Shown: piece by piece, positions 1 to 64,000 of the stretch | How positions within the stretch are numbered: the stretch's first letter is position 1 | Layout of the letters: every line of letters starts with the position of its first letter | Assembly: GCF_014695575.1 (NCBI RefSeq) | Contig: NZ_JACJOO010000039.1 | Coordinates: 1-64,000, forward strand | Reading direction: 5' to 3' | DNA from: Leptolyngbya sp. FACHB-8 | GTDB lineage: Bacteria > Cyanobacteriota > Cyanobacteriia > Elainellales > Elainellaceae | Length of the DNA stretch: 64,000 nucleotides | Notes under the pieces: generated by a model | Database searches by the model: none | The model's input: only the letters and a program-made list of their open reading frames with translations | What the model was told of the DNA's origin: nothing | Translations under genes and position numbers: made by a program

Positions 1-54
1 CTCTAACTGCTCCAGGCTCTCCGTCACCGTGACTTGAAAAGGACGTCCTGTCAT
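1..54 (-). CDS. Possible IS630-type transposase N-terminus (partial)
   Basis: Reading leftward from an ATG at 54, the 18 visible codons give MTGRPFQVTVTESLEQLE, which runs off the window edge. This resembles my memory of the start of short cyanobacterial helix-turn-helix proteins of the IS630 transposase group. With so few residues the family cannot be confirmed. A second ATG at 61 lies in another frame. Confidence 0.3.
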   Translation of the reverse strand, partial: MTGRPFQVTVTESLEQLE

Positions 55-624
55 CGCCCATCACCTCAAAGAGGACTCTTCTAGTTTGGCGCAGCTTCAT
101 ATTTGTTTGGTATTAGGTCACGGCTATTTAATAGGATGCGATACAATTCCAGATCCCCGCTGCAGATACAAAATTAATATCAATTTAGGATAAGTTGAAG
201 TGCTAACTTTCGTATGCTTGGCACCTCAAATACCTTTTACTTGAGCTCAACTAAAGTTTAGAGGTTTTAGAAGAACCGACTGCAGACTTCGTTAACGATG
301 ATCGTGGTTCAACCCAATCACGATAGAATTGTTCGTTTACAGCCTCATTACAATCTTTTTGGGTTCATCTGCGAAGTATCGGTTTATGTTGAATGAAAAG
401 CTTCGTTTCAAGGTTGTGCGATCGCCCCGATAACTCGTTGCTAACTCGTTTCTAAAGAATTAACCTCAAATGGCGCTGTAATGTTTCGCTATGGTTTTTT
501 CCCGTTGAGTACATCGTCAGGCGTTTCGCTGCTCATGCAAAGCGGCTTTAAAGGGCTTGCTGTTAGAGTCATTTTCTTTCTGTCTCTTCCATATGCAGGT
601 CATCACAAAAGGATAACGGTGTAA
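55..624. other. Gap without a recognised gene
   Basis: These 570 bases between the edge gene and the pentapeptide-repeat gene are AT-rich compared with the genes. I see no coding region, strong hairpin or repeat of the families listed below. The segment presumably holds divergent promoters. A plausible ribosome binding stretch (AAAGGATAA) lies just upstream of the ATG at 625. Confidence 0.5.
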
Positions 625-1686
625 ATGGCTGACCAGGAGCACCTGGAATTACTGAAACAGGGAACCGGGGTTTGGAATCACTGGCGGGAACAACATGCTG
701 ACGTTCATCCAAACCTCTACCAGGCTGTGTTGAACAAGGCCAACCTGCGAGAGGCCGCCCTCCACCATACCAACCTGCAAGAAGGCGATCTAAACCACGT
801 TGACCTCTGCATGGCTGATCTGCGGCAGTCAAACCTGATGGGAATTCGGCTCAAGGAAGCACACCTTTATACCGCTGATTTGCGGGGAGCTAACTTGCAA
901 GACTCCAGTTTGCTGGGGGCTGATTTACGGGAGGCAAACCTGGGCTCAGCTGACCTGCAGCGCGCAAATCTCAGTTCATCAATATTAGTTATGGCGGATT
1001 TGCACGATGCCAACTTGCGGGAAGCTGTCTTGCAGGAGGCGAAACTCAACTACGCCAACCTCAGCTATGCTGACCTATCCCTGGCTGATCTGCAGAAATG
1101 TGATTTTGGGCGGGCCGATTTGCGAGGGGCACATTTCTACACAGCCAATTTGAAGCGTAGTAATCTGTATTGCGCCAATCTCAGCCATGCTGACTTGCGA
1201 GAGGCCCTGTTAGTAGAGGCAAATCTGCGTGACGCTGATTTACGGGAAGCCAATCTAAACATGGCAATTCTCTCCTTGGCGAATCTTATTGGCACAACGC
1301 TCTACCATGCTGATTTGATGTTTGCCAACTTGAGTATGGCTAACTTATGTATGGCAAACCTCAGCCGGGCTAATTTAACCGGTACTACCTTGATTGGAAC
1401 TAACTTCATTGGCTCCAATTTGTACCTGGCGATGATGCAAGACGCCAATTTGATGGAGGCCGACTTACGAGAGGCAACCCTGAATGAAGCAGACTGTAAC
1501 GGTGCCAATTTGCAGAGTGCCAATTTCAGCATGGCCAACCTGACCTACGCCAATTTGCAAGGAGCGAATCTTCAAGGGGCAAACCTGCGTCAAGCTAATC
1601 TATGGAACGCTAATCTGAAAGATGCCAACTTGGAGGGCGTCAGTTTTCAGGGAGCTGTCATGCCAGACGGGCGCGTCCATTCCTAA
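625..1686 (+). CDS. Pentapeptide-repeat protein
   Basis: The 353-residue product is almost entirely tandem five-residue repeats of the A(D/N)LXX type (ADLRQSNLMG, ANLQDSSLLGADLREANL and so on) from about residue 35 to the C-terminus. Such repeats fold as a right-handed quadrilateral beta-helix. No signal peptide or membrane segment is visible, so it should be cytoplasmic. The first ~35 residues (MADQEHLELLKQGTGVWNHW) form a non-repeat cap of a type common in cyanobacterial members, which often contain 'LLKQGVxxWNxWR'. The molecular role of most cyanobacterial pentapeptide proteins is unknown and nothing here specifies one. It stands alone with long gaps on both sides. Confidence 0.9.
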   Translation: MADQEHLELLKQGTGVWNHWREQHADVHPNLYQAVLNKANLREAALHHTNLQEGDLNHVDLCMADLRQSNLMGIRLKEAHLYTADLRGANLQDSSLLGADLREANLGSADLQRANLSSSILVMADLHDANLREAVLQEAKLNYANLSYADLSLADLQKCDFGRADLRGAHFYTANLKRSNLYCANLSHADLREALLVEANLRDADLREANLNMAILSLANLIGTTLYHADLMFANLSMANLCMANLSRANLTGTTLIGTNFIGSNLYLAMMQDANLMEADLREATLNEADCNGANLQSANFSMANLTYANLQGANLQGANLRQANLWNANLKDANLEGVSFQGAVMPDGRVHS

Positions 1687-1931
1687 AACCCGTTTGGAAA
1701 TCAACTTTTTCCATCACTTTTCAAACAGTTTTTTAGAAGAAATCTCTCAGAAACTCGCAGCTTCTTTTGAATATGAGTGGGTGGAGAGCGATCGCCCTCC
1801 ACCCACTCATTTGCTGAAGCGCTTATTTCTGCCTGTATAAAGTACACTCGAAACCGCCTCAATCCGAACTCAGGTTGATAGGTTTTATTGCAGCGTTTGA
1901 GATTACTTCTAAACCAACCTTACGTATTTTT

Positions 1932-1966
1932 GTTGAATGTGATGGGTATTACCCACCACATTCAAC
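1932..1966. repeat. Intergenic hairpin
   Basis: GTTGAATGTG on the left pairs with CACATTCAAC on the right. The inner TGGGTA/ACCCA segment extends the stem around a very short apex, with one mismatch. There is no T-tract, so it is not an obvious terminator. Confidence 0.7.
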
Positions 1967-2241
1967 AGAAGTGTTTCAGGTATGGTGAGCTTACATAAGT
2001 TCTATCAAAACAAGTGTGAGGGGAGACAACAACTAAGGGGGGAACCCCTAGAGGGCGTGTGCCTCTTGCGGGATGACAACCTTCACCTGATACTGTCAGT
2101 GAGTTGAACCGCTGTACCAGTGGAATTACAGATACATCTAGGTGGCCGAACGAACAGTTGGTTAGTTGCCCGGATTGAGATCTGTACCTCTTTAGGTCAG
2201 CATTTGACTGGTTGCATCTACATCAGCATCTACTAACCATC

Positions 2242-2382
2242 ATGAATAAGGTTCTCACGATCGCTACTCTCTTAGCTTCGATCGCTATGGGATTGCATGT
2301 TCTGACAGCAGGACACGGAACGGATTTAGGTCTACAGGCTAAAAACCCGCCCTGCTCCCCTGATTACGCAGAATGCCAGTAG
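2242..2382 (+). CDS. Small secreted peptide, 46 residues
   Basis: An ATG at 2242 opens a 46-codon frame. It starts MNKVLTIATLLASIAMGLHV, a basic N-terminus plus a hydrophobic core typical of a signal peptide. A short polar tail follows with two cysteines (PPCSPDYAEC). Predicted cleavage would leave a mature peptide of about 20 residues able to form one disulfide. It stands alone in a 1.3 kb gap. I do not recognise the family. The shape (signal plus Cys pair) is the only support, so it may be a chance frame. Confidence 0.45.
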   Translation: MNKVLTIATLLASIAMGLHVLTAGHGTDLGLQAKNPPCSPDYAECQ

Positions 2383-2413
2383 GGGCTCCTTTAGCAAAGC
2401 CTTACTGTACTGC

Positions 2414-2464
2414 CGTCATGGTTCTGTCTGAAAAATTATAAGTTTGTCAGTCAAAACCATGACG
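2414..2464. repeat. Inverted repeat downstream of small peptide
   Basis: CGTCATGGTT pairs exactly with AACCATGACG. An inner partial stem CTGA/TCAG with A/T pairs surrounds an AT-rich loop. It lies 32 bases after the small-peptide stop codon and may end its transcript, although no clear T-tract follows. Confidence 0.6.
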
Positions 2465-3016
2465 ATTCGCACAATTCGCAGCTGAGTACAGGGTCTAACC
2501 CGAGCTCTCCTGATTAAATTCTAGACGGAGGCTTCAAGGAGCTCAACTGCAACGGAGGGGAGAATCAGTAGCTTGGTGAGCATAGCTCTAACCCTTGATG
2601 TTTCCATTCAGGTTATTTCTAGGACTTTATTAAACGGTAAAAATATCGGAATTCTAATATCGGTTGCCCTAAACTTCGCCCAACTGGTAGGACAGTGAAA
2701 ACTCTGGTTCTCTTAAAAATGTGCGGATCGTAGGCCTCTGTATGTGAATAAAGCTTAAAGATAGGCTAGTTGCCGTGCCGAATTACGATCCAGCTCCAGC
2801 AGACTGACAGTATTGCCTCAGGGCGATCGCCTGTTAGGATGCTTTACCTAAATTTAGAGTCATTCATTAACTCGAGTGATGAACTGTTAGGCTAGTGGAT
2901 AGGCTTTGGCTCTCTGATCTAAGATCAGGTATGCCAGTGTCCAGCTATTCATCAGTGTGAAGAATAGGCCATCAGGGTTTGGTATCGTGACGTAAATATT
3001 CCGTCGCTTATGCGTC

Positions 3017-4783
3017 GTGAGACCGGTGCGGGGCATCTCCTATCTCCTTGCTCAACCTCATCCATGCACCCCCCCAGTGGTTTTGCCTAGAAAACCCTCC
3101 AAACGGCATCGCTCTTTTTTGGGCTCTCGGCCCTTTCAGCCCGTTAGCTTGCGCACGAAGCTGCTGGTCGGCTTTAGCGTGGTCTTTACGCTGGTCTTTT
3201 CCGGAGCTTTTTACTGGTTTTACAGTTTTACGACCGAGAAGGTCATCGCTCGGCTCCGCTCTGATATGCTTGCAACCTTAACAGGAGCATCTCAAGGGGT
3301 CGATGTACCCGATTTGATGGCCCTTTACCAGGATGGTGTTCGTAACGAAGAAGGTTTCTCTGATGACCCTCGTTACCTGGAATTGCTGTCCTGGTTTAAT
3401 ACGGTCAACAATATTGAGCCGAGAGCATGGCTGTATACCTATGCCATTGGTACGGCAAAAAATAATCGTCGGGTTGGGCCATCAGCGGTACACCCCAATG
3501 AATTAGAAATTATTTATCTTGTGGATGTTTGGGCCCTACATGATCCCGACAAGGCAGCCCATTTTCTGGAGCCAGATGAGGCAGGTATTGCGGCGCGGCG
3601 TGTACACCTGGGGGATACCTTCGAGTCGGATATCTATAAGGACAAGTGGGGCACCTGGATGTCGGCATTTGCTCCCCTGAAAAATCAGAAGGGAGAAGTG
3701 GTTGCGGTTTTAGGGTTGGATATCGAAGCCAGCTATGTCCGTCAGCTTCAGGCCGCCATTCGCCAGCGTTTTGTCATTGCCTATGTGGTCACCTACGGTG
3801 TTTTCTTTGCGCTGATTTATCTATTGTCAGGAATGATGACCCGGCATTTACGAGAGTTGACCCGCTCGGCGGAACATATCTCGGCAGGAGATTATCGGCG
3901 CAGTGTGCCCATTGAGCGACAGAGCCATTTCCCGGATGAATTGGATCGCCTGGCTCAGGTGTTTGAGGAAATGGTCGAGAGCATTCGGATTCGGGAGCAA
4001 TTAATTCGGGAAGGGAAGCGAGCGCAGAATGAAATGCAGTCTGCTCTGCAGGAAGAGCGTGAACTCAATGAGTTGAAATCCCGTTTTATTTCGATGATTT
4101 CCCATGAACTGCGTACCCCGCTGACTGTTATTCGCACGTCGCTTGAATTGCTTGAACGCTATGGCCATGTAGCTTCTGCGGAGCAACAACAGAAGTACTA
4201 TCAGCGGAGCCGTAATGCTGTAGAAACGATGAGCCAGCTTATCGATGACGTCCTGATGATCGGTAAGGGCGAAGCAGACGGTTTAGAGTTTACGCCGACT
4301 CGGATGGATGTGCGGCAGTTTTGTCGGGAGTTATCGGCAGAAATTCGTCAGAGTATGGGCAATTCCCATGTGTTGGTCTTTTCGAGCACTGGCTGGTATG
4401 GTGAAGCCTATTTTGATCCGAAATTGCTGCGTTCCATCCTGAATAACTTGCTGTCAAACGCGGTCAAGTACTCTCCTGCAGGCAGTCGGATTGACTTTAC
4501 ACTGTGCTGTCAGGATGAGATGGCAACTTTTGAAGTTCGCGACGCAGGCATCGGTATTCCAATGGATGATCAGCCGCGATTATTTGAAATGTTCCACCGG
4601 GCTAGCAATGTCAATGCGATTCGGGGAACGGGCCTGGGATTGGCGATCGTGCGGCAATGTGTCGTGTTACACGGCGGCACCATTACATTCAGCAGCCAGG
4701 AAGGAAAAGGAACGTGCTTTACAGTAGCGTTGCCAATTCTTCTAGAGTTGCCACAGCATCAGACTTTAGAGCAGTCCGTTTAG
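3017..4783 (+). CDS. Membrane sensor histidine kinase (orphan)
   Basis: This 588-residue protein autophosphorylates on a histidine and would pass phosphate to a response regulator, none of which is adjacent. Layout: basic N-terminus, membrane segment around residues 49-70, a periplasmic sensing region of about 180 residues, a second membrane segment around 252-274, a HAMP linker, then a HisKA domain with SHELRTPL (phosphorylated H363). The HATPase domain has an N-box around N481 (LLSNAVKYSP), G1 box DAGIGIP and G2 GTGLGLAIVRQ. All catalytic boxes look intact. The sensing region contains YTYAIGTAKNNRR and DIYKDKWGTWMSAFAPL, so it is probably a Cache-like fold, which is inference. The start is a GTG at 3017 without a clear ribosome site; a later start is possible. 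Confidence 0.88.
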   Translation: MRPVRGISYLLAQPHPCTPPVVLPRKPSKRHRSFLGSRPFQPVSLRTKLLVGFSVVFTLVFSGAFYWFYSFTTEKVIARLRSDMLATLTGASQGVDVPDLMALYQDGVRNEEGFSDDPRYLELLSWFNTVNNIEPRAWLYTYAIGTAKNNRRVGPSAVHPNELEIIYLVDVWALHDPDKAAHFLEPDEAGIAARRVHLGDTFESDIYKDKWGTWMSAFAPLKNQKGEVVAVLGLDIEASYVRQLQAAIRQRFVIAYVVTYGVFFALIYLLSGMMTRHLRELTRSAEHISAGDYRRSVPIERQSHFPDELDRLAQVFEEMVESIRIREQLIREGKRAQNEMQSALQEERELNELKSRFISMISHELRTPLTVIRTSLELLERYGHVASAEQQQKYYQRSRNAVETMSQLIDDVLMIGKGEADGLEFTPTRMDVRQFCRELSAEIRQSMGNSHVLVFSSTGWYGEAYFDPKLLRSILNNLLSNAVKYSPAGSRIDFTLCCQDEMATFEVRDAGIGIPMDDQPRLFEMFHRASNVNAIRGTGLGLAIVRQCVVLHGGTITFSSQEGKGTCFTVALPILLELPQHQTLEQSV

Positions 4784-4834
4784 ATGATATGGAATATGTG
4801 TGGCGACAAGTGACGGCCTATTCCATATTTAGTT

Positions 4835-6160
4835 CTAGAACAGGAAATTAATCTCTACGTCCCATTGATTGTCCTGGCGCTTCAGACGAATTTGTCGGAT
4901 AAATTCTCGAAAGTAGAAGCGACGTTCGGCTTCTGACAGGTCCTGCCAGAACTGCGGGATAGAAACAACCTGGGCGATCGCCATAAGATTCTCGGGCGGC
5001 AACTGATCCAGTCGATTCTGCAATGCTGCCATCTCAGTCCGCAAATGATACGCCCGTAGCTCTGTGGTTTCTGTATCTAACACCCCGGTCTTTAACAGCT
5101 CGGGCAGCTGCGTTAGCACAGCTTGCTTTTCCTGAATTTGCTGTTCGAGTTGGGCCTTGATGCTGGCTCCGGAAGGGGGGCCACCTGGCCCCTGCAATGC
5201 CGCTACAGCAGGAGGCAGTGCTTCACATACCCGCTGAATCGTTCGCTCTAAAACGTCGCCGTAGGCCAGAGCAGAGCAGCGAGGCTGCTGGGTGCACTGC
5301 ACTGGACGTAAGTATTCATAAACCTGAGCGCGCCGGGGGGCACTGACGCGGGTTGTGGTCATAGCAGAGCCACAGGTCGCACACGTCACCAGCCCTGCCA
5401 GGGAGCGGGAAGCACTGGCTGAACGAGAGGGAAGAGAACGGTTGCGGCGCAGTAGGCGTTCGATCTGGGCGGCTTCCTGTCGGGAAATTAGAGGGGCGTG
5501 GGTGTCGGCAATGACGTCACCATTTTGATAGGCCAGGTCGCCTCGATAGATAGGGTTAATGAGCCAGCGCTTGCCGGTAGAGACCGAAATGCGCTTGTTG
5601 TACTTCTGCTGCAAGTAGCGAACGCTGCCACGCAAGGATCCGTAAAGCAGAAAGTGCTCAAAAAAGTCTTTGACGACGGGAGCCGTTGTGCGGTCGAGGA
5701 GGTAGCGATCGCGTCCCCGTCGATACCCATAGGGAGCTTTCCCAGGAGGTGGCAAGGCTTTGAGACGATTACGGGCATGGCCTTGTCGAATCCGACGGCT
5801 GCGTTGCTCGGCTTGCAGCCCCTGCCAGAGAAGCCAAAGCTGAGGGTTATTGACGGGCTGTTCGGCCTCATCTGGGGCCAGGGAAACGGGAGTGATGCCA
5901 CGTTCGGTGAGGGCTTGCAGGCGATCGCCCACCTCCGCCACGCTTTCTCCGAGGTCAGACCAGCGGCGTACCAATACTTGCTGGACAGGTTCAGTCTCGT
6001 GATCCTGCAGTAATTGGAGCCATTGCAATCGGGGGCTCTGTGCTCCAGGGTCATGGCTAGACCAGTCTTGGTAAATTTGGGCGACAGGTTGTCCCCAGTC
6101 CACCTGGGTGGCTGAGTCTTCCAATAGGGGATCGAAGTTGAGGTAGGCGACCACCTTCAT
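4835..6160 (-). CDS. Serine-recombinase family protein with degenerate catalytic domain
   Basis: I chose the ATG at 6160 (MKVVAYLNFDP), giving 441 residues; an upstream in-frame ATG at 6205 would add 15. Residues about 150-255 match the Recombinase domain of large serine recombinases (APYGYRRGRDRYLLD, GKRWLINPIYRGDLAY). A zinc-ribbon-like region follows (GLVTCATCGSAMTT, then a later cysteine pair) and then a coiled-coil-rich C-terminus. The N-terminal resolvase-like part lacks the family's Y-x-R-x-S motif, and the usual LDRLGRS stretch reads RWSDLGES. The nucleophilic serine and key arginines therefore appear lost. XisF-type excisionases are the nearest functional class I know. A DNA-binding or regulatory role without strand cleavage is inference. 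It converges with the sensor kinase gene. Confidence 0.75.
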   Translation of the reverse strand: MKVVAYLNFDPLLEDSATQVDWGQPVAQIYQDWSSHDPGAQSPRLQWLQLLQDHETEPVQQVLVRRWSDLGESVAEVGDRLQALTERGITPVSLAPDEAEQPVNNPQLWLLWQGLQAEQRSRRIRQGHARNRLKALPPPGKAPYGYRRGRDRYLLDRTTAPVVKDFFEHFLLYGSLRGSVRYLQQKYNKRISVSTGKRWLINPIYRGDLAYQNGDVIADTHAPLISRQEAAQIERLLRRNRSLPSRSASASRSLAGLVTCATCGSAMTTTRVSAPRRAQVYEYLRPVQCTQQPRCSALAYGDVLERTIQRVCEALPPAVAALQGPGGPPSGASIKAQLEQQIQEKQAVLTQLPELLKTGVLDTETTELRAYHLRTEMAALQNRLDQLPPENLMAIAQVVSIPQFWQDLSEAERRFYFREFIRQIRLKRQDNQWDVEINFLF

Positions 6161-6309
6161 GCAAGTCTTTCTCAAAAATAGTCGAGAGTATGAAGTGTTT
6201 TGCAAGGCTGTACTGAATCAATGACCGCAGCACTATAGGGGCCCTGAGCCTCCTCTACAATGGTAATTCAGGCCTAAAAGGGCGCTCTACCCACAGGAAA
6301 TTTCGAACC

Positions 6310-7650
6310 ATGCCCGAGTTGCAATCCCTTGAAACCAGTTTTGCCCATCTGGTGGAATCTCTCCAGGCACAACGGCAAACGGATGAAACGTTTACGTTGC
6401 GGGTGACGGGTGAACAAAGCCAGTTTATGCGTTTTAACCGGGCTAGAGTGCGCCAAACAGGGTGTGTGGAGGACTGTGATGCGACACTTACCTGGACCCA
6501 GGGGCAGCGAGTGGCTTCCGCAAGTTTTCCATTATCAGGTAATTCTGCAAGGGACTGGGAGACCGCCCAGGGGATGCTGAAGGTGTTACGGCAGGAGATG
6601 CCTCAGTTGCCTGAAGACCCCTACCAGGTACTGCCACAGGGGACGGCACGCAGCCGGGAAGTGCATTCCGGGGCATTGTTACCGCCGACTCAGGTAGCGA
6701 AAGCGGTGCTTGCTCCTGTCGTCGGTTTAGACTTTGCAGGGCTGTATGCCGGAGGGACGGTGCTGCGCGCCTATGCAGATTCGGCTGGGCAGCAGCATTG
6801 GTTTCTGACGGAGACGTTTTCGCTGGATTACTCGATCTATACGCCAGATGGCCAGGCCGTGAAGGGAACCTTGGCAGGGAGTCAGTGGGATGATGCGATC
6901 TATGCGGATAAGTTGGTGGATGCCAGCCACCAGCTGGAGCGTTTGAGCCAACCGCCTAAGATGATTGATCGAGGGCAGTATCGGACGTATCTGGCTCCGG
7001 CGGCGATCGCAGAACTCATCTCGATGTTTTCCTGGGGGGCGGTGAGTGAGTCAGCAATGCAGCAGGGGGCAAGTGCGCTGGCAGCTATGCGGCGAGATCA
7101 GAAGAAATTATCGCCCCGGTTTAACCTGAAAGAAAATTTCAGCCATGGGGCGGTGCCCCGGTTCAATGATCTGGGGGAGATGGCTCCGTTGGAAATGTCG
7201 ATCATTGAGGAGGGGGTGCTGGTCAATACGCTGGTGAGTTCGCGATCGGCAAAGGAGTATGACAAGCAGTCGAATGGGGCGAGTGGGTCGGAGAGTTTGC
7301 GATCGCCTGAAGTTTCTCCTGGAACTCTTGCAGCTTCAGATATTTTGAAAACTCTGGGGACGGGGTTGTATTTGTCGAATTTGCATTATTTGAATTGGAG
7401 CGATCGCCCTTCTGGTCGGATTACAGGGATGACGCGGTATGCCTGTTTTTGGGTGGAGGATGGGGAGATTGTGGCTCCGATTGAGAATCTGCGATTTGAT
7501 GAGAGCCTGTATCGGTTTTTGGGGGATCAACTGGTTGATCTGACGGATTTTCAAGAGTTTATTCCAGAGTTGACGACCTATGATTATCGGCACCTGGGGG
7601 GTGCGTGGTTGCCGGGGGCTCTGGTTGATGGTTTTACGTTTACGCTTTAG
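6310..7650 (+). CDS. TldD/PmbA family protein, PmbA (TldE)-like
   Basis: The 446-residue product matches the PmbA/TldE half of the TldD-TldE metalloprotease system, which degrades unfolded peptides and matures certain modified peptides. Visible landmarks include GLDFAGLYAGGTVLRAYADS, FNLKENFSHG and the C-terminal GDGEI-like segment VEDGEIVAPIENLRFDESLYRFLG. No HExxxH zinc motif is present. That is expected, because the catalytic motif belongs to the TldD partner, which is not in this window. ATG at 6310 follows a short gap after the divergent recombinase gene. A repeat cluster occupies the space after the stop codon. Confidence 0.85.
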   Translation: MPELQSLETSFAHLVESLQAQRQTDETFTLRVTGEQSQFMRFNRARVRQTGCVEDCDATLTWTQGQRVASASFPLSGNSARDWETAQGMLKVLRQEMPQLPEDPYQVLPQGTARSREVHSGALLPPTQVAKAVLAPVVGLDFAGLYAGGTVLRAYADSAGQQHWFLTETFSLDYSIYTPDGQAVKGTLAGSQWDDAIYADKLVDASHQLERLSQPPKMIDRGQYRTYLAPAAIAELISMFSWGAVSESAMQQGASALAAMRRDQKKLSPRFNLKENFSHGAVPRFNDLGEMAPLEMSIIEEGVLVNTLVSSRSAKEYDKQSNGASGSESLRSPEVSPGTLAASDILKTLGTGLYLSNLHYLNWSDRPSGRITGMTRYACFWVEDGEIVAPIENLRFDESLYRFLGDQLVDLTDFQEFIPELTTYDYRHLGGAWLPGALVDGFTFTL

Positions 7651-7662
7651 TGTTCTATGGCT

Positions 7663-7798
7663 TTACGTAACCTCAGTTCGGGTTAAGGGCTTTTTCGAGT
7701 GCCGCGCTTCGCGCGGCACTCGAAAAAGCCCATTATTGCGTGCGCGAAACGCACGCAATAATGGGCGGTTCGGCTTATTCCGAACTGACGTTACGTAA
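7663..7798. repeat. Clover-like element: outer stem enclosing two hairpins
   Basis: The outer arms are TTACGTAAC-C-TCAGTTCGG at 7663 and the complement of TTACGTAAC-G-TCAGTTCGG ending at 7798. Both ends carry TTACGTAA. Between them sit two perfect hairpins: 7688-7730 (20-bp stem, TTC loop, apex CCGCGC-TTC-GCGCGG) and 7728-7766 (17-bp stem, 5-base loop). The second shares its first bases with the end of the first. The element begins 12 bases after the pmbA-like stop codon. It resembles the element at 35563-35742 in architecture but not in sequence. Confidence 0.85.
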
Positions 7799-7810
7799 TT
7801 CGGTGAGGAC

Positions 7811-7859
7811 AGATTATTTGTGAAAAGGTCTGCGCTGCGGGGCTTTTCACAAATAATCT
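7811..7859. repeat. Intergenic hairpin
   Basis: AGATTATTTGTGAAAAG at 7811 pairs exactly with its complement ending at 7858/7859 around a 15-base GC-rich loop. It directly follows the clover-like element. The flanks (GAGGACAG and the complement of CTCAGGAA) are weakly complementary. Confidence 0.8.
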
Positions 7860-7890
7860 TCCTGAGTTTCGGTGCATAGGCTGGAGACCC

Positions 7891-7974
7891 TGCTTGGGGG
7901 CGCGTCGCCCCCCAAACCCCCTGACTGGGGGACGGCTGCCCGTCCCCCAGACCCCCTCGGCAAGGAGGTTTTGC
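7891..7974 (+). repeat. GC-rich dispersed repeat, copy 1
   Basis: An 84-bp segment beginning TGCTTGGGGGCGCGTCGC. It contains the perfect hairpin CTGGGGGACGG / CCGTCCCCCAG and a second stem around GGGGGCG-CG-TCGCCCCC. A second copy lies in the opposite orientation at 21171-21256, with most positions shared. The downstream gap up to 8047 shows nothing else. It lies at the 3' side of the ABC ATPase gene, which reads toward it. Confidence 0.8.
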
Positions 7975-8047
7975 AGGGGTGTTGTTAGGCCGCTTCGCAT
8001 TGCTGGGGTTTTGAAGCAGACCCCGGTGAGGTGGTCGCCGCAATTGC

Positions 8048-8938
8048 TTACCCTTTCGTCACTTCCAAATAAATATGCTCTAGGCGGATGGGGTGGCGGG
8101 CGATCGCATCGAGTGGAACACCATCGAATTGGGCAATGATGTCTTTTAGTTCTAAATGTTGGGGGAGCCAGAAGGCGAGGTCGCTGCCGTAGCGGCGATG
8201 GGTGAGGTTGAGAGTTTGGGCTCGGGCGATCGCGGCTTCCTCATCGGGGGTTTGGATGGTGAGGATTTCTTGGGCGGGGATGAGTTGACGCAGTTCGGTG
8301 AGGGTGCCTTCCTGGAGGATAGTGCCTTGTTTGAGAAAGCCGATGCGATCGCACAGCCGCTCGGCTTCGTCGAGTAGGTGGGTGGTGAGGAGAATGGTCA
8401 TCCCCTGCTTTTGCAGGGTGCGGATCAGTTCCCAGAGGTCATAGCGGGCTTCGATGTCGAGGCCGGTGGTGGGTTCGTCGAGGACGACGAGTTTGGGTTG
8501 GTGAATGAGGGCGATCGCCATACTCAAGCGGCGTTTCATGCCGCCACTCAGACGTTCGGCGATGGTGGTGGTGCGATCGCTTAAGCCAACGGATTCCAGG
8601 CAGAGCTGCACGCGGCGGCGGCGTTCTTTGCCTGAGATGCCGTAGAGCCGTGCAAAGAAATCGAGGTTTTCGGCGCAGGTCAGGCTGCGGTAGATGAGGT
8701 TTTCCTGAGGGGCGATGCCGAGCCAGGGTTTGGTACGCTCAGAGACGGGTTGGCCGTTGATAAAGATATGGCCTGCGTCGGCCTGAAGCAGATTGCTGAG
8801 GATGTTGATAGTGGTGGTTTTCCCGGCTCCATTCGGTCCTAATAAGCCATAGATTTCGCCGGTGGGAATGTGCAGGTTCAGATCCTGCAGGACGGTACGA
8901 GGCCCGTAGCTCTTTTTCAGCCCTTCAATTTTCAACAT
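8048..8938 (-). CDS. ABC transporter ATP-binding protein (DrrA-like)
   Basis: This 296-residue protein is the nucleotide-binding subunit of an ABC-2 type exporter. Its Walker A is GPNGAGKTT, the signature is LSGGMKRRLS, Walker B is LVVLDEPTTGLD, and the switch histidine is in TTHLLDEAE. A C-terminal extension of about 80 residues follows, as in DrrA/CcmA-type subunits. I chose ATG at 8938 (MLKIEGLKKSYGPRT) because upstream in-frame codons overlap the permease gene. That start lies 2 bases after the permease stop at 8941, so the two are co-transcribed. The exported substrate is not evident from sequence. Confidence 0.9.
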   Translation of the reverse strand: MLKIEGLKKSYGPRTVLQDLNLHIPTGEIYGLLGPNGAGKTTTINILSNLLQADAGHIFINGQPVSERTKPWLGIAPQENLIYRSLTCAENLDFFARLYGISGKERRRRVQLCLESVGLSDRTTTIAERLSGGMKRRLSMAIALIHQPKLVVLDEPTTGLDIEARYDLWELIRTLQKQGMTILLTTHLLDEAERLCDRIGFLKQGTILQEGTLTELRQLIPAQEILTIQTPDEEAAIARAQTLNLTHRRYGSDLAFWLPQHLELKDIIAQFDGVPLDAIARHPIRLEHIYLEVTKG

Positions 8939-8940
8939 TT

Positions 8941-9735
8941 CTACAATCTCCGTTCCACCTGAAGCATGCGCAAGTATGAGAGCCAGCCTGCAAGCACCAT
9001 AACTCCCGCAAAAATGGCGAGAAACCAAAAATGCTTAGAGATATCCGCGAAGGTAGTGCTATTGGCGGCGATACTCAGTAGCGCTTCATTCATGTGATAA
9101 ATCGGATTCAGTTTTGCCAGGCGTAACAGGCTGTCGGGGAACAGGGAGGCCGGGAGAAAGGTACCACCCAGAATCAGCAGCGGGACGCCGAAGGTGGCGA
9201 CGAGGGCATTCACGTCTTCGGTGCGGCGGGCCAGTTGGGTTCCTAAAATGAAGCCGACTCCTACGTAGGCGAGGATGCTGAGCAAGATGATGGTAACGCC
9301 CAGCCAGGGATTGCCCTGAAACTCGGAGCCTTGGGAGAGGGCGATCGCCCATACTAACAAGGTCTGCCCCAGCCCAATCACACTATGGGCCACGAAAATT
9401 CCCAGAAAGTAAGAAAATCCGCTGAGTGGGGAGAGAAACAATCGTTTTAGCGTGTGATGCTCTCGTTCAGCGACAACGGTAGCAACACTGCCGCCTAAGC
9501 AGCTAAAGAAGAGGGCGGCTCCCACTAAGCTGGGGGGAGCGGCGTTGGCAAAAGCATCCGCGGTACTAAGCTTTGCCCGTTCTTGCAAAATCAGGGCGTT
9601 CAGCACCAGTACCAGTGCCGGAAAAATGGCCCAAAAAATTAAGCTGCGACGGCGGTGGAACAGTTCTAACAAAATGCGCCGAGCGACTGCCAGGGATTCT
9701 GTCCAGGTTTTCCGCACGTACCCGCCCACTACCAT
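8941..9735 (-). CDS. ABC-2 type transporter permease
   Basis: The membrane subunit paired with the ATPase that follows it. From ATG 9735 it has 264 residues, with about six hydrophobic segments (FWAIFPALVLVLNALIL, LGIFVAHSVIGLGQTLLVWAIAL, VTIILLSILAYVGVGFILGTQLA, FGVPLLILGGTFLPASLFP, FWFLAIFAGVMVLAGWLSYL). The layout ERxxxTLKRLFLSPLSGFSYFLG is typical of ABC-2 permeases. A GTG at 9774 would add 13 residues; neither start has a convincing ribosome site. The pair likely exports a lipid, drug or polymer, which is inference from the family only. Confidence 0.85.
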   Translation of the reverse strand: MVVGGYVRKTWTESLAVARRILLELFHRRRSLIFWAIFPALVLVLNALILQERAKLSTADAFANAAPPSLVGAALFFSCLGGSVATVVAEREHHTLKRLFLSPLSGFSYFLGIFVAHSVIGLGQTLLVWAIALSQGSEFQGNPWLGVTIILLSILAYVGVGFILGTQLARRTEDVNALVATFGVPLLILGGTFLPASLFPDSLLRLAKLNPIYHMNEALLSIAANSTTFADISKHFWFLAIFAGVMVLAGWLSYLRMLQVERRL

Positions 9736-10051
9736 CGCTACTGACCAATAAGGAACTTTGGCGACCTTTCCCACGACTGAAGTATATAAACCGCTCAGCT
9801 ATAAGCTCCGATTGTGGGAAATGTAAAGCTGTCCTAATATTACAGAGAATTCACACTTCTACAATTGACTGTTTTGTCAATTCAGTTACATCTGCCTGGC
9901 TCTGGGTGTTCAACGAGGGTTACTGTCCTGAAAATGCTTTTTTCGGATCCCTCATTTTGAAAGCCTATCCTCTCTTCCCTGACTTAATTTTTCCCAGTTA
10001 CGCTATGACTGGCGTAAATATCAGCACAATCTGCGCTTAGGCACTGTACTT

Positions 10052-12010
10052 ATGGGTCGAATGTTCGATTCAAAACTGCTGCAGCCCCTCTCACGGCGAG
10101 CAGTTTTGAAACTGTTTGGGGTGGGAACGATTGGGGCGATGCTGAGCTACTCTCGCCTGGAAAAGCCCCAACCCTCCATTTATCGTCAAGATACGCTGGA
10201 GCTTCCCCACGGGGTGGGCCGTGATATGAAGGCGGTCGTCGTGGGTGGAGGCCTGGCCGGATTAGCCGCGGCCTATGAGCTGAGCCAGCGGGGAGTCGCC
10301 GTCACTCTGGTAGAGCGATCGCCTCAACTGGGTGGGAAAATTGCCAGTTGGAACATTGAAGTGGGTGGCGAACCCTTCCGCATGGAGCACGGCTTCCATG
10401 GCTTTTTTCCCCAGTACTACAACCTCTTCAACCTGGTGGAAGAATTGCGGATTCGAGAGAATTTCAAATCCCTCAATTTCTACTCCGTCGTTTACAAGGA
10501 TGGCTACAGACCTGAAGTTTTCCGTCCCAGCCATTCGGCCTTCCCCTGGAACGTAATAGATCTGGCGGTTTCATCCTCGAACCGCTTGAAATGGGGAATC
10601 AATCTGGCTAAGATCAAGCATTTACAAGTCTTTCGGGAGATTACAGGCTTCAGCAACCCTGCGACTTACGATCGCTTAGACAATATTTCTGTCGCCGATT
10701 GGGTAGAGAGTGATTTTCCACAGGGGCTTTATGACCTGTACTTCTTACCCTTTGCGAAATCCAGCCTGAATGCACCGGATGCGTTAAGTGCCGGGGAGCT
10801 GATGCAGTTCTTCCACTTCTACTTTTTTGGTAATCCGGAGGGCCTTGCCTTTAATGGCACCTGTCAGGATATGGGTCGCAGTCTGGTTGACCCGATCGCC
10901 GCTGCAATTCAAGAAAAAGGTGGGCGTATCCTCACGCAGACCAGCGTTAGCGAACTGCGCTGGCAGGACGGAAAAATCGCTGGAGTTACCATCCAGCAGG
11001 GGACGGGGGAAACCAGCCATGTACCTTTCTGGGTGGAGCGTAACCCACTGTTGAGTAGTGAAGAGTTGGAGTACTTGGGGGCGGGCGATCGCCTCTTCGT
11101 CCTTCAACCGGATGGTAAGCGTGCTCTTTCCCTGACCTGTACCCATCAAGGCTGTAGCGTTCATAAAGAAGTTGTGGCCAACGGTAAAGGCTTCCAGTGT
11201 CCCTGCCATGGAGCCGCTTACGATGCCAACGGTACAGTTGTGCAAGGGCCGGCCGAGAAGAACCTGGCCCAGTATCGGGTGCTGAAGCGTGAGGGAGATC
11301 AGGTGCAGTTGGTGGCGATCGCTCCCCCTGAAGCGGTAGCAGAGGAAACTTTGGAGGCGGACTATTACGTGTTGGCCGCCGATATTCCTGGCATCAAGCA
11401 TCTATTCTCCTTGTCGAAGGGAGAACCGGAAGCGGTTTTAGTGTCTCAGGTAGAGAAGCTACAGGTCGCCGATCCTTTTGCGGTGGCGCGCTTCTGGTTC
11501 GATCAGGATTTTGAGTGGGAGCATAGCTGGTTCACCTCCTTGTCGGGCTATCGCCTCACCGATAGCATCACCTTATATCACCGCATTCAAGACGATTACA
11601 TTGAATGGGCAAACAAAACGGGGGGAAGTGTCGTAGAGCTACATGCCTACTGCTATAAGGAGAAGGAGTTTCCTACCCAACAAGCTCTGCTCAACACCTT
11701 TGAGAAAGAATTGTTCGAGATCGTACCCAGCCTGAAGGACGCGCAGCTTCTCCACCGCCAATTGGTGAACCAGAAAAACTTTGCAGGGTTCCCACCGGGA
11801 AGCTTCCGCGATCGCCCCACCTCCGCTACTTCTGTCCCGAATCTCATCTTTGCGGGTGATTGGGTGAAGATGCCGTTCCCCTGCGGTCTGATGGAACGGG
11901 CCGTAAGCAGTGGCTTTCTGGCAGCCAACGAAATTCTGCAACAGGAAGGCGCACAGCGGCGCACGATTTATACCGTACAGCCCAAAGGCATTTTGTCGAT
12001 TTTGAGTTAG
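10052..12010 (+). CDS. cruE: FAD-dependent carotenoid desaturase/methyltransferase-like protein with Rieske domain (CruE-like)
   Basis: The 652-residue product has an N-terminal stretch LSRRAVLKLFGVGTIGAML resembling a twin-arginine signal. A GGGLAGL dinucleotide-binding motif starts near residue 59 and continues in a phytoene-desaturase-type fold. A Rieske 2Fe-2S site follows, with C363-x-H365 and C383-x-x-H386 (CTHQGC, CPCHG). The C-terminal FAD contact is FAGDWVKMPFPCGLMERAVSSG. In Synechococcus 7002, CruE converts beta-carotene to renierapurpurin for synechoxanthin; CrtU is the green-sulfur-bacterial relative. Assignment here rests on the fold plus the adjoining CruH-like oxygenase. The next gene starts 12 bases later. 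If the N-terminus is not translated, the ATG at residue 59 (MKAVVVGGG) would be the start. Confidence 0.72.
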   Translation: MGRMFDSKLLQPLSRRAVLKLFGVGTIGAMLSYSRLEKPQPSIYRQDTLELPHGVGRDMKAVVVGGGLAGLAAAYELSQRGVAVTLVERSPQLGGKIASWNIEVGGEPFRMEHGFHGFFPQYYNLFNLVEELRIRENFKSLNFYSVVYKDGYRPEVFRPSHSAFPWNVIDLAVSSSNRLKWGINLAKIKHLQVFREITGFSNPATYDRLDNISVADWVESDFPQGLYDLYFLPFAKSSLNAPDALSAGELMQFFHFYFFGNPEGLAFNGTCQDMGRSLVDPIAAAIQEKGGRILTQTSVSELRWQDGKIAGVTIQQGTGETSHVPFWVERNPLLSSEELEYLGAGDRLFVLQPDGKRALSLTCTHQGCSVHKEVVANGKGFQCPCHGAAYDANGTVVQGPAEKNLAQYRVLKREGDQVQLVAIAPPEAVAEETLEADYYVLAADIPGIKHLFSLSKGEPEAVLVSQVEKLQVADPFAVARFWFDQDFEWEHSWFTSLSGYRLTDSITLYHRIQDDYIEWANKTGGSVVELHAYCYKEKEFPTQQALLNTFEKELFEIVPSLKDAQLLHRQLVNQKNFAGFPPGSFRDRPTSATSVPNLIFAGDWVKMPFPCGLMERAVSSGFLAANEILQQEGAQRRTIYTVQPKGILSILS

Positions 12011-12022
12011 GGAGGCGTGATC

Positions 12023-13093
12023 ATGCAAAGCCTGCAAACCGACAACTCGGACACTGCCCAATCCATAGGCCGAGCCGATGTGCGCCAGATGGGTATTAAT
12101 CCTAACCACTGGTATGCCGTCGCTCGTAGCACTGAAGTGACCGATAAGCCGTGGGGTGTGGCCCTGTGGGACGAGCCGATTGTCGTGTTTCGCGATCGCA
12201 CCCAAACCCTGCATGCCCTAGCCGATCGCTGTCCCCACCGCTTTGTCAAACTTAGCCGGGGTCAGGTGGTGAACGATACCCTGGAGTGTGCTTATCACGG
12301 CTGGCGTATCGATGCTGCTGGAAATACCGTCGAAATCCCCTATCTGGAAGAGAATCAAAAACTGCCAAACTGTCAGGTGCGGCAATTCCCCGTCAAAGAG
12401 CAGGATGGCTTTGTCTGGGTTTTTCCAGGAGATTCAGCTTTAGCGGCGACCAAGGAACCCTTGCCCATCCCCGAGTGGAATCACTTGAATTACATCGCCA
12501 CCGTGTCGGTGATCGACTGTGAGGCCCACTTTTCTTACCTGATCGAGAACCTAATGGATATGTACCATGGGCACTTGCATCAGAACTATCAGGCGTGGGC
12601 TGATCCTAAATTGGAACGGTTGGAGGAGAATGGCGATCGCGTCGATGCCTACTATCAGGCTCAGAGCTACTATCGCATCGATAAAATCTGGTCGATCTCC
12701 CAACTCTTTTTTCCCAGCTTACGGCGGCTCCACCCCGAACTGCTGACTGTGAGTTACCCCTATCCCAACTGGTCTTCCACCCTTGGGGAAGATTTCAAAA
12801 TCTACTGCCTGTTCAGTCCCACCGGGTTAACCCATACTCGCGCTTACCTGATCCACTTCACCTCACTGAATGCTTTTCACCGATTGCATAAGTTGCCAGA
12901 TCGGTTCCGTCGATTTGTAAAAAATAGCCTGTTTGGTTCGGCTCAGAAGTTATTAGACGGCCTGGTGGAACAGGACGTCATTATGCTGGAGGATGAGCAG
13001 CAAGCTTACCTGAAACAACCCGAACCTGCCCGTGAGTTAAATCGCGCGCTCGTAAGCGTGCAGCGGCTGATTCGGACGCAATCAAGGGGGTAG
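12023..13093 (+). CDS. cruH: Rieske non-heme iron oxygenase (CruH-like)
   Basis: From ATG 12023 (MQSLQTDNSD) the protein has 356 residues. I prefer this to GTG 12017 because GGAGG at 12011-12015 is then 7 bases away. The Rieske site is C70-P-H72 and C89-x-x-H92 (CPHRFVKLS, CAYHGW). The later part contains IENLMDMYHGHLHQNY, matching the mononuclear iron ligand region of the pheophorbide a oxygenase-like group. CruH of Synechococcus 7002 oxidises the C-18 methyl groups of renierapurpurin to give synechoxanthin. Tight linkage to the FAD/Rieske gene supports that role here. Other oxygenases of the same group (chlorophyll-related) are the main alternative. Confidence 0.7.
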   Translation: MQSLQTDNSDTAQSIGRADVRQMGINPNHWYAVARSTEVTDKPWGVALWDEPIVVFRDRTQTLHALADRCPHRFVKLSRGQVVNDTLECAYHGWRIDAAGNTVEIPYLEENQKLPNCQVRQFPVKEQDGFVWVFPGDSALAATKEPLPIPEWNHLNYIATVSVIDCEAHFSYLIENLMDMYHGHLHQNYQAWADPKLERLEENGDRVDAYYQAQSYYRIDKIWSISQLFFPSLRRLHPELLTVSYPYPNWSSTLGEDFKIYCLFSPTGLTHTRAYLIHFTSLNAFHRLHKLPDRFRRFVKNSLFGSAQKLLDGLVEQDVIMLEDEQQAYLKQPEPARELNRALVSVQRLIRTQSRG

Positions 13094-13112
13094 CAAGCCA
13101 CCTGTATCCCAC

Positions 13113-13157
13113 GTGTAGCCCTCTTCTTGTCCCTCTGGGACGGAAAGAGGGCTACAC
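13113..13157. terminator. Hairpin after the cruE-cruH pair
   Basis: GTGTAGCCCTCTT pairs with AAGAGGGCTACAC, and an inner GTCCC/GGGAC stem forms the apex. It begins 20 bases after the oxygenase stop. It probably ends the transcript, although no T-run follows; the nested element at 13159 begins immediately. Confidence 0.6.
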
Positions 13158-13158
13158 A

Positions 13159-13265
13159 TAAGGAGATTTCCAGATAAGAACTTCCCCATTATTTGGGAAA
13201 AAGGCGCGGCGAAGCCGCGCCTTTTTCCCAAATAATGGGGATATTGTTTCCCAGAAATCTCCTAA
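13159..13265. repeat. Nested palindromic element, family A copy 1
   Basis: A 107-bp element with outer arms TAAGGAGATTTCC at the left and CAGAAATCTCCTAA at the right, an imperfect inverted repeat. The core at 13184-13240 is a perfect 27-bp stem with a GAA loop (apex GGCGCGGC-GAA-GCCGCGCC). Copies 2-4 are at 27962, 32475 and 39992. Arms are shared among copies; the core is unrelated. The remaining ~55 bases up to 13320 show nothing. Confidence 0.85.
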
Positions 13266-13320
13266 GCTATTTCGCGAGGGTGAAACCCTTACAAATGGCT
13301 ATGAGCTACTAGCGCAAGGT

Positions 13321-14097
13321 TTACCACAAAGCATTCGGAGGTCTGGGGGTTGGCCGGGGCGATGGCGCAACGCCTCCTCCACCCTCTCGGACAAGGCAAC
13401 CCTGGTAAGTTGGAAAACCACCAATGTCGATAGATGCCTGATTGGCCTGAGTGACAAGAACAATACGACCATCCGTATATTGAGTTCCTGCATTTGAGGG
13501 CACCTGGGAGAGGTAGTAGACATTCCCCTCCAGATAAAGTTCGGCCTGGCTTGAGTAATAATTCACCTGAAACTGCCGTCCGTCCTGGCAGGCATAGGTC
13601 ACTGCACCTGGGACGGGTGTAGGAGTGGACGTGGGTGCTGGAGTCGAAGTTGAAGTCGGGGCCGGAGTTGGGGTTAGGGTTACAGACGGGCTCGGAGTTG
13701 GTGTGGCAGACGATGTTGGAGATGGGGTTGGAATGGGAGCTTGAGCCGTGCAATTACTGTAGGCTGCTACTTCATTACGCTCAATAAAACCCAACTCATT
13801 CTGGGTATAGAAGGTGTATTCTCCATTGCTATATAAGTTGGTATTGCTTTGCTGAGTGAGTTCGTAGCTCTGGTTGGCGTTAGGCAAGGTGAGAATCACA
13901 GCCGATTGAGACGCGTACTCGACTTGAAACTGGTTGCCGTCTGGACAGACAAAATTGATGGCCTGGGAACTGGGCGTATCAAAATTGGCACTATTGTTGG
14001 CCAGCGATCCAAACCGGGGAATAGCCTGCCGCCAAAGAGGAGCGGTTAGAATTGCCAGTACCGCCGCTGCAATGAGTCCAATCAAATTCCTTGGCAT
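13321..14097 (-). CDS. Secreted protein with two MliC-like domains and a Pro/Thr/Ser linker
   Basis: The 258-residue product begins with a hydrophobic segment (LIGLIAAAVLAILTAPLW), a signal peptide or anchor. Two homologous domains follow, separated by about 40 residues made almost only of P, T, S, A and V. Domain 1 runs from FVCPDGNQFQVEY to YSNCT. Domain 2 runs from YACQDGRQFQVNYY to YQGC. Each opens and closes with a cysteine. Domain 2 contains SNAGTQYTDGRIVLVTQANQASIDIGG, which fits the pattern of membrane-bound C-type lysozyme inhibitors (MliC: GARYxxG...W.KG.xA). A cell-envelope or lysozyme-inhibitor role is inference; the usual Trp is absent. The last residues are proline- and arginine-rich. 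It is divergent from selO. Confidence 0.62.
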   Translation of the reverse strand: MPRNLIGLIAAAVLAILTAPLWRQAIPRFGSLANNSANFDTPSSQAINFVCPDGNQFQVEYASQSAVILTLPNANQSYELTQQSNTNLYSNGEYTFYTQNELGFIERNEVAAYSNCTAQAPIPTPSPTSSATPTPSPSVTLTPTPAPTSTSTPAPTSTPTPVPGAVTYACQDGRQFQVNYYSSQAELYLEGNVYYLSQVPSNAGTQYTDGRIVLVTQANQASIDIGGFPTYQGCLVREGGGGVAPSPRPTPRPPNALW

Positions 14098-14439
14098 ACT
14101 TCCCCTGCCTTTGATCCACTTTCAGAGTCACAATCTCAACTGAGACGGCAACACCGAACGTCCCAACCGCCCTCTAACAGTGCTGGCAAAGTTGAATTTT
14201 GCGGCAAGACGTGCACGAAAATCCCTCTTTTCTGAGACCCTTCCAATACCCTCTCAGTGTAACGATAGAATTGCCATGAACTGTTGCTGCCCAATTCTGC
14301 CGCTGTCTGGTGTTTGCAAGATAATACAGGCGTACACCAGGCTTATTACAAGACTACATTGGGCGATCGCCAATGCAACAAAAAACTCAGATTTCCTCCT
14401 TCCGGTTGAATTTCCCTCCATTCCGTTATCCCAACCATC
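14098..14439. other. Divergent promoter region
   Basis: The 342 bases between the MliC-like gene (leftward) and selO (rightward) contain no further gene or strong hairpin that I can see. Promoters for both neighbours are expected here but no box is convincing by eye. Confidence 0.45.
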
Positions 14440-15870
14440 ATGTCTCACCCGTTTCTAACGCTGCCCTATGAGTCAGCCTTTGCTTCCCTGGGCGAAGAGT
14501 TCTATGACCTTGTTTCCGCTGCAACATTTCCGGAGCACAAGCTGCGATTCCGCAACGATGAAGTGTTGCCCTTGCTGAGCCTTAATCCCGCTGATGTAAC
14601 AGACGAGCACTTCATTGAAGCCTTCGGCAAATTTGAAAGCGCAACCCCTTTTCTGGCCATGCGCTACCACGGCTATCAGTTTGGCGAGTACAACAATCGT
14701 CTTGGTGATGGCCGGGGTTTTCTGTACGGTCAGGTACGTGGCACCGATGGCGAACTGTACGATTTGGGGACTAAAGGCTCTGGCACAACTCCCTACTCTC
14801 GAGGTGGTGATGGGCGGTTAACGCTCAAGGGCGGTGTTCGAGAAGTATTGGCAGCCGAAATGCTACACCGTCTGGGAGTTCGCACCTCCCGCTGCCTGAG
14901 CCTGGTTGAAACGGGAGAAGCCCTCTGGCGCGGAGATGAGCCTTCGCCCACTCGCTCCTCCGTGATGGTGCGTGTTAACCGCTCTCACATCCGCTTCGGT
15001 ACCTTCGAGCGGCTGCATCGAATTGAGCGGCCCGACCTCGTTCGTCAACTTCTGGATCACGTTATTGCCATCTACTATCCCCACCTCCAGGGGCAACCGG
15101 ATGCCGATGCTCGTTTTTACGCTGAGCTAGTGCAGCGAGTCGCAGAATTAGCGGCCCAGTGGATGTCTGTCGGCTTCTGCCATGCGGTGCTTAATACTGA
15201 CAACATGTCTATCACCGGGGAAAGCTTTGACTATGGCCCCTACGCCTTCATTCAGCGCTACGAGCCCAACTTCACGGCTGCCTATTTCGACTACTATGGC
15301 CGCTATGCTTATGCCAATCAGCCTGGCATTTGTAAGCTGAACCTGGAGATGTTGCAGGTTCCTCTCTCAATGGTCATTCCCCAGGCAGATCTGGAAGCAG
15401 GAGTGAGCCAGTTTGACGACCATTACATTGGAGCCTATCGCCAGCGAATGCTCCATAAGCTAGGCTTTGACACCCTGCCTGAAGAGCAGGCGAATGATCT
15501 GGTTTACAACACTCTCCAGTTCCTCCTGGAAGCTCCTATGAGCTACCACGATTTCTTCTTGATGCTACGCCAGCAGTTTTCCCCAGAGTGGCGATCGCCC
15601 AGCACTCCCATTCTTGAAAACCTGACCTCGCCAGACCAAGCTGAACCCTTTCCCAGCAGCTTCAAACCCTGGAAAGAGGCATACCAAAATGCTTTAAGCC
15701 AGCTTCCTGAAGCAGAAATGGCCGCTGTACAGCAACGATTAGCGGCTCATAATCCCGATTGCGTCATTATCCGTCCCGAAATTGAAGCGATTTGGGAACC
15801 TATCACAACCGAAGATAACTGGGAACCGTTCTACAACTTGCTCCAGCGGATTTGGAAATCGGTTGATTAG
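14440..15870 (+). CDS. selO: Protein adenylyltransferase SelO (YdiU/UPF0061)
   Basis: This 476-residue pseudokinase-fold enzyme transfers AMP from ATP to hydroxyl side chains of target proteins and is linked to redox stress. Family landmarks are clear: YGGHQFG-like [41 protein letters not shown], the catalytic-loop segment [13 protein letters not shown] and the DFG-like DYGPYAF. The length fits bacterial SelO proteins that lack a C-terminal selenocysteine. ATG 14440 gives [14 protein letters not shown], a plausible natural start. The gene is single and ends at a strong bidirectional terminator shared with ndhS. Confidence 0.93.
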
Positions 15871-15940
15871 ACCTCCTGCATAAATGGGTCTTTGAAGGCG
15901 TAGATCGTTGAGCGACCTCATTATGCAACGATTCACGCAA

Positions 15941-15992
15941 GAAGTAAAAAAGAGAGCGTGGGTATGAAGCCCTACGCTCTCTTTTTTACTTC
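15941..15992. terminator. Bidirectional terminator between selO and ndhS
   Basis: GAAGTAAAAAAGAGAGCGT pairs with ACGCTCTCTTTTTTACTTC across a short GGG/CCC apex with one bulge. The A-run on the left and T-run on the right make it work for both converging genes. A second partial copy of TTTTTTACTTCTT follows directly, overlapping the ndhS stop. Confidence 0.85.
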
Positions 15993-15996
15993 TTTT

Positions 15997-16188
15997 TTAC
16001 TTCTTGCGCCCTGCGGTTGCGTCTATCAACTCGATTTCTGACAGGTTAAAGGTAATGAGCTTGTCCCAATTACCTCCCTCAAATAAAACGGCTGCTTTGC
16101 CGTCGCTAATACGCTGCACCAGTCCCTGAAAACCGTAGTAGGTATCGTCACCGTTTATGACGCGTACTGCTGAACCGGGAAGAATCAT
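15997..16188 (-). CDS. ndhS: NAD(P)H-quinone oxidoreductase subunit S
   Basis: A 63-residue protein beginning [19 protein letters not shown] and containing [19 protein letters not shown], characteristic of NdhS (Ssl0352 in Synechocystis). NdhS is an SH3-like peripheral subunit of the thylakoid NDH-1 complex that helps bind reduced ferredoxin for cyclic electron flow and respiration. The length is normal. It is separated from upstream rodA, on the same strand, by a terminator hairpin and so is likely transcribed on its own. The C-terminus ends in basic GRKK. Confidence 0.92.
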
Positions 16189-16275
16189 GGCAGATATGGG
16201 TAGAAAGGGTTTTCACCTTCAGCTTAGTACGGAGCGCGCGATCGCTGCTCACCCATTTGTTAATAGCACTAATAA

Positions 16276-16321
16276 GAAAACCCCCAAGAAGAGAGAGTGT
16301 GGCTCTTCTGGGGGGGTCGTT
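16276..16321 (-). terminator. Terminator after rodA
   Basis: On the minus strand the stem ACCCCCC-AGAAGAG / CTCTTCT-GGGGGT is followed by TTTTCTT. It lies 44 bases after the rodA stop and before ndhS. The stem has one unpaired base. Confidence 0.8.
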
Positions 16322-16364
16322 TTGCTGGATGATGAGTGACCTCATTCAGTACAACAGTTTCCTG

Positions 16365-17624
16365 CTATTGAAATCGAATTCGATGGCGGAAGTTATAAAC
16401 AGACTCCACCAGGCCGATCGCTATGAAGTTCGTCAACAAAGCCGATCGCCCATAGCTAAGAAATGGTAACGGAATCCCTGTAATGGGAGCTAGCCCGATA
16501 GTCATGCTGATATTCACCAGCACCTGAAACACAATCATCGACAGTACGCCGACCGCTAGAAGCGAACCGAAGTTGTCTTTCGAGTTCTGGGCAATAATGA
16601 CAAGTCGCAGGCATACCAACCAGAACAGCCCTAGTATCACCAGGCCCCCTACAAAACCAATCTCTTCGCCAATGGCCGAAAAGATAAAGTCTGTGTGTTG
16701 CTCAGGAATGAAGTTGAGCTGTGTTTGAGTGCCCTGGTTAATCCCCTTGCCCCAGAGCCCGCCTGCCCCAATTGCAATACGAGACTGAATCAAGTGATAT
16801 CCCCCACCCAACGGGTCTTTATCGGGGTCAAGAAACAGAATCAAACGATCCTTCTGATAATCCTTCAACATTCCCCAGGCAATATGACCCAGTCCCCCCG
16901 ACAGAAGATTGACGACCCCTGCAAAAAATGCTCCTAACCAGCGCCAGGGGAGTGTCTTCCAACCGATAAAGATCATAAGTGCCACCCAGGCAAACCAGGC
17001 AGGCAGATACAGCCCAAAGACAATAGCTGCAACCAGGGGAGAAACCAGCAGAATGAGCCAGCCGGGATTCATATTGGCCCAGTACAGCATCCCCAGGGTG
17101 ATCGCTCCAAATACCAGGCCTGTTCCCAAGTCCGGCTGGGCCATGATGAGTAACCAGGGTAATGCTGTAACACACAGCACTTTTACCATGTCCCACAAGG
17201 TTTTGCGTCCCTGCTCCTGAAGCAAACCGGCCAGGGTGATGATGATCCCCACCTTGGCAAATTCAGAAGGCTGCACGTTAAAGTTACCAACGGTAACCCA
17301 ACTCTGGGCTCCATTCGCTGCCGTTCCAATGGCGATAACTACGACCAACGCCACATTGGTGATGGCATAAATTACCCAGTACAGGCGGCTGAGGGCATCA
17401 TAGCGCCAGCGAGCGAGACTCATAGCAAATGCTAGGCCCACGCCTCCAGTCACCCAGTGCTGTGCCCAATCGGTTTGAGGCTCCTTTAACTCCACACTAC
17501 GAATAGCCAACCCCCCAATAAAGGTGAGGGCTACGACCAGCAGTAGCAAGAGCCAATCTACTTCCTGCCACGGCTGGATAAGGGTTTTCCATCGCCATGG
17601 GCGAAGCGATCGCTGGGTAATCAT
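16365..17624 (-). CDS. rodA: Rod-shape peptidoglycan polymerase RodA
   Basis: This 419-residue SEDS-family glycosyltransferase polymerises lipid II during elongation. About ten hydrophobic segments are visible. Motifs include GAQSWVTVGNFNVQPSEFAKVG, the RLILFLDPDKDPLGGGYHLIQS loop, GKGINQGTQTQLNFIPEQHTDFIFSAIGEEIGFVGG and the C-terminal PFLSYGRSALLTNFIAIGLV. These separate it from solute carriers; the RodA assignment over FtsW follows from the loop sequence and length. It starts 14 bases after the mrp stop, so the two are probably co-transcribed. The partner PBP2 is not nearby. Confidence 0.93.
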   Translation of the reverse strand: MITQRSLRPWRWKTLIQPWQEVDWLLLLLVVALTFIGGLAIRSVELKEPQTDWAQHWVTGGVGLAFAMSLARWRYDALSRLYWVIYAITNVALVVVIAIGTAANGAQSWVTVGNFNVQPSEFAKVGIIITLAGLLQEQGRKTLWDMVKVLCVTALPWLLIMAQPDLGTGLVFGAITLGMLYWANMNPGWLILLVSPLVAAIVFGLYLPAWFAWVALMIFIGWKTLPWRWLGAFFAGVVNLLSGGLGHIAWGMLKDYQKDRLILFLDPDKDPLGGGYHLIQSRIAIGAGGLWGKGINQGTQTQLNFIPEQHTDFIFSAIGEEIGFVGGLVILGLFWLVCLRLVIIAQNSKDNFGSLLAVGVLSMIVFQVLVNISMTIGLAPITGIPLPFLSYGRSALLTNFIAIGLVESVYNFRHRIRFQ

Positions 17625-17638
17625 CAGGGTTCTCCTGC

Positions 17639-18691
17639 TTAAGTCAGGGCGGCAACGGACACACGGGCAGCAATCTGTTGGGCTACTGCGGTAAGGGCAC
17701 GGGCAGAGGCGGATTCGGGTTCGTCAAGAACGATGGGAATGCCGCGATCGCCTCCCTGCCGCAGGGCCATTTCTAACGGAATGCAGCCGAGCAATGGTAG
17801 TCCAAGTTCTTCACTCGTTTTCTTGCCGCCTCCGGAACCAAAAATGTCGTACTGGCGATCGGGCAAGTCCGGCGGGATAAAATAGCTCATGTTTTCTACG
17901 ATGCCCAGCACCGGTACTTGCATTTGCTGGAACATCCGCAGACCGCGTCGGGCATCCTGTAACGCGACGTTCTGTGGAGTAGTCACAATTACAGCTCCAG
18001 CCATGGGTACAGCCTGAGCCAGGGTTAGCTGCGCGTCACCCGTACCGGGAGGCATATCCACTAGCAAGTAATCCAGTTCGCCCCAGTTCACTTGATAGAG
18101 AAACTGGCGAATGATGCCATTTAGCATCGGGCCGCGCCAAATTACAGGCTGATCTTTGTCAATCAAAAAGCCCATAGATACGAGCCGCACGCCATAGTTG
18201 AAGGCGGGCTCCAAAATATCGCCCTGCTGCACCTTCACTTCAGCATCCGCAAGGCCCAGCATCGTCGGGGTGTTGGGGCCATAAATATCTGCATCAATCA
18301 GGCCGACCTTGGCTCCCGCTTGAGCCAGAGCGACCGCCACATTCACAGCTACAGTGCTTTTTCCGACACCACCCTTGCCGCTAGAAATCGCCAGAATATT
18401 GCGAACGCCACCAATTCCCTGACGATCGGGAAGAGATTTCTGCTGCGGCGTTTCGGCGGTAATTTCTACCTCAACGGACTCAATACCAGGCAGGGTTTTA
18501 ACTGCTCGTACACAGTCTTCCTTGATAAACTCGCGCAACGGACAGGCTGGAGTTGTCAGTACTAACGTGAACTTGACGTCACCGCCCGCAACCTGGACGT
18601 TGCGAATCATATTTAACTCAACAAGGCTCTTGCGCAATTCGGGGTCTTGAACCGGGCGCAGAACCTCCAGAATCGACTGGGTATCCACCAT
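17639..18691 (-). CDS. mrp: Mrp/ApbC-type iron-sulfur cluster carrier ATPase
   Basis: The 350-residue protein has an N-terminal DUF59/MIP18-like domain (residues 1-85, VLRPVQDPELRKSLVELNMI). A P-loop ATPase follows with deviant Walker A SSGKGGVGKST, DADIYGPNTPTMLG and LLVDMPPGTGDAQL. Mrp/NBP35 proteins carry Fe-S clusters to apoproteins. I do not see the usual C-terminal CxxC pair: the stretch reads ENMSYFIPPDLPDRQYDIFGSGGG, where many homologues carry cysteines. This variant is common in cyanobacteria to my knowledge. ATG 18691. rodA follows 14 bases downstream. Confidence 0.9.
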   Translation of the reverse strand: MVDTQSILEVLRPVQDPELRKSLVELNMIRNVQVAGGDVKFTLVLTTPACPLREFIKEDCVRAVKTLPGIESVEVEITAETPQQKSLPDRQGIGGVRNILAISSGKGGVGKSTVAVNVAVALAQAGAKVGLIDADIYGPNTPTMLGLADAEVKVQQGDILEPAFNYGVRLVSMGFLIDKDQPVIWRGPMLNGIIRQFLYQVNWGELDYLLVDMPPGTGDAQLTLAQAVPMAGAVIVTTPQNVALQDARRGLRMFQQMQVPVLGIVENMSYFIPPDLPDRQYDIFGSGGGKKTSEELGLPLLGCIPLEMALRQGGDRGIPIVLDEPESASARALTAVAQQIAARVSVAALT

Positions 18692-18880
18692 AGGTTTCTT
18701 ATGTTCGCCCCGGCAGAGCCCGGTGGAACCGGGTTGGGGACGGGTTACATTGCTTAATGAATTCTACCCGTTTGGGGGCTGCTCGTCCGAAAGGAATATT
18801 TGGGGGAGTAATTGGTTTTTTGAATTATCGATAATCGGTAGTGTGTTGATGCTTGCAGGAGTCGCTTTAAGGTTGCCACG

Positions 18881-19468
18881 TTAGATGGCGATCGCCCCCT
18901 GAGCCTGACACCACACCAAAGAACCCACCCCCACCATGATCACCAGACCCGCAAACAGATCCGGGCATTTGCGTCGTTGATGGGCCGGCAACAGCATTTC
19001 TGCTTCCGCTCGCTCTGCGGCCTGGGCCAATTCCACGGCTACCCGTGCAGCATGGGGACGGATGATCGACCATACCAGCGGGGAAAGCCAACCCCGGAGG
19101 TTAACCGAGTAGGAAACCTGAGTGCCACAAACGGTAGATTCCACCCGGTAGGTAACGCGCTCCTCAATTCCTGGAAGGGCAAAAATCCGTACGCTTAGCA
19201 TTTCCTGAGGTAGTACCCCTTCAACAAAGATGCGGATTGGAAACGGGAACAGACGGGTCACCGCTCGGTAAATCAAACCGGGCTTAGGAATGAGGCCTTT
19301 GGGAACATTCGTGCTGGCGATGAGGGGATGCCAGGACACATCTGCCAGGTTAATCACCTTTTGCCAGAGCACATCCACAGAGGCCGTACTAACCGCATAG
19401 AAGGTTTGCACCAGCGGGCGCACCCAGCCAGCATCCCGTTGTGACTGCTTAAACCAGAAGCCGAACAT
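18881..19468 (-). CDS. SRPBCC-like conserved protein
   Basis: ATG at 19468 (MFGFWFKQSQRDAG) is preceded by GGAAGGAG with good spacing, so I prefer it to GTG 19486. The 195-residue product has a pattern of a START/SRPBCC ligand-binding fold: STASVDVLWQKVINLADVSWHPLI, RIFALPGIEERVTYRVES, VSYSVNLRGWLSPLVWSIIRPHAARVAVELAQAAE. A single C-terminal membrane segment follows (FAGLVIMVGVGSLVWC). The ligand is unknown. It is divergent from hemF, with about 420 bases between, and lies 189 bases after the mrp start with no gene between. Confidence 0.6.
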   Translation of the reverse strand: MFGFWFKQSQRDAGWVRPLVQTFYAVSTASVDVLWQKVINLADVSWHPLIASTNVPKGLIPKPGLIYRAVTRLFPFPIRIFVEGVLPQEMLSVRIFALPGIEERVTYRVESTVCGTQVSYSVNLRGWLSPLVWSIIRPHAARVAVELAQAAERAEAEMLLPAHQRRKCPDLFAGLVIMVGVGSLVWCQAQGAIAI

Positions 19469-19887
19469 GAATTCACTCCTTCCCACCGCGCGGTGATGGA
19501 CGAGGCGGGCAACGGTACCCCAAAGGCTGACCCTACCTCATCAAATATCCTATTTTAGTGCAGCCCTCAGGACGACGTTTTGCTATAGTCGCAAGAAAAT
19601 TATTCCTACGAATCTATCCCGCTGCTGAAGTGGGTTTGACGGCATTTACCTCTATGGTTGAGGTCGCCTCAGATTCTCTGCAAAATGATGGGAATCATCA
19701 ACATTCTTTACATTCTCTTTTGGTCGTATCGGTCTGTTGTCAGATACGAGATAGTCTAGATACCGGACTGGGGACGGCCCACCCCGTGGTTGCCTGAACA
19801 ATGCGTTCAGCGTGGTTGCGGATGCTGCTATCCGACCCATCCTTAAAAACGCCACTTTTGAAAGGTCTTAGCCGGATTTCAGACGAT
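19469..19887. other. Divergent intergenic region upstream of hemF
   Basis: No gene is supported in these 419 bases. A 7-bp stem TCGTATC / GATACGA with a 12-base loop occurs near 19726-19751. An in-frame upstream ATG at 19801 could extend HemF by 29 residues, but that extension is unlike the family. Confidence 0.4.
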
Positions 19888-20931
19888 ATGACAAGTTCCT
19901 CTGCTCCTCAAGTTAATACCCCTGTCACGCCTGCTGCTCCGCCCGCCGACTCCAAGCAGCGGGTCAGCACGTTTATGAAGACCCTGCAAGACGAAATTTG
20001 CCAGCGCCTTGAGGAATTGGATGGTGGTCAGCGTTTTCTAGAGGACAGTTGGGAGCGGCCCCAGGGGGGCGGTGGGCGATCGCGCGTCATCAAAGCCGGT
20101 AACCTGTTCGAGCAGGGCGGCGTTAACTTCTCCGAAGTATGGGGCAACGATCTCCCACCCTCCATTCTGGTGCAACGCCCCGAAGCCGCAGGCCATGGCT
20201 TTTACGCCACCGGCACCTCTATGGTGCTACACCCCCATAACCCCTACATCCCCACCGTCCACCTCAATTACCGTTACTTCGAGGCTGGCCCTGTATGGTG
20301 GTTTGGCGGTGGCATTGACCTTACCCCCTACTACCCCTTCCGGGAAGACGCCTCCCAGTTCCACCAGACCATCAAGGCGGCGTGCGATCGCCACAACCCC
20401 GAATACTACAACGTCTTCAAGCCCTGGTGCGACGAGTACTTCTTCCTGAAGCATCGTCAAGAACCCCGTGGTGTTGGCGGTATCTTCTTCGACTACCAGG
20501 ATGGCCGAGGCACCCTCTACCGTGGCCCTGATCCCCAAGGAATCGCCGCCGCCAAGAGCAACGAAATCGGCGAAGTCGCCCCTCGCTCCTGGGAGCAACT
20601 GTTTGCCTTCGTCCAGGAATGTGGCCGCAGCTTTATCCCCGCTTACGAGCCCATCGTGCAGAAGCGTCGGGATGTGGAATATGGCGATCGCCAGCGTGAC
20701 TTCCAACTCTACCGGCGTGGCCGCTACGTCGAGTTCAATTTAATCTACGACCGCGGCACCATCTTCGGCCTCCAGACCAACGGCCGCACCGAGTCCATCC
20801 TGATGTCCCTCCCCCCCCTGGTTCGCTGGGAATACAGCTTTGCCCCTGAAGGCAACACCCCCGAATCCGAACTCTACGAGCTCTTCCTCAAACCCCAAGA
20901 CTGGGCAAACTGGGCTCCCGGCAAATTCTAA
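19888..20931 (+). CDS. hemF: Oxygen-dependent coproporphyrinogen III oxidase
   Basis: The aerobic enzyme decarboxylates coproporphyrinogen III to protoporphyrinogen IX for heme and chlorophyll. The start at 19888 ([15 protein letters not shown]) gives 347 residues, the usual cyanobacterial length. Motifs include [76 protein letters not shown] and [40 protein letters not shown]. The first ~30 residues are a Pro/Ala-rich extension. A clean terminator follows at 20962. Codon use is notably C-ending compared with neighbours (runs of ccc, tac, ttc), as in highly expressed genes. Confidence 0.95.
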
Positions 20932-20961
20932 TCATGCAAACGTAGTTTGTACCTATCCGTA

Positions 20962-20993
20962 GAAGCCGCAGTTCTCTTGAGAACTGCGGCTTC
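20962..20993 (+). terminator. hemF terminator
   Basis: A perfect 15-bp stem, GAAGCCGCAGTTCTC, with a 2-base loop, followed by CTTTATAAAA. It is 30 bases after the hemF stop. Confidence 0.75.
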
Positions 20994-21003
20994 CTTTATA
21001 AAA

Positions 21004-21061
21004 GCTGAAACCTTTATGGTAGAGGCATTGCATGCAATGCCTCTACCATAAAGGTTTCAGC
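21004..21061. repeat. Perfect 58-bp palindrome
   Basis: The sequence from GCTGAAACC at 21004 to GGTTTCAGC at 21061 is its own reverse complement, with centre TTGCATGCAA and no loop. It lies 10 bases after the hemF terminator. It is separate from the repeats at 21171 and 21291, and no gene lies between 20932 and 21589. Confidence 0.9.
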
Positions 21062-21170
21062 ACATGAGATATTTCTGGTCAAAATTACAGGCCCATCTAC
21101 ACAAAACTTTCCCAGCAGCGCAAAACCTAATTTAAAACCCACCGATGCGAAGCGCCACATTCACCTCCCA

Positions 21171-21256
21171 CCAAAAACCCCTTAGCGCAAGGGGGTCTGG
21201 GGGACGGCGCCCCGTCCTCCAGTCGAGGGGTTTGGGGAGCGACGCGTCCCCAAGCA
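21171..21256 (-). repeat. GC-rich dispersed repeat, copy 2
   Basis: The reverse complement begins TGCTTGGGGACGCGTCGC and aligns over 86 bp with the copy at 7891-7974. Shared blocks include CGACTGG/TGACTGG, CCGTCCCCCAGACCCCCT and a final GGTTTT. The internal hairpin stems differ slightly between copies. Confidence 0.8.
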
Positions 21257-21290
21257 GAGCCTCAAACACCCAACCAGTACGCAACGCCCA

Positions 21291-21392
21291 CAGCGCTTTA
21301 CCATTGAATCAGCCACGGTTGTTTTTGTGAGAGCCACACTCCATGCGCCTCTCACAAAAACAACCAGATTTTAAGCACTTTTCATAGCAATA
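21291..21392. repeat. Nested palindromic element, family H copy 1
   Basis: The core GGTTGTTTTTGTGAGAG pairs exactly with CTCTCACAAAAACAACC around a 15-base loop. The flanking CAGCGCTTT...TTGAAT on the left and AAGCACTTTTCATAGC on the right are shared with the element at 41721-41828. The core stem also shares GTTRTTTTTGTGAGAGCC with that copy. Confidence 0.7.
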
Positions 21393-21589
21393 TGAACAAA
21401 TACTCATCTTCCCCCTCGCCACCAAAGCCTGGAAAAATCCAGCCTAAGGCGTGAACCTTGACCCCAAGTTTGGGCATACTAGGCGAGAGAAGAACTGGCA
21501 ACTCTCCTCAAAATGGTGAAGCGACATCGCTGCCAGCTAAAGTTTGTGAGCCAGGTTATCAACGTTGCGGGAGTCTGGAAGAGACTGTC

Positions 21590-21949
21590 ATGGACCAGAA
21601 AACACACGTCACGGACGACGGAAAAACCATCATCATTCTGACCCCAACAGGGCGGCTGGACATCACGACCGCGTGGCAGTTTCGCCTAAAGTTGCAGGAA
21701 TGTATCTCACGCCTCAGCCCCCACATCGTGGTGAATCTGGGACAAGTCAACTTCATTGACAGCTCCGGCTTAACCTCTCTGGTGGCTGGAATGCGGGATG
21801 CCGATAAAGTCAAAGGCAGCTTCCGGATATGTAACGTACACCCGGAAGCTAAGCTAGTCTTCGAAGTGACCATGATGGATTCCGTCTTCGAGATTTTTGA
21901 TACTGAAGAAGAAGCTCTGGAAGGTGTACCTCGCGAGATGACCCGATAA
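21590..21949 (+). CDS. STAS-domain anti-sigma factor antagonist-like protein
   Basis: From ATG 21590 (MDQKTHVTDDGKTIIIL) the product is 119 residues, one STAS domain. The motif VVNLGQVNFIDSSGLTSLVAGMRDA carries the serine that SpoIIAA/RsbV-type proteins have phosphorylated by an anti-sigma kinase. That makes it a phospho-switch partner protein. No kinase or phosphatase gene is next to it, so its partner is unknown. An upstream in-frame start at 21458 would add 44 residues unlike the family. It precedes thf1 by 130 bases on the same strand. Confidence 0.85.
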   Translation: MDQKTHVTDDGKTIIILTPTGRLDITTAWQFRLKLQECISRLSPHIVVNLGQVNFIDSSGLTSLVAGMRDADKVKGSFRICNVHPEAKLVFEVTMMDSVFEIFDTEEEALEGVPREMTR

Positions 21950-22079
21950 GGGACATCCGTCCACACCCCAGAGACGGGAAATTGAGATATCTCTGAAGAG
22001 AGGTTCTGGGTAAGATCCTGGAATTGCGGGGATTACCTGTGGAATAATTGAGATCTATAGAGATAGCCAGGCATTGACT

Positions 22080-22787
22080 GTGAACGAAGTCAGAACGGTC
22101 TCGGATACCAAGCGAGCCTTTTACAACGCCCATACTCGGCCCATCAATTCCATCTATCGCCGGATTGTGGAAGAACTGATGGTAGAAATGCATTTGCTGT
22201 CGGTGAACACAGATTTTCGTTACGACCCCATCTACGCGTTGGGCGTTGTCACGACATTTGATCGCTTCATGCAGGGCTACCGCCCCGAAACCGACAAAAC
22301 ATCGATTTTCAGTTCCCTATGCCAGGCAGTTGGCGGCAACGCTGACCAATATCGCCAGCAGGCCGAGCAACTGCGCTCTGAAGCCGCCTCGCTTTCCGTC
22401 GAAAGCTTCCAAAGCAATCTGCAGAACTTGGGTTCGCTGCATGGAGATGGGTTGTTCCCACAGCTGCGGGGCATTGCTGAAAACCCAAACTTCAAGTACA
22501 ACCGGTTGTTTGCGGTAGGCCTGTTTACGTTGTTGGAGCAAATGAATCCGGCGATCGCCAAAGACGCCCAACAGCGTGATTCTCTCCTTGAATCCGTAGC
22601 TCAGCCCCTGAAGCTGCCCACAGACAAACTTCAGAAGGACCTGGAACTTTATCGCAGTAATCTGGATAAGTTTGCCCAGGCTCAAGTTGTGCTAGAAGAC
22701 ATTCTGAAAGCTGATCGCAAGAAGAAAGAAGAGCGCGCCAAGCAAAAAGACGCTGTTTCCTCTTCAGCGACCTCATCAGAGTCGTAG
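22080..22787 (+). CDS. thf1: Thf1/Psb29 protein
   Basis: I start at GTG 22080 (MNEVRTVSDTKRAFYNAHTRP), which matches the family N-terminus better than TTG 22074. The 235-residue protein belongs to Thf1/Psb29, a thylakoid-associated factor needed for photosystem II assembly or repair that interacts with FtsH proteases. Diagnostic stretches are INSIYRRIVEELMVEMHLLSVNTDFRYDPIYALGVVTTFDRFMQGYRPE and FKYNRLFAVGLFTLLEQMNP. The C-terminus is a charged, coiled-coil-prone tail (DRKKKEERAKQKD). A good terminator follows at 22821. Confidence 0.92.
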   Translation: MNEVRTVSDTKRAFYNAHTRPINSIYRRIVEELMVEMHLLSVNTDFRYDPIYALGVVTTFDRFMQGYRPETDKTSIFSSLCQAVGGNADQYRQQAEQLRSEAASLSVESFQSNLQNLGSLHGDGLFPQLRGIAENPNFKYNRLFAVGLFTLLEQMNPAIAKDAQQRDSLLESVAQPLKLPTDKLQKDLELYRSNLDKFAQAQVVLEDILKADRKKKEERAKQKDAVSSSATSSES

Positions 22788-22820
22788 CAGGCTCCTGCAG
22801 GATTCTAAAATCAATCTGAA

Positions 22821-22853
22821 AACGGGTTAGAGAACACAGTTCTCCAACCCGTT
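22821..22853 (+). terminator. thf1 terminator
   Basis: AACGGGTTAGAGAAC pairs with GTTCTC-c-AACCCGTT (one mismatch or bulge), followed by TTTTTTT. It begins 34 bases after the thf1 stop. Confidence 0.85.
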
Positions 22854-22859
22854 TTTTTC

Positions 22860-22910
22860 GTATTGATGAGATGTGTGTGGTGTGAAACCCGCCGGGTATC
22901 ACATCAATAC
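22860..22910. repeat. Imperfect hairpin after thf1 terminator
   Basis: GTATTGATG-AGATG at the left pairs partly with CACATCAATAC at the right. The interior carries GTGTGTGGTGTGAAA, a run also found in the family E hairpin at 36678. The rest of the gap to 23100 shows nothing further. Confidence 0.5.
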
Positions 22911-23100
22911 ATAAGTCTCATGCACAATCATTCGGAAGAGCGAATTTCTATAGATGACCTAAAGTAAACCCCCCTTTCCTGAAATGGCTCCCTAAGATAG
23001 GAGTCGAGAGGTACTGTCAATAGCCTCCCTTCGCATTGGTCAGTATCTCCATTTGGTCTGTACCCAGGCTGAAGTTGCTCTTTACTGGCACAGGAAGCCC

Positions 23101-24147
23101 ATGCTTGACTCAGCACTTAACCATAAGTACGGCATTGAACGCGACTGCACTACGTTGTCGCGGCACGTACTACAACAACTCCAAAGCTTCTCCGCCGATG
23201 CCCAGGACCTCAGCGCCCTAATGAATCGCATTGCTCTGGCCGGAAAGCTAATCGCCCGTCGCCTTAGCCGCTCTGGGCTAGTCGAAGAATCTCTTGGCTT
23301 CACTGGATGTACCAACGTCCAGGGGGAAGAGGTGAAAAAAATGGATGTTTTTGCCAACCAGGTTTTTATCTCTGTCTTTGAGCAAAGCGGCCTGGTGTGT
23401 CGGCTGGCTTCCGAAGAGATGGAGAAGCCTTATTACATTCCCGAGAACTGTCCCATTGGGCGTTATACGCTGCTTTACGACCCCATTGATGGTTCGTCTA
23501 ACCTTGACATCAACATTAACGTTGGGTCGATCTTTGCGGTGCGGCGGCAGGTGGGCAATGATCTGGACGGTGAAGCGAAGGATTTGCTGAGCCATGGACG
23601 GAACCAGATTGCTGCCGGGTATATCCTCTACGGCCCCAGCACCATGCTGGTCTACTCCATCGGCACGGGAGTGCATGCCTTTACTCTGGACCCTAGTCTG
23701 GGTGAGTTTATCCTTTCCCATGAAAATATTCAGACCCCAGCTCATGGCCCGACTTACAGCGTAAATGAGGGCAACTTCTGGCAATGGGATGAATCCTATC
23801 GGGAGTTTGTGCGTTACGTTCACCAACAGGAGGGTTATACGGCCCGCTATGGTGGGGCGTTGGTTGGTGACTTCCATCGCATTCTATTCCAGGGTGGAGT
23901 ATTTCTTTATCCCGGTACGGAAGCCAAGCCTGATGGTAAGCTACGTCTCCTCTATGAAACGGCCCCTCTGGCTTATTTGATGGAGCAGGCGGGTGGACGA
24001 GCCAGCACTGGCACCCAAGATATTCTCGACGTGGTTCCATCCCAAATTCATCAACGGACACCGCTGGTGATCGGTAGTCGGGAAGATGTGGCATTGGTGG
24101 AATCTTTTGTACAAAAACAACGGGCAGGGGCGAGTGCTGCCTCTTAG
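23101..24147 (+). CDS. fbp: Fructose-1,6-bisphosphatase class 1
   Basis: This enzyme hydrolyses fructose-1,6-bisphosphate to fructose-6-phosphate in the Calvin cycle and gluconeogenesis. From ATG 23101 ([24 protein letters not shown]) it has 348 residues, the usual length. The metal-site motif [17 protein letters not shown] and the substrate region YIPSFH-like [23 protein letters not shown] are intact. An upstream GTG-type start at 23053 would add 16 unlikely residues. It begins the run fbp-zwf-opcA, an arrangement known from filamentous cyanobacteria, where a transaldolase gene often sits between; none is present here. Confidence 0.94.
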
Positions 24148-24194
24148 TCCGAGTTCTCCCCTTCTGGTCTATCTAAATCCTCAGGAGCGATCGC

Positions 24195-25724
24195 ATGGTT
24201 ACCCTGCTCGAAAACCCCCTTCGCGTTGGCTTACAGCAAGACCGCATTCCCGAACCGCAGATCCTCGTCATCTTTGGGGCGACGGGCGATCTGACCCAGC
24301 GCAAACTGGTACCGGCTCTGTACCAGATGCGTCTGGAGCGGCGGCTACCCCCCGAGCTCTCCATCGTGGGGGTAGCCCGGCGGGAATGGAGTACCGATTT
24401 TTTCCGGGAACACCTTCGGGAAGGGGTTGAGCAGTTTGGGGGTGGCATTCGCAATGAGGAAATCTGGAATGATTTTGCCAAGGGCCTATTTTACTGCCCT
24501 GGTAATATCGACCAGCCTGAGGATTACCAGCGGTTACGGGAGTTTTTAGAAGAAGTCGATACCCAACGCAACACCCGGGGCAATCGCGTCTTTTACCTGT
24601 CCGTTGCGCCCCGCTTTTTTGGAGAAGCAACCCAGCAATTGGGAGCTGCGGGAATGCTGGTCGATCCACGCAAGCAACGGCTGATCATTGAAAAGCCCTT
24701 CGGCAAAGACTTAACCTCAGCGCAAATTCTCAATCAGGTAGTGCAGCGGGTTTGTGCTGAGTCGCAAATTTACCGGATTGACCACTATCTGGGCAAAGAG
24801 ACCGTACAGAATTTGATGGTGTTTCGCTTTGCCAACGCCATTTTCGAGCCGCTGTGGAATCGCCAATTCGTAGACCATGTTCAGATTACGGTGGCAGAAA
24901 CGGTGGGGCTGGAAGGGCGCGCAGGCTACTACGAGACGTCGGGGGCCCTGCGTGACATGGTGCAAAATCATCTGATGCAGTTGTTCTGCCTGACGGCCAT
25001 GGAACCGCCCAACGCCCTGCTCGCAGATAGCATCCGCAACGAAAAGGTGAAGGTGCTGCAAGCTACACGCTTGGCTGATGTTGAACACATTGACACGGCT
25101 GCTATTCGAGGGCAGTACATTAGCGGTTGGATGAAGGGGGAACAGGTCCCAGGTTACCGGGACGAAGAAGGAGCAACGCCTGTATCCACGACCCCCACCT
25201 TTGCCGCAATCAAACTGAATATCGACAACTGGCGCTGGAAAGGGGTGCCGTTCTACCTGCGAACTGGAAAGCGGATGCCCAAGAAGGTTTCTGAGATTGC
25301 TATTCAGTTTCGGGAAGTGCCTTTTCTGATGTTCCAGTCGGCTTCTAAGCAGGCGAACCCGAATGTATTGGCTATGCGGATTCAGCCGGACGAGGGTATT
25401 TCCATTCGCTTTGAGGTGAAGACGCCGGGGAACTCGTTAAGAACGCGATCGGTAGATATGAACTTCCGGTATGACACGGCTTTCGGTCAACCCAGTACAG
25501 ATGCTTACAGCCGTCTGCTGGTGGATGCCATGTTGGGAGATCAGACATTGTTCACTCGGGGCGACGAAGTTGAAGCAGCCTGGCGTATTCTGACGCCGCT
25601 TCTGGAGGTGTGGGATGCTCCGGCAGCTCCGGATGCAGTTCCGTTCTATGAGGCCGGAACCTGGGGGCCAGTCGAGGCAGAATTACTCTTAAATCGGGAT
25701 GGCCGTCGATGGCGTCGGTTGTAA
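24195..25724 (+). CDS. zwf: Glucose-6-phosphate 1-dehydrogenase
   Basis: This NADP-dependent first enzyme of the oxidative pentose phosphate pathway supplies reductant in darkness and in nitrogen-fixing cells. It has 509 residues, full length. Motifs: nucleotide binding [21 protein letters not shown], catalytic [14 protein letters not shown], and the tetramer region [24 protein letters not shown] 24195 gives [21 protein letters not shown], typical of cyanobacterial Zwf. It lies 47 bases after fbp and 103 bases before opcA, implying joint expression. Redox control through OpcA is known for the family. Confidence 0.96.
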
Positions 25725-25827
25725 GCTGAGCCATATCTATTATCCAGCAGGCACCGGGTTGCCGGAGAGAGCTGGGGTTCGAAGTTGCCGGAAACGCTTG
25801 TTAATCACTGAAGCTCCCACAAACGCT

Positions 25828-27159
25828 ATGACTACTCCACTTGTTGCACTGCAAAAACCCAAAGATATTTCCGTTGGTGAAATTGAAGCCGAATTGAGTC
25901 AAATTTGGCTGAATCAGGCGGGAGATAACATATCTCCTGTGGCAACCCGCGCCACAACCTTCAGTATGGTGATCTATGAACCCGAGGAGTTTCAGCAATT
26001 GCTGGCGGCTTTAGGGTTCTACAATGGCCCAATTGACGGTATCCACGGCCCGTATACGAAAGCGGCTGTTCAGGCTGCCCAGAAAAACTTTGGTATGGAA
26101 GTGACAGGCCGGGTTGATCCCGATACCCTCCAGCGCCTACGGGATGAGGTGTCGAAGCTGCCTCCTGAGAAGCGGCAGCTGAGTAATCTCAATTCTCGAG
26201 GCTTTAGTATCAGCGATGCGATCGCCGCTCAAAATCCTTGCCGAATCATCACCCTCTGTCCTGAAATTGGCGGTACTGACAACGTTACAGCTCAGGTATC
26301 GGCCTACTGTCCCATTCAGAAAAATGGTCTGTCAGGGATGGTGTGCTGTGAATACATCACTCTGCGAGGGTCTAAGGAAGCGATTCATCGCATGGGTGAC
26401 CTGGTGTCATCGCTGATGATTCCGGAGCTGCCTCGCTTTGTTTGGTGGAAAGCTACTCCCAATCCTGAGCAGGAGCTGTTCCAGAAACTCGCTAAACAAT
26501 CTCACTGTTTAATTTTGGACTCCAGCTACTTCAGCGACCCTGAATCAGAATTCGTGAAGATGCACGAGCTGGTGGAGGAGGAAACCTATGTAGCGGATCT
26601 CAACTGGCATCGCCTTTCTATCTGGCAAGAACTGACAGCGGCGGCTTACGATCCCCCAGAGCGTCGTGAATCTTTGGTGGATATCGATCGCATCACTATT
26701 GACTACGAAAAGGGCAACGCGGCCCAATCATTCCTGTTCCTGGGGTGGTTGGCTAGCCGCTTGAATTGGCAACCGTTGACCTATACAGAATCCAATCAGG
26801 ATTATGATCTGAAGCACATTACCTTTAAAGGGGCTAATGGCCGCATCGTTGAGGCAGAACTGGCCGCCATTCCCGTGGGCGACCCTGGTGAAATTGTGGG
26901 CGACCTGATCGGCTTGCGGATGGCCTCCACTAATCCCAACGCCAACTGCGCCACTATTCTCTGCTCTGAAACTACCGGCTGTATGCGAATGGAGTCAGGT
27001 GGCGGTGCTCAGTTTAGCCGGACGGAGCAAGTAACAGCTATGCCTGACCAGAAGGCTGAGTTCCTCATGGGCCAGCAATTACAGCGGTGGGGCCGGGATG
27101 TGCTATTTGAAGAAAGCCTGGCCGTTGTGGCCCAGATTGAGAGCCTGCGGCAGAAGTAG
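25828..27159 (+). CDS. opcA: Glucose-6-phosphate dehydrogenase assembly protein OpcA
   Basis: OpcA activates Zwf allosterically and mediates its thioredoxin response in cyanobacteria. ATG 25828 (MTTPLVALQKPKDISVGEIE) gives 443 residues; the frame is open back to 25699 but that part is not family-like. A peptidoglycan-binding-1-like module lies near residues 50-110 (FQQLLAALGFYNGPIDGIHGPYTKAAVQAAQKNFG). The OpcA core follows (RIITLCPEIGG, YCPIQKNGLSGMVCCEYITL, LPRFVWWKA). Several cysteines (RIITLCP, SAYCP, MVCCEY, SHCLILD) are candidates for redox control. Adjacent to zwf as expected. Confidence 0.93.
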   Translation: MTTPLVALQKPKDISVGEIEAELSQIWLNQAGDNISPVATRATTFSMVIYEPEEFQQLLAALGFYNGPIDGIHGPYTKAAVQAAQKNFGMEVTGRVDPDTLQRLRDEVSKLPPEKRQLSNLNSRGFSISDAIAAQNPCRIITLCPEIGGTDNVTAQVSAYCPIQKNGLSGMVCCEYITLRGSKEAIHRMGDLVSSLMIPELPRFVWWKATPNPEQELFQKLAKQSHCLILDSSYFSDPESEFVKMHELVEEETYVADLNWHRLSIWQELTAAAYDPPERRESLVDIDRITIDYEKGNAAQSFLFLGWLASRLNWQPLTYTESNQDYDLKHITFKGANGRIVEAELAAIPVGDPGEIVGDLIGLRMASTNPNANCATILCSETTGCMRMESGGGAQFSRTEQVTAMPDQKAEFLMGQQLQRWGRDVLFEESLAVVAQIESLRQK

Positions 27160-27178
27160 ACACTGCATATTTTGAATG

Positions 27179-27225
27179 ATGGGTTGTTTGAGGGCAAAGC
27201 TTTGCAGCGTCCTCAAACAACCCAT
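27179..27225. repeat. Hairpin after opcA
   Basis: A perfect 15-bp stem ATGGGTTGTTTGAGG with a 17-base loop that itself contains GCAAAGCTTTGC. It is followed by TTTTTAG, so it could serve as the opcA terminator. It lies 19 bases after the stop. Confidence 0.7.
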
Positions 27226-27439
27226 TTTTAGCAACCAGTATTCGGGTGTACGAAAAGCTGGGCATTGCTGACTAGGGGATGCAACGCCAAAAACTACACC
27301 ATCCGTGTGAAAAGCGATCGCCAAAACACATCCTAAATCCCCTCCCAAATCATGCCAGGTTCAGGAATCTAATCTTTGTACTGGCTATAGCCTTTGACTC
27401 AATTGCTTAGCCCTATCTTGCAGTATTCAAGTTGATTAA

Positions 27440-27489
27440 GTACAAGAGGTAGTGTGTAGCGCGTAGGCGTCACACACTACCTCTTGTAC
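27440..27489. repeat. Hairpin immediately upstream of GNAT gene
   Basis: GTACAAGAGGTAGTGTGT pairs exactly with its complement ending at 27489 around a 14-base loop (AGCGCGTAGGCGTC). It ends 20 bases before the ATG at 27510, close to the ribosome site, so it could affect translation. The rest of the 27160-27509 gap shows nothing else. Confidence 0.75.
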
Positions 27490-27509
27490 AAACATGAAAG
27501 GTGAGGTTT

Positions 27510-27965
27510 ATGGAAATTCGTGAAGATGATCTAACGGGCAAGGCGATCGCAACCTTGCTCCAGGAACATCTTGAAAATATGCGCCAGATATCTCCACCTG
27601 AAAGCGTTCATGCCCTTGATTTGGAGGGGTTGCGATCGCCCAACATTACCTTTTGGTGCGCTTGGGAAGGCGATGAATTATTGGGATGTGGAGCATTGAA
27701 AGAGCTGGATGCCAAGAGTGGTGAAATCAAATCTATGCGTACGGCTAATACCTACCGTCGTAAAGGTGTTGCCTCAAAAATCCTTGAACACATCCTTCAA
27801 GAAGCGAAGCAGCGAGCTTACGATTGTCTCTATTTAGAGACAGGCTCCTTTCCAGAATTTGCTCCAGCGCGTGCTCTGTACACACGATACGGGTTTGAGT
27901 ACCGGGGTCCCTTTGGGGACTACATTAATGATCCCAATAGTGTATTTATGACAAAAAAGCTTTAG
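27510..27965 (+). CDS. GNAT-family N-acetyltransferase
   Basis: ATG 27510 (MEIREDDLTG) is preceded by AAAGGTGAGG. The 151-residue product has the GNAT acetyl-CoA site (MRTANTYRRKGVASKILEHILQEAKQRAYDCLYLETGS) and a C-terminal LYTRYGFEYRGPFGDY segment. It resembles the YsnE/PhnO-like single-domain acetyltransferases (CGALKELD, GEIKSMRT). The acceptor is unknown. The stop codon TAG (27963-27965) lies inside the left end of the family A element at 27962. Confidence 0.88.
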   Translation: MEIREDDLTGKAIATLLQEHLENMRQISPPESVHALDLEGLRSPNITFWCAWEGDELLGCGALKELDAKSGEIKSMRTANTYRRKGVASKILEHILQEAKQRAYDCLYLETGSFPEFAPARALYTRYGFEYRGPFGDYINDPNSVFMTKKL

Positions 27966-28068
27966 GAGATTTCCAACAATGAAATTACCCCCAGGATGTT
28001 GGTGCTTTGCCCGCTTTGCGGGCAAAGCACCAACATCCTGGGTAGATTCTTATGCAGAAACCTCCTTA
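27962..28068. repeat. Nested palindromic element, family A copy 2
   Basis: A 107-bp element with left arm TTTAGGAGATTTCC...AATGAAATTACC and right arm GATTCTTATGCAGAAACC-TCCTTA. The core at 27990-28042 is a perfect 25-bp stem with a TTT loop (apex GCCCGC-TTT-GCGGGC). It supplies the stop codon of the GNAT gene. Confidence 0.88.
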
Positions 28069-28097
28069 GATTCCATGCTTGAAAGGTGATAGCGAAG

Positions 28098-28643
28098 TTA
28101 GGGCTGTTTCCAGTCATTGAGAGGTCGGTTCAGCGCAACTTCAAAGTCTGGAGAAACCAAGGCAACCTTCAGTTCTTCTGGAAGTTCTTTAGGGGAATCA
28201 ATTAGAGCGTAAAGATTAGCCCGGTTGAAGTTGTATGTGCCTAATACAAGCTTGTGAGCTTCGCCATTCTCCAGGGTGACATCGAGAGTGGCGTAGGGTT
28301 TATCTAGACCATAAGTGCCCAGCTTGTCGGAAGTGACTGTGAGGGGGCGATCGCTCTGTACCCCCGTTGCGAGCAAGTTCACCAGATACGCCACGTTTGC
28401 ATCATTGGCTACTGCTTTATCAGGTTTGGTCATTTGCCAGACCTTGTTCTTGTCGCGTTCAAAGGCGAGCGATCGCCCATTCACCTGCACTGTCAGCGCT
28501 TTGACCTGCGCCTCTTCAAACCCAAACAAATCCGTTGTGCCAGCGGTCGCAGATTCCGTCTGAGGCTTCTGGGTTAATAGGGTTACAGCTCCTAAACCCA
28601 GTGCCACTCCGACTAGCAGTAAATTTCGACGTTGCAGTTTCAT
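28098..28643 (-). CDS. DUF4340-type protein of the Gld-like ABC cluster
   Basis: The 181-residue product has an N-terminal membrane anchor (RRNLLLVGVALGLGAVTLL). A short repeat-like domain follows (VKALTVQVNGRSLAFERDKNKVWQMTKPD; YGLDKPYATLDVTLENGEAHKLVLG), matching DUF4340 proteins, which are regularly encoded with GldG-like auxiliary ABC proteins. It is probably an envelope-facing accessory of the exporter. It is last in the run 32168 to 28098, 93 bases after the GldG-like gene. Family members are often longer (300+ residues), so this is a short version. Confidence 0.75.
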   Translation of the reverse strand: MKLQRRNLLLVGVALGLGAVTLLTQKPQTESATAGTTDLFGFEEAQVKALTVQVNGRSLAFERDKNKVWQMTKPDKAVANDANVAYLVNLLATGVQSDRPLTVTSDKLGTYGLDKPYATLDVTLENGEAHKLVLGTYNFNRANLYALIDSPKELPEELKVALVSPDFEVALNRPLNDWKQP

Positions 28644-28736
28644 ACGTCAACCTTCTTCAATTCATCCAGAATGCAACGTTAGCCATGACAATTTGGCATC
28701 CCTATGCAGGTTTGTTTCCTAATCACGTCCGGGCGC

Positions 28737-30296
28737 TTACCGTCGTCGCCACCAGATAGCCACAGCCAGAGCAAAGCCAAGGGCGGGCAGCAATCCCATC
28801 GCCACAACGGCCAGAGTAACTCGGCGCTCTGGCGATAGTACAATGCGCCGATTGGTAGGTTCTGCTGCTCGAATAGTGAGCGTTGCGTTCTCCTCCTGGC
28901 TCAGCCAGCTCATCGCATTGAGTAGCACGTCTCGGTTGAGTTGTTGGTTCACAAAACCATCCGTGATAAAGCTAGAGTTGCCAATCACCACTAAACGGGT
29001 TTCGGCGGGGGCCGCATTTGTTCCGTCCGGTTTCGCCGCTTTTGTCTCCACGGGGCGGGTAAAAGCAGCTCCTACCGTGAAGCTGCCGCGTGGTTCTGAC
29101 TCTGGAGCCGGCAGCAGAGCCCCATCGCTCCCTACAGCTCGGGCTTCCGTTTCAGGCCCTGTAATCAGGAGTGGGGATGCCTGTACTCCTTTGGCTTCCG
29201 TAATCTGTAGAGGAATTGCTAGCGGGTAGAAGGAGATGCCGTTGCCTAACTGTTGAGTAATAGGGTGCTGGCCATACTGATTAATCACTGTGACGACACC
29301 ATCGCGGCCGGCGGCGGGTTCAAAGAGAATGCGATCGCCCAACTCTATACCCCAGGGTTTTAACAGATCATCCAGTTTCGGATCGGTTTGGGGATCAACC
29401 AGCACCATCAACCCACGCGGCGTTTTCAGGAAGGAATTCAACGCTGCTTTTTCTTCCGGTAGCAAGGCCCGCTGTGGTCCTGCTAACACCAGCACATCTG
29501 CATCCTTCGGCACTTGAGCGTTGCTGGCTAGGTTCAGGGGGAGCGCATCAAAGTTTTCTCCCTGCAAGTTCTGTAGCGATTGGGATAAACCTCCCTGCCC
29601 AGCTTCCAACTGACGCTCGCCATGTCCTTGAATGAAGTAAACCTTGGGTTTGCGATCGCTTGTTACCTGTACCAATGCGTTGGTCAGCCGAGGTTCCGTC
29701 AGCCGTTGCTCGGGGGTAACGGTTTGCACCAATTGGCGGCGCTCACCCTGCTGCACGTAGACCTCGCCCAGGTTCTGCACCCCAAACTGTTGGGTTACAC
29801 CGGGTTCCGCTTGAGGATCGACATAGCGATAGTCAAACTTCTCGGGGTTCTGGCGCTCATAGTTGTCTAGTAAGGCCCGATCCTGGGGATTGGGAATGGG
29901 GTCGAACAGATACACCTGGGTGGATTGTTGCAATCCCTTCACCACTTCCTGGCTTTGGGGAGCCAGGGTAAAAATTCGGTTTTCGGTCAAATCCAGCGTT
30001 TTGTTATAGCGGTTCGCCAGAATGTTGATCAGGAGGAAAATGGCGAGAACGGCTACGGTGGCGATCGCTGCATTCGCACCCTCCTGTGTAGAGCGCTGTT
30101 CCCAGGCGCCTTGCACATTATCCAGCCGGATGAGTAGCCAGGCCAGCAAGATGGCCAGTCCAATCCCAATCAAGCTCAGAGGCAAGGGCCCCCAACTGCT
30201 AGCTACCAGGCCAGCAGTCAGCCCCATCACGAGTAGAAACAGGCCGGGCCAATAAAGGTATCGAGTGTAGCGAGACCAGGACTTCCAGGATTTCAT
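28737..30296 (-). CDS. GldG-like ABC transporter auxiliary membrane protein
   Basis: The 519-residue product starts with two membrane segments (YLYWPGLFLLVMGLTAGLVASSWG, SLIGIGLAILLAWLLIRLD) and a third (AAIATVAVLAIFLLINILANRYN). A large external domain (about 90-480) of the ABC_transp_aux type follows, with RYVDPQAEPGVTQQFGV, KVYFIQGHGERQLE and LMVLVDPQTDPKLDDLLKPWGIELGD. It ends with one more segment and an RRR tail. In Bacteroidetes such proteins accompany GldA/GldF; in cyanobacteria the transported substrate is unknown. It follows the permease by 30 bases. Confidence 0.85.
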   Translation of the reverse strand: MKSWKSWSRYTRYLYWPGLFLLVMGLTAGLVASSWGPLPLSLIGIGLAILLAWLLIRLDNVQGAWEQRSTQEGANAAIATVAVLAIFLLINILANRYNKTLDLTENRIFTLAPQSQEVVKGLQQSTQVYLFDPIPNPQDRALLDNYERQNPEKFDYRYVDPQAEPGVTQQFGVQNLGEVYVQQGERRQLVQTVTPEQRLTEPRLTNALVQVTSDRKPKVYFIQGHGERQLEAGQGGLSQSLQNLQGENFDALPLNLASNAQVPKDADVLVLAGPQRALLPEEKAALNSFLKTPRGLMVLVDPQTDPKLDDLLKPWGIELGDRILFEPAAGRDGVVTVINQYGQHPITQQLGNGISFYPLAIPLQITEAKGVQASPLLITGPETEARAVGSDGALLPAPESEPRGSFTVGAAFTRPVETKAAKPDGTNAAPAETRLVVIGNSSFITDGFVNQQLNRDVLLNAMSWLSQEENATLTIRAAEPTNRRIVLSPERRVTLAVVAMGLLPALGFALAVAIWWRRR

Positions 30297-30326
30297 AAAG
30301 TAGGAAACGCAAGGATTAAGCAGAAA

Positions 30327-31127
30327 TTAGGAGCGCTGATAGCGGAATGCCTGAATGGATTGAGCCGTGAGAAAAATGCCCAACAGAATATAGCTGGCAA
30401 ATAGTACCAGACCACTCGTATTAAGCCGGCCCTGGCTGAGATCGGTGTAGTGCCTCACCAGGGAGAGATTGCCAATGATCTCACCGACTGGCCCAGTCAA
30501 GCTATTGGCGATCAGGTCGGTCACCCATAGCAGCAGCATCAGCGCAAATGTCAGAATGGCCGCCAGGATCGTGCTATCGGTGAGAGACGAGAGAAACATC
30601 CCCAGGGAGAGAACACTGGCTGCCATCAGCAGCAGGCCCACGTGCCCCAACACCATCACCCGAAATGAAGCAGGAGGGTTGGAGGCGCTAAAAACAATCG
30701 TTTCGTAAAGCATCAATGGCAGGGTCATCGTCAGGAAGAAGGTGACGACCCCTAGCAGTTTCCCCACAGAGACGGCCCAGTTTGTGACGGGGGATGTAGC
30801 CAACAGCTCCAGGGTGCCTCGCTTACGTTCCTCCGAGTAAAGACCCATGGAGAGCATGGGCAGCAAGAACAGGGAAAGTGACCCAATCAAATTTAGAAAA
30901 ATACTGAGGAACTGGTAGGGCACATCAATAGGCGGTTCTGTTATCCCTGCCTGGTCGCGGAAGGCTACCTGGCTCAGTAGACCATCAGGGCCAAGTAGTA
31001 CTACAACGAAGAAAAAGCCGCTCAGCAGCCAAAAAATAGCGGCGATCGCATAGGCGAAGGGTGAGGCAAAGTAGCTCTGTAATTCCCGCCGATAGATCGC
31101 CAGAACGTTATTCCAAATAATCCACAT
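30327..31127 (-). CDS. ABC-2 permease, GldF-like
   Basis: This 266-residue protein with six hydrophobic segments has the ABC-2 landmarks YFASPFAYAIAAIFWLLSGFFFV, LLPMLSMGLYSEERKRGTLELLATSPVTNWAVSVGKLLG and a conserved second half. It is the membrane subunit for the ATPase encoded directly upstream, whose stop is adjacent to this ATG (31128/31127). The EERKRGTLELL stretch is the cytosolic coupling helix typical of GldF/NosY-like permeases. Confidence 0.9.
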   Translation of the reverse strand: MWIIWNNVLAIYRRELQSYFASPFAYAIAAIFWLLSGFFFVVVLLGPDGLLSQVAFRDQAGITEPPIDVPYQFLSIFLNLIGSLSLFLLPMLSMGLYSEERKRGTLELLATSPVTNWAVSVGKLLGVVTFFLTMTLPLMLYETIVFSASNPPASFRVMVLGHVGLLLMAASVLSLGMFLSSLTDSTILAAILTFALMLLLWVTDLIANSLTGPVGEIIGNLSLVRHYTDLSQGRLNTSGLVLFASYILLGIFLTAQSIQAFRYQRS

Positions 31128-32168
31128 CTAGGCGTCCTCCTCAGATTCGGGGGATAGGGTGGGTTCGATGGGGGTCGCTATCGGCTCCGATTCTGACTCA
31201 GTGTCAGATTCAACATCCTCAGGGCTCGTTTCCTGAGTTGTAAGCTCCAGAAACACATCCTCCAGACTGATGCGAATGCGGCGCATTTCATAAAGGCCCA
31301 GCCCCGATCCCACGACTGCGGCTGATACCTGCCGTCCCAAATCATCAGGGCCATCAGTCATCACCCGCAAACGATAATGTCCCTCCGCTAATGACAAATC
31401 TGGCAGGCTCTCTACCGAACGGACTTCGGGCAGGTTCTTTAAAGTGGCTTCGACAGCGGCAAAATTGCCATCGACTTCCAATTCGTAACCGTTGCCGCCA
31501 TACATCTCGGTGACCAACTGGTCAGGCGTATTGGTGGCTACCACCCGGCCTTTGTTGATAATGGCGACCCGGCTACAGGTCATGCTGACCTCAGGCAGGA
31601 TGTGGGTGGAGAGAATGATGGTGTGATCGCCTGCCAAACTCTTGATTAAATTGCGAACATCAATAATTTGGCGCGGATCAAGACCTACGGTAGGTTCGTC
31701 CAGGATGATGACTGGAGGGTCGTGAACGAGGGCCTGAGCGATGCCGACCCGTTGCCGAAATCCCTTAGAGAGCTTACGGATCAAAACCTGGCGCTTTTCC
31801 TCCAGGTTGCAGCGCTTCAGGGCAGCAGTGACGCGGGTGGGGCGATCGCCCGCCGCTACGCCCTTCAACCGGGCTACAAACCAGAGAAACCCCTCTACAG
31901 TCATATCCGTATAGAGGGGTGGGGTTTCGGGCAGATAGCCAATGTTTTGGCGAACAGCCATAGAATTTTCATGGACATCAAACCCGGCAATGCGGGCAGT
32001 ACCCTGGCTGGCTGGAAGATAGCCGGTCAGAATACGCATTGTTGTCGTCTTTCCCGCTCCGTTTGGCCCTAGGAAACCCAAAATCTCTCCCGACTCAACG
32101 GAAAAGGTGACATCCTCGATCGCCGAGGTGCTGCCATAAACTTTGCTTAAGTGATCCGCTTCGATCAT
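31128..32168 (-). CDS. ABC transporter ATP-binding protein, GldA-like
   Basis: The 346-residue product is the first gene of the four-gene cluster. Walker A GPNGAGKTTTMRIL, signature LSKGFRQRVGIAQALVHDP, Walker B VIILDEPTVGLDPRQ and STHILPE histidine are all present. After the nucleotide-binding domain it has a regulatory domain (YELEVDGNFAAVEATLKNLPEVRSVES). It ends in an unusual acidic, serine-rich tail of about 40 residues (EDVESDTESESEPIATPIEPT), absent from most relatives. The substrate is unknown. Divergent from the acyltransferase. Confidence 0.9.
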   Translation of the reverse strand: MIEADHLSKVYGSTSAIEDVTFSVESGEILGFLGPNGAGKTTTMRILTGYLPASQGTARIAGFDVHENSMAVRQNIGYLPETPPLYTDMTVEGFLWFVARLKGVAAGDRPTRVTAALKRCNLEEKRQVLIRKLSKGFRQRVGIAQALVHDPPVIILDEPTVGLDPRQIIDVRNLIKSLAGDHTIILSTHILPEVSMTCSRVAIINKGRVVATNTPDQLVTEMYGGNGYELEVDGNFAAVEATLKNLPEVRSVESLPDLSLAEGHYRLRVMTDGPDDLGRQVSAAVVGSGLGLYEMRRIRISLEDVFLELTTQETSPEDVESDTESESEPIATPIEPTLSPESEEDA

Positions 32169-32732
32169 GCGTAGTAGCGATAAGGGGTGGGTTTACGGGG
32201 GCGGCGGTGCTAGTGAGATGGCACAACCATACCCATCCTCTGGCACTATTCCAAGCCGTCGGGATAGGTTTGCCCAAATCTCTGCCATCCAGGACACTTC
32301 AGCATACCTGCTAAATTCCGGCTGTACCAAGGGAATACAAACAGGCAGAGATGCCAATAGAGCATTGTAGCCAAACTCAACACGTTTGTAGGATACGTCT
32401 AATGCTCCGTGGCACGCTGATGATTGAGGGTGCGTCCCATTTAAAGCTTATAAATGTCTGATAAATGTAAGTTTTTAAGAGATTTTCAGTAACGAAATGG
32501 CCTGGCAATGTAGTTGGCCTAATGACTTCATGGGCAGCCAACTATACTGCAGATTAATTTTATGCGGAAACCTTCTTAGTTCTGTAAAAGTGGAATGCAT
32601 CTTTCCTCGTGAAATTCATGGTTATGGATATTAATGATCAATATTCCTTACTAGCCTAGTAATGTGTGATGAAGGGTTATGTAACTTCACCACACCTCCT
32701 CTTTTGTGCACTACCAAACTAGAAAATCTTGT
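32169..32732. other. Divergent gap with a family A element
   Basis: Contains the nested element at 32475-32579. The rest, including about 300 bases next to the ABC ATPase start, shows no gene. Promoters for the ABC operon and the acyltransferase must lie here. Confidence 0.45.
32475..32579. repeat. Nested palindromic element, family A copy 3 (decayed core)
   Basis: A 105-bp element. The left arm TTAAGAGATTTTC-AGTAACGAAATGGCC and right arm AATTTTATGCGGAAACC-TTCTTA match the other copies. The core at 32505-32550 is GCAATGTAGTTGGC against GCCAACTATACTGC, an imperfect stem with a long loop, unlike the perfect cores of copies 1, 2 and 4. Confidence 0.78.
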
Positions 32733-33827
32733 ATGAAATCTACATCTGGCGAACATTACGTCGCCTTTGATCATATCCGTGCCATTGCCCTATTTCTTGT
32801 TTTTGAATGGCACTTCATGCATGGGAATGGACATCCCGTTCCATTACAAGGCTCTCCATTTTGGGGGCCACTCGTACTTATTGATGAAGGGCATGTAGGT
32901 GTAGCCCTTTTTATGACATTAAGTGGCTACCTTTTTGCGAAGCTGTTACACAATAAAGAGTCAATCAATTATCGTCTATTTCTACGGAATCGAGTTCTTC
33001 GACTGTTTCCTTTGCTAATACTGGTAATGGTATTAAGTGCAGTTCTAAAAGCTTTTCAAGGAGAGGAATATGTTGTAGTACTTACTTTACTTACTTTTAT
33101 TGAAGGCTTTATACTGCCGACCTGGCCGAATGGCGGTTGGTCAATTACTACAGAATTGCATTTCTATATTCTTCTTCCGATTCTTCGAGCTCTTAAGGAA
33201 AGATCATCATTATTCTTACTACTACTTATCGCTCTAGCATTTGGAATTCGAACTTTATTCTTTTCTATTCAAGGTGAGGTCCAGAGCATTGCCTACTGGA
33301 CAATTTTAGGTCGAATTGATCAATTTGTACTTGGAATTCTTGGCTTCTATTGGAGTGGTTTCTTCAAAAAGAACCATGTTCTCATTGCATTTATCTCTGC
33401 TTTTTTCTTGTCAATCTACTACTGGTTCAACGTAAATGGGGGCTTTTCTATGCTTGAAGGATACCCCTCACATTCATCAATTTGGATTTGGCTACCAACA
33501 GCCGAAGGGATAACTTTCGCTGCACTCATAGCATGGTATGAAACTTCATTTACTCATCAGCAAGGCATCCTATCGAATACCTTATCTACAATTGGTGAGT
33601 ATTCATATTCTCTATATTTATTTCATTACTTCTTTGTTTTTGATGTGGCAAAGTATATAGATAAACACCTATTGGATATTTCTGATTTCTATGTGGCACT
33701 ACCAATTTCCATCATTGTTTTCTTAGCCATGGTTCCCATCGGAATGCTAAGCATGAAATTTATAGAGGCCCCCTTTCTGCGTTATCGAAAGCCGTATTAC
33801 AAAACCCCCAAATCATTTCAACGCTGA
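32733..33827 (+). CDS. Acyltransferase-3 family membrane protein (OafA-like)
   Basis: From ATG 32733 (MKSTSGEHYVAFDHIRAIAL) the protein has 364 residues and about ten membrane segments. The family motif FDHIRAIALFLVFEWH carries the catalytic-region histidine, and the R-x-R motif is in LFLRNRVLRLFPLL. Such enzymes transfer acetyl or other acyl groups to sugars of surface polysaccharides. The gene is strongly AT-rich with T/A-ending codons, and I see no GCGATCGC site in it, unlike its neighbours. This suggests recent acquisition. A GTG at 32706 would add nine residues. Confidence 0.88.
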   Translation: MKSTSGEHYVAFDHIRAIALFLVFEWHFMHGNGHPVPLQGSPFWGPLVLIDEGHVGVALFMTLSGYLFAKLLHNKESINYRLFLRNRVLRLFPLLILVMVLSAVLKAFQGEEYVVVLTLLTFIEGFILPTWPNGGWSITTELHFYILLPILRALKERSSLFLLLLIALAFGIRTLFFSIQGEVQSIAYWTILGRIDQFVLGILGFYWSGFFKKNHVLIAFISAFFLSIYYWFNVNGGFSMLEGYPSHSSIWIWLPTAEGITFAALIAWYETSFTHQQGILSNTLSTIGEYSYSLYLFHYFFVFDVAKYIDKHLLDISDFYVALPISIIVFLAMVPIGMLSMKFIEAPFLRYRKPYYKTPKSFQR

Positions 33828-33908
33828 TAAGTGACCTAAATCAGCTTGAGAACTTTTTGTGGGTACTTGGCTTATCCCGGCTTGAGGTTAGGTAGGTGTA
33901 ATTCAACA

Positions 33909-33967
33909 TAGAATTTCAAAAAGCTGTGCCACCTGCAAGGCAGATGGCACAGCTTTTTGAAATTCTA
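33909..33967. repeat. Hairpin after the acyltransferase gene
   Basis: TAGAATTTCAAAAAGCTGTG-CCA pairs with its complement ending at 33967. The apex CCTGCAAGGCAGA is partly self-complementary. There is no T-tract beyond the stem. No gene is visible between 33828 and 34046. Confidence 0.75.
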
Positions 33968-34046
33968 CATTTGATTGAGCTGAGCTAATAAGGGATTACA
34001 AGTAGCAGGTGAACCTGCTACACGAGCTCAGAGATGGGCTGTAGTT

Positions 34047-34187
34047 CTACCCCTGACTGCGGTTAACATGGTCGAGAATGCGGCGCTTCTTCTCCTCAGC
34101 AGATTGAGAAGTGCTACGGATGACGGTGCCGCTGGTACGGTTTACATGATCTAGAATTTGGCGCTTGCGCCCATCGTTGCTAGCCAT
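34047..34187 (-). CDS. 46-residue protein with a duplicated RRQILDHVNR motif
   Basis: ATG 34187 gives MASNDGRKRQILDHVNRTSG followed by a linker and a second KKRRILDHVNRSQG. The block (K)RxILDHVNR therefore occurs twice, about 25 residues apart, each likely an amphipathic basic helix. The upstream GGGGAGTT may serve as a ribosome site. The internal duplication and normal codons argue that it is real. I do not recognise the family. Short basic repeats of this kind could bind nucleic acid or a partner protein, which is speculation. It lies 82 bases downstream of the DUF6464-like gene on the same strand. Confidence 0.72.
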   Translation of the reverse strand: MASNDGRKRQILDHVNRTSGTVIRSTSQSAEEKKRRILDHVNRSQG

Positions 34188-34269
34188 AACTCCCCTTCGG
34201 AAAATGTTAGTCTACGCCTTGACTGTAGGGTAGCGATCGCCGGGGTGCGATCGCCCAAAAGGCAGAGCC

Positions 34270-34629
34270 TTAACTGTTTCGCTCATAATAGCGGCACCCG
34301 GCACAGGGGCCATCAGGGTTTACAGCACAGCGCACCAGCTCAGAGGATGCGTTGTAGCGACAGGTCGCATTTCCCATGACCCATCGCCCACCGACCCAGG
34401 TCGTTTCGGCAGGGCGTTGCACCGTTTGCACATAGAGGGCAATTTTATGCAAATGGTAGCGTCCGGCTTTGAGCTGGTAGCGATGGCGCCGTTCTAAGAC
34501 CGTGTAGGTTTTGCCTTCCAGATCGAAATAGGCTCCTGGCTGAGGGTTCCAATCCAACTGTACCCGCCCCACCGTTTCACAGGAGTGGCTGAGAATGACC
34601 TCAGTGGGCAGTGTTGGAGTGTTATCCAT
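34270..34629 (-). CDS. DUF6464-like conserved cyanobacterial protein
   Basis: The 119-residue product has a beta-rich N-terminal part ([43 protein letters not shown]). Its cysteine-bearing C-terminus is [28 protein letters not shown], four cysteines that may bind a metal or cluster. I believe it corresponds to DUF6464, found in cyanobacteria, with no function known. Its ATG at 34629 overlaps the 3' end of lipA by 8 bases, so the two are translationally coupled. Confidence 0.7.
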
Positions 34630-35509
34630 AGATAGGCTTTACTCGGGGGTAACGTTCCATAAGCAGGCGCACTTGCTCGGCATGGTAAGAACTTCGGGTT
34701 AAAGGTGACGACACCACCTGCAAGAAGCCCATAGCCTCACCTTGTTGCCGCCAACGGTCAAACTGCTCGGGCGTGACAAACGTGTCTACACCCAAATGCT
34801 TGGCGCTGGGTTGCAGGTATTGCCCGATGGTCAGGATGTCACAATCCACAGCGCGTAGATCCTGCATAACCTGATAGACTTCCTCATCTGTTTCTCCAAG
34901 CCCTGCCATGATGCCGGATTTGGTGTAAGTCCAGGGGGCTAGTTCCCGAGCTCGGCGCAGGAGTTCGAGCGATCGCTCATAGTTGCCCTGGGGGCGCACC
35001 CGGCGATAGAGACGAGGGATGGTTTCGGTGTTATGGTTCAACACCTCTGGCTGGGCTTGCAAAATAGTGGTGAGGGCATCCCAGTTCCCGCACAGGTCTG
35101 GAATCAAGACTTCAATTGTGGTTTTTGGGGATACCTTTCGTATACCCTCGATGCAGCGTACAAACTGAGTCGCGCCCCCATCGGGTAGATCATCCCGGTT
35201 TACCGAGGTGATGACTACATGGTTCAGGTTCATCCGTCGTACGGCCTCGGCCAGGCGATCGGGCTCGGTTGGGTCAAGCGCTTTTGGCTTCTTCTCGAAA
35301 TCAATATCGCAATAGGGACAGGCCCGAGTACAGGCTGGCCCCATAATTAGAAACGTGGCTGTCCCCGCGTTAAAGCACTCGCCAATGTTGGGGCAGGAGG
35401 CTTCCTCACAAACGGTATTCAGCTCCAAATCCCGCAGGATGTCCTTAACGTTTCCAACCCGTTCCCATTGGGGTGCTTTGACCCGCAACCAATCTGGCTT
35501 GACTGTCAC
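34622..35509 (-). CDS. lipA: Lipoyl synthase
   Basis: This radical SAM enzyme inserts two sulfurs into octanoyl groups of lipoyl-dependent proteins. I start at GTG 35509 ([19 protein letters not shown]), giving 295 residues, because the open frame upstream to 35593 is unlike the family. The auxiliary cluster cysteines are in [12 protein letters not shown] and the SAM cluster is [17 protein letters not shown] near the C-terminus carries the conserved RSSY serine. Cyanobacteria often have two lipA genes; the other is not here. It overlaps the DUF6464-like gene. Confidence 0.93.
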
Positions 35510-35562
35510 GCTTGTTGTAAAAAAAACTTCAAAACTGATCTTAGCAGTCCAGCGGAATTGCA

Positions 35563-35742
35563 TGGGTGTGTTGGGTGCGCATTGCTGCAGCAATTCTCAG
35601 TATGGAATTAGGCCTGAAAACCGCTTGCCGAAGGCAAGCGGTTTTCAGGCTTCAAAGCCAAGATTGCGCGCCCGTCGGGCGCGCAATCTTGGCTTTGAAG
35701 CTCATAATGAGAACTGCTGGCATTGCTGACTCAACACACCCA
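35563..35742. repeat. Clover-like element: long outer arms enclosing two perfect hairpins
   Basis: Outer arms TGGGTGTGTTG...CAGCAATTCTCAGTATG at the left and the complement of TGGGTGTGTTGAG...CAGCAGTTCTCATTATG at the right give about 40 bp of imperfect pairing. Inside are 35612-35650 (18-bp perfect stem, GAA loop) and 35650-35700 (24-bp perfect stem, GTC loop, apex GCGCCC-GTC-GGGCGC), sharing one base. It lies between the lipA start and tRNA-Pro. Same architecture as 7663-7798. Confidence 0.88.
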
Positions 35743-35778
35743 CTTCTACCCAACTGTGATAACCTGGATCAGTGACTA

Positions 35779-35852
35779 CGGGATGTAGCGCAGCTTGGTA
35801 GCGCACTTCGTTCGGGACGAAGGGGCCGCTGGTTCGAATCCAGTCATCCCGA
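35779..35852 (+). tRNA. tRNA-Pro (CGG)
   Basis: A 74-base cloverleaf: acceptor CGGGATG/CATCCCG, D-arm GCGC...GCGC, anticodon stem CTTCG/CGAAG with loop TTCGGGA giving anticodon CGG with G37, T-loop TTCGAAT in stem GCTGG/CCAGT, discriminator A. The CCA end is not encoded. The next gene starts 15 bases later. Confidence 0.95.
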
Positions 35853-35867
35853 TTTTTCAGCTCCACT

Positions 35868-36662
35868 ATGCGGATTGTTCAGCAGACTCCCACCTATTTA
35901 AAGCTGCAAGAGAACCGGTTGCTGACTCAGCTCTGGCGGGTGGCGATCGCCCTTCCCTTTGTCTTCTCAGGGCTGGCATCGATGGTCTTGTTGGGAGAGA
36001 CGGCTGAGCTCATGTGCGATCGCACCACACCTACCGAGGTGAGCTGTCAGATTTCGAACCAAACTCTGCTGAGAAAGTCACAAACCCCCCTCCCTCCCTT
36101 AAAGGGAGCTGAAGTTGAAACGCGTAGCAACGCGCAGGGGCAAAATTACCGTATCTCCTTGCTGACCAGCGGCCAGCGTATCCCCCTAACCCAGGGATGG
36201 TCACCGTCTCAAGACGATAGGCAAATGGAAGTTGATGCCATCAATGTCTTCCTAGAGGATCCCTCCCAGCCGTCATTTAACCTGAAACAGGATGCTCGCT
36301 GGTTTGCCTATCCGCTAGGGCTTCTGTTCGTTGGCTTGGGGGGTGTTATTCTGGCAACGGGCTGGAACAAGGCCCACCCTGATCTTTGTACGTTTGATCG
36401 GCGCTCCAAACAGATTCAATGGCAGAGAACCATTGCGGGGTCAAGTGTAGATAGGCGAGAGCTGACATTTCAGGATGTGGAAGAGGTGCGTGTGTTTCGC
36501 TCAAAGGATGGGGAGAGCGATCGCCCTTACACAACCCGGCTCATTCTACAATCTGGCGAAATGCTGCCACTGATGTCAAGTGCTGATCAAAATCAACAAT
36601 TAGAGCTGGCCAGTACGATCAACCGTTTCCTGGGTATTAATCCACGCCGTCCTCAAGCTTGA
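35868..36662 (+). CDS. Conserved membrane protein of unknown function
   Basis: The 264-residue product has two hydrophobic segments, near residues 24-44 (VAIALPFVFSGLASMVLLG) and 145-165 (FAYPLGLLFVGLGGVILATGW). A polar region lies between, and a C-terminal cytosolic domain (FDRRSKQIQWQRTIAGSSVDRRELTFQDVEEVRVFRSKDG) resembles a PH-like bacterial fold. I do not recognise a named family. It starts 15 bases after tRNA-Pro and may share its transcript. A family E hairpin follows 15 bases after the stop. Confidence 0.7.
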   Translation: MRIVQQTPTYLKLQENRLLTQLWRVAIALPFVFSGLASMVLLGETAELMCDRTTPTEVSCQISNQTLLRKSQTPLPPLKGAEVETRSNAQGQNYRISLLTSGQRIPLTQGWSPSQDDRQMEVDAINVFLEDPSQPSFNLKQDARWFAYPLGLLFVGLGGVILATGWNKAHPDLCTFDRRSKQIQWQRTIAGSSVDRRELTFQDVEEVRVFRSKDGESDRPYTTRLILQSGEMLPLMSSADQNQQLELASTINRFLGINPRRPQA

Positions 36663-36670
36663 ACAAACTT

Positions 36671-36732
36671 AAGATTTACGCGTTCTTGCTGTGTGTGGTG
36701 TGGAAAGCACATCATACACAGCAAGAACGCGT
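36671..36732. repeat. Family E hairpin, copy 1
   Basis: Begins AAGATTTACGCGTTCTTGC. The stem ACGCGTTCTTGCTGTGT pairs exactly with its complement ending at 36732. The interior GTGGTGTG-GAA-AGCACATCAT continues imperfectly. The flank ARGATTTACGC and the GTG-rich stem are shared with 46856 and 54001. Confidence 0.75.
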
Positions 36733-36754
36733 CAGCCCTGAAGTGGGTCAGTCC

Positions 36755-36791
36755 AGCATGTGGTGTGGCGCTCAGTGCAACACCACATGCT
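36755..36791. terminator. Hairpin after purK
   Basis: A 12-bp perfect stem AGCATGTGGTGT with a 13-base loop, 6 bases beyond the purK stop (purK reads leftward and ends at 36798). It may act as its terminator. No T-tract is evident. Confidence 0.55.
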
Positions 36792-36797
36792 CGGCTA

Positions 36798-37937
36798 TTA
36801 CGAGGGATACCAGAGCTGTTCAATTTGCTGAGCGATCGCCTCTGCCTCCTGGCGTCCCTGGCCCTCTTGCAACACCACCGTGACGTGTCCTAGCTTTCGA
36901 CCGCGCCGCGATTGGGTTTTGCCGTACCAATAGACATGGGCATGGGGAATTTCGGCTAGCTGAGCTCGTTGGGTGCTGTAGTCTGACTCGGAGCTTTCAA
37001 ATCCCAGTAGATTGACCATGACTGCTCCAGCATTGTGGAGAGCGGGGCTGCCCAGGGCAAGGCCGCTCACGGCCCGCAATTGCTGTTCAAACTGCGAGGT
37101 TTCGCAGGCATCCAGGGTGTAATGGCCAGAGTTATGGGTGCGGGGAGCTAACTCATTCACTGAGAGTTGGCCGTTGGCTGGCAAAAAGAGCTCAATGCCC
37201 AGAACGCCGACATAGTTGAGTTGCTCAAGAATGGTTTGGGCGATCGCCCGTGCCTGGGTGTCTATGTCTCCACCCCATTCCTGGGTGACATAAACGCGAC
37301 GACATACCTGATCGACCTGCTGCGTCTCCACGAGGGGATAAATGACGACGTCGCCAGTATGGGAACGTGCCGCCATGATTGCCAGTTCCTGCTCAAAGGG
37401 CACGAACTCTTCCAGTAGCCAGTGATCCGGTGCTGCGTCCTTCAATTTTTCCTGTAACGTGGCCAGATCTTTCAACACAAAGGTGCCCTGGCCGTCGTAG
37501 CCATGCCGTCGAGCCTTTAGCACAACCGGAAAACCAAATTGGCTTAAGGTTGCGTCATCGCTTTGCTCTGAAACTACTGCAAATTTGGGTGTCGGTACTC
37601 CCCAGGATTGCAAGGCCGATCGCTGGTCGTATTTATCCAGAATGGGTTGAATGGCGCTAAGGGGAGGATAAAATGTCACACCCTGGTCTGCCAGTTTTTG
37701 CAGCGCCGGTAGATCAACAAACTCATTCTCAAAGGTGATAACGTCGCACTGTTGTGCCAGGGTTGCCGTGGCACTAGCATCCGCGATCGCCCCCGTAACA
37801 ACTCCTTGCGCGATCGCGACTGCCGGGTCTGCCTGACCTGGCGTTTGAATGACCAATTCTAGCCCGAGCTGGGCGGCCCCCGGAGCCATCATCCAGGCTA
37901 GTTGTCCGCCCCCAATTACCCCAATCCGTTTAGCCAT
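36798..37937 (-). CDS. purK: 5-(carboxyamino)imidazole ribonucleotide synthase
   Basis: PurK carboxylates aminoimidazole ribonucleotide with ATP and bicarbonate in purine synthesis. The 379-residue ATP-grasp protein begins MAKRIGVIGGGQLAWMMAPGAAQLG. It contains PVVLKARRHGYDGQGTFVLKD (ATP binding), LLEEFVPFEQELAIMAARS and the C-terminal NELAPRTHNSGHYTLDACETSQFEQQLRAV. Length and motifs are normal. The next upstream gene, a pentapeptide protein on the same strand, ends 6 bases before this ATG, so they may be co-transcribed. Confidence 0.94.
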   Translation of the reverse strand: MAKRIGVIGGGQLAWMMAPGAAQLGLELVIQTPGQADPAVAIAQGVVTGAIADASATATLAQQCDVITFENEFVDLPALQKLADQGVTFYPPLSAIQPILDKYDQRSALQSWGVPTPKFAVVSEQSDDATLSQFGFPVVLKARRHGYDGQGTFVLKDLATLQEKLKDAAPDHWLLEEFVPFEQELAIMAARSHTGDVVIYPLVETQQVDQVCRRVYVTQEWGGDIDTQARAIAQTILEQLNYVGVLGIELFLPANGQLSVNELAPRTHNSGHYTLDACETSQFEQQLRAVSGLALGSPALHNAGAVMVNLLGFESSESDYSTQRAQLAEIPHAHVYWYGKTQSRRGRKLGHVTVVLQEGQGRQEAEAIAQQIEQLWYPS

Positions 37938-37943
37938 GCTGCT

Positions 37944-38459
37944 TTAATCTCGACATCCAAGGGATTCCCGTGTAGGAATGCCCGTCTTGGAGTTTACCCC
38001 ACTGGCGCTCTTGCAGAGGTCTTTGACCTGGGCACCATCTAACATGGCGTCGGTGAAGTCGGCCCCGGTGATGTTTACATTCTCAAAGGTGGAGCCCAGT
38101 AGGATGGCGTTATTCAGAACCGCATCACTCAGATCCGTATCCTTGAACTTGGTCTGATCCATCATGGCGTCGCTCAAAATTGCGCCGTGCATATTGGCTT
38201 GAGTGATCACCGATGCGCTGAATACTGCGCCCTCTGCATTGGCCTCTGAGAAGTTTGTTTCATCCAAATGGGCGTTAGAAAACTCTGCCTGACGCAGCCG
38301 TTGTCCTGAGAAATCCTGCCCATGCAATTCGGCGTTGCTATAGGAAAGAGGCGGGGCGGCGTAGGGGTTCGCCAGAGCTGGACTGACCCAACCCATCAGA
38401 ATGATGAGTAGGAGGGAGAGGAGCGATCGCCAATTCAGCACAGGCAGGTTCAAGGACAT
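37944..38459 (-). CDS. Secreted pentapeptide-repeat protein
   Basis: From ATG 38459 (MSLNLPVLNWRSLLSLLLIILMGW) the product is 171 residues. A signal peptide ends near SPALANPYAA. About 16 pentapeptides follow (AELHGQDFSGQRLRQAEFSNAHLDETNFSEANAEG...). A short C-terminal tail has two cysteines (LCKSASGVNSKTGIPTRESLGC). The domain set with signal peptide suggests a thylakoid lumen or periplasmic protein; lumenal pentapeptide proteins with such tails are known in plants and cyanobacteria. The open frame continues upstream to 38573, overlapping the next gene, and is not used. Confidence 0.85.
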   Translation of the reverse strand: MSLNLPVLNWRSLLSLLLIILMGWVSPALANPYAAPPLSYSNAELHGQDFSGQRLRQAEFSNAHLDETNFSEANAEGAVFSASVITQANMHGAILSDAMMDQTKFKDTDLSDAVLNNAILLGSTFENVNITGADFTDAMLDGAQVKDLCKSASGVNSKTGIPTRESLGCRD

Positions 38460-38529
38460 AGAGGGCATTCCAAATATTGTTTGTGATCCTAAACGATCCA
38501 TTCCGAAACGATTGGGCGAGGCCTTTCGG

Positions 38530-39051
38530 CTACAGCAGCTCTGGAGAAAAGAAAAAGGGCAGTGCTTCAGCAACTGGATCCGCGACCGTGTCCTGTCGCT
38601 TCATGGCCCAATATTGGCTCAGGAAATGGATTTGTCGCAGGCCCACCCAAAGGTTCAGTCCAGGAATAAACAGCCACCATACCGTCAACGGTTCTTTCAT
38701 CCCAGCTTCTCGATATAGCTGGTTGACTGTGCGATACAGGCGAAATTGCACGACGTAGATCCACACGACACCCAGTAGCGACAGCCAACCGAACCATCCG
38801 GGCACATCAGGGTCCCAGGTGGCGAGGGCAGGGGGAATTGTGACACCCAACAGGAAGGGGAGGAGGGCGATCGCCCCCGAAAAATCCGAGCCTGTATAAC
38901 GTTTCAGCTCATCCTGAATCACCCACTTGTAATAGCCGTAATAGATCAGGCCAGTAAGGGCCGAGAAGAGCATTACTTTCCACAACGGACGGGGTTGCCC
39001 CAACAGAGCAGCAGTCGAAGCCTCACGAACCTCAGCAACGGGGTTTGTCAT
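38530..39051 (-). CDS. DUF4234-like membrane protein
   Basis: The 173-residue product has four hydrophobic segments (VMLFSALTGLIYYGYYKWVIQ, AIALLPFLLGVTIPPALATW, WFGWLSLLGVVWIYVVQFRLYR, PLTVWWLFIPGLNLWVGLRQIHFL). The pattern YYKWVIQDELKRYTG and PGLNLWVGLRQIHFLSQYWAM is reminiscent of DUF4234-type small membrane proteins. Function is unknown. It ends 71 bases upstream of the pentapeptide start on the same strand. Confidence 0.65.
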   Translation of the reverse strand: MTNPVAEVREASTAALLGQPRPLWKVMLFSALTGLIYYGYYKWVIQDELKRYTGSDFSGAIALLPFLLGVTIPPALATWDPDVPGWFGWLSLLGVVWIYVVQFRLYRTVNQLYREAGMKEPLTVWWLFIPGLNLWVGLRQIHFLSQYWAMKRQDTVADPVAEALPFFFSPELL

Positions 39052-39131
39052 GCGATACCATTCTGAGAAAACTATTTATAATTCTTAACAAAAATGGCTG
39101 TCTCGGCAAGGCAGATTTCTTTTTTGCATGT

Positions 39132-39170
39132 GTGTTGTGGGAGGTGTGTAAAGCACACCTCCCACAACAC
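39132..39170. repeat. Intergenic hairpin
   Basis: A perfect 17-bp stem GTGTTGTGGGAGGTGTG with a TAAAG loop. The stem shares GTGTTGTGGG with the family E hairpin at 46856 and the apex GTGTGTAAAGCACAC with others. It sits in the 319-base divergent gap 39052-39370, which shows no gene. Confidence 0.8.
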
Positions 39171-39370
39171 GTTTATTGCCAGAGCAATAGGATTTGCCAT
39201 ACGCCTCCTCACAAGTTCCTCACCTTTGATGACTAGTCTAAAAACAAGCATTGCTGAGGCGGAATATAGGTTGAGTCTAAAACTCTACGTCCCGCATTCA
39301 GAACCAGATTCTTGCCAGTAATGCTCAATGCGTTCCATTCTGAAGCGTCGGCTTTCCTAAGGAGGTTCGT

Positions 39371-39994
39371 ATGCGTCGCCAAAATCCATCTATAACCCTG
39401 ATGGAAATTCCGCCGGGTTACCTCAACATCATGGGCTATGTAGATGAGTCTGAGGTTAATGGGCCAGGATGCCGGGCTGTCATTTGGGTGCAGGGCTGCT
39501 TGCGGGAATGCCCTGGTTGCTTCAATACAGACTCTTGGTCATTTGAAGTGAATGAGTTAGTGTCGGTTGAATCCCTAGTGCATCGTATCTTCAGCAATCC
39601 CCGTAATGAAGGTGTGACGTTTTCTGGGGGAGAGCCTTTTTGGCAGGCTCCGGCTCTGGCTAGCCTGGCGCGACAGATCAAAGCGGCAGGGCTGAATGTC
39701 ATGTCCTTCAGTGGCTTCCGTCTAGAGGAGTTGCAGTCAGAGTATGGCCCTGCTGGGGCCGCGGAGTTGCTAGAGCAACTGGATATTTTGATTGATGGTC
39801 CTTATGTGGAATCTCTGGCAATCAATCAGCCAGATTCGCCCGTTTCTTCAAGCAATGAGCGGGTGCATATTTTTAACCCGGAGCTTCGCGATCGCATCAC
39901 CTGGGCCAGCGACCAGATCGAAGTCCACGTTTTCAAAGACGGCAGTCGCCTTGTCACAGGCTACCGAGGTAACCTACTGTTTGCCGAGCAATAG
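39371..39994 (+). CDS. Radical SAM activating enzyme, NrdG-like
   Basis: The 207-residue product starts after AAGGAGGTTCGT. The radical SAM cluster is CLRECPGC, followed by GVTFSGGEPFWQAPALASLARQIKAAG and DILIDGPYVESLA, typical of NrdG and related 4Fe-4S single-cluster activases that form a glycyl radical on a partner. No NrdD or other glycyl-radical enzyme is in the window, so the partner is unknown. Its stop TAG (39992-39994) lies inside the left end of a family A element. Confidence 0.82.
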   Translation: MRRQNPSITLMEIPPGYLNIMGYVDESEVNGPGCRAVIWVQGCLRECPGCFNTDSWSFEVNELVSVESLVHRIFSNPRNEGVTFSGGEPFWQAPALASLARQIKAAGLNVMSFSGFRLEELQSEYGPAGAAELLEQLDILIDGPYVESLAINQPDSPVSSSNERVHIFNPELRDRITWASDQIEVHVFKDGSRLVTGYRGNLLFAEQ

Positions 39995-40097
39995 GCGATT
40001 TCAGTAATGAAATGACCTCTGTGATGTGGGTGGTTTGCCCACGAAGCAGGCAAATCACCCACATCACAGATAAAATCCTAGGCGGCTATTTCCTTAG
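39992..40097. repeat. Nested palindromic element, family A copy 4
   Basis: A 106-bp element with left arm TAGGCGATTTCAGTAATGAA-ATGACC and right arm TAAAATCCTAGGCGG-CTATTTCCTTA. The core at 40018-40070 is TCTGTGATGTGGGTG-...-CACCCACATCACAGA with an inner TTTGCC/GGCAAA stem. The left arm is nearly identical to copy 3 (AGTAAYGAAATGRCC). It supplies the stop codon of the NrdG-like gene. Confidence 0.88.
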
Positions 40098-40204
40098 CTG
40101 TGACAAAATTGAAGCTCCCCAAATTCTTCAAAAATCTGGGGAGCTGAGCGCTTAAGTCTGATTTCAGCACTCCTTAGTGAAGGAGCACGTTTCAACAACC
40201 CGGT

Positions 40205-41515
40205 TTAGTGGGTATGACTATGGCTATGCCCGTGTTCGTGGCTATGTCCATGGTCATGGCTATGACCATGACCGTTATCGTGGCTGTGGCCATTTCCGTG
40301 GTCATGGCTGTGCCCATGGTCGTGGGAATGGCTCTGGAAATGGCTGGCCTGTGCTGCTGCTAGCGATGGGTTCACGACCAGAGCATTGGCTGAGAGCAAA
40401 TCGCCAATGTGGCGGTCGGCCCACCGCCCTGCCATCCGTAAGAATTCCGGTTGATCGTTAACACAGGGCATTTGGACAAAAGTGACATCTGGACGCTTGC
40501 GACGCAGACCATGAATGATGTGCTCTACATCCAGCAACGTCTCATGGTTCTCGGTAGCAAAGCCAATAGGCATAAAGACGATCGCCGTTGCACCCAATTC
40601 CATTAAGTTCTTGGCAGCCAGCTCAGCGTTGGGCTGCGTCCACTCAATCAGCGGAGTCTGGTGGTTCAGCCAACCTACCGAGATCAGCGGGTAGCGGTGA
40701 ATGAGTTGCTCCCGCACCCGCTCATAGAGTGCTTGACTTTCATCAATCCCAGAGGTGAAGCCTTTGGCCTTATGGGGGCAGCCATGATTCATCAGCACAA
40801 TCCCGATTTGCGAAGGCAGGTGGGCGACAGCCAGATCATGGGTGATCTTGTCTTCCACCATGCGCCCTAGAAGGGTAATGTACTCGGGTTCGTTATAGAA
40901 GGAGGGAATGTAGCGAATGCCTTTTACCCAGTGCTCAGTGCCCTGGTAAGTGCTAGCCAACGCGTTATTAACCTGTTCTACCGCAATACCGCTGGTAAAA
41001 ATGGAATCCACTACCAGCAGAGGGTAGATCAGAATTTTGTCGAAGCCTTCGTTGCGGATTTGCTCAATCACCTGGTTGGGTAAAAAAGGCGCACAGAAGT
41101 TGAAAGCTTTGAAAACTTTGATGCGATCGCCCCATCGCTCCTTCAGTTCCTTCTCAATGCCTGCTCGCTGTTGCTCAAAAATGGCGTTGTGAGGAGAGAT
41201 GAAGTGATCGTGCTGATGCTGCCACTCATGCAGATCAAACACCGCTAGGAGTTTGGCAAGAGGCGGATATAGCCAGGTAGGTACAGGAGCAAACTTGGCC
41301 GTCAGGAGATTCAACGCCTGCTCGTTGTAGTTGGCAAAATCGTCATAGCTTTCCACTTCACCGTAACCCATCAACAAAACAGCGACGCGATCGCTGCCAG
41401 AGGAAACGTTAGGGGACTGGTGTACTTGCTCAGGGGTCGCGACCACGGGGAACCCTCCAAATCGGTTTTTTTCGAAAATGTGCAGAAGCTTTGGAAAAAG
41501 AAGTGGAGCATCCAT
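40205..41515 (-). CDS. Ferrochelatase/CbiX-type chelatase with histidine-rich C-terminus
   Basis: From ATG 41515 (MDAPLLFPKLLHIFEKNRFGG) the product is 436 residues. The core has the class II chelatase fold: VAVLLMGYGEVESYDDFANYNEQALN, KILIYPLLVVDSIFTSGIAVEQV and a second-half GIVLMNHGCPHKAKGFTSGIDESQALY ... IVFMPIGFATENHETLLDVEHI with the usual His and Glu. The last ~40 residues are a dense run of HSHDHG units. Such tails store or deliver Co or Ni in related CbiX/CobN-type proteins. It is unlike ordinary HemH, which should be elsewhere. The metal and tetrapyrrole are not determined. The start is uncertain, with no clear ribosome site. Confidence 0.68.
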   Translation of the reverse strand: MDAPLLFPKLLHIFEKNRFGGFPVVATPEQVHQSPNVSSGSDRVAVLLMGYGEVESYDDFANYNEQALNLLTAKFAPVPTWLYPPLAKLLAVFDLHEWQHQHDHFISPHNAIFEQQRAGIEKELKERWGDRIKVFKAFNFCAPFLPNQVIEQIRNEGFDKILIYPLLVVDSIFTSGIAVEQVNNALASTYQGTEHWVKGIRYIPSFYNEPEYITLLGRMVEDKITHDLAVAHLPSQIGIVLMNHGCPHKAKGFTSGIDESQALYERVREQLIHRYPLISVGWLNHQTPLIEWTQPNAELAAKNLMELGATAIVFMPIGFATENHETLLDVEHIIHGLRRKRPDVTFVQMPCVNDQPEFLRMAGRWADRHIGDLLSANALVVNPSLAAAQASHFQSHSHDHGHSHDHGNGHSHDNGHGHSHDHGHSHEHGHSHSHTH

Positions 41516-41720
41516 CGAAAGGTAGGCGCCCACAAGGATTACCCTACCACCCCCCCGCAGGGCATCTATGCCTTTCCTCGGATAGAGATTTCTCCAAAAA
41601 CTCACGCTTTTCAAGGGTTTGGCAAGATGTCGGGATGTTATCTAAGGGGAAGGCAAAACTCATGTTTTCTTAGTATTTGCAATATTTTTTAGCCTTTGCC
41701 TTTCCTCTAATACCCATTCA

Positions 41721-41828
41721 ATACAGCGCTTTGCGCTTGAATAAAATGCAGTTATTTTTGTGAGAGCCTCGCGCCGCGAGGCTCTCACAAAAATAACTTG
41801 TACCTCATAGGCTTGAAAAGTGCTGTAT
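41721..41828. repeat. Nested palindromic element, family H copy 2
   Basis: A 108-bp element with ends ATACAGC and GCTGTAT. The arms ATACAGCGCTTT... and the complement of ATACAGCACTTTTC... are imperfectly paired. The core at 41751-41797 is a perfect 22-bp stem with a GCC loop (GTTATTTTTGTGAGAGCC on the left). It matches the element at 21291 in flank and core. Confidence 0.85.
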
Positions 41829-41849
41829 GCATCTGCAGATTAGGAAATA

Positions 41850-41908
41850 TGAGCTTTCCAAAAAGAAGACGCCGCGCATTACGCGGCGTCTTCTTTTTGG
41901 AAAGCTCA
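41850..41908. terminator. Long perfect hairpin at the renalase-like gene end
   Basis: A perfect 27-bp stem TGAGCTTTCCAAAAAGAAGA-CGCCGCG with a CATTA loop, 5 bases beyond the stop of the leftward gene at 41913. It could end that transcript. The stem is much longer than needed for a terminator. Confidence 0.7.
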
Positions 41909-41912
41909 ATTG

Positions 41913-43007
41913 CTACTTCGTGTTGGCGTAACTGGCAAAGTCTACAGGCGCCAACGATCGCTGTTTCAGCCGAGCATTAATTGCCCAGGCTGCTGCTTCT
42001 CCAGTCTCCAGGGCCGCTTCCAGGTTGTCACCGCCGCACCAGTCTCCAGCGCAGACGATAGGCAGTGGAACCGCTGCACTGGGGCAGTTTTCCAACCCCT
42101 GGCGTACCCGCGCGTAGCGCCAGCGGTGAACTTGTAGTGCTTCAGGTTTCTCCAACCCGGGCAAAAAGGCTGAAGCTTCTTGCAACAGTGCCCGCCCAAT
42201 GGGCTCCAGGGATGTTGCTTCCAGGTACTTTTGAGCAAAGCTGCCATTGCTTTGCAGCAGCACAACCCGACGGCCATCCGTATTCCGCTTTCGGCTCTCA
42301 AGGCTGAGCCAGCCTAGAGAAGGATGATCATCAAAATGCAGGGCATTCCAGGCAGGGTCATCGGGTGTTTCAGTCCCGCTGGGGTAGACTGCGATCGCCG
42401 TAATACAGGGATCAAACTGTACCGATTGCACCGACTCCAGCATTTCCGTTGGCAGTCCGTCTGCCAGGAGGGGTTCTAACAGACTAGCGGCTTGAGGGGC
42501 CGGCACGGCCAGCACCACTCCCCGCACTCGCAAGGGCAAAATCGCATGGCCGGGCATCGGCTCCAGTGTCAATGTCCAGCGGGTATTGGAATGGGTTGGG
42601 GTGAGCGCAGTAACCCGCTGTCCCCGCCACACGGTCAAACCTTCCGCTAGAAACTTGGCTACGGAGTTCATGCCATCCGGAGCTACATAATAGGGTTCGC
42701 TTCCTGGAGGTTTAATCTCGCCTGTAGCGCTAACATGGCGCACAGCTTCCGTCCAGGATTTCACAAGGTCACGATCGCGCAAAATCGGAATCAACTCTTC
42801 GGTGTAGGGACCCTGCGCTTCCAGATAGCGGGTACCGTGGTCGGCACTCACACCAGACAGGCGGCGGGTTGCCAACCGGCCCCCTACGCCACGGGATTTT
42901 TCCACGACCACGACGGAGTAGCCCGCCCGCTGGAGTTGTTGGGCACACACAATACCCGACAACCCGGCTCCAACTACCGCGATATCACAGGGCTTCGACG
43001 ACACCAT
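41913..43007 (-). CDS. FAD-dependent oxidoreductase, renalase-like
   Basis: The 364-residue flavoprotein begins MVSSKPCDIAVVGAGLSGIVCAQQLQRAGYSVVVVEKSRGVGGR, a classic FAD-binding fold. GGRLATRRLSGVSADHGTRYLEAQGP is typical of renalase-like amine oxidases in bacteria, and a C-terminal VCAGDWCGGDNLEAALETGEAAAWAI binds FAD again. Bacterial renalases oxidise isomeric NAD(P)H forms; whether that holds here is inference. It starts 45 bases after the phytyltransferase stop on the same strand. Confidence 0.82.
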   Translation of the reverse strand: MVSSKPCDIAVVGAGLSGIVCAQQLQRAGYSVVVVEKSRGVGGRLATRRLSGVSADHGTRYLEAQGPYTEELIPILRDRDLVKSWTEAVRHVSATGEIKPPGSEPYYVAPDGMNSVAKFLAEGLTVWRGQRVTALTPTHSNTRWTLTLEPMPGHAILPLRVRGVVLAVPAPQAASLLEPLLADGLPTEMLESVQSVQFDPCITAIAVYPSGTETPDDPAWNALHFDDHPSLGWLSLESRKRNTDGRRVVLLQSNGSFAQKYLEATSLEPIGRALLQEASAFLPGLEKPEALQVHRWRYARVRQGLENCPSAAVPLPIVCAGDWCGGDNLEAALETGEAAAWAINARLKQRSLAPVDFASYANTK

Positions 43008-43052
43008 AGGGCAACGTTACGCAAAGAAAAATATCACCTTAACCGTTCAACT

Positions 43053-44048
43053 CTACACCGAACCCATGACCAAACAAAGGGCTGGGAAGATGAGATATTC
43101 CAGGAAAAACAGCTTCCAGATGAATTGATAAAACCGAGCGATCGCCCCTTTGTCTTTCAAATCCACCCGTTCACTGTGCCACCACAGCACCCCCAATAAA
43201 ATCCCGTGAGTTATCATCAACCCCAGACCATTGACTCCCGATAATAGGGGAGCTACCACAATCATCCCGCCGTAACAGGCAGTCAGCACCCAACGCGACA
43301 GATTAAATACCGTTCGCTGGCCCAAACGAATGGTGAACGTGCTGATGTGGTATTGCCGATCGCCTTCCAGGTCAGGAATATCCTTAAAAATGGCGATGGC
43401 AAAGGTAAATACCAGAATGAACAGGGTTAATGCCCAGATAGGGGCAGGGAGGAATAGGCGATCGCCGATCCCCTGATTCCATTGGTGCTGAAAATGCAGG
43501 AACAATCCCAGGTTAACAATTAAACCGCGCACTGACAGGATGCAAAAGGATGCTAATGCCGGGAAACGCTTGAGCCGTATGGGCGGCAGAGAATATGCCG
43601 TTCCAATTAACAAGCTCAGCCAAACGGTACCCATCAGCCACATTCCCTGGGATGCAGATAGTGCCAATCCCAGCAGCCCCATCACTCCGATAATGCGACG
43701 AGCTTGGGTACGGGTAAACTCTCCAGCGGCCAGTGGGAGGTGTGGTTTATTGATGCGATCGATGGCAACATCTTCAAGCTGATTGAGGCCGACGATGTAG
43801 ACATTGCCAGCAAGACAGGCCAGGAGTGTAAAAAGGATGGGAAAGGGAGCGGGATAGGAGTGGCGATCGCTCTCCAAAGCCCAGGCGATCGTCGCTAAAC
43901 TCAGCACGCTGAGGGTTGTTCCGATGATGGTATGAGGTCGCGAAAACTTCCAGAAGGCGTAGAGCCAGCCGCGCAGTTCCGAGGGAGCAGAGGAGGAAAA
44001 GAATTTTTGGGGGGAGGTTTGAGGTTCAGGGGAAGCAGGCCGACGCAT
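43053..44048 (-). CDS. hpt: Homogentisate phytyltransferase
   Basis: This UbiA-family membrane prenyltransferase joins phytyl diphosphate to homogentisate, the committed tocopherol step. The 331-residue product has the first aspartate motif NQLEDVAIDRINKPHLPLAAGEFT and the second KDIPDLEGDRQYHISTFTIRLGQRTVF. About eight membrane segments are visible. The N-terminal FWKFSRPHTIIGTTLSV is characteristic of the Slr1736/VTE2 group. A methyltransferase for the last pathway step is encoded 400 bases upstream on the same strand. Confidence 0.92.
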   Translation of the reverse strand: MRRPASPEPQTSPQKFFSSSAPSELRGWLYAFWKFSRPHTIIGTTLSVLSLATIAWALESDRHSYPAPFPILFTLLACLAGNVYIVGLNQLEDVAIDRINKPHLPLAAGEFTRTQARRIIGVMGLLGLALSASQGMWLMGTVWLSLLIGTAYSLPPIRLKRFPALASFCILSVRGLIVNLGLFLHFQHQWNQGIGDRLFLPAPIWALTLFILVFTFAIAIFKDIPDLEGDRQYHISTFTIRLGQRTVFNLSRWVLTACYGGMIVVAPLLSGVNGLGLMITHGILLGVLWWHSERVDLKDKGAIARFYQFIWKLFFLEYLIFPALCLVMGSV

Positions 44049-44448
44049 GGAACCCTTGGGTTACGACGCGATGATTTTACTCTGGAATCCCAGATCAGGA
44101 ATCTGAGCAAAGATAGGGAAAATCTGTAATTTTCGGGATTTATGGGCACCTTAGATGCCGATAGCTCCTTGAGAACTCAAGAGAATAGTGGCTTTACATC
44201 CATCCTCTTGGGAAACATTTGGCGATCGCGACAAAATTTGTAGGGAAGACTCGTACGGGCAAGTTTTGCCCTTATCTCAACTGCACAACAGAGGGTTATC
44301 ATTCAAAACCGCCCTCGCATGGATGTGCATCCAGAATGAGGGCGGATCTGGTCAGAAGGTCAACGACATGGGTAAGGATGGCCGACCAAACCCGCCCTCA
44401 CAAACCATTACGGCCTGGAATGTGAGGAAATCTTGAAAAATAGAGGCA
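44049..44448. other. Gap between methyltransferase and phytyltransferase genes
   Basis: No gene is supported in these 400 bases. A hairpin at 44309-44345 (CCGCCCTC / GAGGGCGG with inner GGATGTGCATCC) is the only marked structure. A competing GAGGG at 44291 could also pair with the CCCTC, so an alternate fold is possible. Confidence 0.45.
44309..44345. repeat. Hairpin with possible alternate pairing
   Basis: An 8-bp perfect outer stem CCGCCCTC/GAGGGCGG and an inner GGAT/ATCC stem. It lies within the untranslated stretch between two tocopherol genes. No T-tract follows on either strand. Confidence 0.55.
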
Positions 44449-45291
44449 TTAGCGAGTTCCTGTTAGCAGCCCAAAGCGTACTAAGCCAGTTTGATATCCC
44501 CGCTGCATCAATCCCAGAGATAATGCTGCCCGCACGGTCGTCCATCCGGCCTGTACCAACCCCACGAGAGCCGCAGGCGTAAAGGCCGAGTCAATCACTA
44601 CATCCCAGAAGGGGGCAACAGCGGTTGACCAATCTTCCGTCCGAAGGTTCTGGAAGCCAGTAGATTGGGCAATCTCAGCATATTCTGGCAACGAGATCAC
44701 ATGGGGCAGACAGTACACTTCGTAAATCTTCGCTAGATGTTGTTCTTCCTCAACGGTGAGTGGCGCTTCGGGTGGAGCTATAGGTCGATGGCACCAGGTC
44801 GCCATTATAAAGCGTCCCCCCGGTTTCAATACCCGAAAGCATTCCTGCACAAACTTCACTTTGTCAGGCATGTGCTCGCCGCTCTCCAGTGACCAGACAA
44901 AATCAAAGGAGGCATCCTCAAAGGGCATGTGCAGGGCATCGGCGACTTCAAACTGAGCTGGAAGCCCGGCTGCTTTCGCCCGCTCTCTGGCCCGCTGAGC
45001 TTGCACTGGGCTGAGGGTAATCCCAGTTGCTTCTGCTCCAAACTTTTCGGCCAGGTAGAGTGAACTTCCACCAATGCCACAACCCACATCCAGAATCTTC
45101 TGGGCCTGAGTCACCTCGCCCCAACGCAACAGCTCATCAATCAAATCAATCTGGGCCTGGCGACGCTCCTTCTTCTGGCGACCATCGGCTCCGTAGTAGC
45201 CGTGGTGCATGTGCTCTCCCCAAATTCGCTCCCAAAGGCCGGAGGATTGGTCGTAAAAGTGTTGAATTCTTTGTTGCAGCGAGAGGGTCAT
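44449..45291 (-). CDS. Tocopherol O/C-methyltransferase (gamma-TMT type)
   Basis: The 280-residue SAM-dependent methyltransferase starts MTLSLQQRIQHFYDQSSGLWERIWGEHMHHGYYG. This closely follows the conserved opening of gamma-tocopherol methyltransferases (VTE4, Slr0089). The SAM site is LDVGCGIGGSSLYLAEKFG, with VADALHMPFEDASFDFVWSLESGEHMPDK after it. It would convert gamma- to alpha-tocopherol. The related MPBQ methyltransferase is an alternative but usually has a C-terminal membrane tail not seen here. Divergent from ktrB. Confidence 0.8.
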   Translation of the reverse strand: MTLSLQQRIQHFYDQSSGLWERIWGEHMHHGYYGADGRQKKERRQAQIDLIDELLRWGEVTQAQKILDVGCGIGGSSLYLAEKFGAEATGITLSPVQAQRARERAKAAGLPAQFEVADALHMPFEDASFDFVWSLESGEHMPDKVKFVQECFRVLKPGGRFIMATWCHRPIAPPEAPLTVEEEQHLAKIYEVYCLPHVISLPEYAEIAQSTGFQNLRTEDWSTAVAPFWDVVIDSAFTPAALVGLVQAGWTTVRAALSLGLMQRGYQTGLVRFGLLTGTR

Positions 45292-45437
45292 AGATTACGG
45301 TTTAATTGTTCAGATAGGGCTAAGGATAAGGGTATTGGGTAAAATTCGCTGTTGCGAGAGTACCCTATGGGCGATCGCTTCCCCATCTTCCCAAAGGCTC
45401 AGCCCGATCCTCCTATGAGTATTTGCCCGTGAGTTTA

Positions 45438-46790
45438 ATGTTCTCTGGCCCCGCCATGACCATCCCCCGGACAATTTGTCTGGGTTTTGCAGCCTTCATT
45501 GCTGTAGGGACGCTGCTTCTAATGCTGCCCATCTCTATCACTAGTGGGCAGTGGGGAGATTTCATTGTTTCCCTGTTTATGTCTACCTCGGCAGTCTGTG
45601 TAACAGGTCTGGCAGTGGTCGATCCAGGAACTTACTTTACGCCCTTTGGCCAGGCCATGCTGCTGCTTCTCGTCCAGATGGGTGGGTTAGGCTATATGAC
45701 TGCTAACACGTTACTACTGTTAGTATTGCGGCGGCGTTTACGGCTGCGAGACAAGCTAGCTATTCAACAAGCTCTGGATAAGGAGGGATTGTCGGGAGCG
45801 AGGAATCTGGTGAAATCCATCATTGGGTTAACGTTGCTATTCGAATTGACCGGCACGTTCCTGATGATCCCTACCTTTGTTCATGACCATGGTTGGTCTA
45901 GTGGGCTCTGGTATGCCCTCTTCCACAGTGTTAGCGCATTTAATAATGCCGGGTTTGCTCTGTTTTCCGACAACCTGATCGGTTATGCAACATCTATCCC
46001 TATTAATCTGGTCATTACCTTTCTGATTATTTTTGGCGGGATCGGATACCAGGTCATTATGGAGATGTTTATCTGGATACGTGACCGTATTCAGGGACGG
46101 CCAGAACGGGTTGTATTGCCGCTTAATTTCAAGGTCGTCATCAGCACGACCCTGGCGCTTCTAATTGTTGGTACCCTGGCCTTTTTCATTGTGGAGTATC
46201 GCAATCCGGAGGTCGTAGAAGGATACAACACGGGTGAGCGTCTCCTCCTGGCCTGGTTTCAGTCAGTCGTACCGCGTACGGCTGGATTTAATACGATTAA
46301 CTACGGCGATATGACTCAGTCGGGGCTATTCATTACAATCGCCCTGATGTTTATTGGCGCTAGTCCCGGTGGTACGGGGGGAGGTATCAAAACTACGACA
46401 GTGCGAGTGTTGTATTCCTGTACCAAATCGGTTTTACAAGGGAAGCAAGAAGTCTTGTGTTACCGCCGTCAAATTCCTATGAGCTTGATTTTGAAAGCGG
46501 TTGCAGTGTTATTTGGTTCGGCCACAACAGTCGTGCTGTCTAGTATTTTGATCTCTATTACGGATCCCGAACTTGAGTTCATCAAAGTTCTCTTCGAATC
46601 AGTTTCGGCCTTTGCGACGGTTGGCCTATCTACAGGAATTACCGCCACCGTCACTGTTTGGTCAAAGCTTGTCTTGATTGGCACGATGTACGTGGGACGG
46701 GTGGGGATTTTGCTCCTCATGTCGGCTGTTCTCGGAGATCCAAGCCCCAGTGCAATCCGCTATCCCGAAGAGAACCTATTAGTTGGATAA
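45438..46790 (+). CDS. ktrB: Ktr/Trk potassium uptake membrane subunit
   Basis: The channel-like subunit of a Na+-dependent K+ uptake system. From ATG 45438 (MFSGPAMTIPRTICLG) it has 450 residues; GTG 45429 or TTG 45423 would extend it slightly. The four pore loops are visible as TSTSAVCVTGLAVVD, FHSVSAFNNAGFALFSDN, SVVPRTAGFNTINYGDM and SVSAFATVGLSTGIT, each with its filter glycine. The C-terminus MSAVLGDPSPSAIRYPEENLLVG is typical. ktrA follows, with a perfect hairpin between them. Confidence 0.93.
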   Translation: MFSGPAMTIPRTICLGFAAFIAVGTLLLMLPISITSGQWGDFIVSLFMSTSAVCVTGLAVVDPGTYFTPFGQAMLLLLVQMGGLGYMTANTLLLLVLRRRLRLRDKLAIQQALDKEGLSGARNLVKSIIGLTLLFELTGTFLMIPTFVHDHGWSSGLWYALFHSVSAFNNAGFALFSDNLIGYATSIPINLVITFLIIFGGIGYQVIMEMFIWIRDRIQGRPERVVLPLNFKVVISTTLALLIVGTLAFFIVEYRNPEVVEGYNTGERLLLAWFQSVVPRTAGFNTINYGDMTQSGLFITIALMFIGASPGGTGGGIKTTTVRVLYSCTKSVLQGKQEVLCYRRQIPMSLILKAVAVLFGSATTVVLSSILISITDPELEFIKVLFESVSAFATVGLSTGITATVTVWSKLVLIGTMYVGRVGILLLMSAVLGDPSPSAIRYPEENLLVG

Positions 46791-46855
46791 GTTTGGGATT
46801 AGCTTTGAGCGCGGATATGACGCTGCCTTTAAACGCTGAGCTCTAAAAATTGTGT

Positions 46856-46926
46856 CAGGATTTACGCACTTGTGTTGTGGGTGAGGTGCTTTGCACCTCA
46901 CCCACAACACAAGTGCGTAAATCCTG
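46856..46926. repeat. Perfect 71-base hairpin between ktrB and ktrA (family E copy 2)
   Basis: A 34-bp perfect stem from CAGGATTTACGCACTTGTG at 46856 to its complement at 46926, with a TTT loop (apex GGTGC-TTT-GCACC). It lies 65 bases after the ktrB stop. The flank AGGATTTACGC is shared with 36671 and 54001. Confidence 0.92.
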
Positions 46927-47046
46927 TTTGTCTTGAATTGGGTTGAGCCCTTATCAGCTCTATATTTCGTACACGCCTCAAATTTGAATCTCTGAGGGTC
47001 TGATAGGCTGGAAAGGTCAACCTCTACATTATTCCCGGATTCAACT

Positions 47047-47742
47047 GTGAATCTGAACTCTTTGAACTTCTTCAAAAGCCTTCGAACTAGCAACCGCCAG
47101 TATGCTGTCATTGGGCTGGGGCGCTTTGGTCGAGCCGTATGTATGACCCTCCATAACCTGGGCTATGAAGTGCTGGGCATGGATACTGATGAGCGTCGGG
47201 TAGATCAGGCGATCGCCGATGAAATTGCTGCCCATGCCCTGCAACTGGACTCAACCCAGCCTGCTGCCTTACAAGAAGCAGGCGTGTTCGAGTTTGATAC
47301 AGTCATCGTAGCCATCGGGAACTACGTCCAGGAAAGCATTATCACGACTCTGAATCTCAAGGAAGGGGGCGTGCCCCATGTGGTAGCGAAGGCGTCTTCC
47401 GAAGTCCACGGCAAGCTGCTGCATCGGGTTGGAGCCGACCATGTGGTATTTCCTGAGCACGAGATGGGGTGTGAGTTAGCGCGATCGCTCACCCGCCCTG
47501 GTATCCTCGATCGCTTTGAACTCGACCCCGACCACAGCATTGTGGAAGTGGTCGTGCCAAAGGAATTTGACGGTAAATCAATTCTGGATCTGGATTTGCG
47601 TTCGCGCTACGGCGTCAATGTTCTGGCGGTGTGCCACAATGACCGTTTTGAAATTAACCCCAATCCCAACGTGCGCCTTACCAAGGACTCCATTTTGGTA
47701 GTGGTAGGCTCCAATAAAGGCATCAACCAGCTTCCTGTTTAA
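47047..47742 (+). CDS. ktrA: Ktr/Trk potassium uptake regulatory subunit
   Basis: The 231-residue cytosolic gating ring subunit has an N-terminal RCK/TrkA-N nucleotide-binding domain ([37 protein letters not shown]) and a TrkA-C domain ([33 protein letters not shown]). GTG start at 47047; the N-terminus [18 protein letters not shown] is typical. Nucleotides or c-di-AMP control gating in the family. It follows ktrB after 256 bases containing the hairpin at 46856. anmK begins 71 bases after it. Confidence 0.92.
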
Positions 47743-47813
47743 GTCATTTCGTGCCCATGGGTACGAAAATAATTTTTTCTACACCTTCTCCAAGATCTTT
47801 TCAGAGGTTTGCT

Positions 47814-49025
47814 ATGCGGGTAATTGGGCTGATCAGTGGAACATCCGTGGATGGGATTGATGCAGCCATGGTGAGTCTCGACGGCCCTCCCGATGCTCTG
47901 CAAGTTAGCTTTGTCGGGGGCGAAACGTTTCCTTACCCAGCGGCTGTGCGATCGCGCATTCTTGAGCTTTGTGGTGGTGCTGTCATCTCCATGGCCGAGT
48001 TCGCAGAATTGGATGAGGCGATCGCCCAGGCCTTTGCCGACGCTGCCCTGCAACTTCAAACCCGCTACGGCCCCGCCGACCTCATCGGTTCTCACGGTCA
48101 AACCGTCTTCCATCGTCCCCGTCCCCTCACCCTTGCCGATACCCCCTCGCTGGCCTACACCCTCCAACTGGGGCGAGGAGATTGGATTGCCTACCGTACA
48201 GGGCTGCTGACCGTTAACAACTTCCGTCAAGCGGATGTTGAGGCGGGTGGGGAAGGTGCCCCCCTGGTGCCTCCAGTGGACGTGGCTCTGTTGCGCGATG
48301 AAACGTGCGATCGCTGCATCCAAAACATTGGCGGCATCGGCAATGTAGCTTACCTGCCCTCTCGGCAATCGGGCAATGATACCTTCCTGGGATGGGATAC
48401 CGGGCCGGGAAACAGCCTGCTGGATCTGGCGGTGCAGCAACTTTCCGGTGGGCAACAACGCTTCGATCAAAACGGAGCCTGGGCCGCTCAGGGAACTCCC
48501 TGTCAGCCCCTCGTCCAGCACTGGCTGGCCCATTCCTATTTCCAGCAGGTGCCGCCTAAATCTACTGGGCGTGAGCTTTTTGGCCCCGATTTTCTGGCTC
48601 GCTGCTGGCAAGAAGCTCAACCCTACAACCTGACAGAGGCCGATTTTCTGGCTACTCTGACGGAATTAACCGCAGCTTCCATTGCTGACAGCTACCGTCG
48701 CTTCCTCCCCCAACTGCCCGACGAAGTGCTGGTATGTGGCGGGGGAAGCCGCAACCCTTATTTGCTGAGCCGTCTGCAGAACCTTTTGCCGTCTGCCCTC
48801 GTCAAAACTACGGATGACGCTGGAATCGATGCGGATTTTAAGGAGGCGATCGCTTTCGCCGTCCTGGCATACTGGCGAATATCCCACTACCCCGGTAATT
48901 TACCCGCTGCCACCGGTGCCCGCCAGGCCGTTGTCTTAGGGGAAATTCATCTACCTCCTGGAGGCACCCATGTTAGGATGAGGAGCGTTCCGGAGCCATT
49001 TGGGGATCTCATCGGAACACCTTAG
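47814..49025 (+). CDS. anmK: Anhydro-N-acetylmuramic acid kinase
   Basis: AnmK phosphorylates and hydrates 1,6-anhydro-MurNAc from peptidoglycan turnover. ATG 47814 ([20 protein letters not shown]) gives 403 residues; the frame is open from 47751 but that part is not family-like. Motifs include [56 protein letters not shown] and [20 protein letters not shown]. All active-site regions look intact. It is followed 11 bases later by a conserved unknown gene. Confidence 0.93.
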
Positions 49026-49036
49026 GACTTGTTGCC

Positions 49037-49483
49037 GTGTCTCACACGTTTTTGATCGAAGCGGGCCGCTGGACACTTGAAGGAAGTTGGCTAGAGCGGG
49101 ACGGAATGCCCATCCCAGTAAAGGGCAGAATCCTGATTGCTTGGAGCCGAGATAACTGGTTCACGATGGTCACGAAGCTGGCTTTTCCGAATGCAGAGCG
49201 AGAGGAGATTGCTCTGCAATATCGGGGGCGGCTCAATGCGGGAGAGCGTCAATATACCTTTGTGTTACAACACAGCGTTCTAGGTCGCGTCGAAGGGGAA
49301 GGATGGATTGCACCGGAATCCATTGTGCAGCGATATTGGGTGTTAGGCGATCGCCAACGTCGCACCGGTTTTGAAACCCTCCACAAACTTACAGAAAATC
49401 GCTACTGCATTTCCAGCAGCATCATGGCAGGTCACTACCTCAACAGCACTATGGAAGGGCATGTTGAGCGTCAACCCGGCTAG
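49037..49483 (+). CDS. Conserved protein of unknown function downstream of anmK
   Basis: GTG start at 49037, 148 residues, 11 bases after anmK and so co-transcribed. The sequence is beta-rich with the pattern MSHTFLIEAGRWTLEGSWLERDGMPIPVKGRILIAWSRDNWFTMVTKL and QRYWVLGDRQRRTGFETLHKLTENRYCISSSIMAGHYLNSTMEGHVE, suggesting a calycin-like barrel. I do not know its function. The TAG stop (49481-49483) lies within the TAGTAGGCT end of a family B repeat. Confidence 0.72.
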   Translation: MSHTFLIEAGRWTLEGSWLERDGMPIPVKGRILIAWSRDNWFTMVTKLAFPNAEREEIALQYRGRLNAGERQYTFVLQHSVLGRVEGEGWIAPESIVQRYWVLGDRQRRTGFETLHKLTENRYCISSSIMAGHYLNSTMEGHVERQPG

Positions 49484-49550
49484 TAGGCTGCGGCCTAAGT
49501 TTGCAACCTATGTTTTTGTGTAGGGTGCGAAGCACCCTACACAAAACAAA
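49481..49550. repeat. Family B palindromic element, copy 1 (right arm decayed)
   Basis: Left flank TAGTAGGCTGCGGCCTAAGT then TTGCAACCTAT. The core at 49513-49547 is TTTTGTGTAGGGTGC-GAA-GCACCCTACACAAAA. The flank matches the copy at 55796-55894. The complementary right arm is missing here. Confidence 0.78.
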
Positions 49551-49567
49551 ACTGGAAGGGGTGACCC

Positions 49568-49602
49568 GTTGCTGCTCGTCTCCTTTAGGGATGAGCAGCA
49601 AC
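49568..49602. terminator. Hairpin between convergent genes
   Basis: GTTGCTGCTC / GAGCAGCAAC perfect 10-bp stem, with inner partial pairs TC/GA. It lies between the converging unknown gene and the dinB-like gene, 14 bases from the latter's stop. Confidence 0.6.
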
Positions 49603-49616
49603 CTTGTCGAAGGATT

Positions 49617-50129
49617 TTAGCGACTGTAAAGCTCCAATTGAGGTAGCCAGGGCAAATCGGTTGCCCCAGGGTCGCGACCCATCTGATGTAACAGGGTCGT
49701 TAGTTGTCCACGATGGTGAGTTTGGTGGTTAAACAGGTGGGTGACCAGAAGCCAGGTGGGTAAAACCCGTGTTTTTTGATCTATCTGGCTGGTGTACTCC
49801 AAGGGCTGAGCCAGCCATTCATCTGAAATCAAGCCTGACCACTTCACTAAAAACTCGTCGGTGAGCTTACGCTCTTGCCAGAGGTCTTCGAAGTTGCTAT
49901 ACAACTCCTCTCCTAACGTCACCGGGTAGAGCGTCTCACCTAAGAAGCGGTTAAGCCAGACGCGATCGCCATACAACAAATGGTTCAATGTCCCATGGAT
50001 GGATTGGAAAAACGCTCCCACATCCCGCTTTCGTTCTTCATCCGACAAAGTGGCACAAAGGCTATAGAGCTTCTGATTCATCCATTGGTTATAGGACGCC
50101 ATAGTCTGGCAGTAGGTGTGGTCAATCAT
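49617..50129 (-). CDS. DinB-family protein
   Basis: The 170-residue four-helix protein has the three metal-binding histidines of DinB/YfiT-type proteins in HTYCQTMASYNQWMNQKLY, SIHGTLNHLLYGDRVWLNRFLG and LVTHLFNHQTHHRGQLTTLLHQMGRDPG. These proteins are often metal-dependent thiol or hydrolase enzymes; the substrate is unknown. The length is normal. ATG 50129. Confidence 0.88.
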   Translation of the reverse strand: MIDHTYCQTMASYNQWMNQKLYSLCATLSDEERKRDVGAFFQSIHGTLNHLLYGDRVWLNRFLGETLYPVTLGEELYSNFEDLWQERKLTDEFLVKWSGLISDEWLAQPLEYTSQIDQKTRVLPTWLLVTHLFNHQTHHRGQLTTLLHQMGRDPGATDLPWLPQLELYSR

Positions 50130-51970
<1,841 letters not shown>

Positions 51971-51983
51971 GTCCGTTTATTCA

Positions 51984-52013
51984 GATCCCCGGTTTCGTTA
52001 GAAACCGGGGATC
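51984..52013 (+). terminator. sqdB terminator
   Basis: A perfect 13-bp stem GATCCCCGGTTTC with a GTTA loop, 13 bases after the sqdB stop. No long T-run follows, so termination may be partial with some read-through to sqdX. Confidence 0.65.
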
Positions 52014-52064
52014 TGTCGCGTTACCCGTCAGTTAGCTGTTCTGCATTCCCCGTTGTTGTCCCCT

Positions 52065-53195
52065 ATGCGTATCGCCCTCTTTACGGAAACCTTTTTGCCC
52101 AAAGTTGATGGGATTGTGACACGGCTCAGCCATACCGTTGACCACCTGCAACGGATGGGCGATGAGGTACTGGTGTTCTCTCCAGATGGAGGGCTGACGG
52201 AATATAAAGGGGCCAGAATTAATGGTGTGCCAGGCTTTCCTTTACCGCTTTACCCCGAATTAAAGCTGGCGTTACCACGTCCATCGATTCGGCAAGCCCT
52301 GGAAGATTTTCGCCCAGATTTGATTCATCTGGTGAACCCGGCAGTATTGGGTCTGGGTGGTTTGTACTATGCCAAATCCCTGGAGGTTCCCCTTGTTGCG
52401 TCCTACCACACCCATTTACCGAAATACCTGGAGCACTATGGCTTAGGGATGCTCGAAGGATTGTTATGGGAGCTGCTGAAGCTGGCCCATAATCAAGCCA
52501 TGATTAACCTGGTGACGTCCACCGCAATGCAGGATGCTCTGGAAACCCATGGAATCGAGCGAGTTGCTGTGTGGCAAAAAGGGGTGGATACTGAGCTTTT
52601 CGTGCCCGATTTAGCCAATTCTGAGATGCGATCGCACCTCACCCAGGGGCATCCCGAATCCCCTCTCCTCCTCTATGTAGGTCGCCTCTCTGCCGAAAAA
52701 GAAATCGATCGCATCAAACCAGTACTAGAGGCCATTCCAGGTGCTCGCCTCGCCCTCGTCGGTGACGGCCCTTTCCGGGCAGACCTGGAGAAGATTTTTG
52801 CTGATACCCCTACCTTCTTTGCCGGGTACATGACAGGTCAAACCCTGGGCTCAGCTTTTGCCTCTGCCGATGCTTTCGTCTTTCCTTCCCGTACAGAAAC
52901 CCTGGGTTTGGTTTTGCTAGAAGCAATGGCGGCTGGTTGCCCGGTAATTGCCGCTAATGCTGGAGGGATTCCCGACATTGTGACAGATGGGGTAAACGGA
53001 TACCTGTTTGATCCAGAAGATGAGGAGGGGGCGATCGTCGCTACCCGACGCCTTCTGTCCAATCCCGAAGAAAGGGAAACTCTCCGCCGCAACGCCCGCC
53101 AGGAAGCTGAGCGTTGGGGTTGGGCTGCGGCAACCCAACAACTGCGTGGGTTCTATCAGGAAATTTTGATGCAAGCGATGCCTACAGCTGCTTAG
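52065..53195 (+). CDS. sqdX: Sulfolipid synthase glycosyltransferase
   Basis: SqdX transfers sulfoquinovose to diacylglycerol. ATG 52065 (MRIALFTETFLPKVDGIVTRLSH) gives 376 residues in the GT4 fold. Landmarks: PNFPLPLYPELKLALP-like GFPLPLYPELKLALPRPSIRQAL, VASYHTHLPKYLEHYGLGML, YVGRLSAEKEIDRIKPVLEAIPGARLALVGDGP and PSRTETLGLVLLEAMAAGCPVIAANAGGIPDIV. Its place directly after sqdB confirms the role. An in-frame ATG at 52053 is possible. Confidence 0.94.
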   Translation: MRIALFTETFLPKVDGIVTRLSHTVDHLQRMGDEVLVFSPDGGLTEYKGARINGVPGFPLPLYPELKLALPRPSIRQALEDFRPDLIHLVNPAVLGLGGLYYAKSLEVPLVASYHTHLPKYLEHYGLGMLEGLLWELLKLAHNQAMINLVTSTAMQDALETHGIERVAVWQKGVDTELFVPDLANSEMRSHLTQGHPESPLLLYVGRLSAEKEIDRIKPVLEAIPGARLALVGDGPFRADLEKIFADTPTFFAGYMTGQTLGSAFASADAFVFPSRTETLGLVLLEAMAAGCPVIAANAGGIPDIVTDGVNGYLFDPEDEEGAIVATRRLLSNPEERETLRRNARQEAERWGWAAATQQLRGFYQEILMQAMPTAA

Positions 53196-53210
53196 ATGGC
53201 GTAAGGCTAT

Positions 53211-53258
53211 AAAAAAGGAATGTTCACGGTGAAAGGTTCCGTGAACATTCCTTTTTTT
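53211..53258 (+). terminator. sqdX terminator
   Basis: AAAAAAGGAATGTTCACGG pairs exactly with its complement followed by TTTTTTT, with a 9-base loop. It lies 15 bases after the stop and, with A-run and T-run, also serves the converging gene at 53272. Confidence 0.88.
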
Positions 53259-53271
53259 GCTCTTGCAGTTA

Positions 53272-53664
53272 TTAGCAGTAGGGAGTGATATCTTCTCCGC
53301 ACTCATCGGCCAGATAACACAAAGCTCGGAAGCGCAAGGCAATCAACTCTTCATACAACGGGTTGAGCTTGCACAGGGGAGGAATATGAAACAAAGTCCG
53401 ACCAAATAGCCGAATGGTTCGTTCAAATGGGCATTGAGAAGGAATCAGTTGGCAAATCTTGTGGGCACGCTGCTCTTGGCGTACATCCAGGTCACCCAAC
53501 AGTTGACGCAGGGGTTGTAGTACATCCACACGAGGCATGGATGGGAGCACTTGAGTTGACTTGGTCTCCTTTGCGGGCAATGCACTGGAGGCAGGTAACC
53601 AGACCCAACTCACAAAGTTTGAATCAGAGGCAAGCAGTTCTGCGGGCTTTTCAGAAGCATTCAT
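53272..53664 (-). CDS. Mo-dependent nitrogenase C-terminal family protein
   Basis: ATG 53664 (MNASEKPAELLASDSNF) gives 130 residues. The C-terminal half reads HKICQLIPSQCPFERTIRLFGRTLFHIPPLCKLNPLYEELIALRFRALCYLADECGEDITPYC, fitting the small cysteine-rich family named Mo-dependent nitrogenase C-terminus (Mo-nitro_C), widespread in cyanobacteria. Cysteines are spaced C-x(6)-C and then scattered. Despite the name, members occur outside nif clusters and the function is not established. No nif gene is nearby. Confidence 0.8.
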   Translation of the reverse strand: MNASEKPAELLASDSNFVSWVWLPASSALPAKETKSTQVLPSMPRVDVLQPLRQLLGDLDVRQEQRAHKICQLIPSQCPFERTIRLFGRTLFHIPPLCKLNPLYEELIALRFRALCYLADECGEDITPYC

Positions 53665-54000
53665 GGCCTTTTCCTTTTGAACCATTCTGAGCGGTATCTC
53701 TGGCTGATATCAGGATCCACATCATGCCGATGGGGCTTTCCGGAAGCTTTATGGGGATCACATGGTTTAATCCCCTGATGGCACCAGTTAGGTCTGGGAC
53801 GCTTGTAAGATGGGGCATTCAAGTGATGAAACCTTGCCATGCAGGTGAGCGATACATCACTGCCTGCATGACACTCTGATCCTGCCTGATCGCCGCTTTT
53901 AACCTGTGGGTAGAACCACCCAACTTTCAAGCGGTTTCCCCAACCCTTCCGGGTGTTCACGCATGTCCAGGCTCATCTGCATCCATGGTTACTAATTGGA

Positions 54001-54068
54001 AAGGATTTACGCATTTTGTTGTGTGCCGTAAGTTACACATACAAGATTGAATAAAAGGCGTACATCTT
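54001..54068. repeat. Family E hairpin, copy 3 (decayed)
   Basis: Begins AAGGATTTACGCATTTTGTT-GTGTG, matching the flanks at 36671 and 46856. The right arm reads complementary to GATGTACGCC. The core GTGTG...CACAT is short and imperfect. Confidence 0.6.
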
Positions 54069-54099
54069 CATCTAATTTTGTTGCCCCTACAAAAACTTG

Positions 54100-54171
54100 A
54101 TTGCTCATAGAAAGATAAACTGGAACGCCAATCTATAGGTTGGTATTCCAGTTCATCTTCCTATAAGCAAT
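54100..54171. repeat. Long imperfect hairpin
   Basis: ATTGCTCATAGAAAGATAAA on the left and the complement of ATTGCTTATAGGAAGATGAA on the right, continuing ACTGGAACGCCAATC against CTGGAATACCAACC, give about 34 bp with TATA loop. All mismatches are transitions (A/G or C/T). Confidence 0.75.
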
Positions 54172-54260
54172 ACCAAAAAACTAAATTTGAACATAAAAGT
54201 GAGAGCGCTACGCAATGCGTAGTGCTCTCTTTATAAGATGCAGAATTTGGAGAAACGATA

Positions 54261-54731
54261 TTAAAAAGCTGCTGGGGTAGATGCGCAGTAATCTAACTGC
54301 TGAATCAGACTCTGAACGGTATAAATCCCAAATTGTTCACCCATGTGGGGAAGATGACCAACAGGAGCTTCTGACTTGAATGTAAGTTCCTTATGTGGCT
54401 TCCAGTAATTCTGTTTGAGGAGGTGGTTAACACGCCAGCCTACCTTGCTGCCAAACTGATTCCAAGCTTCAGTTTTGTCGTAATACTTTTCCTGGCAAGC
54501 ATTCCAAATCTGCCGCTGCACCGAAAAACCAAACCGCTTGCGGCTATAGCGTAGCCAGAGCTGATCAGTATTTTGCAACACGTCACATGGTAACTGATTT
54601 ACCGCAAGACGTTGCTGATCATTGGGATTTAATCCACAGGAAGTATAAAACAGTTTACGGGTCTCAAGGTCGGCCAATCGCCAAAGCCCTGATTTCAGAT
54701 ACTTCTCAAGCTGTGCGTAATCTTCATCCAT
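54261..54731 (-). CDS. GUN4-domain protein (short form)
   Basis: ATG 54731 is preceded by TTGGAGGT. The 156-residue product matches the GUN4 fold from its start: DYAQLEKYLKSGLWRLADLETRKLFYTSCG, then DQLWLRYSRKRFGFSVQRQIWNACQEKY and SKVGWRVNHL. GUN4 binds porphyrins and stimulates Mg-chelatase. It lacks the N-terminal helical domain of the main cyanobacterial Gun4, so it is probably a second, short paralogue. The function of such copies is unknown. Its C-terminus (SLIQQLDYCASTPAAF) is unlike the family end. Confidence 0.8.
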   Translation of the reverse strand: MDEDYAQLEKYLKSGLWRLADLETRKLFYTSCGLNPNDQQRLAVNQLPCDVLQNTDQLWLRYSRKRFGFSVQRQIWNACQEKYYDKTEAWNQFGSKVGWRVNHLLKQNYWKPHKELTFKSEAPVGHLPHMGEQFGIYTVQSLIQQLDYCASTPAAF

Positions 54732-55078
54732 GGCTTACCTCCAAGAAACTCCGTGATGAGACCGATGCAATTCTGCGTGAAGTTTGCCCAAAAATACTGA
54801 AAACTTAATCTTCCGTGATTGTCTCCTTGCACCATACAATACCAGCCTGGATTGGTCATCCTGTTGTGCCCGCTTTTAGAGATTAATATTTCATCCTTCT
54901 CAAGCCTGAAACTCCAGCTCTGAAAGGCGTTGGCCACAACCTAACCTGAAACTTTCAAAAATTTGATTATTTCGCTGCAGTTTCCAAAAACCCTATGTTA
55001 TATTCCATTTAAGCCTCTGGTACGCCAGAGAGCGGTTCTCAATAACGATGTCCTTTAGTAAACCAGGAGGTGGTGCCC

Positions 55079-55150
55079 ATGCAAGATAGTAGTAAACGGA
55101 TGGGTGATCAGGTTGTAGTACATCGGCTGTGCGCCGAGGCCGTTCTCTAA
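55079..55150 (+). CDS. Possible 23-residue peptide with strong ribosome site
   Basis: CCAGGAGGTGGTGCCC precedes ATG at 55079. The frame reads MQDSSKRMGDQVVVHRLCAE and three more residues, then TAA at 55148. An overlapping 13-residue frame starts at ATG 55048 (MSFSKPGGGAHAR). The excellent Shine-Dalgarno is the main evidence. It could be a leader peptide or a chance frame. It is not part of any recognised family. Confidence 0.3.
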   Translation: MQDSSKRMGDQVVVHRLCAEAVL

Positions 55151-55246
55151 GGATTGGCTTTAGCAATCAATAGACCTATCTAGAGCTTGCTGAGTCGGAC
55201 TTTGAGATCCTCTCGGCAGTCAGATTCAACTTGAAAGCCCGCTACA

Positions 55247-55298
55247 CCGCCCTCCTGCTTGTGCCTTTCCTCGGAAATGGTATCTTGCGGGAGGGCGG
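55247..55298 (+). terminator. Terminator-like stem
   Basis: CCGCCCTCCTGC pairs with GCGGGAGGGCGG (one G-T pair) across a 28-base loop and is followed by ATAGTTTTTAAA. This would end a transcript covering the short ORF at 55079, before the pterin dehydratase gene. Confidence 0.6.
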
Positions 55299-55392
55299 AT
55301 AGTTTTTAAAGGGAATTGGTTTTGAGGATACGTGATATCTGCAGAATCATCCCTTTTAATGAGGAATGAACAAGTATGGCTGATAGCAGGGT

Positions 55393-55680
55393 ATGTCCAT
55401 GGCACAACTACTCACTGATACTGAGATTCAGGCCCATCTAGAGCAACTGCCGGGTTGGGAGCTAGAGGGGAAAGCCATCCGTAGTGTGCGTACCTTTAAG
55501 GGATTTGTTGAGGCGATCGCTTTCGTCAATCAACTTGTAGAACCTGCTGAAACTGCCGGCCATCATCCTGACCTCTCCATTTCCTACAACAAAGTCATCA
55601 TTCGCCTCACCACCCATGATGCCGGAGGACTGACAAAGCAGGACTTTGACATGGCTACCGTTATTTCGAGCATTGCTTGA
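55393..55680 (+). CDS. 4a-hydroxytetrahydrobiopterin dehydratase (PCD/DCoH)
   Basis: The 95-residue product has the family layout LLTDTEIQAHLEQLPGWELEGKAIRSVRTFKGFVEAIAFVNQLVEPAETAGHHPDLSISYNKVIIRLTTHDAGGLTKQDFDMA. The catalytic GHHPD histidines are present. It dehydrates pterin-4a-carbinolamine; in cyanobacteria without phenylalanine hydroxylase its role may differ. ATG 55393 or 55399 may start it; AGCAGGG upstream fits the second better. Confidence 0.92.
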   Translation: MSMAQLLTDTEIQAHLEQLPGWELEGKAIRSVRTFKGFVEAIAFVNQLVEPAETAGHHPDLSISYNKVIIRLTTHDAGGLTKQDFDMATVISSIA

Positions 55681-55726
55681 TATGCGTCTGTTCAGGAATC
55701 AGCTATTAGTTAAGACCTCGTAGTAG

Positions 55727-55795
55727 GATAAAATCTGAATTTTTTTATGGAAGGTGTGTCAGAGCCCGCCTTCCATAAAAAAATCAGGTTTTATC
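55727..55795. repeat. Hairpin element adjoining family B copy 2
   Basis: GATAAAATCTGA-ATTTTTTT-ATGGAAGG pairs with the complement ending at TTTTATC 55795, with one bulge and one mismatch, loop about 13 bases. It is preceded by TAGTAGGA, like the TAGTAGGC that starts family B just beyond it. Confidence 0.75.
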
Positions 55796-55894
55796 TAGTA
55801 GGCTACGGCCTAAGTCCGTAACCTATTTTTCTGTGGGGGTTGCTTCGCACCCCCACAGAAAAATAGGTTATATATTTACGCCTCAGCGTACTAG
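55796..55894. repeat. Family B palindromic element, copy 2
   Basis: A 99-bp element. Left arm TAGTAGGCTACGGCCTAAGT-CCGTAACC; right arm complementary to CTAGTACGCTGAGGCGTAA-ATATATAACC. Core AACCTATTTTTCTGTGGGGG-TTGC-TTC-GCACCCCCACAG... gives a perfect apex GC-TTC-GC with one extra T on the left. Copy 1 is at 49481. Confidence 0.85.
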
Positions 55895-56277
55895 TTTGTA
55901 GTTTTTAGCCGTATAAGGCATGAGCTAGATTCGTCACAGATTTTATCCTATCTCTCTGGATGAACGAAGTTGAATATTGGGTGTAACTTCCACAATATTG
56001 CTTAGTAGTTGGGTACTTTTTGTGCTAAGTACCTCGAAGATTTTTTAGCATTTTCAATATCTTGTACCTAGTCTGAAATAAGCTACATTGCTTCTTTTGT
56101 CTTCCTTATAACGAGAATCCAAAATTCTGAATCAGAATTAGAAGCTATGTTTCCGGGGACACATACTTATTCGATGCACAAATAGTAAATTTACCTAGGC
56201 TACAGGTTTGCATAGTTCTGCAAGGCTTTGCTATGGACTCCTTTAGCCTCGTATTACAAAGGTGTGAGGACAATTTA
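55895..56277. other. Upstream region of first porin
   Basis: About 380 AT-rich bases with no gene. The last part, CTCCTTTAGCCTCG...AAAGGTGTGAGGACAATTTA, resembles the region before the second porin (CCTTTTAGCAAGGTGTGAGGATAATTGA), showing that the duplication included the ribosome site. Confidence 0.55.
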
Positions 56278-57876
56278 ATGGCTAAGTTACTGTGGAAGTC
56301 CCTGCTGGTTGCACCAGCGGTATTAGGGGCTGCTCTGGTTTCCTCTGTGGCATTCGCCCAAACTGCTCCTGAAGCGAACAGCTCCACAGAGCTGGCAACA
56401 CTCGATCGGGTGATGCAGTATAGCAATGAAGGTCGTGGAGCGGGTGAACTGGCTCAGGTGACCTCTGTTACGCAATTTTCTGACGTCAGCCCCAGCGACT
56501 GGGCCTATGAAGCACTGTCTTTCCTGGCCAACTCCGAAGACCAGGGTGGACTGGACTGTTTGGAAGGTTATCCTGACGGTACCTACCGTGGTAACCGAGC
56601 TCTGACCCGTTACGAATTCGCAGCTGGTTTGGCTGCTTGCTTGGATGCGATCGCAGGGGCTCAGCTGGATGCAGAGCAACTGGCTCGGATTGAAGCACTG
56701 CAGCGCGAATTTGCGGCAGAGCTGGCTGCACTTCGGGGTCGTGTAGACGCTTTGGAAGCAGCAGTTGATGAGTTGGAAGCGAACCAGTTCTCTACCACGA
56801 CTCGTTTGCGTGGTGAAGCTATCTTCGCTGTTACTGACATTTTCGGCGGTGATAACCTCAATATCGATGATTCAAACAACCTTGTTTTAGGCGATCGCGT
56901 TCGTTTGAACTTTGATACCAGCTTCACGGGCGACGACCTGTTGCGTACTCGTCTTCAGTCTGGTGACTGGTTTACAGGTTCCAATGGTCGATTTGTTGGC
57001 GTTCCTACTCCTGCAGTTCCTGAGGGGATTCAAAGAGAGCAGACGGACCTGAGCTTTGATTCCAATACCGATAACGATATCGTCCTCAACGATTTTTACT
57101 ACCAGTTCCCTCTCGGTGGTGCAACCTTCACTATCGGTCTGAACACGACCACAATTTCGGATATTGTCACCACCGTGAGCCCATTTGATAGTGGCAGTCA
57201 GGGCTCTGTGCTGAACTTCGGCTATAACCCTATCTATGACCTGGGTCGTCAGGATGAAGCTCTGGGCGTGACTTATGACTTTGGTGACAGCTTCCAGATT
57301 GGTGCAGGTTACCTGACTGACCAAGCGTCTGATCCTCGCCAAGACCAGGGCTTGTTCAATGGCGACAGCACCTTCTTTGGGCAATTGACCTTCGATAATG
57401 GAGATTTGACCGTTGCTGCTACCTATGTCAATGCCTATGTCGGTAACAGCGATATCAGTGGAGCCGCTGGGGATGCCATCTTCAATGGCTATGGTTTGAG
57501 CGCTAACTTTGTCCTGGGTGACGTATTCAACATCGGTGGCTGGATCTCCTACATCGATGGCGACACCTTCAACAACGGCAACGTTGGTCAAGGTGAGTAC
57601 TGGACCTATGCAGCTACCCTGGGTATTGAAGACCTGGGCATCGATGGTAGCTTGCTGGGTCTGATTGTTGGCGTTCCCACTTACGGTAGCTATGATTTTG
57701 CTGCCGGTGGCAACATCCGTCAGGACAACGCCGTCAGCATTGAAGCTCTGTACCGGATTCCTCTATCTGACAACATCTCCATCACTCCTTCCGTTGCCTT
57801 TATTGACAACGTAGGAAACGATACCGACAATGATGCCGTTGTAGTGGGTACGGTTCGGACTTCCTTCCGCTTCTAA
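56278..57876 (+). CDS. SLH-domain OprB-type porin, copy 1
   Basis: ATG 56278 (MAKLLWKSLLVAPAVLGAALVSSVAFAQ) gives 532 residues; a signal peptide ends near AFA-QT. An SLH domain follows (residues about 60-120, VTQFSDVSPSDWAYEALSFLANSEDQGGLDCLEGYPDGTYRGNRALTRYEFAAGLAACLDAI), which anchors to peptidoglycan-linked polysaccharide. A coiled coil comes next (LARIEALQREFAAELAALRGRVDALEAAVDELEANQF). A beta-barrel of the cyanobacterial SomA/OprB type ends in ...VGTVRTSFRF, with terminal Phe. It is an outer-membrane channel for ions or small solutes, often iron-related. A near-identical paralogue lies 450 bases downstream. Confidence 0.92.
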   Translation: MAKLLWKSLLVAPAVLGAALVSSVAFAQTAPEANSSTELATLDRVMQYSNEGRGAGELAQVTSVTQFSDVSPSDWAYEALSFLANSEDQGGLDCLEGYPDGTYRGNRALTRYEFAAGLAACLDAIAGAQLDAEQLARIEALQREFAAELAALRGRVDALEAAVDELEANQFSTTTRLRGEAIFAVTDIFGGDNLNIDDSNNLVLGDRVRLNFDTSFTGDDLLRTRLQSGDWFTGSNGRFVGVPTPAVPEGIQREQTDLSFDSNTDNDIVLNDFYYQFPLGGATFTIGLNTTTISDIVTTVSPFDSGSQGSVLNFGYNPIYDLGRQDEALGVTYDFGDSFQIGAGYLTDQASDPRQDQGLFNGDSTFFGQLTFDNGDLTVAATYVNAYVGNSDISGAAGDAIFNGYGLSANFVLGDVFNIGGWISYIDGDTFNNGNVGQGEYWTYAATLGIEDLGIDGSLLGLIVGVPTYGSYDFAAGGNIRQDNAVSIEALYRIPLSDNISITPSVAFIDNVGNDTDNDAVVVGTVRTSFRF

Positions 57877-58326
57877 GCTCCTCAAACGTTCTCTTTCTGC
57901 AAACTCCATTTTCAGGATCTACAGATCTACAAGGAACTGTATGAATATTGGAGTTTTTCCTGCCAAGGGTTTGAAGAAGCCTTACTGCTCTGGAGTTTCT
58001 CCAATAGATTCTGCTAATGTCCCCAGATAGAGAGCTTGCAAGTTTGCTTTTTGTGGGGTTTCCCACAAAAAGCAAACTATCCTAAATCAACTTCAGCAGT
58101 TTCAATAGACCGTAGATTTTTGCTTAAAGTTCCGGAGATAAACCTTTATCAATCAAGTTTTTACCCTGATTATTGGTATTTCAAAACTTTATAAAGGCTG
58201 TAAGTAGGGGTTTCGATCCCAGAGAGCTTTCTGCTAATCTGTACACACAGGGACATACCGTCCCGTTAAATGGTGCTATAACCGTTTAGGTTGTGAGTCC
58301 TTTTAGCAAGGTGTGAGGATAATTGA
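57877..58326. other. Gap between porin copies with a perfect hairpin
   Basis: A 450-base gap with no gene. The hairpin at 58041-58078 is the marked structure. The last ~40 bases are similar to the leader of porin copy 1. Confidence 0.55.
58041..58078. repeat. Perfect hairpin between the porins
   Basis: A 17-bp perfect stem AGTTTGCTTTTTGTGGG with a GTTT loop. It has internal T-run TTTTT like the family H cores. It lies 164 bases after the first porin stop. Confidence 0.8.
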
Positions 58327-59922
58327 ATGTCTAAGTTACTGTGGAAGTCTCTGCTGGTAGCCCCAGCAGTTCTGGGTGCCACCCTGGTTTCCTCCGCTGC
58401 TCTCGCTCAAACTGCTCCTGCAGCTGGTAGTGCTAACGAAATGGCTACCCTCGATCAGGTAATGCAGTACAGCAACGAAGGTCGTGGAGCGGGTGAACTG
58501 GCTCAGGTGACCTCTGTTACGCAATTTTCTGATGTCAGCCCCAGCGACTGGGCCTATGAAGCACTGTCTTTCCTGGCCAACTCCGAAGACCAGGGTGGAC
58601 TGGACTGTTTGGAAGGTTATCCCGACGGTACCTACCGCGGTAACCGAGCTCTGACCCGTTATGAATTCGCAGCTGGTCTGGCTGCTTGCTTGGATGCGAT
58701 CGCAGGGGCTCAGCTGGATGCAGAGCAACTGGCTCGGATTGAAGCACTGCAGCGCGAATTTGCGGCAGAACTGGCTGCACTTCGGGGTCGTGTAGACGCT
58801 CTGGAAGCAGCAGTTGATGAGTTGGAAGCGAACCAGTTCTCTACCACCACTCGTTTGCGTGGTGAAGCTATTTTCGCTGTTAGTGACATCTTCGGTGGTG
58901 AAAACCTCGATATCGGTAGCGAAAACAACGTTGCTCTGGGCGATCGCGTTCGTTTGAACTTTGATACCAGCTTTACAGGCGACGACCTGTTGCGTACTCG
59001 TCTTCAGTCTGGTGACTTCAACACCTTCCAAAACGTGCCTGGTACAGAAGATAGCAACTTCATTCCTGAAGGGATTGCTTCTAACCAGACCGCTTTCAGC
59101 TTCCAGACCGATACTGATGATGACATCCGTTTGGATGACTTCTACTATCAGTTCCCTCTAGGTGGCGCTGTATTCACGATCGGTCTCAACAGTGTTGGTA
59201 TCAGCGACATCGTTACCTCGGTTAGCCCCTTTGATAGCAGCACCACGGGTTCTGTCCTGAACTTCGGCTACAACCCCATCTATGACTTGGGTCGTCAGGA
59301 TGAAGCTCTGGGTGTGACCTATGACTTCGGTGATGCCTTCCAAATCGGTGCAGGTTACCTGACTGATGAAGCCTCTGATCCTAGCCAAGACGACGGCTTG
59401 TTCAACGGCGACAGCACCTTCTTCGGTCAGTTGACTTTCGACACCGGAGATCTGACCGTTGCTGCTACCTATGTCAACGCTTATGTCGGTAACAGTGAAA
59501 TCAGTGGAGCTGTTGGCGACGCCATCTTCAATGGCTATGGTTTGAGCGCTAACTTTGTCCTGGGTGACGTGTTCAACATCGGTGGCTGGATCTCCTACAT
59601 CGATGGCGACACCTTCAACAACGGCAACGTTGGTCAAGGTGAGTACTGGAGCTATGCAGCTACCCTAGGTGTTGAAGACCTGGGTATCGATGGCAGCTTG
59701 CTGGGTCTGATCGTTGGTGTTCCCACCTATGCCAACTATGACTTGGCTGGTGGCGGTGCCATTCGTCAGGACAACGCTGTGAGCATCGAAGCTCTCTACC
59801 GGATTCCTCTGTCTGACAACATCTCCATCACTCCTTCCGTTGCCTTCATTGACAACGTAGGAAACGATAGCGATAACGATGCTGTTGTAATCGGTACCGT
59901 TCGGACTTCCTTCCGCTTCTAA
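58327..59922 (+). CDS. SLH-domain OprB-type porin, copy 2
   Basis: A 531-residue paralogue of the preceding gene. Signal peptide MSKLLWKSLLVAPAVLGATLVSSAALAQ, then the same SLH domain, coiled coil and barrel ending VIGTVRTSFRF. From about residue 38 to 180 the two genes are almost identical even at the DNA level. Differences cluster in the loop after RTRLQSGD (FNTFQNVPGTEDSNFIPEG versus WFTGSNGRFVGVPTPAVPEG), likely an extracellular loop. A perfect terminator follows at 59947. This is likely a recent tandem duplication with gene conversion. Confidence 0.92.
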   Translation: MSKLLWKSLLVAPAVLGATLVSSAALAQTAPAAGSANEMATLDQVMQYSNEGRGAGELAQVTSVTQFSDVSPSDWAYEALSFLANSEDQGGLDCLEGYPDGTYRGNRALTRYEFAAGLAACLDAIAGAQLDAEQLARIEALQREFAAELAALRGRVDALEAAVDELEANQFSTTTRLRGEAIFAVSDIFGGENLDIGSENNVALGDRVRLNFDTSFTGDDLLRTRLQSGDFNTFQNVPGTEDSNFIPEGIASNQTAFSFQTDTDDDIRLDDFYYQFPLGGAVFTIGLNSVGISDIVTSVSPFDSSTTGSVLNFGYNPIYDLGRQDEALGVTYDFGDAFQIGAGYLTDEASDPSQDDGLFNGDSTFFGQLTFDTGDLTVAATYVNAYVGNSEISGAVGDAIFNGYGLSANFVLGDVFNIGGWISYIDGDTFNNGNVGQGEYWSYAATLGVEDLGIDGSLLGLIVGVPTYANYDLAGGGAIRQDNAVSIEALYRIPLSDNISITPSVAFIDNVGNDSDNDAVVIGTVRTSFRF

Positions 59923-59946
59923 GCTGATGGGATTCCCAGATTAAGT

Positions 59947-59978
59947 AAAAAAGCTCCACCCTAGGGTGGAGCTTTTTT
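59947..59978 (+). terminator. Terminator of second porin
   Basis: A perfect 32-bp palindrome AAAAAAGCTCCACCCT and its complement, ending TTTTTTT. It begins 24 bases after the stop. Confidence 0.92.
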
Positions 59979-60067
59979 TAGGTCTTGGAAAAAACCACAA
60001 TTCCCACAGGGAAACCGGAGTATACTGAAGGTATAGCTTTTATTCCTTTCGTTGATTGGACTGAACT

Positions 60068-60505
60068 GTGGAGCTTTCCTGTAAAAGTGAGTATGCATTG
60101 CTGGCGTTGTTAGCGTTGGCCGCCAATGCTGCAAGCGGCGAACCCTTACAGATTCGGCAAATTGCTGCAGAACAGCACATTCCAGATCGCTACCTTGAGC
60201 AACTGCTAGCGACATTACGACGAGGAGGGTTGGTACGCAGTCAACGAGGTGCTAAGGGTGGTTATGTACTGGCACAGGAGCCCTGGCAGGTTACCCTTTT
60301 TGATGTTGTTAGCTGCATAGAAGGGGTTGAGGGGCAGAGTGCGGAGGGAGCCCGCGAAGCCCGCTCTCTTGAAGGTTCAGTCATCCTCGATGTGTGGCAA
60401 GAGGCGTGCCAGGCCGCTGATACCGTTCTACAGAAGTACACACTGCAGGACCTTCTGGAAAAACGCGATGCTCGCCGTCAGCTAGACATCATGTATTACA
60501 TTTAG
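60068..60505 (+). CDS. Rrf2-family transcriptional regulator
   Basis: GTG start at 60068 (MELSCKSEYALLALLALAANAA) gives 145 residues. The winged helix reads LQIRQIAAEQHIPDRYLEQLLATLRRGGLVRSQRGAKGGYVLAQ, typical of Rrf2. The three clustered cysteines that bind Fe-S in IscR are absent: the corresponding region (VSCIEGVEGQSAEGAREARS) has one cysteine, so it is more like CymR, the cysteine-metabolism regulator. The gene immediately downstream is cysK, 24 bases away, which supports a link to sulfur control. CymR of Bacillus uses CysK as a partner; that it does here is inference. Confidence 0.85.
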   Translation: MELSCKSEYALLALLALAANAASGEPLQIRQIAAEQHIPDRYLEQLLATLRRGGLVRSQRGAKGGYVLAQEPWQVTLFDVVSCIEGVEGQSAEGAREARSLEGSVILDVWQEACQAADTVLQKYTLQDLLEKRDARRQLDIMYYI

Positions 60506-60529
60506 ACCCACAGATAAACTTCTGGCCCT

Positions 60530-61489
60530 ATGCGTATTGCAAATAATATTACCGAGCTGATTGGCCGTACCCCTTTAGTAAAACTAAATCGCATTCCCCA
60601 ATCAGAAAACTGTCGAGCTGAGATTGTTGTCAAGCTGGAGGGCATGAATCCCTCGGCGTCCGTAAAGGATCGAATTGGCATCAGTATGATTGAAGCGGCA
60701 GAGGCGGAAGGGAAAATTGCGCCAGGTCGCTCAGTATTGGTTGAGCCGACGTCTGGAAATACGGGAATTGCTCTGGCAATGGCAGCGGCAGCCAAGGGAT
60801 ATCGGCTGATCCTCACCATGCCAGAAACCATGAGCTCGGAGCGACGAGCTATGCTACGGGCCTATGGAGCCGAGTTGGAACTGACCCCCGGTGTTGAGGG
60901 GATGAGTGGTTGCATTCAACGGGCGCAGGAAATCGTTGCCCAGCTACCAGATGCCTATATGCTTCAGCAGTTTCAGAATCCGGCTAATCCCCGCATTCAC
61001 CGAGAAACGACAGCACTAGAAATTTGGGAAGATACGGATGGTGCCGTTGATTTTCTGGTTGCGGGTGTAGGAACGGGGGGAACCCTGACTGGGGTTGCGG
61101 AGGTTTTGAAGCAGAAAAAGCCAGAATTCAAAGCGATCGCCGTTGAGCCCATCAGCAGTCCCATACTCTCTGGAGGGCGTCCTGGTCCTCACAAGATTCA
61201 AGGGATTGGTGCCGGGTTTGTTCCTGATGTTTTAAAGCGGGATTTAATTGATGAGGTGGTCAGGGTTTCTGATGACGATGCGATCGCTTTTGGTCGTCGT
61301 CTCGCCCGCGAGGAGGGCCTCCTATCGGGTATCTCTAGCGGTGCCGCTCTAGCCGCCGCGCTGGAAATTGGGAGACGGCCTGAGAATGAAGGCAAACTAA
61401 TTGTCATGGTACAACCCAGTTTCGGCGAGCGTTACCTCAGCACTCCGCTCTTCCAGGATCCAGAGTTGGTTGTAGCGGGTATATCTTAA
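60530..61489 (+). CDS. cysK: Cysteine synthase A (O-acetylserine sulfhydrylase)
   Basis: The 319-residue PLP enzyme makes cysteine from O-acetylserine and sulfide. It starts [23 protein letters not shown]. The PLP lysine is in [11 protein letters not shown], the phosphate loop is [10 protein letters not shown], and [18 protein letters not shown] binds the substrate carboxylate. [13 protein letters not shown] and [14 protein letters not shown] are also conserved. Length is normal. It shares an apparent transcript with the upstream Rrf2 gene; a terminator follows at 61516. Confidence 0.95.
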
Positions 61490-61515
61490 TCTCCTTTTGA
61501 ATCATCAACCTTTTA

Positions 61516-61547
61516 GAGCGGGTGGGAGTGATTTCCCCACCCTCTTT
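61516..61547 (+). terminator. cysK terminator
   Basis: GAG-c-GGGTGGG pairs with CCCCACCC-TC around AGTGATTT and is followed by TTTTGG. It begins 27 bases after the stop. Confidence 0.65.
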
Positions 61548-61588
61548 TGGTGTCTTAACGCGACGGGCGATCGCTATACAATGAGGAC

Positions 61589-62287
61589 ATGAGCCGCATT
61601 CCGAATCACTACGAAACCTTAGATGTGACCCCCTCTGCCAGTCAGGCGGAGATCAAGCAAGCGTACCGAAATCTAGTTAAACGCTTTCACCCCGATCGTA
61701 ATCCCAATAGCAATAATCACGATCGCATTGCTAGTATCAACGTCGCTTATGAAGTGCTCAGCGACCCGCTCCAACGTCGCACCTACGATCGTCAGATTAA
61801 AACCCGCTTTAATGGACATGAAGCCCGACAGGAACGAGCGACTAGTGCTCAGAATGAGTACCGTCAAAAGCGACAAGGCTCTACAGATGACGAACAGTTA
61901 AAACGGTGGATCCGGCAAACTTATCAACCGGTTAATCGGCTGCTTAATCAGATTCTGAACCCATTGCAAGACCAAATTGACGAACTGTCCGCAGACCCAT
62001 TTGACGATGATTTGATGGAAGATTTCCAGATTTATCTAGAAGACTGCCGCGCAAATCTAGATAAAGCCCATCAACTGTTTCAGGCAATGCCTAACCCCCC
62101 CGTCGTGGCCGGGGTTGCTGCCCATTTGTATTACTGTTTAAACCAGATCGGTGATGGTTTGGATGAGCTAGAAAGATTTACGGCCAGTTACAGCGAGCAC
62201 TATTTACACACTGGACAAGAATTATTCAGAATTGCTCGAGGTTTGAGGCGAGAGGCACAGGCTGCAATGCAGCAATGTCAGGTATAG
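61589..62287 (+). CDS. J-domain protein
   Basis: The 232-residue product starts MSRIPNHYETLDVTPSASQAEIKQAYRNLVKRFHPDRNPNS, a J-domain with HPD. INVAYEVLSDPLQRRTYD ends it near residue 70. The rest is charged and helical (ERATSAQNEYRQKRQGSTDDEQLKRWIRQTYQPVNRLLNQIL ... DGLDELERFTASYSEHYLHTGQELFRIARGLRREAQAAM) and lacks Gly/Phe and zinc regions of DnaJ, so it is a type III co-chaperone. It would activate a DnaK for specific clients. The C-terminal domain is not recognised. Confidence 0.88.
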   Translation: MSRIPNHYETLDVTPSASQAEIKQAYRNLVKRFHPDRNPNSNNHDRIASINVAYEVLSDPLQRRTYDRQIKTRFNGHEARQERATSAQNEYRQKRQGSTDDEQLKRWIRQTYQPVNRLLNQILNPLQDQIDELSADPFDDDLMEDFQIYLEDCRANLDKAHQLFQAMPNPPVVAGVAAHLYYCLNQIGDGLDELERFTASYSEHYLHTGQELFRIARGLRREAQAAMQQCQV

Positions 62288-62439
62288 GGCTGGCTTACGC
62301 TGCTATGAGAGGGTGAAATCCGCCTCATAATGTGAAGATTACACAGCAAAAGACAGAGGCAATTCTGCCCCGGAGTTCTCGATTATAAGCGAGAATGGAT
62401 CCGTTGTCCGTTTGTCTCCCCAGGGAGGCGTCTAGTCCT

Positions 62440-63801
62440 ATGGCTCTTCCGATTGTTGCAATTATTGGCCGCCCGAATGTGGGCAAATCAACCCTAGTGA
62501 ACCGTTTGGCGGAAGAGCGGGATGCGATTGTGCATGACGAGCCGGGGGTGACCCGCGATCGCACCTATCGCAACGCCTACTGGCGCGATCGCGACTTCCA
62601 GGTTGTCGATACAGGTGGCTTAATTTTCGATGATGACACCGCCTTTTTGCCGCTAATTCGTCAGCAGGCCATGCTGGCCCTGGCAGAAGCGAGTGTTGCG
62701 ATTATGGTGGTAGACGGTAGCACAGGTATTACTGCGGCGGATGAGGCGATCGCCACCTGGTTGCGTCAGCAATCCGTTCCTGTTCTCCTGGCCGTGAACA
62801 AGTGTGAGTCCGTTGAGAATGGCTTGATCCAGGCAGCAGAGTTCTGGGAATTGGGCGTGGGTGAGCCGTTCCCTATTTCGGCTATTCATGGCAACGGTAC
62901 TGGCGAAATTTTGGATCAGGTCGTGGAACTGTTGCCCCCGGCCCCAACCGAAGACGAACCAGAGGCTACGCGGGTTGCCATTATTGGTCGCCCCAATGTC
63001 GGGAAATCCAGTTTGTTGAATGCCTTTGTAGGCGAAGAACGGGCCATTGTAAGCCCGGTTTCCGGAACCACTCGTGATGCTATTGATACCCTGGTGGAAC
63101 GGGGCGGACGGCGGTATCGGTTGATTGATACGGCTGGAATCCGCAAGAAGAAGAATGTGGAATACGGCCCCGAGTTTTTCGGTATCAACCGTGCCTTTAA
63201 AGCGATTCGACGAGCCGAAGTTGTCTTGCTGGTGATTGATGCCCTGGATGGCGTTACTGAGCAGGATCAAAAACTGGCTGGTCGCATTGCTGAAGATGGT
63301 TGTGCCTGCGTCATTGTGGTGAATAAGTGGGATGCCGTTGAGAAGGATGCTTACACGATTTATGACCATGAGAAGTTGGTGCGCGATCGCCTCAATTTCA
63401 TGGAATGGGCTCCCTTAATTTTTGTCAGTGCCCACTCAGGTCTACGGGTTGAAAAAGTTCTTGACTTTGTTGACCAGGCCGCGGAACAACGGAAACGGCG
63501 AGTCACAACCTCCGTTATTAATGAGGTGTTGGAGGACGCTACCTCCTGGCACTCGCCTCCAGCAACCCGGCAGGGGCGGCAGGGCAAAATTTACTACGGA
63601 ACTCAAGTTGCGGCATCTCCTCCAGCGATTGCCCTCTTCGTCAACGATGCGAAACTCTTCGGAGACAACTACCGCCGCTATATCGAACGACAGTTCCGGG
63701 AAAGTTTGGGATTTACGGGCACTCCGATCCGCCTAATGTGGCGAGGCAAGAAGCTGCGGGAAGTGGAGCGTGGTGGTGCAAATCGAGCAACACGTGTGTA
63801 G
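62440..63801 (+). CDS. der: Ribosome biogenesis GTPase Der (EngA)
   Basis: Der is a double GTPase needed for 50S ribosome assembly. ATG 62440 ([23 protein letters not shown]) gives 453 residues; the frame opens upstream at 62395 but is not family-like. Two G domains show GRPNVGKS at the start and in the second ([16 protein letters not shown]), DTGG and DTAG, NKCE and NKWD. A C-terminal KH-like domain follows ([35 protein letters not shown]). All are intact. It precedes the ecfT-like gene, as in other cyanobacteria. Confidence 0.96.
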
Positions 63802-63892
63802 CCAGCCGTCTTTTACCATAGGTTCAGGGATGGGTTTCTTCAGCCTTTTCCTGAACCGTTGTTTCTCTGCCTTCTTTAGGTGACCTGGCTGC

Positions 63893-64000
63893 ATGGATCT
63901 GCTGCGATCGCTTCCCATTGGGCTATATCTGGAAAAGCCAGTGACCTGGCTGCACAGCCTGGATCCCCGGGTCAAATTTGCATGGCTCATGGCCTTTCTG
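63893..64000 (+). CDS. Energy-coupling factor transporter transmembrane protein (EcfT/CbiQ), partial
   Basis: An ATG at 63893 opens MDLLRSLPIGLYLEKPVTWL, continuing HSLDPRVKFAWLMAFL to the window edge. The N-terminus LDPRVK followed by a hydrophobic segment is characteristic of EcfT/CbiQ membrane subunits. Only 36 residues are seen. Its position after der matches my memory of cyanobacterial genomes. The substrate is unknown. Confidence 0.72.
   Translation, partial: MDLLRSLPIGLYLEKPVTWLHSLDPRVKFAWLMAFL

Follow-up and report, generated by a model that had tools for sequence, protein, structure and literature searches.

A 122-bp IS982-type MITE of Leptolyngbya sp. FACHB-8 whose paired hairpins are probably kept complementary, and their loops flipped, by template switching

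Introduction

Insertion sequences of the IS982 family are about 1 kb in length, have ends beginning with AC and generate variable short direct repeats (PMC7335449). Polymerase template switching between inverted repeats leads to homogenisation of the arms and inversion of the spacer (PMC8604942; PMC8794818), and a TTC/GAA spacer flip has been tabulated in yeast (PMC8604942). In this study, we describe a short repeated element of Leptolyngbya sp. FACHB-8 and compare it with these systems. The element was found in positions 1 to 64,000 of contig NZ_JACJOO010000039.1 (assembly GCF_014695575.1), and this whole stretch of 64,000 nucleotides is referred to below as the window.

Results

Inspection of the sequence confirmed the nested inverted repeats at 7663-7798 that had been noticed in a preliminary description. 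Their features in the window are as follows:

7670-7791, no strand assigned: whole element, a 122-bp MITE with IS982-type ends (borders set by comparison with other copies)
7664-7669, no strand assigned: left target-site duplication TACGTA, direct repeat of 7792-7797
7792-7797, no strand assigned: right target-site duplication TACGTA, direct repeat of 7664-7669
7670-7687, plus strand: left terminal inverted repeat ACCTCAGTTCGGGTTAAG (end matched 546 times genome-wide; same end on full-length IS982 elements)
7774-7791, minus strand: right terminal inverted repeat, read on the minus strand as ACGTCAGTTCGGAATAAG
7687-7731, no strand assigned: hairpin 1, 21-bp arms 7687-7707/7711-7731, 3-nt loop TTC at 7708-7710
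7728-7766, no strand assigned: hairpin 2, 17-bp arms 7728-7744/7750-7766, 5-nt loop CGAAA at 7745-7749

The two back-to-back perfect hairpins inside an outer inverted repeat are real, with lengths of 21 and 17 bp instead of the 20 and 17 bp first given. Both hairpins include the GCCC at 7728-7731, so they are never fully formed simultaneously. The outer arms are 25 nt long and match at 88%, with three mismatches where a single one had been counted, and only their inner 17-18 bp constitute the terminal repeats of the element. The sequence TTACGTAA, formerly taken for the ends of the outer stem, consists of T, TACGTA and A, TACGTA being a 6-bp target-site duplication outside the element which, since it is palindromic, mimicked an extension of that stem. 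The duplications at other copies are different (TACTTTA, TATTCA, TACAAA), so TTACGTAA does not belong to the element. With terminal inverted repeats of about 18 bp and no transposase gene in its 122 bp, the element has the make-up of a MITE. Its DNA fold reached −54.9 kcal/mol (z = −12 against dinucleotide shuffles), and an Rfam search of the window matched only tRNA and gave no family for the element.

The window copy lies between converging genes: it follows one with a PmbA/TldD domain by 20 bp and precedes an ABC-transporter gene. Adjoining it, at 7811-7859, there is a second, unrelated perfect hairpin with 17-bp arms and a 15-nt loop, and nearby the minus strand (4835-6205) encodes a protein of the large serine recombinase type, which has both a Recombinase and a zinc-ribbon recombinase domain. 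The HIP1 palindrome GCGATCGC, a typical feature of cyanobacteria, is present 87 times in the whole window (1.36 per kb).

The end pattern was searched in the 6.9-Mb draft genome allowing up to 3 mismatches, with the reversed pattern as control. There were 265 + 281 (546) matches against a single one for the control, in line with the earlier expectation of further copies elsewhere in the genome, and the copy number would be about 270 if every end is paired. Near-identical copies are present by the hundreds, in both orientations. In the approximately 1.6 Mb of genome regions from which the copy statistics were drawn, 68 of 87 paired copies had the exact length of 122 bp, and duplications of 5-8 bp flanked 58 of the 85 copies within the size range; the duplications at other copies, of 6-8 bp, mostly had TA at the start and at the end. 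Subfamilies could be distinguished by stem sequence, A (which includes the window copy) and B being the largest. Nearly all copies were intergenic (72/76 clear of long ORFs, with 56 overlaps expected), and their flanking genes were convergent more often (23/63, p = 0.025) and divergent less often (7/63, p = 0.017) than expected. Two end-like matches with 3 mismatches each, at 1858-1875 and 33871-33888 on the minus strand of the window, are probably decayed or truncated relatives.

When the element end was scanned against public genomes, matches were obtained in many phyla. Full-length elements with matching ends included one of 965 bp in Trichocoleus, with the duplication TATTTA, and one of 983 bp in Phormidium tenue, with TAATCA; in general, the matching cyanobacterial IS982 elements were about 965-985 bp long with TA-rich duplications of 6-7 bp. 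The protein encoded by the Phormidium element is a transposase of the IS982 family (NF033520, 264 bits; PF13612, 234 bits). Nearly all full-length elements examined had GGGTTAAG at one end and GGGATAAG at the other, a difference that is kept in the MITE family and in the window element, whose copy adds one private change (GGA). Given that its ends and its 6-7 bp TA-rich duplications match those of full-length IS982 elements, the element is an IS982-type MITE. Two other assignments were considered. IS200/IS605-type elements make no target-site duplication, and a palindromic element of that type was ruled out by the 6-8 bp duplications at the copies. REP/REPIN sequences are tagged palindromes of 20-40 bp accompanied by a RAYT transposase; the length, ends and duplications of the element point elsewhere.

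No IS982 transposase was found in the element's own draft genome, either with PF13612 or with an IS982 protein query, a result that is provisional because repeated insertion sequences may drop out of draft assemblies. The lack of an autonomous IS982 partner in this assembly weakens the claim of current mobility, not that of origin. One intact IS982 copy is present in a genome of the same genus. Among other draft assemblies with many ends, the transposase was not found in G013 (916 ends) or G009 (288 ends), and the IS982 copies of G016 (340 ends) were mostly broken.

Insertion of the element into pre-existing sequences can be read directly at two loci. At L063, a copy flanked by the duplication GGATTA is nested in an older relative, and removal of this copy and of one GGATTA restores a 115-bp relative with both ends. 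At L316 (G000:C73), a copy with the duplication TAAAATA lies within a diverged hairpin repeat, the uninterrupted relative of which is the sequence at 7811-7859 of the window. In the empty-site comparison with G001, of the same genus, the flanks of the window locus were on separate contigs (C79 and C98).

Relatives of 122 bp with different stem sequences were found in other cyanobacterial genomes. The two-hairpin plan, with different stems, is present in G000, G013, G016, Kaiparowitsia and Synechococcales M55, as well as in Pseudanabaena biceps, where a 145-bp element (L133:4337-4481) combines the same ends with two long perfect hairpins of other sequence. IS982-ended MITEs that lack this plan were found in Nostoc (224 bp) and Chryseobacterium (259 bp). 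In G009, the IS982-ended element is another one, 162-163 bp long (L233-L251, e.g., L233:1852-2014) and formed by a chain of several short hairpins.

To follow the changes in the stems, 102 sampled 122-bp copies were compared within groups defined by our own similarity thresholds, each distinct change being counted once, which does not amount to tree-based events. The inner hairpins showed 102 one-sided changes and 42 two-sided changes that kept a Watson-Crick pair, against 67 one-sided and 1 compensated in the outer stem (Fisher p = 2.4e-7), which is an imperfect control since its arms are far apart and contain transposase sites. When the pairing register was slid, 10-21 double changes were counted versus 51 in the true register. 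The copies at L031 and L030 differ solely in a single base pair, both members of which have changed. Of the two-sided changes in the four main groups, 25 were each private to a single sampled copy, and some two-sided changes were common to several copies. Transversions without a paired intermediate made up 16 of the 42 two-sided changes, and one-sided changes yielding G-T were no commoner than those yielding A-C (40 vs 38). Because one-sided changes outnumber two-sided ones, arm conversion, as recorded in these copies, is frequent but incomplete.

The loops changed in a different manner. In all eight combinations of group (A, B, G016, G013) and hairpin, the loop ranking second in frequency was the exact reverse complement of the most frequent one. 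The loop of hairpin 1, TTC in the window copy, was GAA in 4 of 19 subfamily-A copies, and that of hairpin 2, CGAAA in the window copy, read CGTCG or, inverted, CGACG in most of them. In five of the eight, a single substitution suffices for the flip (GTC/GAC, CGG/CCG), which is weak evidence alone; exact flips that require three substitutions (TTC/GAA, GTT/AAC, TTT/AAA) were present in 28 copies, against 4 with other loops three substitutions away. Eleven pairs of copies were identical except for one flipped loop. All four combinations of the two loop states were seen in groups A, B and G016, and therefore the flips recur. Both arm homogenisation and complete loop inversion, by which template switching is recognised, were consequently found in these hairpins. 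Flips were not seen by eye in the few 162-163 bp elements available from G009, whose hairpins are short, and so they may need long arms.

Discussion

The copies with their ends and target duplications, the insertions into known sequences, the two-sided arm changes and the loop flips are, in our judgement, probably accounted for by a MITE moved by an IS982 transposase, whose hairpins are kept complementary and whose loops are flipped by template switching. An IS982-family DDE transposase would act in trans, recognising the approximately 18-bp ends of the MITE, and insertion at TA-rich sites would duplicate 6-7 bp. Inside a hairpin, the DNA polymerase would occasionally switch template: one arm would then be copied from the other, so that a mutation would be spread to, or erased from, the two arms simultaneously; if the switch were to the opposite strand, the loop would end up inverted. 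The pattern of changes leads us to infer template switching in preference to other hairpin-dependent processes, and the hairpins appear to be so maintained.

The compensated changes might instead reflect selection on the hairpins within the mobile element, where they could aid transposition, pair the ends or terminate transcription around it. This explanation, which we regard as unlikely although it is the best placed of the alternatives, agrees with the recurrence of the two-hairpin plan with different stems in the six genomes mentioned above, with the excess of convergent and deficit of divergent flanking genes and with a terminator-like hairpin followed by a T-run on the minus strand. However, the Nostoc and Chryseobacterium MITEs indicate that such ends do not require the plan in order to be mobile, terminator-like sites show no excess over shuffles (2 vs 1.4), and selection itself does not predict loop flips. 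It must be noted that such selection can coexist with template switching. Recombination or gene conversion between oppositely oriented copies, in which a palindromic hairpin can be aligned either way, is a still more doubtful source of the flips and of the stem changes that copies share. In its favour are the abundance of near-identical copies, hundreds of them and oriented both ways, and the two-sided changes that several copies have in common, but recombination spreads a two-sided change and cannot create it, and 25 of them are private to single sampled copies; it may contribute to the flips. Finally, the preliminary description was right in seeing a discrete clover-like element that is repeated, but it is very improbable that the element is a structured RNA or DNA with a three-way junction under selection for some cellular role, despite the stable fold, the compensated inner stems and the plan recurring in several genera, given an outer stem without covariation (67 one-sided changes against 1 compensated), loop flips that selection on stems would not predict, no excess of G-T over A-C, transversions that pass through no paired intermediate, and mobile copies scattered without one gene context or any Rfam match.

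With hundreds of near-identical hairpins in one genome, the family constitutes a natural mutation record in which bacterial template switching can be measured in the wild, including the proportion of flips to arm conversions and the dependence on arm and loop length. It also cautions against taking compensatory changes alone, when found in repeats of this sort, as evidence of a selected RNA structure. As a speculation to which we give little credence, the two-hairpin interior could be an adaptation of the element, its perfect hairpins being restored again and again by template switching and needed for mobilisation or for host tolerance, and the family could reach hundreds of copies by means of a non-IS982 enzyme where the genome lacks an IS982 transposase. 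When the literature was searched for inverted loops in MITEs of bacteria, there were none among the papers listed, which is weak evidence of absence.

With respect to known systems, the kind of element and the mechanism are each already described. What makes this family a useful variant is its unusual two-hairpin interior, the copy number reached in an assembly where no transposase was found, and how densely flips are recorded in it. The ends match those of cyanobacterial IS982 elements of about 965-985 bp; these are, however, around 1 kb long with a transposase gene, and in a 50-bp comparison the interior of the MITE showed no similarity past the ends. MITECca01, derived from the IS982 element ISCca4 in Cardinium (PMC9769881), is likewise short, with IS982-type inverted repeats, no transposase gene and many copies. 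In contrast, it measures about 240 bp and its genome holds an intact parental IS982, and the parts of its description available to us make no mention of a paired-hairpin interior. Nezha, an active MITE (Zhou et al., 2008, cited in PMC10969869), is similar in being a cyanobacterial MITE. The template-switch loci reported in yeast genes (PMC8604942) and in RNA hairpins (PMC8794818) share both signatures, arm homogenisation and spacer inversion. They are, however, scattered single loci or rRNA genes in which loop inversions are rare, whereas the flips described here are spread over many copies of a single mobile element of bacteria.
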